Of a stretch of 21,534 bases of DNA, positions 1-21,534 are shown piece by piece. The DNA is from a virus. Location of the stretch: positions 1 through 21,534 of the IMG/VR virus record IMGVR_UViG_3300026130_000027, one strand, 5' to 3'. Every line of letters begins with the position of its first letter. Positions within the stretch are counted from its first letter, which is position 1. The position numbers and the translations under genes were made by a program. Under the pieces are notes generated by a model. The model was not told the origin of the DNA and did not search any database. It saw only the letters and a list, made by a program, of their open reading frames with translations.

Positions 1-1523
1 CCCCTTTGGACAAAAACATTTTGATTATCAATTACCCCTACTGGTAAATTAGGCTCACTACCATATTGAGATACTGCAACTGGATAAAAGTTTTGCGGAG
101 TTATACCAGAAGTTGAGCTAGATATAACCGCAAATTCATTAGCTGTAGTAAATATTAATAAGTTACCATTAGAAGATTTTAAATTAACAATAGTATTAAT
201 TTGGTCTGTATCTAGTGTTGCATCTATTGCTTCATCATCAAATAAAGAACCTAAGTCAAAATCAAAAAATAAATTTACTTTTGACCCCCATAAAGTTTGC
301 GGTCTTGATTTAGAACCACCAAACCACAATCTACCCCTATGAAATGTGACTGTTTTTGGATAGCCCCTTGTACTACTCCATACATCTTCAAAGCCTGTTA
401 AATATTCCCATTCTCCATTAGGAATTGCAGTAGTAGAATAAAAAGGGATTTCAGTAATTGCCCTTACTTGTGTTGCAGATATATATTCAATAACCCTAGC
501 TCTCCCACCTCGACCTTGTAAATATTGCCCAATACTAGCAGTAGAGAAAGGTGTCCCAGCAGAAGCTGTTAATGTAACTACACCTTCTGTTCCTGAAGGA
601 GTTAATGTTCCTGCTGGTGTAGCTATTATTGGATCAAAATCATATTTTGGAATATGATCAAAACTTATATCATTTATTAACCATCTATCGTCCGCTCCTT
701 GTCTAATAAGTTTTTGAGGGTAAGTATCTTCTTGCACTATGATTGCAGTATCTGCTGATTGTGTATAATCTAAGGAAGTTATAACCGCATTAGTTAATCT
801 ATTAGCTCTAACATCAGCTTGATGAACTTTGTTTTTATATACCGCTATATTTTTATCTGTTATTACTAGCATGTAGCTATCAGTAACACTAAACTCAAAA
901 GGGATTTGTTTAATATTAGATAAAGTGGATTCTTCAACAAAAACATTAAATTCTTGTAAAGTAACTTTATCAGTTCCTAAATCTGTTGAGCCTATACGAG
1001 CAAATCTAACATAACGATATGTACCTCTTACGGCTCTTCTTCTTGTAACTGCTGTCGTACTTAAATCTAAAGCTGTGCCAAGACTTGTCCAAGATATATT
1101 GTCAGTTGATACTTGTATAAAAAACTCACTATCATTTGTTTGGCTTGTTAATGAGCAACCAACAACATCTACAAAAGCCAAATCCTTTTGACTACCTAAA
1201 TCATATTGAACGACTATATAAGGGTTTATAGTAGAAATGTTAGTTGTGGTAACTAGAGTTGTTGCAGTATTGTCATCATTAGCATTTGCTCCAGTTCCTC
1301 CGTTAGGAGTTGTTATTGATGGGCTGGCTTCTCTTGTTGTTTGCCTAAATAATCTTTGAATAAATTCTAAACCATCATCTCTTTTAAAGCCCCCTTGTGC
1401 TAATACAGCGACATTAGTCATGTTTTCAGTAGCGCCATAATATTTATCTATATCAGTTCTACCTATTAGTAAAGGATCTAATTCGCCTGTTGTAAATTTG
1501 TATTGTGTTTGCTTTATTGGCAT
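1..1523 (-). CDS. Tail nozzle / tail tubular protein B-like, partial (C-terminus off the window)
   Basis: I translated this by hand from an ATG at 1523; the frame stays open to base 1, so at least 507 residues are present and the C-terminus is missing. The N-terminus has the pattern TTGELDPLLIGRTDIDKY followed by QGGFKRDDG, which in many podoviruses marks the large protein forming the distal tail tube (nozzle). Further in, RGRLWFGGSKSRPQTLWGS, a DDEAIDATLDTDQIN segment and a TTANEFAV segment match the order seen in that family. It starts one base after the stop of the tail tubular A-like gene, the usual A-then-B order. No Shine-Dalgarno is visible, so it may rely on translational coupling. 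The family role (T7 gp12-like) is by recognition of motifs, not alignment. Confidence 0.75.
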   Translation of the reverse strand, partial: MPIKQTQYKFTTGELDPLLIGRTDIDKYYGATENMTNVAVLAQGGFKRDDGLEFIQRLFRQTTREASPSITTPNGGTGANANDDNTATTLVTTTNISTINPYIVVQYDLGSQKDLAFVDVVGCSLTSQTNDSEFFIQVSTDNISWTSLGTALDLSTTAVTRRRAVRGTYRYVRFARIGSTDLGTDKVTLQEFNVFVEESTLSNIKQIPFEFSVTDSYMLVITDKNIAVYKNKVHQADVRANRLTNAVITSLDYTQSADTAIIVQEDTYPQKLIRQGADDRWLINDISFDHIPKYDFDPIIATPAGTLTPSGTEGVVTLTASAGTPFSTASIGQYLQGRGGRARVIEYISATQVRAITEIPFYSTTAIPNGEWEYLTGFEDVWSSTRGYPKTVTFHRGRLWFGGSKSRPQTLWGSKVNLFFDFDLGSLFDDEAIDATLDTDQINTIVNLKSSNGNLLIFTTANEFAVISSSTSGITPQNFYPVAVSQYGSEPNLPVGVIDNQNVFVQR

Positions 1524-1524
1524 A

Positions 1525-2142
1525 TTAACTAAATCTAGCTACTAATAAATCATTACCACCGCCATTACTATTAAAAGAAGGTGAAGGACTTTGAATACTG
1601 TCTATTCTTTTTGCTACTGCAAATTCTCCTCCATTCAAATTGTCAGAAGGATTTCCAAAGGCTTCAACTTTTTTTAATTGTAAAATCTTTAGATCATCTG
1701 TTATAGGTAAAGCTAATTTAGTTGCTAAGGCTTTCACAGCAAACTCTAAAAAATAGGGAGGGAATTGACTCTCGTCAGGTTGAAACTGATAATCAATATA
1801 TACTGTGCTTTCATTAGTATATACTTGGTTTTGATAAATTTGATAGTTTGTTTGTGGTAAAATGTTAGTTTCAGACCCTGTAAAAAACGCTCTAAATACC
1901 AATAAATCACTTGGCATTTGGTAAGCATATTTCCATTCGTTTAAAGGGTTTTCAGTTAGTCTAGCTAATTGAATTTTCTTTAAAGTAAAATTCCATTCGT
2001 GGATAGATAGTAAATATTTAATATATTCAGGGTATATTAAACCGCAAGTATTAGAGGGTGGAGTGTTAGCAGTAAAACTACTTATAGCATCTTCTCCTAA
2101 TTCCGCTAAAGCCTTAGAACATATATCAAATTTACTAGCCAT
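1525..2142 (-). CDS. Tail tubular protein A-like head-tail adaptor
   Basis: A 205-residue protein resembling T7 gp11 (tail tubular protein A), the ring that joins the portal to the nozzle. The pattern seen is an N-terminal helical stretch (FDICSKALAELGEDAI), then HEWNFTLKKIQLARLTENPLNEWKYAYQMPSD, where W-x-F-x-x-K, LARL and W-x-x-A-Y-x-x-P are the recurring family signature (about residues 48-78). A Y-I-D-Y segment and a later helix (residues 127-145) follow. Size is typical of the family (about 190-210). It is the first gene after a probable terminator at 2165-2188 and is followed at once by the nozzle gene, which supports the call. No Shine-Dalgarno precedes the ATG. Confidence 0.75.
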   Translation of the reverse strand: MASKFDICSKALAELGEDAISSFTANTPPSNTCGLIYPEYIKYLLSIHEWNFTLKKIQLARLTENPLNEWKYAYQMPSDLLVFRAFFTGSETNILPQTNYQIYQNQVYTNESTVYIDYQFQPDESQFPPYFLEFAVKALATKLALPITDDLKILQLKKVEAFGNPSDNLNGGEFAVAKRIDSIQSPSPSFNSNGGGNDLLVARFS

Positions 2143-2164
2143 AATAATTTAATTTTTAAGCAAA

Positions 2165-2188
2165 TAGCAGGGTTTTTACACCCTGCTA
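2165..2188 (-). terminator. Hairpin after the capsid genes, probable partial terminator
   Basis: A perfect 8-base-pair stem, TAGCAGGG against CCCTGCTA, with an 8-base loop. On the minus strand the stem is followed by TTTGCTTAAAAATT, a weak U-rich tail; on the plus strand no T-run follows. It lies between the 93-residue gene downstream of the major capsid gene and the tail tubular A-like gene. T7 has a leaky terminator at the equivalent place, after its capsid gene, which lets capsid transcripts exceed tail transcripts. That parallel is inference. Confidence 0.55.
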
Positions 2189-2214
2189 CCTACTATCTTT
2201 GACAGAAGATTCTA

Positions 2215-2496
2215 TTAGTCAGTATCAGTAACCGCAATTGCAGTACCATCAGATACATCGACAACGCCAGAAGCATTGCTTAAAACAACTAATAATGTAG
2301 CAGTAGGAACACTTGAGTCCCAAAGGTAAATTAAATCACCTACTTTAAGAAGCTTAGAGGCATCGTTAAAATATCCTGCTGTATTAACATCAGCCAAAGC
2401 GTCAGCATCAGGAGTAACATAACTCCACATTTGTGGAACATTACCAGCTTTTGCTTGTCCGCCAATTGGTTGTAAGTTTGCTGAATTGTAAGCCAT
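2215..2496 (-). CDS. Small virion-associated protein with a PIGGQ N-terminal module, possible capsid decoration protein
   Basis: A 93-residue protein directly downstream of the major capsid gene. Its N-terminus (M-A-x-N, PIGGQ, PQMWSY, T-x-D, GYFNDASKLLKVGD) closely parallels the first 55 or so residues of the 466-residue fibre-like protein encoded at 6536-7936. The module also occurs at the start of fibre and decoration proteins of other podoviruses, as far as I recall. The rest is rich in small and beta-forming residues (TATLLVVLSNASGVVDVSDG) and acidic at the end. The position next to the capsid gene and the absence of any fibre stalk suggest a decoration protein, or a stand-alone copy of the attachment module. 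The exact role is inference. Confidence 0.55.
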   Translation of the reverse strand: MAYNSANLQPIGGQAKAGNVPQMWSYVTPDADALADVNTAGYFNDASKLLKVGDLIYLWDSSVPTATLLVVLSNASGVVDVSDGTAIAVTDTD

Positions 2497-2520
2497 AGTA
2501 ATTTTAAATTAAGATTAATA

Positions 2521-3363
2521 TTAAGTTTCGTCAGTAAGTACTTCAATAATACCTGAATCATCAATAGCAGCTGCACCAGCAGAAAAAGTACCATTTGTCA
2601 ACCAAGAAGTTTTCTCTGCAATCCAGTCAATCTTAGTTTGCATTTGCATACCGATGGCAAGACCTAAAGCGGCTTTATGATAAGCAAAGTTTTTACGAAC
2701 ATCACCAGCAGCAACTGAAAGTCCACCTTCGTCTCTATCTTCGATAAGTACAAATTTAAAGCCTAAGAAAGTGTCCATTTCACCATTAACCAAAGCTTTA
2801 ACTGAATTGAAATCAGAAGAAGTAGCAGAAGTTTCGCCTAGTAATTGCTCAAGACCGATAGCTGAGTGAACAAAAGTTCTTTCTGTTGCAGGAACACCAG
2901 CAGCATCAAGAAGTCTTTTTGCTCTTCTTAATTTATCAACATTAAGACCAGTATCAGCACCACCTACTGAAGTAGCAACTTGAGTAGCAGAAGCACCAGC
3001 ATCGGCTTCATCAAGAATTAATTGATCCAAACGACGACCCATAGCAGAAGCAATAGCTTCTTTTAGTTCTCTTCTTTCGTCAAAGTTGACTTTAGATTGA
3101 TTGAATATATCAGTATATTCAGGGGCATTCCAATCTTCTAAGGTAGCAGTTACATTAGAATGCTGTACATTCATTGGTACAACATCAGTTTGCGGGATTC
3201 TAGGTTGAGCTAGACCCTTTCCTAATTTAGGGAAGCGGTGAGTTGAACCAACAACACCAGTTTTAGTTCTTACAGTGCCAAATAATTTAGCAGCACCTTG
3301 GTAAGCTTGCTTTACTTCAGCATCAAACTGAGCGATAAAAGCAGTAGATAAAGTTGCGGACAT
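2521..3363 (-). CDS. Major capsid protein
   Basis: A 280-residue protein following the scaffold gene, as expected for a major capsid protein of the HK97 fold. The N-terminal part (FIAQFDAEVKQAYQG, then a GSTHRFPKLGKG segment, QTDVVPMN and W-x-x-P-E-Y-T-D-I-F-N) and the long central helix with RRELKEAIASAMGRRLDQLILD around residues 95-120 are the pattern of podovirus capsid proteins of about 280-330 residues. It has one of the clearer ribosome-binding sites in the window: AAAGG eight bases before the ATG. Codons look less AT-extreme than in the early arm, as expected for a highly expressed gene. It is preceded by a 241-base untranslated stretch with several hairpins. Confidence 0.85.
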   Translation of the reverse strand: MSATLSTAFIAQFDAEVKQAYQGAAKLFGTVRTKTGVVGSTHRFPKLGKGLAQPRIPQTDVVPMNVQHSNVTATLEDWNAPEYTDIFNQSKVNFDERRELKEAIASAMGRRLDQLILDEADAGASATQVATSVGGADTGLNVDKLRRAKRLLDAAGVPATERTFVHSAIGLEQLLGETSATSSDFNSVKALVNGEMDTFLGFKFVLIEDRDEGGLSVAAGDVRKNFAYHKAALGLAIGMQMQTKIDWIAEKTSWLTNGTFSAGAAAIDDSGIIEVLTDET

Positions 3364-3604
3364 TATTAAAACCTTTAATTATTAACAAAAAAACACGAGT
3401 ATTATTCGCACAATTAAGCTAATAATCATCAAGGTATTAGGCTCTCAGATCATCAGGATTGTTACTTCAAGATTCGCTCTTGCTAGCGTTTTATGTATCA
3501 TTAGGGTTGCAAAGCAATTAGCCTAAGATAGATAAAATTATCTAAACTTAGGCTAGAAACCACTTAAAACTATGTCAAGTAATTTTTAATTGTTATTTTT
3601 ACAA
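3364..3604 (-). other. Structured non-coding leader upstream of the capsid gene
   Basis: This is the largest gap inside the virion operon, where neighbouring genes otherwise abut. No reading frame of note is present. Several inverted repeats are visible: a perfect 9-base-pair stem TAGCCTAAG/CTTAGGCTA (3519-3527 with 3547-3555) enclosing an inner GATAA/TTATC; CGCT/AGCG with a 6-base loop (3475-3488); and CTAATA/TATTAG (3419-3424 with 3435-3440). None is followed by a T-run on the minus strand, so they do not look like intrinsic terminators. A processing site, mRNA-stabilising structure or translational control element for the capsid gene are all possible. No good minus-strand promoter was found. 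Confidence 0.45.
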
Positions 3605-4435
3605 TTATGAAACTGCTTTAAAATAATCTTCTACTTTTTTATGAACATCAGCATTGCCTGCTTCATATTCAGGGGAAGCGATTAATTGATCTATTTCTGC
3701 ACGAGAAGGCAAGCCATCTTGAACAGCAGTTTTAACTGGTATGTCTTGCTCACCAGTCAAGGCTCTAAGCTTACTAATTACTGCTATACTTGCAGCATCG
3801 GTTAAAAGATTATTATATACTGGCAATTCATCTTTAGATAATACGCCATTATTAACCAAAGCGTGTCCCCAATTAGCTAATCCTTGCAAAATCTTAGGTC
3901 CATTGTCTCCGAGTTTTTTTAATTCGCTTGCTTTATATTCTTCAAATTGCCTTTGCCTTTCTTCTTCATTAAGAGGTCCATCAACAATCAAGCCATTTTC
4001 TTTTAAAGCTGGCATAACTGATGAAATAAAAGCATTAAATTTATCTTTAGACAACCCTGCTTCCAAAGCCTTTTCTTTTAGCAAAGCAGTTGTAGGGCTC
4101 TCATTTGGTAGTAATTCATTTAAAGACTCATCTAAAACATATTCATCAATAGATTTAGGGGCTTTATCGCTTCCTTTTTCTGAAAGCTTTCTTCTTAAAC
4201 CTAAGGCTTTTTCTTGCTCTTTTTTGTAAGCTTCAATCAATTCATTTTGTTTAATAGATTTATTTTCTTCATCCCAAAAAGAATCATCTAAACCTTCTGG
4301 CTTTATTGCTTCTTTAGATTCTGTTTTATTTTCAATCTCTTCTTGTTGTTTGTTATACTCTTCCTCTTGGATTTGATCTACTGTTTTTTCTTGTTGTTCA
4401 GGCTCTATACCTGCAATTAAACTTTCTTCTGTCAT
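3605..4435 (-). CDS. Capsid assembly scaffolding protein
   Basis: A 276-residue, strongly acidic and Lys-rich protein of low complexity at the N-terminus (many E, Q, K) with no predicted membrane segment. About residue 45 it has PEGLDDSFWDEENKSIKQNEL followed by a long helix, matching the P-E-G-L-x-D-x-F-W-D motif typical of podovirus scaffolds; an IDEYVLDESL segment and an amphipathic C-terminal region follow. Scaffolds guide procapsid assembly and leave before DNA packaging. Position between the portal region and the major capsid gene is the usual one. No Shine-Dalgarno precedes the ATG, but the ankyrin gene ends only 6 bases upstream. Confidence 0.8.
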   Translation of the reverse strand: MTEESLIAGIEPEQQEKTVDQIQEEEYNKQQEEIENKTESKEAIKPEGLDDSFWDEENKSIKQNELIEAYKKEQEKALGLRRKLSEKGSDKAPKSIDEYVLDESLNELLPNESPTTALLKEKALEAGLSKDKFNAFISSVMPALKENGLIVDGPLNEEERQRQFEEYKASELKKLGDNGPKILQGLANWGHALVNNGVLSKDELPVYNNLLTDAASIAVISKLRALTGEQDIPVKTAVQDGLPSRAEIDQLIASPEYEAGNADVHKKVEDYFKAVS

Positions 4436-4441
4436 TTGATT

Positions 4442-4696
4442 TTATTTTAAAGTTGATAAAAAATTAACTATATTAGTATGTCCTTTTTTTGTAGCAATAT
4501 CCAAAGCGGTATTGCCGACATTATTTCTATAGTTTAAAAATGGTTTTTCAGTGGTGCATATTTCTTTAACTTTTTCTAAGTTACCAGCTCTGCAAGCTAT
4601 TTGTAAAGGAGTATCGCCTTTATGTAAATTAGTTGGTAACTCTTCAATTTCTTGAGTTTGTTTTTGAACCTGTGTTTTATTTTTTTTCTTTGCCAT
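4442..4696 (-). CDS. Small ankyrin-repeat protein inside the virion operon
   Basis: An 84-residue protein. After a basic, Gln-rich N-terminus (about 25 residues) come two ankyrin repeats: GDTPLQIACRAGNLEKVKEI (about residues 28-47) and GNTALDIATKKGHTNIVNFL (about residues 61-80). Both show the G-x-T-x-L-x-x-A-x-x-x-G-x-x-x-x-V signature. Ankyrin repeats bind proteins; the partner here is unknown. The gene overlaps the upstream Bbp19-like stop by one base (TAATG) and ends 6 bases before the scaffold gene, so it is co-translated with assembly genes. It could be a minor assembly factor, a virion protein delivered to the host, or a recently acquired accessory gene. The repeat call is firm; the function is not known. 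Confidence 0.8.
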   Translation of the reverse strand: MAKKKNKTQVQKQTQEIEELPTNLHKGDTPLQIACRAGNLEKVKEICTTEKPFLNYRNNVGNTALDIATKKGHTNIVNFLSTLK

Positions 4697-4995
4697 TATT
4701 TTTTAATTGAATTAATACGATCTATAATACTACGCACAACTGAGTTTTGTCCTTCTCTTGCAAAAGCGTGATGAATTGCTGATTGTCCATCTACAACTCC
4801 TCCACTTGGAACCCATGCAGGTTGCTCAATTGTGATTTTCTTTAAATGCTCTAATACTTTTTTTCCTGCAGTCGTTCCAAAACAAGCCATATATTGCTCA
4901 TTCAATATTTGTTGTGCTTGCTCAAATTCTTTTTGCGATTGCTTTTCTTCTTTATCTAAAGAATCCAATCCCCACGGTGTATTAATATCTGTCAT
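4696..4995 (-). CDS. Bbp19-like small phage protein
   Basis: A 99-residue protein encoded between the portal and scaffold genes. The central FGTTAGKKVLEHLKKIT segment (roughly residues 39-55), a middle stretch with small and polar residues, and REGQNSVVRSIIDRI near the end resemble the Bbp19 family first seen in Bordetella phage BPP-1, where a short protein with F-x-T-x-x-G-x-x-V-L and a later R-E-G-x-R-x-V motif sits at the same place in the gene order. Its biochemical role is not established; it is probably a minor assembly or virion protein. The alignment is from memory of the family pattern, so the family name is tentative while the gene itself is secure. Confidence 0.6.
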   Translation of the reverse strand: MTDINTPWGLDSLDKEEKQSQKEFEQAQQILNEQYMACFGTTAGKKVLEHLKKITIEQPAWVPSGGVVDGQSAIHHAFAREGQNSVVRSIIDRINSIKK

Positions 4996-5010
4996 TATTA
5001 ATTTGTATTG

Positions 5011-6534
5011 TTATTGAATTTGTTGCTGTTGTGCCAAGCCCTCAGCTATTTGTTGTTTTAAAGTCTCTCTTTCCTCATTAGTTCTTATTGCTAAAGGTGA
5101 AACACCTAATTTTGCAACTATAATATCTGCAAGCTTTTCAGTGTCAAAGGTTAATTGAGTTAGTTGACCTGTTGGATCAATAGCTTTCAATATTTGATCA
5201 CTTTGAACAATGGCGTTTACTTCTTCAATAGCTTCTGATTTAGCAATTGGCGACAATATTTGTGTTGTAACTGCTATATTATCAATCTTAATTCCACCGC
5301 CAAAAGTTATAATTCCTTTCTTCTCAAGAATAGTTATTACATTTTGTAATAATGGTTGGATAAATTCAAAGATTAATCTACCAAAAGCGGCTCCAGTATC
5401 TACCTGTAACTGCTTCATTCTTTCTACAATTTCAGTTGCACTTCTTACTGGTCCAGCATCAGGTGGTAATCTATTATTAAGCATTAAAGAATTGATTTGT
5501 TGTTTCAACTCTTCAAACATAAAGTTTTGTGCGTTTAAATCACCTGTTCTTGGTAATGGTGCAATTGAAGGACCAGATGGACCACCATTTCTTGCGACTG
5601 GTATTACTCCATTTGGTTGAATTTTAATTGTATTAAAGTTTGTAATTCCGTCATCTGTTGCAGTATAAACTCCAAAGATATTAAGCTGTGCCGCTCTTAT
5701 TGCTAATTCTTTGCCTTTATTAAGCATTTTAAGGTCTGGCAAGGCTTGCAATAATGGACCTCTGCCAAATACTTCACCTACAACCTTTGACCATCTAACG
5801 ATCACCCAAGGGTTTCTATTTAAAGTTCTTGATACTACTCTGTCTTTGTTATACAAAACATCATAATACCACACTTTAGATTTACTGTCATAATAAGTAG
5901 CTTCTTTAAACTCTAATTCTTTTTCAGGCTCATCTTTAATGATTTTTAATATATCGCTTGTTGGTTTTATATCTTTCCAAGTGTCAAAAATACCCCTTGC
6001 TGGCAAGCAATGTTTTCTAAATATACCTGCTATTTCTCCGTTTGAACCTTCATCTAAAGCTAAATTTGCAGTAGGTACTGAAATAAATCTAATTGGTTTA
6101 TCATCATTTTCACCTTCCAAAATAAGCATAGCACCAGTTCCGACAGCTAAGTCATAAAACATTTCGCCGACTGCAACACTAAAGTTTGAGCTATTAATTA
6201 CCGAAAATAATATATCAGTTACTAATTCTAGTATTTTATCTACTTCTTTTTTTTGATCAGGTGGTATAGCTGGACCAGCTTTTAACTCTGCCCATTTAAC
6301 AAAAGTAGGTGTTAAAGCTGATTGCATACGATTGACAAAGCCATTTAAAGCACTTATGCCCGCTGAATCATAAACCTTTTCCATTTTATTACTACCTTGT
6401 GAGTAGGTAGTGAATAAGTTGCGTTGTGGCAATGCTAACTCATAAGCACTTTCAAAAAGTGATTTATATTGCATCTGTACACCTTCAGCAACTTGTATTC
6501 TTTTTAGTAATTTTTCTTGTGTTAGTTGTGCCAT
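5011..6534 (-). CDS. Portal (head-tail connector) protein
   Basis: A 507-residue protein with the size and pattern of the T7 gp8-like portal family. The N-terminus has a coiled helix (EKLLKRIQVAEGVQMQYKSL), then ALPQRNLF, then YDSAGISALNGFVNRMQSALTP followed by W-x-x-L around residue 85, a typical podovirus portal signature. Later features are GTGAMLI (about 130), NPWVIVRWSKVVGEVFGRGP (about 240-260) and a helical SATEIVERMKQLQ segment (about 365-378), followed by a Gln-rich end. Twelve copies would form the ring at the DNA-packaging vertex. It starts just after the fibre-like gene stop and is followed by the Bbp19-like gene. Confidence 0.88.
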   Translation of the reverse strand: MAQLTQEKLLKRIQVAEGVQMQYKSLFESAYELALPQRNLFTTYSQGSNKMEKVYDSAGISALNGFVNRMQSALTPTFVKWAELKAGPAIPPDQKKEVDKILELVTDILFSVINSSNFSVAVGEMFYDLAVGTGAMLILEGENDDKPIRFISVPTANLALDEGSNGEIAGIFRKHCLPARGIFDTWKDIKPTSDILKIIKDEPEKELEFKEATYYDSKSKVWYYDVLYNKDRVVSRTLNRNPWVIVRWSKVVGEVFGRGPLLQALPDLKMLNKGKELAIRAAQLNIFGVYTATDDGITNFNTIKIQPNGVIPVARNGGPSGPSIAPLPRTGDLNAQNFMFEELKQQINSLMLNNRLPPDAGPVRSATEIVERMKQLQVDTGAAFGRLIFEFIQPLLQNVITILEKKGIITFGGGIKIDNIAVTTQILSPIAKSEAIEEVNAIVQSDQILKAIDPTGQLTQLTFDTEKLADIIVAKLGVSPLAIRTNEERETLKQQIAEGLAQQQQIQ

Positions 6535-6535
6535 A

Positions 6536-7936
6536 TTAGTTTAACCTTTCTATTATTACATTTAAATCTTCTACTGTAAGACTTGATGTGTCGGTATTGT
6601 TTGTAATAAATATTTCCAAATAATCATCAGTTGCTAAAGAAACTATATCTTGACAAGTAATCCCTTCCGCCTTTCCACCTGCGCTTGTTGTTGATGTGAT
6701 TTCGCTTTGTGGACTAGTTACCCCATTTTTAGCACTCCTTATTGCAACTTCTTTATTTGAAGAGCCTGTAACTGTAAGACAAGCAGTTATTTTATAAAAA
6801 CCTGTCAAAGAACCTTTATAAACTGCTTTATTGCTTGTGGTTGTTACATCAAATTTCTCAACAAATTCTCCTGTTGTTGTTGTGCCTAAAGCTTTATAAA
6901 AAGTACCACTAACTGCAATAGTGGTTGCTGTGGCATTATTATTCATATAATATTGTGCAATATTAGCAGAGTTATTTATTCCTCTACAATCTGTTATTCT
7001 TGATTTATTGTCACTTGTTGAAATCCCTGCAAGATAAGTTCCTCCACCTGCGAAATTAATTGCATCTAAAATATAACCTTCGTTTGGTATAGTCATTGAG
7101 GTAGAAGCATTTATTCCAGTTTCTCCTAAAAAACCCAAAGTAACAAACGATGAATAAATAATTCTAAACCTTCTCGTTACTGTTAATGTGGCTGGTAATA
7201 TTATTGAGGTTTTTCCTGCTCTATTTTCAAACAAGCAAGTTTCAAAAGCTATAGTTCCGATACTTCCGTCAAAAGTTAAATCTCCGCTATCAAGAAAAGC
7301 CGAAGATTGCATAATAAAATTTGTATAAGTTTTAATAGTTCCGCAACTTTCGCAATTAGTTAAATTGACAGCATACCAATCAAGAGCTTGATTTGAATTA
7401 CCAGTAGCATCAAGATTAAAAGCGACATCTGCCTCTATTGTGATATTACGCATTGGTAAAGACCACACAGAAGTAATTAAAGCTGTACCTGTTAATCCTG
7501 TACTTTTTAAACGACAATTCTCAGAAGATACGCCAAATAAGACAGTATTTTGACCACAAACTAATCTATCACCTAGTAAATCAATTGTTGTAGTTATTAA
7601 ATAACCAGTATTATCTTCTAAAGTAATAACTCCTGAGGTTGCATCTGGTAATTTATCTTTAGAGTCTATTACCCTATAGTTAGTTATAGAGTTTATATTT
7701 TGTATAATTATGTTTCCATTTAAAGGAACTGTAGTCACTTTGTATTGCAAAGTTGCGTTGTTATAAACTACTGTAATAATATCTTTTATTTCTAAATAAG
7801 TTCTAGCATTATTAAAGTAGCCCTCTGTTTCTACAGTGTTTAGGCTGTCAGTTGTGCTATAGCTAAACATTTGAGGACTTGCTCCCCTTGTTGATTGTCC
7901 GCCGATTGGTGAAAATTTATTTATATTAAATGCCAT
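6536..7936 (-). CDS. Fibre-like virion protein with PIGGQ anchor, beta-rich middle and C1q-like tip
   Basis: A 466-residue protein with three visible parts. Residues 1-55 carry the module shared with the 93-residue protein at 2215-2496 (M-A-F-N, PIGGQ, SPQMFSY, GYFNNARTYLEI). Residues about 90-320 are a Thr/Ile/Asn-rich stretch with many short beta strands, of the sort that forms a beta-helix. Residues about 340-466 (FYKALGTTTTGEFVEKF, TGFYKITACLTVTGSSNKEV, ITCQDIVSLATDDYLEIF, LTVEDLNVIIERLN) look like the C1q/TNF-type trimerising tip of phage fibres. A head or tail fibre for host contact is likely. Its place between the terminase and portal genes, far from the tail genes, argues for a head fibre or a mobile fibre gene. 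Confidence 0.65.
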   Translation of the reverse strand: MAFNINKFSPIGGQSTRGASPQMFSYSTTDSLNTVETEGYFNNARTYLEIKDIITVVYNNATLQYKVTTVPLNGNIIIQNINSITNYRVIDSKDKLPDATSGVITLEDNTGYLITTTIDLLGDRLVCGQNTVLFGVSSENCRLKSTGLTGTALITSVWSLPMRNITIEADVAFNLDATGNSNQALDWYAVNLTNCESCGTIKTYTNFIMQSSAFLDSGDLTFDGSIGTIAFETCLFENRAGKTSIILPATLTVTRRFRIIYSSFVTLGFLGETGINASTSMTIPNEGYILDAINFAGGGTYLAGISTSDNKSRITDCRGINNSANIAQYYMNNNATATTIAVSGTFYKALGTTTTGEFVEKFDVTTTSNKAVYKGSLTGFYKITACLTVTGSSNKEVAIRSAKNGVTSPQSEITSTTSAGGKAEGITCQDIVSLATDDYLEIFITNNTDTSSLTVEDLNVIIERLN

Positions 7937-8235
7937 TAACCTAATGTTTCACTTTGTGCTAGCCCTGTCTCTGGTCCAGTAACTAAACTTCTACGCCCTG
8001 CTCTTTTTCCTGCTGTTGCTCTTAATGCTCCAGCTTGTCTTTTCATAGTCTTTTCTTCTTGTTTTGCAATAATAGCTTCTTGCTCCTCTTGCCTTTTTCT
8101 TTCATCACTTGCCATAGCTTTAGCTCTAGTCTCTGCCCTTCTTGCCGCTTCGTTTTGCTGTTGTGCTGAATACGCTGTTGCTCCAGCTCCTAAAACCGTC
8201 GCTCCTACTAATATCCCTGTTGCTATTGCTCCCAT
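7936..8235 (-). CDS. Small Gly/Ala-rich virion-like protein
   Basis: A 99-residue protein. Residues 2-22 are a Gly/Ala hydrophobic stretch (AIATGILVGATVLGAGATAY) that could cross a membrane. Residues 24-72 are highly charged and predicted helical or coiled coil (QQQNEAARRAETRAKAMASD and onward). The C-terminus has GRRSLVTGPETG, a motif I associate with short podovirus proteins encoded near the portal. A minor virion or DNA-ejection protein, or a holin-like protein, would fit, but none is shown. It overlaps the next gene start by one base (the fibre ATG at 7936), implying coupled translation. Confidence 0.5.
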   Translation of the reverse strand: MGAIATGILVGATVLGAGATAYSAQQQNEAARRAETRAKAMASDERKRQEEQEAIIAKQEEKTMKRQAGALRATAGKRAGRRSLVTGPETGLAQSETLG

Positions 8236-8236
8236 T

Positions 8237-8626
8237 TTATAATGATTTAATAAAGTTAGTAATGTTTTGATCTGTTTCTATATAACCGTTGTTAATTAAA
8301 TTTCTAGCTAAATTTTGGTTTTTAGTTGAACATAAAAGAAACTTTAATTTCTTTTCTTTAGCTTGTTTAAATACATGTGTCAATAGTTTGTCAATAAAAT
8401 TCTTTCTTAAATGTCTTGGTGCGTTAGGATTGACAATAAACCATTCAGTAAAGCCGATATTCCCGCTTACACAATGATATAAAGAAACCGCCCCTATTTT
8501 AATATTTTCTTCTACCAAAATATAAGTTGTATCAGGTAAACATTCCAAAGGTGGACAGTGCCATTTAAAGAATTTAAACCATTCTTTCATATCTTCAAAA
8601 TCTTCTTGTCTTAGTTGTATAATCAT
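8237..8626 (-). CDS. GNAT-like acyltransferase
   Basis: A 129-residue protein with the size and strand order of a GNAT-fold enzyme: a beta strand with YILVEENIKIGAVSLYH (about residues 35-51), FTEWFIVNPNAPRHLRKNFIDKLLTHVFKQAKE (about 59-91), which carries the V-x-P-x-x-R-x-x-x-x-x-x-L-L form of the acetyl-CoA-binding motif, and LLCSTKNQNLARNLINNGY (about 97-115), the usual end where N-x-x-A-x-x-x-x-x-x-x-G-(F/Y) occurs. GNAT-like genes beside the terminase are common in podoviruses, where the substrate is generally unknown. The Gly-rich part of the CoA loop is degenerate here, so activity is uncertain. The ATG overlaps the terminase stop. Confidence 0.65.
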   Translation of the reverse strand: MIIQLRQEDFEDMKEWFKFFKWHCPPLECLPDTTYILVEENIKIGAVSLYHCVSGNIGFTEWFIVNPNAPRHLRKNFIDKLLTHVFKQAKEKKLKFLLCSTKNQNLARNLINNGYIETDQNITNFIKSL

Positions 8627-10158
8627 TAATCAAAAGGGTTCCAATTAGCTTGAGCGAATACCTGTTGAGTATTGCCATATTTTTCTCTAAATACTTTATT
8701 AGGTATAGGATAGGCAAAGGTTAAAGCCAAAGCATCACCAAGATCTGGCGACTTTAAATATCTTTTTTTTATCTCATCTTTGCTTTCTAGCTTCAATCTT
8801 CCTTGGCTGTCAAAAGTATAGTTAGGAGCTATTAAATCACTATGTAAATTGTCATTATCTTCAATACTTACTTCATCTTTTACCCACTCTGCCATTTTGC
8901 CCCACATCTCAGACCTTTTATTAAAAAACCTTTCTGGCTCATCAGAGCGTTGACCGAAGTTTATAGCTACACAAACCTTACTATACCCTAATTCTTTAAG
9001 TCTGTCATAGATTCCTGCCCCTATTCCCCCAATATCTATAAAGATTTTTTCCGGGTGATAATGGTTTATTATTTGAATTATCCTGCCTACAACCTCCATT
9101 GTATCAAGTCCACTGTAAGATTCGTGTTTATACTGCACCCTACCATCTCTAAAGACAATAGCTGTTTTGTCTTTGCCTTTATAAGCTGGATCAACCCCAA
9201 CAACCAATTGATTGCCTTTATGTATATTCTTGGCTTTCCTAGCTCTAATTACAAATTCTGGCTGTATCAAACTATCATCAGAGCTTGTTTGAAAAGCTTC
9301 TGTTGCATTGCTTGGATATTCTTGTTTAAACTGCCATTCACCGCCTACAAAGTTATTGATCTTATTTCTACGCCAAGCGATTTGCTGATTATCAAGATTA
9401 TATTGTTGCTTGAAGTCAGCTTCATCTTGTGTTAGCTTGAAATCATCATCTATTTCTTTTCTATATTCATCTTGCCAGAACCAAGGAATAAATATCAATT
9501 GATAATCATTAAGATTGTGCATTGCATTAGTTGCCATTCTATGATATAGATTACCAATACCATTGGCAGTTGATTCTAGTATTATTTCCGTTCCTTTTTC
9601 ATCTGCTATTGTTTGCATAATACCAGTACTAATCTCATCTGCATTTTCCCAAAAAGCTACCTCCGAACCATGTAATAATTGTATTGTGTCAGACCTTCCA
9701 ACAGTTCCACCGCCTGCTGTTCCGATTGAATAACCGCTGTCTAATTCATCAAAATATAATTGATTTGCGTTGCTGATCCCAGTGTGTGGTTTAATGATTT
9801 CTGGCGCTTTGTCATGATACCTTTTGACTAGTTTATATAAGTTATCAGTTGCATCTTTTCTATGTGTCAGAATAAAACACTTACTACCCTTTCTTTGTAT
9901 GATTTGGTGATAAAATCTACCAGCAACATATGTTGAACAACCTTGTTGTCTACCTTTAAGAATAACTGCCCTAACTTTGCCAGTTAATCTTTTTTGTTCT
10001 TCTAGTTTTTCATGAATATATAATTGAGCCTTATTTAATTCAAAAGACTCTAATTGGCCGCTTTTAGTTCTTATGTTTAAACAATTCTTAGCAAAGAAAG
10101 GGAAATCAATATATAATTGTCTTAATTTCTCTTTTTGTTGATCTGTCAGTTCCATCAT
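8626..10158 (-). CDS. Terminase large subunit
   Basis: A 510-residue packaging motor with both domains recognisable. The ATPase domain has a variant Walker A, GRQQGCST (residues 69-76), a Walker B region LLHGSEVAFW (about 161-170, with the likely catalytic Glu 166 after the strand) and a coupling motif ESTANG (195-200). The nuclease domain has the three acidic positions expected for the RNase H fold: D323 in VVGVDPAYKGKDKTAIVF, D375 in IFIDIGGIGAGIYDRL and D475 in PDLGDALALTF. The enzyme translocates DNA into the procapsid through the portal and cuts concatemers. It overlaps the probable small subunit by 4 bases (ATGA), and the GNAT-like gene starts within its stop. Confidence 0.93.
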   Translation of the reverse strand: MMELTDQQKEKLRQLYIDFPFFAKNCLNIRTKSGQLESFELNKAQLYIHEKLEEQKRLTGKVRAVILKGRQQGCSTYVAGRFYHQIIQRKGSKCFILTHRKDATDNLYKLVKRYHDKAPEIIKPHTGISNANQLYFDELDSGYSIGTAGGGTVGRSDTIQLLHGSEVAFWENADEISTGIMQTIADEKGTEIILESTANGIGNLYHRMATNAMHNLNDYQLIFIPWFWQDEYRKEIDDDFKLTQDEADFKQQYNLDNQQIAWRRNKINNFVGGEWQFKQEYPSNATEAFQTSSDDSLIQPEFVIRARKAKNIHKGNQLVVGVDPAYKGKDKTAIVFRDGRVQYKHESYSGLDTMEVVGRIIQIINHYHPEKIFIDIGGIGAGIYDRLKELGYSKVCVAINFGQRSDEPERFFNKRSEMWGKMAEWVKDEVSIEDNDNLHSDLIAPNYTFDSQGRLKLESKDEIKKRYLKSPDLGDALALTFAYPIPNKVFREKYGNTQQVFAQANWNPFD

Positions 10159-10436
10159 TTTAAGCTATCTAAGAAATCACCAAGATTAATATTGTTTTGA
10201 ATATTAGTTTGATTACTATCTTTTTTATCACTCAAAAGTTCTCTTATCTCTTTTATAGCTTTTAGTTGTGTGTCTTCATTCTCAGCAGATAAAGCTAATT
10301 GATTTAGTTTGTTTAAAACATTGTCAATCTTATCACCAAAAAACTCCTTACTGTATTCTTGTATTCCTTTTTCTGCTAAATAATTACTAACATTCTTAGC
10401 AATATCTTGTTTGATTAACTCTTTTTTATCGCTCAT
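10155..10436 (-). CDS. Probable terminase small subunit
   Basis: A 93-residue charged, helical protein with no motif I can name securely. The call rests on position: its stop overlaps the start of the large terminase (ATGA), the normal place for the DNA-recognition subunit. A central helix-rich region (NVLNKLNQLALSAENEDTQLKAIKEIRELL, about residues 39-68) resembles the oligomerisation segment of small terminases, and the C-terminus NLGDFLDSLK is a plausible docking peptide for the large subunit. The helix-turn-helix protein just upstream could instead be, or contribute to, DNA recognition. It is smaller than most small subunits (usually 130-180 residues), so DNA binding may be split across the two genes. 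Confidence 0.5.
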   Translation of the reverse strand: MSDKKELIKQDIAKNVSNYLAEKGIQEYSKEFFGDKIDNVLNKLNQLALSAENEDTQLKAIKEIRELLSDKKDSNQTNIQNNINLGDFLDSLK

Positions 10437-10669
10437 TAGTGAATATCGATTATTTGCATTTTACGATCATATTCTTCTTTGAAAGCTCTTTGTAACTCTA
10501 CTAATATTTGACTAAATCTGTATTGTGGCGCCCTTCCCTTTTTTTCCCAATTTCTAATTTGAACAGTTGAAACACCAGCTAAATTGGCTAATTGAGTCTT
10601 ATTTATCTTTAAATTCTGCATTAATTGATATACTTTATCTATATCAACAAAATCACAATGTTTATTCAT
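10436..10669 (-). CDS. Helix-turn-helix DNA-binding protein
   Basis: A 77-residue protein with a clear helix-turn-helix at about residues 20-45: INKTQLANLAGVSTVQIRNW, followed by EKKGRAP, the usual XRE/Cro-type sequence with Q-L-A, G-V-S and I-R-N-W-E. The remaining C-terminus is a helix (FSQILVELQRAFKEEYDRK). It starts within the end of the PEGA lipoprotein gene and its stop overlaps the start of the next gene by one base (TAATG). Two roles are plausible: a regulator of the late operon, acting at the divergent region, or part of the packaging-site recognition complex given the adjacent terminase genes. The sequence does not decide between them. Confidence 0.7.
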   Translation of the reverse strand: MNKHCDFVDIDKVYQLMQNLKINKTQLANLAGVSTVQIRNWEKKGRAPQYRFSQILVELQRAFKEEYDRKMQIIDIH

Positions 10670-11102
10670 TATTTCTTTTATATGCTTTGTTTAAATCTTC
10701 TAGTAAAGAGTTAGACTGCATTTTAATATTATATGATTGATTAGCTTTTTCGCTGTCTAATTCAATAAAATATCTGTCTTTTTCTAGTGTCCAAGCTCCA
10801 CCAGTGTATAAATCTATCAAGAAAAATGGAGGGATTAACAAATCAAGTAAAGCTAAATCACTAAATTTATTCTCTATTATTATAGATGTATCATTATAAC
10901 CATCTTTTTTTAATCTTACTGCTAAATCTTTTCTTCTTTCTGCTTCAAAAACAACTGGTGCTTTTCCAATATATTTATCATCTATTATTACTTTTGCACC
11001 TGCTGGCTCACTATTAATTGTTATTTTCTCCTTTGAACCATTGATAACACTAGCACAACCACCCAAAAACAAAAAAACTCCTGTCAAAAATCCTATTTTC
11101 AT
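10662..11102 (-). CDS. PEGA-domain lipoprotein
   Basis: A 146-residue predicted lipoprotein. A short signal peptide ends in a lipobox LGGC (residues 13-16, Cys 16 acylated), so the mature protein would be membrane-anchored in the envelope of a Gram-negative host. A PEGA domain follows: ITINSEPAGAKVIIDDKYIG and KAPVVF (about residues 28-53). A hydrophobic patch LALLDLLIPPFFLIDLYTGG (about 81-100) and a charged helical C-terminus complete it. The start has a clear ribosome-binding site (AAGGG before the ATG). Position in the packaging operon is unusual; superinfection exclusion, envelope modification or a lysis-related role are possible, none shown. It overlaps the helix-turn-helix gene by 8 bases. 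Confidence 0.75.
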   Translation of the reverse strand: MKIGFLTGVFLFLGGCASVINGSKEKITINSEPAGAKVIIDDKYIGKAPVVFEAERRKDLAVRLKKDGYNDTSIIIENKFSDLALLDLLIPPFFLIDLYTGGAWTLEKDRYFIELDSEKANQSYNIKMQSNSLLEDLNKAYKRNNE

Positions 11103-11141
11103 TTTTTACCCTTTTTTATTAACCCAGACCCATATGTTACA

Positions 11142-11402
11142 CTAAATCTCATCTAAAGCTTTATTATAATCTTTCAACAATAAACTATAATCATGTAACA
11201 ATCCAAGTCTTCTAAACATTAAAATAGTATTCTCATTCAATAAATATCTTGATCTAACATAATCCAGCTGTTTTTTAGCTTTTTTCTTATCATCTTTGGC
11301 TAAATTCACCATTTTTTTTAAAAAATCTCTCATTTTCAGCTCAAACTTAGTCAATTGCACTCTAAATTTCTCAAGTTGATCTTCTTGACTTACAATAATC
11401 AT
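11142..11402 (-). CDS. Unknown 86-residue helical protein, first gene of the virion operon
   Basis: A Lys/Leu-rich, probably all-helical protein of 86 residues (QLEKFRVQLTKFELKMRDFL, then a basic KDDKKKAKKQL region). No family is recognised. It is the first gene of the leftward operon, separated from the PEGA lipoprotein gene by 39 bases. The ATG at 11402 lacks a Shine-Dalgarno; a downstream Met within the frame (residue 24 or 31) is an alternative start. Its position as promoter-proximal gene could fit a regulator or an early-expressed host-interaction protein, but this is only positional reasoning. Confidence 0.55.
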   Translation of the reverse strand: MIIVSQEDQLEKFRVQLTKFELKMRDFLKKMVNLAKDDKKKAKKQLDYVRSRYLLNENTILMFRRLGLLHDYSLLLKDYNKALDEI

Positions 11403-11526
11403 AAAAAAAAAGAGTAAAAAAAAATGTGATTGTTGTTTTGAGTCAACTTGTAAGATTTTCTTACTAGTTGCTAGTTTAGAGATTTACTTTTGACCGCTCG
11501 CGCCAATTGCTCGCTAATGTCAAAAG

Positions 11527-11557
11527 ATTATACGCTTTCAGCGGGACACTCTTGCAA
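11527..11557 (-). promoter_or_regulatory. Weak candidate promoter for the virion operon
   Basis: On the minus strand TTGCAA (11557-11552) is followed after 19 bases by a perfect TATAAT (11532-11527). The spacing is longer than ideal. The predicted start falls at about 11520, inside the inverted repeat TTTTGAC/GTCAAAA (11488-11525), which would then act as an operator at the transcription start. It is the only full TATAAT on the minus strand between the hairpin at 11671 and the first gene. Confidence 0.3.
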
Positions 11558-11661
11558 ATTCTAGTGTAGCATCCCTGCTAGCGCTTACCCCCAAACCCCC
11601 AAATTTCTGGGTTTTGTCAAGTCTTTTTTTTTTAATTTATTTTGTCAATAGTTTTTTTTAT

Positions 11662-11700
11662 AAAAAAAAATCCTCTTGCAATTGGCAGACTGCAAGAGGA
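11662..11700 (-). terminator. Intrinsic terminator on the minus strand, upstream of the virion operon
   Basis: A perfect 10-base-pair stem, TCCTCTTGCA with TGCAAGAGGA, and a 10-base loop, followed on the minus strand by nine T residues (11670-11662). This is the best intrinsic terminator in the window. On the plus strand the stem is followed by AAGGAAG, so it does not act in that direction. It would stop any leftward transcript starting near 11725 after about 60 nucleotides, before reaching the first virion gene. Confidence 0.7.
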
Positions 11701-11731
11701 AAGGAAGTAAATAAATGTGTATTTAAAAAAA

Positions 11732-11760
11732 TATAATCAATATTTTGTTTATTTTGTCAA
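11732..11760 (-). promoter_or_regulatory. Candidate leftward promoter
   Basis: A perfect TTGACA (11760-11755) is followed after 17 bases by ATTATA (11737-11732), with TATATT two bases further on. A transcript from here would start near 11725 and meet the terminator at 11700-11662 almost at once. That implies either a short RNA or an attenuated (antiterminator-dependent) late promoter. Confidence 0.5.
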
Positions 11761-11859
11761 TAACTTTTTTATTTATCATCTTACCAACGCCAGCAATATG
11801 ATCTCAACTCTTGATTTATCTAGCTTGAAAAATAATTTAAAAATAATTGTAATTTTTTG

Positions 11860-11888
11860 TTGACAAATAAAATCATTGGTGCAATACT
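11860..11888 (+). promoter_or_regulatory. Early rightward promoter
   Basis: TTGACA at 11860-11865, a 17-base spacer, then AATACT at 11883-11888. This is the best plus-strand sigma-70-type promoter before the first early gene, placing the start at about 11895 and leaving a 40-base A/T-rich leader before the ATG at 11936. Confidence 0.6.
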
Positions 11889-11935
11889 GAGTTTATCACA
11901 CAAACAAACAATATCAATTAAATATTATAAATACT

Positions 11936-12310
11936 ATGACTAACCAAGAAAAAAATAGACAAGATTATCAAGTTTTAAATAACTTAGCAAAACAAGCTAG
12001 AGAATTAAAAGATTTAGCTATTATGCGAGCAAGCCCATTAGAAGCAGTTACTTTAATGGAAAAGCCCTTAAACTTTTTTATTAAATCAATCTACAATCTA
12101 CAAAATAAGGAATTAGACACTTTTCTTGGCTGGAAAAAGAAAGGCTACAAAGTAAAAAAAGGTGAAAAAGGTTATTTATTCTTTAGTACGCCCAAAACTT
12201 TCAAAAAAGAAATTGAAAACACAAAAGGCGAAAAAGAGCAAATAAAGTTTAATAGATTTTGTAAATGCTTTTTATTCTCAATCGACCAAGTCGAACAAAC
12301 AAAACATTAA
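11936..12310 (+). CDS. ArdC-like N-terminal (ssDNA-binding) domain protein, probable antirestriction
   Basis: A 124-residue protein, first gene of the early arm. Residues about 80-121 contain LDTFLGWKKKGYKVKKGEKG followed by a beta strand (YLFF), a variable loop and a strand ending FLFSIDQVE. This order (W-x-x-x-G-x-x-V-x-K-G-E-K, then F-x-x-x-Q-V-E) is that of the ArdC N-terminal single-stranded-DNA-binding domain found in plasmid antirestriction proteins. The C-terminal peptidase-like domain of full ArdC is absent. Being transcribed first fits a job of protecting incoming DNA from host defence, as other phages do with their first genes; the role is inferred. It has no Shine-Dalgarno, only the A-rich leader ending AAATACT. 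Confidence 0.6.
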   Translation: MTNQEKNRQDYQVLNNLAKQARELKDLAIMRASPLEAVTLMEKPLNFFIKSIYNLQNKELDTFLGWKKKGYKVKKGEKGYLFFSTPKTFKKEIENTKGEKEQIKFNRFCKCFLFSIDQVEQTKH

Positions 12311-12358
12311 TCAAAATCAACATCACAAAGCCCGCAATATTAATTAAATACTATAACA

Positions 12359-12505
12359 ATGACAATATTAAAACAATCAATCATCGCAATCTTATTTTTC
12401 TTAATCTTTGCTACAACTATCATAAAAGGTTTTAGCTATGCAAGCAATCACTGCAAGCAAGCTACTAACAATAGCCAAGATTACAGATCTTGTTTGGGAA
12501 TATAA
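12359..12505 (+). CDS. Small single-pass membrane or secreted protein (48 residues)
   Basis: A 48-residue frame I read by hand. Residues 5-25 are hydrophobic (QSIIAILFFLIFATTIIKGF) and could be a membrane anchor or an uncleaved signal; the rest is short and polar with two Cys. Its leader (AATATTAATTAAATACTATAAC before the ATG, cut here to the key part TTAAATACTATAAC) nearly copies that of the ArdC-like gene, which supports its being translated. The next gene starts 10 bases after its stop. Function unknown; phage membrane peptides of this size often act on the host envelope or exclude other phages, but nothing here shows that. Confidence 0.5.
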   Translation: MTILKQSIIAILFFLIFATTIIKGFSYASNHCKQATNNSQDYRSCLGI

Positions 12506-12515
12506 TTTAATAAAA

Positions 12516-12686
12516 ATGACAACATACACAACCAAAAAAGGCGATAAATCTAAAATATTAAGCTTCAGGCTTGATGTTGAAGTTATTCGCAAACTTAACA
12601 AACTTAAAAAACATTACAAATATCTAACAGTTAAGGGCATTATTGCTAAACTGATTGAAGATGATTATAGCAACTTAAATAAATAA
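12516..12686 (+). CDS. Ribbon-helix-helix DNA-binding protein
   Basis: A 56-residue protein. I chose the ATG at 12516 rather than an upstream in-frame ATG at 12438, because the latter overlaps the preceding small gene and the shorter form has the normal RHH layout. A basic N-terminus leads to the strand KILSFRLDVEV, then two helices IRKLNKLKKHYK and TVKGIIAKLIEDDY, as in Arc/CopG-type repressors. Such proteins bind DNA as dimers or larger oligomers and often regulate their own operons, or pair with toxins; no toxin gene is recognised next to it. A second RHH gene sits at 21348. Confidence 0.65.
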   Translation: MTTYTTKKGDKSKILSFRLDVEVIRKLNKLKKHYKYLTVKGIIAKLIEDDYSNLNK

Positions 12687-12691
12687 ATAAT

Positions 12692-12991
12692 ATGAAATAT
12701 AAGAAAATAATAAACTCAAATAAAGAAGATTTAGAAAAAAAATATCCGTGGCTTAAAGATGCAGATTTCCGAAATGCAATTATTTGTGATAAAGGGCCAT
12801 ATATAACTTGGGAAAATGGTACTTGGAAAGGTGGCACTTGGAAAGATGGTATTTGGAAAGATGGTATTTGGGAATATGGTATTTGGAAAGATGGTATTTG
12901 GGAAGGTGGTCAAATGTGGAACAACTTAGATCAAGAATATCAAGAAGTTACACAAAAAGAAAATAATAAATTTTTTAAACTAAACAAATAA
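12692..12991 (+). CDS. Trp-rich pentapeptide-repeat protein
   Basis: A 99-residue protein with three parts: a charged N-terminus (about 38 residues, with PWLKDADFRNAI), seven perfect-length units of the pattern [T/I]-W-[K/E]-x-G at residues 39-73, and a charged Gln/Glu/Lys-rich C-terminus. The unit matches no classic pentapeptide repeat (A-[D/N]-L-x-x), but a regular five-residue period with Trp and Gly could form a beta-solenoid-like or stacked-strand rod. The gene begins 6 bases after the RHH stop. Function unknown. The protein call is strong because the repeats stay in frame and are followed by a normal stop. Confidence 0.7.
   Translation: MKYKKIINSNKEDLEKKYPWLKDADFRNAIICDKGPYITWENGTWKGGTWKDGIWKDGIWEYGIWKDGIWEGGQMWNNLDQEYQEVTQKENNKFFKLNK
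12806..12910 (+). repeat. Seven tandem 15-base coding repeats
   Basis: Seven consecutive 15-base units of the form ATTTGGAAAGATGGT with a few changes, encoding TWENG, TWKGG, TWKDG, IWKDG, IWEYG, IWKDG and IWEGG. Two units (12851-12865 and 12881-12895) are identical. Near identity at the DNA level points to recent expansion or contraction by slippage or recombination. Confidence 0.9.
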
Positions 12992-12996
12992 ATACT

Positions 12997-13359
12997 ATGA
13001 TAAATTCATTTGATACAAACATAAAAGAAACGCCTTGTAAATTCAAAATAAAAGCTACTGGCGAGGTAGTTGAAGGATTTAAAATGCAATCAAGCGACAA
13101 CTCTATTAACTATTTAGTTAATGACAAAAATTACACTCATTTTATTTCTGAAGAAGTTGAAGAAATAGATACTTCTAGAATTGATACAATGACTGATTGT
13201 ACTTATTCAATCATCGACCCCAAAACAAAAAAAATAATTCAAGAAATAAACGAAGGGGGTTTTGAAGTTAAATATAAAGATGGTGAGGTTGATTATTGTC
13301 AAGAGGGAACATTGAACTTTGTTCCACAAGATCAAGTGATTGATGTTGTTTATAAATAG
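12997..13359 (+). CDS. Unknown acidic 120-residue protein
   Basis: A 120-residue protein rich in Asp, Glu and Thr with beta-strand-like segments (CKFKIKATGEVVEGF, then INYLVNDKNYTHFISEEVEEI, and FEVKYKDGEVDYCQEGTLNF). The pattern suggests a small beta-barrel domain, possibly an SH3-like or DNA-mimic fold, but I recognise no family. The start is preceded by the recurrent AAATACT leader (AAATAAATACTATG). It lies in the accessory block of the early arm, so an effect on the host is likely by position only. Confidence 0.55.
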   Translation: MINSFDTNIKETPCKFKIKATGEVVEGFKMQSSDNSINYLVNDKNYTHFISEEVEEIDTSRIDTMTDCTYSIIDPKTKKIIQEINEGGFEVKYKDGEVDYCQEGTLNFVPQDQVIDVVYK

Positions 13360-13423
13360 AAAACGATCAATCTTCATTGCTAGAGCTTATAAGGCTTTAG
13401 CTGATAATAACTTAATTAAATAA
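13343..13423 (+). CDS. Possible 26-residue basic peptide overlapping the preceding gene
   Basis: An ATG inside the end of the preceding gene opens a short frame that ends at 13423 (LFINRKRSIFIARAYKALAD forms most of it). It is basic and helix-prone. Support is only that it fills the interval before the next frame and overlaps as coupled genes do; no ribosome-binding site is seen. It may be chance. Confidence 0.22.
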   Translation: MLFINRKRSIFIARAYKALADNNLIK

Positions 13424-13428
13424 ACAAA

Positions 13429-13497
13429 ATGACAACTTTCGCTTTTATCTATTTTGGAGTGCTACTAACTGGCGCAATAATAGCAACAATATTTTAA
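13429..13497 (+). CDS. Possible 22-residue membrane peptide
   Basis: A frame of 22 codons, nearly all hydrophobic (FAFIYFGVLLTGAIIATIF after MTT), just long enough for one membrane-spanning helix. It follows the same AAATAAACAAA leader style as its neighbours and ends 4 bases before the next gene. Phage-encoded single-helix peptides of this size exist, but a frame this short can arise by chance in AT-rich DNA. Confidence 0.35.
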   Translation: MTTFAFIYFGVLLTGAIIATIF

Positions 13498-13501
13498 AAA
13501 A

Positions 13502-13714
13502 ATGAAAATTTATAAACATTTAGCTTTAGCTAAAAAAGAAATAAAAGAAAAAAAATTATATGGATTTGATCTAATCAATATATTTTACGACACTTTTGAC
13601 GCAATAATAACAAGCTATATTCAAGATAATAAAGTTATTAATATTGCAGATTGTCAAAAGAAACAAGACAGACTTGAAAATATCTTAATAAACAGACTTA
13701 ATTTATATCAATAA
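13502..13714 (+). CDS. Unknown 70-residue protein
   Basis: A 70-residue Lys/Ile-rich protein, probably helical (ALAKKEIKEKKLYGFDLINIFY, then FDAIITSYIQ and a C-terminal DRLENILINRL helix). No family recognised and no cysteine cluster, membrane segment or DNA-binding motif. The stop is one base before the next ATG, so the two are likely translated together. Confidence 0.5.
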   Translation: MKIYKHLALAKKEIKEKKLYGFDLINIFYDTFDAIITSYIQDNKVINIADCQKKQDRLENILINRLNLYQ

Positions 13715-13715
13715 T

Positions 13716-14447
13716 ATGTTAAAACTTCTCAACAAAGCACAATTTACAAGAGCTTTTTCGACTTATAATCAAATTAGATTAGTCAAACTTAATCCGAATT
13801 GCGAAGAAGACAAAGAATTTTTCGCTAATTTAACAGCTACAAATATAGCTTTTTCTGCTTTGCGACACTTTGTCCCAAATATGGAAAAAGAGGTTGATAT
13901 TAACAATATACCAGCCGTTCAAGAGTACTTTATGCAAGCGGATAAAAGAAAATATCTTTTTGATGCTTATAGATATGTCTCAAAAAATAACAATATTTGT
14001 GAATTTGGCTATAACAAAGTAATAAATGAGCATGGCAAAGCTATTGGAGTAACTGGATTTATGCCTCATGTCATTGATGAAAGCGGGATTGTTAAGCAAA
14101 TAGAAAGGGGTAATCATTTCACCCCCGAAACTAGAAGCAATGACACGCCAAGCAATTCGCCAGTTATTAGACCAAGATATGCTGCTATTGGCATGAAAAA
14201 AGCTTTAGAGCAACTTTTTGAAAACCGTCACAAATTAGATTTAGACGGCGAACTAATGTCGAACATTTTGGCTGATAACATAAGAAGTCAAAACTTTACA
14301 TTAAAACACAAACTCAACATTGGTGAGCCTAAAATTGAAAATGGTATTGCTAAATGGAGAGAGAAAATAGGCAATTTTTTAAACCGCAAAACAGATATTT
14401 GCGAGGCTTTAAATTCAACAATTAGAAAGGGAGAAATAGCAAAATGA
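13716..14447 (+). CDS. Unknown 243-residue early protein
   Basis: The largest unassigned protein of the accessory block, 243 residues, soluble and mixed in composition. Landmarks are an N-terminal basic helix (LLNKAQFTRAFSTYNQIRLV), a middle with FGYNKVINEHGKAIGVTGFM (about residues 100-120), a Thr/Asn/Pro-rich linker (about 135-152, FTPETRSNDTPSNSPVIRP) and a helical C-terminus with several Arg/Lys. I recognise no catalytic motif. It follows the 70-residue gene by one base. A role in host take-over or DNA metabolism is possible; the sequence does not say which. Confidence 0.6.
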   Translation: MLKLLNKAQFTRAFSTYNQIRLVKLNPNCEEDKEFFANLTATNIAFSALRHFVPNMEKEVDINNIPAVQEYFMQADKRKYLFDAYRYVSKNNNICEFGYNKVINEHGKAIGVTGFMPHVIDESGIVKQIERGNHFTPETRSNDTPSNSPVIRPRYAAIGMKKALEQLFENRHKLDLDGELMSNILADNIRSQNFTLKHKLNIGEPKIENGIAKWREKIGNFLNRKTDICEALNSTIRKGEIAK

Positions 14448-14522
14448 AAATACTAAACGCAATCTAAGTTAGCTTATTGCAAAAGATTTAAAAAACTTAT
14501 TAACTTTGAAATATTATAAATT

Positions 14523-14924
14523 ATGTCAAGAAGTGCAAACGATTTAAGAATTGATGAATTAATAACTCTTATTTTTGAACAACAAGGGCTTGAAAATGAA
14601 TTAAGAGATAGATTAATCAATAAATATCAACGCAATCCAGAAATTACTAATGAAGAGCATAGAAATGATATAAACAACGATATGTTGCTTATCATAGGAG
14701 TTTATGGAGGTGTTGAAGAGTTGAATAATTATTTTATCAAGTACCCCGAAGTAGATAGTATTGAAGATTTAGAGGAGGCTTTGATTTATGCTTACGAATA
14801 CAGTATATATGAGAACTTAGCATTTATTGCTAATATTATTAGAGAGAGAAGACTTCCGCTGACAACAATGTTTCCGCAAGGAGCCGCTTTATTAATAGAC
14901 GAAGAATTGGAGGTGCAATTATGA
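14523..14924 (+). CDS. Unknown acidic helical protein, faintly ankyrin-like
   Basis: A 133-residue acidic protein made of predicted helix pairs. Two stretches, LLIIGVYGGVEELNNYFIKY (about residues 55-74) and ALIYAYEYSIYENLAFIANI (about 85-104), have the A/G-x-x-x-G-x-x-x-x-L spacing of ankyrin helices but lack the T-P-L-H-x-A core, so I do not call it an ankyrin protein. The start at 14523 follows a 75-base gap with no visible gene. Its stop overlaps the next ATG (ATGA), so the two genes are coupled. Confidence 0.5.
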   Translation: MSRSANDLRIDELITLIFEQQGLENELRDRLINKYQRNPEITNEEHRNDINNDMLLIIGVYGGVEELNNYFIKYPEVDSIEDLEEALIYAYEYSIYENLAFIANIIRERRLPLTTMFPQGAALLIDEELEVQL

Positions 14925-15313
14925 ACGCTTTTGAACGACCAAAAACAAATATAGATCAGTGCCTATGGTGCGGTGATTTAGTTTATAAAGGTGGGCTAGA
15001 TGAATCTTATCAATGCTACACTTGCAAGCGAAAAACTGAGAAAGAAATTAAAGAAAAAAATCAAGTCGGTGTTAAAAATTATGATTGGCTTGATGATCTT
15101 GACAAGAAAACTAAAGATAAAATCATTTTGGAAGCTGAAACATCAATCGGCTACAAAAAGAGATTTAGCAAAATACAAGATTTTTTAACTTATGTTTATA
15201 AAACTTATGCGATCAAATTCAGTCAAGGCGATTTCTTAGAGCTTAGAAAAAGATATTTACAAGACAATCCAAAGTTTGAGTTTAAGAACAAAAGGCTAAA
15301 ATTGAAGGAGTAA
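14921..15313 (+). CDS. Zinc-ribbon protein of unknown function
   Basis: A 130-residue protein with a four-cysteine zinc ribbon at the N-terminus: C14-L-W-C17 and C32-Y-T-C35. A highly charged helical middle (KRKTEKEIKEKN and a DWLDDLDKKTKD segment) and a basic C-terminus (LRKRYLQDNPKFEFKNKRLK) follow, consistent with nucleic-acid contact. The order of zinc ribbon then charged helix is common in small phage replication or transcription factors, but no family is recognised. It overlaps the preceding gene by 4 bases. Confidence 0.6.
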   Translation: MNAFERPKTNIDQCLWCGDLVYKGGLDESYQCYTCKRKTEKEIKEKNQVGVKNYDWLDDLDKKTKDKIILEAETSIGYKKRFSKIQDFLTYVYKTYAIKFSQGDFLELRKRYLQDNPKFEFKNKRLKLKE

Positions 15314-15340
15314 TTGACAATTAAAAAAATAAGAAGCAAA

Positions 15341-15574
15341 ATGAAAGAGCAATCTAATTTGCAAAAAATGGAAGTAAGTAAAAATATGGAAATTCAAATC
15401 AATAAACTTCACAATAGACATGTTGCCAAGATTTTATCTCAATTAAATGAGGTAAAAGCTCCTCAAATTATTATTGATGCAGTCAAAAGGCAATTTTCAT
15501 ATTATACTACTGATATTAAGGAACAAGTTTTAACAAGTAATACTAATCATTATGACAAAAGTTACAATCAATAA
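15341..15574 (+). CDS. Unknown 77-residue protein just before the replication region
   Basis: I favour the ATG at 15341; an in-frame TTG at 15314 directly after the preceding stop would add 9 residues but has its AAGGAG only 3 bases away. The protein is Gln/Asn/Lys-rich and probably helical (IQINKLHNRHVAKILSQLNE, then QIIIDAVKRQFSYY). No family recognised. It is the last gene before the repeat-rich region at 15586-15709, so it could be an accessory replication or regulatory protein by position. Confidence 0.45.
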   Translation: MKEQSNLQKMEVSKNMEIQINKLHNRHVAKILSQLNEVKAPQIIIDAVKRQFSYYTTDIKEQVLTSNTNHYDKSYNQ

Positions 15575-15585
15575 AATCAATACTT

Positions 15586-15709
15586 CATATGCACTTGCAT
15601 TGCACTTGCATTGCACTTGCTTTAATTTTGCATATGCTAAACATAGTTTATATGTTTATAGTTTATTGTTTATATGTTTAATTATTAACTTTTAAATGTA
15701 TAAACTATG
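15586..15709. repeat. Repeat cluster upstream of the replication genes, candidate origin or operator
   Basis: Four kinds of repeat lie together. GCACTTGCATT is repeated in tandem (15591-15601, 15602-15612, then GCACTTGC to 15620). CATATGCA (15586-15593) and TGCATATG (15629-15636) flank it as an inverted pair. GTTTATATGTTTA occurs twice, 22 bases apart (15646-15658 and 15668-15680). CATAGTTTATA (15642-15652) is the exact inverse of TATAAACTATG (15699-15709), which contains the initiator gene's start codon. Iterons next to an initiator gene are the normal form of a phage origin. It could also be an operator. Confidence 0.6.
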
Positions 15710-16453
15710 AAAGACAAAATTTATTACTTCCAAGAGAAATCAAACGATATTTTAGATTTACAAGATGATTTTACAGCTGAAGAGATTGGAATTTATTTTA
15801 TTTTAAAAGCCGCTTATTTCAAATATGCTGGTGAGATTAAAAAAGATAATATTTGTCAAAGATGTAAATTCTTTGGCGATAAAGCTTTGTTAGATAAAAT
15901 GGTAAAAATCATTTTTGAAGAGCAAGAAGGTTTACTTGTAAATAAATCTTGGTTAAGCGATATTAACGATATTAAAGAAAGATCAGAAAAAAGAAAAAAA
16001 GCGGCCGAGGAAAGGTGGGAAAAAGAAAAACAGAAACCCAATAAGAACCCAAGGAAACCCAAGAAAACCCCTGAGCCTAAATTTACCCCCCCTACTCTCC
16101 AGCAAGTTAAAGATTACTGCATAGAAAAAGGTTATCTATTAGATTGCCAAAAGTTTATTGACTTCTACACTGCTAGCAATTGGAAAGATACAGGAGGTAA
16201 ACAAGTTCAAAATTGGAAACAAAAGGTTATTACTTGGCTTGGAAGAGATAAACAATCACTTACCCTGCCGAGCAATGTAATTGAAATCAACAAAATTGCA
16301 GGTGACTTGGTAATCAAAGAAATAAAAGAATATCACTTAGAAATAGACCTTGTGTGTGTCGCTGGTGGGGCGGAAAAAATGAGAGCTTTACCAGAAGATA
16401 AAAGGCAAGCTATTAAGCAAAAGTTTAACAACAAAAAAATAAATTTAGTATGA
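15707..16453 (+). CDS. Replication initiator / replisome organiser (DUF1376-like N-terminus)
   Basis: A 248-residue protein. The N-terminus YYFQEKSNDILDLQDDFTAEEIGIYFILKAAYF matches the DUF1376/YdaU pattern (Y-Y-F, L-T-x-E-E-x-G-x-Y) of phage initiator-like winged-helix proteins. A basic, Pro-rich linker (about residues 98-125, KRKKAAEERWEKEKQKPNKN and onward) joins a second domain with PTLQQVKDYCIEKGYLLDCQKFIDFY and NWKDTGGKQVQNWKQKVITWL, the usual C-terminal part of phage replisome organisers that contact the helicase. It overlaps the helicase gene by 4 bases and has its start codon within an inverted repeat, suggesting self-regulation. The role is strong by context and pattern. Confidence 0.75.
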   Translation: MKDKIYYFQEKSNDILDLQDDFTAEEIGIYFILKAAYFKYAGEIKKDNICQRCKFFGDKALLDKMVKIIFEEQEGLLVNKSWLSDINDIKERSEKRKKAAEERWEKEKQKPNKNPRKPKKTPEPKFTPPTLQQVKDYCIEKGYLLDCQKFIDFYTASNWKDTGGKQVQNWKQKVITWLGRDKQSLTLPSNVIEINKIAGDLVIKEIKEYHLEIDLVCVAGGAEKMRALPEDKRQAIKQKFNNKKINLV

Positions 16454-17730
16454 GACAGTTATTCAACGAAGAAGCAGAGCAAATAATTCTAGGAACAATC
16501 ATAGTAAAAAATATGTATTATGCTAGAGTCAGCGATATTTTGGAAGCTAAACATTTTATTGTCGTAGATCATCAAAAGATTTACCAAAAAATTGTTGATG
16601 GCTTATCTAATGATGATGTATCAGATCAAGTAACTCTTGGCAATTTTTTTGCAAATGAAATAAATGGTGGTCACGAATATTTAAGGCAATTACTTTCAAA
16701 AGCTTCAGTAATTGTTGATATTAGAAAATATGCTTTTCAAGTTTTAGAGTTAGCTAAAAAGAGGCAACTTGAGGAACTTTTAACCACTCTTAACAATAAT
16801 TTAGAATCAGCTAATTTGGTTGATGTAATGAATCAATTAGACGCTGGCATTACTCAAATTGATACTACTGCAGAGAATATCCAATTGTTTGGAGTTGATG
16901 ATTTAGTGCAAGACTGGGCTAACAACATTGAGAAAGAGAATAATTTAAAACCTATTCCAACAAAATTACCAAGTCTTGATAAGATGTTAAACGGAGGATT
17001 GCAAAAAGGAGGGCTATATGTGTTAGCGGCTTCAAGTGGAGGGGGTAAGACCTTTTTTAGTCAAAACATCATTCTAAACGCTTTAAAATGCGATTTAGGG
17101 GCATATTTTGTTAGTATGGAGATGCAGAAGAGAAAAATATTTACAAGATTTATTGCTATGATTGCTCAAATTAACTCTTTTAGAATCTTAAAAGGAAATA
17201 TTTATCAACATGAAGAGCCAATTTTACAAGATGCTATTAAGCAATGGGAGGGGTATAAGAAAACTTTCTTAATAACTGATTTAGTTAAGTTATCGGCAAC
17301 TAAAATAGAAAGTGCTTTAAAAAGGGCGATAAGAAAGCAACCGATTGATTTAATGGTTATTGATTACGCACAAATAATGGAGCTTAGTGACGCAAGAAAT
17401 ATGAACGAGGCTAGTTTGATAAAAGAAAATGTAGTTAAGCTTGCACAAATTGCTAAGAAATATGATATATCAATATTGCTATTAAGTCAATTAACAAAAG
17501 ATAAGATAAGTGGCAGGGTGGGGCTTGGAAGCCTTAAGGGTTCAGGCGGATTATATGAAGATGCGGATTGTGTTATTGCAATGTGGGCAGAAGAAGACCA
17601 GCCAAAAAATGTATGGAAAAAACTTAAAATAGAAGTGCTTAAAAATAGAGATGGATTATCAGGTGGGCTTGATGTTGATTTTGACGGCGAGTTTGGCAAA
17701 TTTACTGAGGTAACTAACAACGATTTCTAA
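16450..17730 (+). CDS. dnaB: Replicative DNA helicase, DnaB type
   Basis: A 426-residue hexameric helicase. The N-terminal helical domain (EEAEQIILGTIIVKN, about residues 7-21, and the DHQKIYQKI region) is followed by the RecA-like motor: Walker A ASSGGGKT (194-201), an E-M motif FVSMEMQ (about 220-226), Walker B LMVIDYAQIM (301-310), SQLTK (346-350) and a DNA-binding loop region GSLKGSGGLYEDADCVI. Size is slightly shorter than cellular DnaB (about 470), as in many phages. It unwinds DNA at the fork and would be loaded by the initiator encoded just upstream. The phage shows no polymerase gene here, so host replicase is probably recruited. Confidence 0.92.
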   Translation: MRQLFNEEAEQIILGTIIVKNMYYARVSDILEAKHFIVVDHQKIYQKIVDGLSNDDVSDQVTLGNFFANEINGGHEYLRQLLSKASVIVDIRKYAFQVLELAKKRQLEELLTTLNNNLESANLVDVMNQLDAGITQIDTTAENIQLFGVDDLVQDWANNIEKENNLKPIPTKLPSLDKMLNGGLQKGGLYVLAASSGGGKTFFSQNIILNALKCDLGAYFVSMEMQKRKIFTRFIAMIAQINSFRILKGNIYQHEEPILQDAIKQWEGYKKTFLITDLVKLSATKIESALKRAIRKQPIDLMVIDYAQIMELSDARNMNEASLIKENVVKLAQIAKKYDISILLLSQLTKDKISGRVGLGSLKGSGGLYEDADCVIAMWAEEDQPKNVWKKLKIEVLKNRDGLSGGLDVDFDGEFGKFTEVTNNDF

Positions 17731-17734
17731 AACA

Positions 17735-17812
17735 ATGACACATATAAGCGAGTATATTAACAAAATATTAGAGCAACTTGAAGACAATAGAGGTCAACGA
17801 GAATGTAAATAA
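17735..17812 (+). CDS. Possible 25-residue peptide downstream of the helicase
   Basis: A frame of 25 codons (THISEYINKILEQLEDNRGQ after Met) begins 5 bases after the helicase stop, with an A-rich leader AAAACA. Its composition (amphipathic helix with E, Q, K) looks more like protein than chance, but length alone cannot settle it. A helicase-associated peptide or a remnant of a larger gene are both possible. Confidence 0.35.
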   Translation: MTHISEYINKILEQLEDNRGQRECK

Positions 17813-17843
17813 ATTATTACCTAACTTTAAACAATAACTTAAC

Positions 17844-17876
17844 CCTACCAAGCCTTTAATTTACTGGCTTGATAGG
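17844..17876 (+). other. Stem-loop between the replication and recombination operons
   Basis: An 11-base stem with one C/A mismatch (CCTACCAAGCC with GGCTTGATAGG) and an 11-base loop. On the plus strand it is followed by TATTGTAAAAAAAA, not by a T-run, so it is not a standard intrinsic terminator. It lies directly before the promoter at 17905 and may still mark the end of the helicase transcript through a factor-dependent mechanism. Confidence 0.4.
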
Positions 17877-17904
17877 TATTGTAAAAAAAATTAAAAAAAA
17901 GGGG

Positions 17905-17940
17905 TTGACTATTATGTTTATAATTGTTAATATTTAACAA
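17905..17940 (+). promoter_or_regulatory. Promoter with palindromic operator for the recombination operon
   Basis: TTGACT (17905-17910), a 17-base spacer, and TAATAT (17928-17933). A perfect palindrome TTGTTAA-TAT-TTAACAA (17924-17940) covers the -10 box, the classic position for a repressor site. The same arrangement recurs at 21293, upstream of a ribbon-helix-helix gene. Confidence 0.6.
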
Positions 17941-17958
17941 TAACCAAAAACAAACTAT

Positions 17959-17996
17959 AACTAAATACTTAAATACTAACTAAATACTTAAATACT
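17959..17996 (+). repeat. Perfect 19-base tandem duplication in a 5' leader
   Basis: AACTAAATACTTAAATACT occurs twice without interruption and ends directly at the ATG at 17997. Each unit itself contains two AAATACT elements, the same heptamer that precedes several other early start codons. It may set translation efficiency or be a product of slippage. Confidence 0.85.
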
Positions 17997-18176
17997 ATGA
18001 AAGCACAATACACTAGATTCGAACTAGACGATCTAAAGCAAATTAGCAAAATGATTGACAACAAAAATATCACTTCTTTTGAAGCCCTACAATCAGCTTA
18101 CAAAATAGCTCATTTAATGGAAGAGAACGCCAAAGAGCGCACGCAAAGACAATCAACTTATTATTGGGGAAAATAA
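17997..18176 (+). CDS. Unknown 59-residue protein, first of the recombination operon
   Basis: A 59-residue charged helical protein (QYTRFELDDLKQISKMIDNK, then FEALQSAYKIAHLMEE and a C-terminal RTQRQSTYYWGK). It is translated from an ATG directly after the 19-base tandem repeat. Its stop overlaps the next start by one base (TAATG), which strongly supports it as a real gene. No family recognised; the operon position, right after the operator, would fit a small regulator, but no DNA-binding motif is evident. Confidence 0.7.
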   Translation: MKAQYTRFELDDLKQISKMIDNKNITSFEALQSAYKIAHLMEENAKERTQRQSTYYWGK

Positions 18177-18469
18177 TGTATTGGGTAATAGAAACTTGCG
18201 AGGGAGATTTTGAAGCTACTAAACTAAAAAGTGCTATAAATTTATTGCTTAATAACTGTGTAGAAAATCAACAACCTTCTTATATAACCGATGTTTACGC
18301 TGTAATTAATTATTATGGTGATGACAAAGAAAGGTTGTTATCAACTGCTTGGATTAATAAAATACAAGATGGCGTAGATAAAGAATATAAAGTAAGGCTT
18401 AAAGAATACAAGCAAGAAATAAAAGCTCAAAAAGAATTAGAAAGCGATTACTGGGAGGGTAGGTTATGA
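18176..18469 (+). CDS. Unknown 97-residue protein
   Basis: I chose the ATG at 18176, which overlaps the previous stop (TAATG); an upstream in-frame TTG at 18164 would lie inside the preceding gene. The protein begins MYWVIETCEGDFEATKLKSA and ends with a charged helix (KEYKVRLKEYKQEIKAQKEL). The N-terminal half looks like alternating strand and helix; the C-terminal half is coiled-coil-like. No family recognised. Its end overlaps the next gene by 4 bases, and GGGAGG sits just before that start. Confidence 0.6.
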   Translation: MYWVIETCEGDFEATKLKSAINLLLNNCVENQQPSYITDVYAVINYYGDDKERLLSTAWINKIQDGVDKEYKVRLKEYKQEIKAQKELESDYWEGRL

Positions 18470-18726
18470 ACGATTTAGATAATTTTATGCAACAAGAGGA
18501 AAAAATATTTAAGCCAATTTTACAAAAAGCAATTGATGATGAGTCATATATTTATAACTTGATCAATAAAAAAGATAAATCACAGGAAGAGGAAGAGTTT
18601 TGCAAGGCTTTTAGTCAAGCTTGTGATGAAATGTCTTTTGGAACAGGTTTGCACCCAAACGATGATTTAGAGCAAATTCAAGAAATGGTTTTAGAAAGCT
18701 ATTTTGAAAGATATAATATTAATTAA
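18466..18726 (+). CDS. Unknown acidic 86-residue protein
   Basis: An acidic, helical protein (about a quarter Asp and Glu) with one Gly-rich turn (MSFGTGLHPNDD, about residues 58-69). Its start has a good ribosome-binding site (GGGAGGGTAGG shortly before the ATG), rare in this arm. No family recognised. High acidity and small size would suit a DNA mimic or a protein-binding inhibitor, but that is speculation. It precedes the annealing protein gene by 13 bases. Confidence 0.55.
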   Translation: MNDLDNFMQQEEKIFKPILQKAIDDESYIYNLINKKDKSQEEEEFCKAFSQACDEMSFGTGLHPNDDLEQIQEMVLESYFERYNIN

Positions 18727-18739
18727 AACAATAGAGACA

Positions 18740-19627
18740 ATGACAAACGAAGTAACGATTGTAAATTTTACAGAGGATCAAGTTAAATTAATTAAGTCAC
18801 AGATTGCTCCAAAAGCAACAAATGATGAATTACAATTATTTTTGTATCAAGCAAAAAGAACAGGCTTAGACCCGCTTACTCGTCAGATTTATGCTATACA
18901 TAGAAATGTAAAAGAAAAAGAATATGGCAGAGATGTTTGGAAGCAAAAAATGTCAATCCAAACTTCTATTGATGGTTTTAGAGTTATTGCAGAAAGGAGC
19001 GGTGATTATGCTGGTCAAGACGAGCCTGTTTTTATTGAAAAAGACGGCAAGTTAATTTCGTGCAAAATAACAGTTTATCGTTTTCGTGGTGATACTCGCT
19101 ATCCAGCGGCGGTCGGTGTTGCCTATTGGACAGAATATTGCCAAACTGATAATCAAGGGAATCCTACTCCAATGTGGAAAAGAATGCCACACACAATGCT
19201 TGCTAAAGTTGCAGAAGCACTAGCATTAAGAAAGGCTTATCCGCAAGATTTAAGTGGTCTTTATACTGGCGATGAAATGACACAAGCAGATGAACCGCAA
19301 GCAGATGAACCAAAAGAGCCTGTTGATGTAAAGCCTAACTTTTTTAAAGAGCCAACAGGGGCAATGGCTAATATTGCAAACGGAGCTAGCGAAGATATGA
19401 AGCTAAAAGCCGAAGAGAAAAGGCTTAATGATTTAAAAACTTCTTTGGCTAGCATGGGAAGTGTTGCAGAAATAGATGGTTATCTTGAAGAAGCACAGAC
19501 TACTAAAGGCAATACTAAAACAAGAATGCAAATATTAAAAACAATGAGTGAAGTTAATGTTTCGCAAGCACTGCTAATAATCAAAAATGCTAAGTTAGCA
19601 GTTGACCCTGAATATAAGGGGGAGTAA
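18740..19627 (+). CDS. Bet/RecT-family single-strand annealing protein
   Basis: A 295-residue protein, counting from the ATG at 18740; a longer in-frame TTG form starting at 18704 would overlap the previous gene. The Bet core is clear: IAPKATNDELQLFLYQAKRT (about residues 22-41), GLDPLTRQIYAI (42-53), SIQTSIDGFRVIAERSGDYAGQ (72-93), then W-x-x-x-M-P-x-x-M-L-A-K-V-A-E-A-L-A-L-R-K-A-x-P (146-168) and GLYTGDEM. These are hallmarks of lambda Bet relatives, which anneal complementary single strands. A repeated Ala-Asp-Glu-Pro linker (181-195) leads to a variable helical C-terminus. No partner exonuclease is recognised in the window. Confidence 0.9.
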   Translation: MTNEVTIVNFTEDQVKLIKSQIAPKATNDELQLFLYQAKRTGLDPLTRQIYAIHRNVKEKEYGRDVWKQKMSIQTSIDGFRVIAERSGDYAGQDEPVFIEKDGKLISCKITVYRFRGDTRYPAAVGVAYWTEYCQTDNQGNPTPMWKRMPHTMLAKVAEALALRKAYPQDLSGLYTGDEMTQADEPQADEPKEPVDVKPNFFKEPTGAMANIANGASEDMKLKAEEKRLNDLKTSLASMGSVAEIDGYLEEAQTTKGNTKTRMQILKTMSEVNVSQALLIIKNAKLAVDPEYKGE

Positions 19628-19710
19628 TGACTAAAGAAGTATTAAAAACCTACTACAAAGCCGTTAATGCAATGATTGAGGAGCTTTTAAAAGAAAGCGA
19701 GATAGTATGA
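19627..19710 (+). CDS. Tiny gene coupled between the annealing protein and the next gene (27 residues)
   Basis: A 27-residue amphipathic helical peptide (TKEVLKTYYKAVNAMIEELL after Met). Its start overlaps the annealing-protein stop (TAATG) and its stop overlaps the next start (ATGA), with GGGGGAG just upstream for ribosome binding. Overlaps at both ends are hard to explain unless it is translated. It may be a small partner of the annealing protein, or simply keeps ribosomes moving along the operon. Confidence 0.6.
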   Translation: MTKEVLKTYYKAVNAMIEELLKESEIV

Positions 19711-20255
19711 AAACAATACACTTTGATTTTAATAACCCATCTTGCCTTAGCGAAAAGCAAAAAGAGGTTAGTCTTAACATTGTTGATCGCTTGGAAGCTA
19801 AAAAGAATTTTAGTATAATATTTGATGACAATGAAAGCAAAACATTGCAACAATTAAGGGGTATTCATAAGCTTTGTGATTTGTTAGCTAAAAGATACAC
19901 AGAGACTCAAGGCAGGTTCTTTAGTAGGGAAATGGCTAAAGACTCAATTAAGTTTAAATTTGACTACTTACGCTTTGCTAATGAAGAAGAAGCTTTCAAG
20001 GAAGCGATAAAGCTAAGGGCTGAGGGGTTAAGGATTGGCAAGAAAATGACTATCAAGCAATTTAATTTCTTGGTGGATAAATTACAAAAAACTTTATTTG
20101 TGCCTAGAAGTTTTAAAGATGCTAGCAAAGAGGAAATGATGGGGCTTATTGATAAGATTGAGCAATTTGCAAATGATATGGGTTGGCACGAAGTTAAACT
20201 TGAGACTAGAGAAAAACAAGAAATGATTAATTATTATGAAAAAAATGGAAAATAA
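19707..20255 (+). CDS. Possible NinB-like recombination protein
   Basis: A 182-residue protein. After a short beta-like start (TIHFDFNNPSCLSEKQK) comes TLQQLRGIHKLCDLLAKRYT (about residues 47-66), resembling the Q-x-x-x-x-H-x-L-x-x-x-L-A helix of NinB-type phage proteins, which bind DNA and assist recombination. A long helical middle and MTIKQFNFLVDKLQKTLF (about 114-131) precede a C-terminus MGWHEVKLE. The neighbouring annealing protein gene supports a recombination role, but the match is by general pattern only, so it may be an unrelated helical protein. The last 20 bases overlap the start of the following gene. Confidence 0.45.
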   Translation: MKTIHFDFNNPSCLSEKQKEVSLNIVDRLEAKKNFSIIFDDNESKTLQQLRGIHKLCDLLAKRYTETQGRFFSREMAKDSIKFKFDYLRFANEEEAFKEAIKLRAEGLRIGKKMTIKQFNFLVDKLQKTLFVPRSFKDASKEEMMGLIDKIEQFANDMGWHEVKLETREKQEMINYYEKNGK

Positions 20256-20664
20256 ATTAGAGTTTGAACACGAAAAACACAGCTGTTTTGAGAAATGGAG
20301 ATTGACTTATTATAAAGCAAAAAAAGTCCCTTGCTCTGATAAAGAAAAAGCAATGTACGGGGTAGATTATAAATACGAAAAAGCTCCCGAAGAATATGTA
20401 ATAATAATTTATACAGATATTTTGTCCGATTCAAGGCAAGAAGTTTATTGTGTAAGTTCATGGGCTGATTCATATCCGCTTAAAGGTGAAAGAATATTTA
20501 GTTTTTTAAATTTAGAAAACGCTAAAAGAGTAGCATTGTGTATAGCAAAATGCGACATAGCTGGTATAGATATTGAATTTGATAAATTAAACTCAGAAGA
20601 GTTTGATTTATATTTAACAACCAAAGAAAAGGAATTAGAGGAATATGAAAACAATGGAAAATAA
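20236..20664 (+). CDS. Tandem paralogue A of an unknown 140-150-residue family
   Basis: A 142-residue protein sharing clear blocks with the next gene: MENKLEF at the start, KK(V/I)PC, YGVDYKYE, L-x-N-A-K-R-x-x-L-C-I-A-K-C-D-x-A-x-I-D and KEKELEEYE at the end. Two Cys in CIAKC and another in VPC are kept in both copies, which suggests structural or metal-binding use. No known family comes to mind. An in-frame second ATG (20245) is an alternative start. Its first 20 bases lie within the end of the preceding gene, and its last 20 within the start of its paralogue, in the same geometry. Confidence 0.65.
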   Translation: MKKMENKLEFEHEKHSCFEKWRLTYYKAKKVPCSDKEKAMYGVDYKYEKAPEEYVIIIYTDILSDSRQEVYCVSSWADSYPLKGERIFSFLNLENAKRVALCIAKCDIAGIDIEFDKLNSEEFDLYLTTKEKELEEYENNGK

Positions 20665-21103
20665 ATTAGAATTTAAGCAAATATTCAATCGTTTGACTAA
20701 GGAAAAATTACCAGCTTGGGAATTGATTTATTCAAAAGAAAAAAAAATACCTTGTACTAAAGAAGAAAAAAGGATTTACGGAGTAAGTTATAAATACGAA
20801 AGTGATATTCAAGAGTGTTATATACGCATATGGGAAAACATATTAATAGATTCAAAGTCTCTTATATATGAGTTTTATAGCATTCGTACTAGTCAGTATG
20901 ATATTAGGACTAATTTTATAAGTCCTCAAATATATTGCTCAAACTTAGATAATGCTAAAAGGATGGGATTGTGTATAGCAAAATGCGATTTAGCTGATAT
21001 AGATCTTGATCTTGACAACTTAAGCAAAAAAACTTGTTACTCGGATATAATAGCCAAAGAAAAGGAGTTAGAGGAATATGAGGCTCTTTATAAAAAACCC
21101 TAA
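20645..21103 (+). CDS. Tandem paralogue B of the same unknown family
   Basis: A 152-residue protein related to its upstream neighbour over its whole length (MENKLEF, KKIPCTKEEKRIYGVSYKYE, LDNAKRMGLCIAKCDLADID, AKEKELEEYE). It has diverged by about half of its positions, so the duplication is not recent, and it is longer in the middle (a Tyr/Ile/Ser-rich insert around residues 75-100). An AGAGGAAT sequence before the ATG, which also encodes the shared EEYE end of copy A, provides a ribosome-binding site. The same AAAGGA-x-TTAGAGGAATATG arrangement recurs before the next gene at 21078. Function unknown. Confidence 0.65.
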   Translation: MKTMENKLEFKQIFNRLTKEKLPAWELIYSKEKKIPCTKEEKRIYGVSYKYESDIQECYIRIWENILIDSKSLIYEFYSIRTSQYDIRTNFISPQIYCSNLDNAKRMGLCIAKCDLADIDLDLDNLSKKTCYSDIIAKEKELEEYEALYKKP

Positions 21104-21296
21104 CAACTGCTTAGATTGTGGCAGTAAGGAAGTACAAGAAGAGTGTTTTGATTATAGAAAGTCGGCTCATTACTTTTGCAAAGAGTGTTACGAGATGAAG
21201 ATTTGTAATAAGAAGAAGGGATTTACCTTTGTTTTGTTTAGCAGGGTGATGAAATTGAAGCCAAAAAATAATTGGATTATTAATAAAATATATTGA
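21078..21296 (+). CDS. Small zinc-ribbon protein
   Basis: A 72-residue protein with a zinc ribbon: C11-L-D-C14 and C34-K-E-C37, plus Cys 23 and Cys 43. A basic C-terminal half (MKICNKKKGFTFVLFSRVMK, then KPKNNW) could contact nucleic acid. The start lies inside the end of paralogue B and is preceded by AAAGGAGTTAGAGGAAT, a strong ribosome-binding site. No family recognised; it is unlike the zinc ribbon at 14921 beyond the C-x-x-C pairs. Confidence 0.6.
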   Translation: MRLFIKNPNNCLDCGSKEVQEECFDYRKSAHYFCKECYEMKICNKKKGFTFVLFSRVMKLKPKNNWIINKIY

Positions 21297-21340
21297 CTAT
21301 TAACAATTAATGTTGTTAAATATTAACTATTATTAACATA
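21293..21340 (+). promoter_or_regulatory. Promoter-operator related to the one at 17905
   Basis: TTGACTATTA (21293-21302) repeats the first 10 bases of the promoter at 17905. TTGTTAAATATTAAC (21313-21327) matches the inverse of the 17905 palindrome at 15 positions, 20 bases from the -35 against 19 in the other copy. TTAACAA (21300-21306) with TTGTTAA (21313-21319) forms an extra inverted pair, and TATTAAC recurs at 21331-21337. The -10 box is weak (TTAAAT after 17 bases). Confidence 0.5.
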
Positions 21341-21347
21341 ACTTATT

Positions 21348-21534
21348 ATGAATAAAATATTTTCAATTAACATAACAGAAAACCAATATACTTTGGTTAG
21401 TAGGATTGCCAAGAAGCAACATAGGAGTCTTAGCTCTATTATTAGGCAACTTCTTGATGCTTATATTGAAGATTATATTGATGCTGAGCAGGCTGAAAAA
21501 GTTATGAAAGATATTAAAGAAGGTAAAACGGATT
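21348..21534 (+). CDS. Ribbon-helix-helix DNA-binding protein, partial (C-terminus off the window)
   Basis: I read this frame by hand; 62 codons are present before the right edge. It begins NKIFSINITENQYTLVSRIA, then KKQHRSLSSIIRQLLDAYIE. A beta strand (FSINIT), a helix and S-L-S-S-I-I-R-Q-L-L-D form the Arc/CopG ribbon-helix-helix layout. A repressor or antitoxin role is usual for the fold. Its promoter carries a copy of the operator seen upstream of the recombination operon, so it is a natural candidate for the protein that binds both, controlling itself and that operon. The link is inference. Confidence 0.65.
   Translation, partial: MNKIFSINITENQYTLVSRIAKKQHRSLSSIIRQLLDAYIEDYIDAEQAEKVMKDIKEGKTD

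Follow-up and report, generated by a model that had tools for sequence, protein, structure and literature searches.

A predicted ribbon-helix-helix autorepressor gene shares an inverted 31-bp operator element with the recT operon of an uncultured podovirus-like phage

Introduction

Why would two distant promoter-like sites in a phage genome, one in front of a recombination operon and the other in front of a gene for a small DNA-binding protein, carry the same sequence? We addressed this question in a window of 21,534 nucleotides, which is the whole stretch of DNA analyzed here. The window matches, at 100% identity, a section of a 34,666-bp IMG/VR contig (records L023 and L024; hereafter the 34.7-kb record), with the + strand of the window corresponding to the - strand of the contig. 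A third record, 3300009124_001788 (L025, 10 kb), is 97 to 99.6% identical to the window over the shared parts. The source is an uncultured, podovirus-like phage whose portal protein shares 39.5% identity with its counterpart in Methylophilales phage MEP301. The window has an A+T content of 68%. Structural genes occupy the - strand from 1 to 11.4 kb, and early-type genes lie on the + strand, including an ArdC-N fragment and genes for a DnaB-like helicase, RecT, and a NinB-like protein.

Results and Discussion

Two putative promoters carry inverted copies of one element

The features at the two sites, together with a further promoter candidate from our scan, are as follows.

17905-17933, + strand: putative promoter P1, with -35 TTGACT (17905-17910), a 17-nt spacer, and -10 TAATAT (17928-17933)
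17912-17942, + strand: predicted operator copy 1, TTATGTTTATAATTGTTAATATTTAACAATA
21293-21322, + strand: putative promoter P2, with -35 TTGACT (21293-21298) and -10 TTAAAT or TAAATA, 17 or 18 nt on
21299-21307, + strand: extra half-site ATTAACAAT in the P2 spacer
21311-21341, - strand: predicted operator copy 2, inverted, reading TTATGTTAATAATAGTTAATATTTAACAACA on the - strand
11860: candidate early promoter from the promoter scan, TTGACA-17-AATACT

The sequence TTGACTATTA occurs at 17905 and 21293 and is followed by TTGTTAA 19 and 20 bases on (17924 and 21313), exactly as an earlier note on this DNA had claimed. That note wrote the operator as TTGTTAA-x-TATT-x-AAC, read in the same direction at both promoters. 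This formula carries two mismatches at each site and needs correction: the core common to both is TTGTTAA-NNN-TTAAC. The similarity is also longer than the direct reading allowed and is inverted, as 17912-17942 on the + strand and 21311-21341 on the - strand are identical at 28 of 31 positions in opposite orientation, with the shared form TTATGTTWATAATWGTTAATATTTAACAAYA.

The near-perfect inverse relation of the operator halves, also proposed earlier, was borne out at both sites. Copy 1 contains the palindrome ATTGTTAA-TAT-TTAACAAT (17923-17941), which is perfect over 8+8 positions and covers the putative -10 of P1, together with a degenerate third half-site, GTTTAT, in the P1 spacer. Copy 2 has the palindromic core TTGTTAA-ATA-TTAACTA (21313-21329), whose halves match at six of seven positions. 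With its spacer half-site, P2 presents four half-sites (21300-21306 in the 21299-21307 region, 21313-21319, 21323-21329, and 21333-21339); nowhere else in the 34.7-kb record do four TTAAC cores fall within 40 bases of one another. At both promoters, TTGACTATTA is followed by a putative -10 region that the element overlaps. A role as an RNA hairpin was rejected, as the P1 transcript region folded no better than shuffled sequences.

In the promoter scan, P1 matched the consensus at 9 of 12 positions, with a TG preceding its -10. The -10 of P2 is weak and absent from the scan list, and its spacing was assigned by analogy with P1. Because sigma-70-like matches to the consensus occur in this AT-rich region at no higher rate than in shuffles, we infer promoter activity at P1 and P2 from the coincidence of their elements. 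No copy of the operator was present at the 11860 candidate.

The element looks specific to this phage lineage

When all 31-mers were compared against one another, the two copies formed the best pair in the window, tandem paralogous genes at 20236 and 20645 excepted; that duplication was the sole other source of equally or more similar 31-mers. Dinucleotide shuffles (n = 12) yielded top pairs of 24 to 25 matches out of 31, against the 28 observed, and the pair reached a local-alignment score of 48, against at most 40 for random 45-mers from the window (n = 400). When written as an IUPAC 31-mer and allowed up to three mismatches, the element matched exactly twice in the window and in none of 100 shuffles; this pattern was derived from the two sites themselves, which makes the all-against-all comparison the fairer of the two tests.

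The earlier note had named a scatter of copies at random places in the genome as evidence against its reading, and our searches showed no such scatter. With at most one mismatch, matches to TTGTTAANNNTTAACAA in the window and to TGTTAANNNTTAACA in the 34.7-kb record were confined to the two sites. Across the 2.9 million contigs of IMG/VR, an operator pattern with 20 specified bases had matches in just one phage besides this one, a near-identical relative, with two copies in each. A looser pattern of the -35 plus the core gave 39 stretches; its matches outside this phage were unrelated, many of them within a recombinase-like coding sequence. No diverged carriers of the element were found, the carriers all being records of 97 to 100% identity.

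Searches of viral contigs with the RHH, 59-aa, RecT, and helicase proteins recovered two near-identical records only. Two further RHH matches (L007 and L008) were set aside because they fell within a tail-sheath-like gene of an unrelated phage. Neither the RHH nor the 59-aa protein had a match among 50,697 phage records, and none was confirmed for the RHH protein in GTDB genomes. Of 48 portal-based relatives searched for the RHH protein, two gave weak matches, and upstream of both of these ORFs no comparable repeated element was found (at most 19/25). The operator core was absent from nine of the portal-based records, and a core match in a 70% relative (L070) was discounted as lying inside a capsid-assembly-like gene. 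Because the two distant relatives with RHH genes have no comparable repeat, the element looks lineage-specific in these sequence comparisons.

L025 offers a closer comparison. Here, modules have been gained nearby, namely an ORF after recT and an IS200/IS605-type TnpB gene inserted immediately upstream of the P2 -35. From the P2 -35 to the RHH start codon, L025 and the window show no differences, and the RHH coding sequence carries eight substitutions in about 180 bases, mostly synonymous, with two codons read by eye as non-synonymous. Since the P2 operator is unchanged despite the abutting TnpB gene and the changed coding sequence, this comparison suggests, on small numbers, that the RHH gene forms a functional unit with its promoter and operator.

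Genes downstream of putative promoters P1 and P2

The genes downstream of the two putative promoters are listed below.

17997-18176, + strand: 59-aa ORF, first gene after P1, no family match
18176-18469, + strand: 97-aa ORF, second gene after P1, no assigned function
18466-18726, + strand: 86-aa ORF, third gene after P1, no assigned function
18737-19627, + strand: fourth gene, RecT-family single-strand annealing protein (Pfam RecT, 2.8e-34; phrog_2780, 2.9e-58)
19707-20255, + strand: NinB/Orf-like recombination mediator (weak match, phrog_72, 1.6e-6)
20236-21103, + strand: two tandem paralogous ORFs of 142 and 152 aa, no assigned function
21078-21296, + strand: 72-aa ORF with CxxC motifs; the P2 -35 region contains its stop codon
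21348-21534, + strand: RHH gene, 62 aa; the window ends before its stop codon is complete, and the full gene is at L023:9382-9570, - strand

This gene order agrees with the earlier placement of site 1 before a recombination operon and of site 2 directly before a DNA-binding gene. All of these genes lie on one strand, with P2 and the RHH gene following the 72-aa ORF. We found no terminator-like site on the + strand from recT to the RHH gene or along the P1 unit. Because none precedes P2, the P1 unit may end with the RHH gene, which would be transcribed from both P1 and P2, and repression of P1 would then also be autoregulation.

Two other ORFs were considered as RHH genes and rejected. The 59-aa product has two helices in a single-sequence model, which is a helical hairpin with no RHH match in the PDB, and the ORF at 12516-12686 appears RHH-like by eye and matches no such family. 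An Rfam search of L023:7000-13200 gave no matches.

The 62-aa product is, judged by its sequence, a member of the RHH family. It scores above the cut-off for both Pfam RHH_1 (1.2e-5; 25.5 bits vs 20.5) and Pfam DUF6290 (7.6e-7; 29.7 bits vs 27), and it matches phrog_4085 (9e-10) as well as Arc/CopG-like phrogs. NCBIfam RelB antitoxin models match below their cut-offs (NF046040, 34.6 of 50 bits; NF048017, 31.4 of 50 bits). A single-sequence model (pLDDT 76.5) places two RHH-like helices at residues 11-23 and 28-43 after an extended N-terminus, plus a third helix; as a monomer, the model has no strand assigned. The best Foldseek matches are CopG, Arc, SvtR (2kel), TacA, and RHH domains of TA antitoxins, none of them at E <= 0.001. 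Downstream of the RHH gene lie a gene for a 135-aa protein with no assigned function, a 58-aa ORF, and a gene for a VRR-NUC nuclease. None of these matched a toxin model, so that the RHH protein would be an orphan if it is antitoxin-derived. Family searches gave no support for the next gene as an SSB.

Proposed mechanism

We propose that the phage uses its 62-aa RHH protein to repress both the protein's own gene and the recT operon, a reading that we consider probable because that gene's predicted promoter, P2, bears TTAAC half-sites, with the palindrome and half-site array over the -10 region. RHH dimers would bind the TTAAC-type half-sites, which follow one another at intervals of about one helical turn in the 31-bp operator, both at P2 and at the inverted copy at P1. 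The bound dimers would occlude the -10 regions and exclude RNA polymerase, limiting synthesis of the RHH protein itself and of the recT operon products alike, and the candidate early promoter at 11860, which has no operator, should remain unrepressed. We infer that the RHH protein is the ligand from the position of its gene, the half-site array, the lack of a site beside the gene of the phage's other predicted regulator, and the resemblance to known systems. A more far-reaching proposal, which we offer tentatively and regard as doubtful, is that the phage has recruited a toxin-less RelB-type antitoxin fold for the dedicated control of recombination genes. One mirrored 31-bp operator, present both at its own promoter and at that of recT, would hold the level of annealing protein by negative feedback.

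The ligand could also be a different regulator, such as the phage's own XRE-like HTH protein or a host repressor, with the RHH gene as just one of its targets. Palindromes of 17 to 19 bp are typical of HTH dimers, which could bind this one equally well, and the window does encode an HTH_3 protein (the XRE-like gene, 10436-10669, - strand). However, this gene belongs to the terminase block and has matches to terminase-small-subunit models, and no operator copy lies near it or in the divergent region 11403-11935, which lowers the case for it. The P2 array, with its 10-bp direct repeats, is better suited to RHH dimers than to HTH proteins, and a host regulator would account poorly for a sequence specific to this phage. 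We rate another ligand as unlikely, though it is the main alternative.

An activator or middle-promoter box, by which a phage transcription factor would co-time P1 and P2, is improbable. The presence of TTGACTATTA and the same element at nearly equal distance in both promoters would suit such a box, as would the poor -10 of P2, but an element that is palindromic, lies over the -10, and occurs in opposite orientations is easier to reconcile with steric repression than with an activator that works in one direction, and no activator candidate was found. We place very little weight on a structural repeat, whether as the ends of a mobile or invertible 3.4-kb recT cassette or as a replication or partition site: the orientation is the same in all three records, no transposase, invertase, or ParA-like gene was recognized between the copies, and the palindromic cores lie over promoter elements in two copies only, even though the copies are inverted around 17943-21310 and L025 has gained modules nearby. 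Chance likeness in AT-rich intergenic DNA, for which the base composition of the window might speak, is refuted by the 28/31 identity against at most 25/31 in shuffles, by the local-alignment score, and by the 31-mer's absence at up to three mismatches from all 100 shuffles, and it retains next to no credibility.

Comparison with known regulators

P22 Arc and Mnt are short phage RHH repressors that act at phage promoters. Arc structures are among the fold matches of the phage RHH protein, whereas Arc and Mnt have other operators and another immunity context, and the sequence likeness is weak and to Arc-like phrogs only.

SvtR of the archaeal virus SIRV1, an RHH protein of 6.6 kDa, represses its own promoter and binds a few other viral sites, its binding sites being imperfect inverted repeats (PMC5569661). 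The systems are alike in pairing a small viral RHH protein with its own promoter and other viral sites, with binding here predicted. They differ in that SvtR works at an archaeal promoter in an archaeal host, its main target is the structural gene gp30 rather than a recombination operon, and its gp30 site lies about 80 nt from the TATA box, whereas the sites of this phage overlap the -10.

Escherichia coli RelB, an antitoxin of the RHH type that represses its own promoter, recognizes the hexads [A/T]TGT[A/C]A in relO, with its dimers on one face of the DNA (PMC2812701). The TTGTTA of the phage fits this hexad at five of six positions, both systems have subsite arrays at the regulator's own promoter, and the RelB family model matches the phage protein weakly. 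Unlike RelB, the 62-aa phage protein is short at its C-terminus and its gene is followed by none matching a toxin model; the phage also has two target promoters, and its half-sites repeat every 10 bp rather than 12 bp.

In Aca systems (aca8, rudiviruses), one virus-specific regulatory sequence precedes the regulator gene and other early genes (PMC11065993), which resembles the common sequence found here. Aca8, by contrast, is a wHTH protein tied to anti-defence genes (PMC11065993), and our phage has two sites only and an RHH gene.

The earlier description of this circuit as undescribed therefore stands for this phage and fails as a general statement: viral RHH autorepressors controlling further promoters are known, so the principle is established (compare P22 Arc, E. 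coli RelB, and SIRV1 SvtR), and the instance proposed for this phage is new. The present analysis provides a concrete, testable candidate regulator-operator pair for an uncultured podovirus-like phage, in which a small RHH repressor would be tied to the RecT annealing-protein operon. As a tool, the two could make up a compact repressor/operator set.

Sequences preceding start codons

The motif AAATACT occurs in the window within the stretch 17957-17996 and at 11929, 12346, and 12990. It lies immediately 5' of the ATG start codons at 11936, 12997, and 17997, and elsewhere it is found near an ATG. The ORF starting at 17997, which encodes 59 amino acids, is preceded by a 19-bp tandem repeat, AACTAAATACTTAAATACT (window 17957-17996). 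Shine-Dalgarno-like motifs are few in this phage. The first early gene (window 11936-12310) is a fragment matching the N-terminal domain of the anti-restriction protein ArdC (Pfam, 1.2e-4); another ORF (window 12692-12991) contains the repeated units GIWKDGIW/GTWKGGTW, and two tandem paralogous ORFs (window 20236-21103) have nearly identical opening codons.

Insertions and candidate RNA structures

The relative 3300009124_001788 (L025) carries an IS200/IS605-type TnpB gene (L025:8591-9796; guided_TnpB match, 4.7e-99) inserted directly upstream of the −35 element of the putative promoter P2 and absent from the window. No TnpA was recognised among the ORFs listed around it. An extra 107-aa ORF with no Pfam match (L025:6524-6847) is placed between recT and the NinB-like gene.

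On L023, the 34,666-bp contig of which one part is identical to the window, a non-coding stretch (7655-7780) holds a candidate structured RNA on the + strand (z −2.6); it had no Rfam match and adjoins a promoter-like site, TTGACA-17-TATATT, on the − strand. A long, G/C-rich hairpin (L023:9334-9388, −; −25.7 kcal/mol, z −4.1) lies just 3' of the stop codon of the ribbon-helix-helix gene, between that gene and the next ORF. It has no T-run and is possibly an attenuator or processing site.
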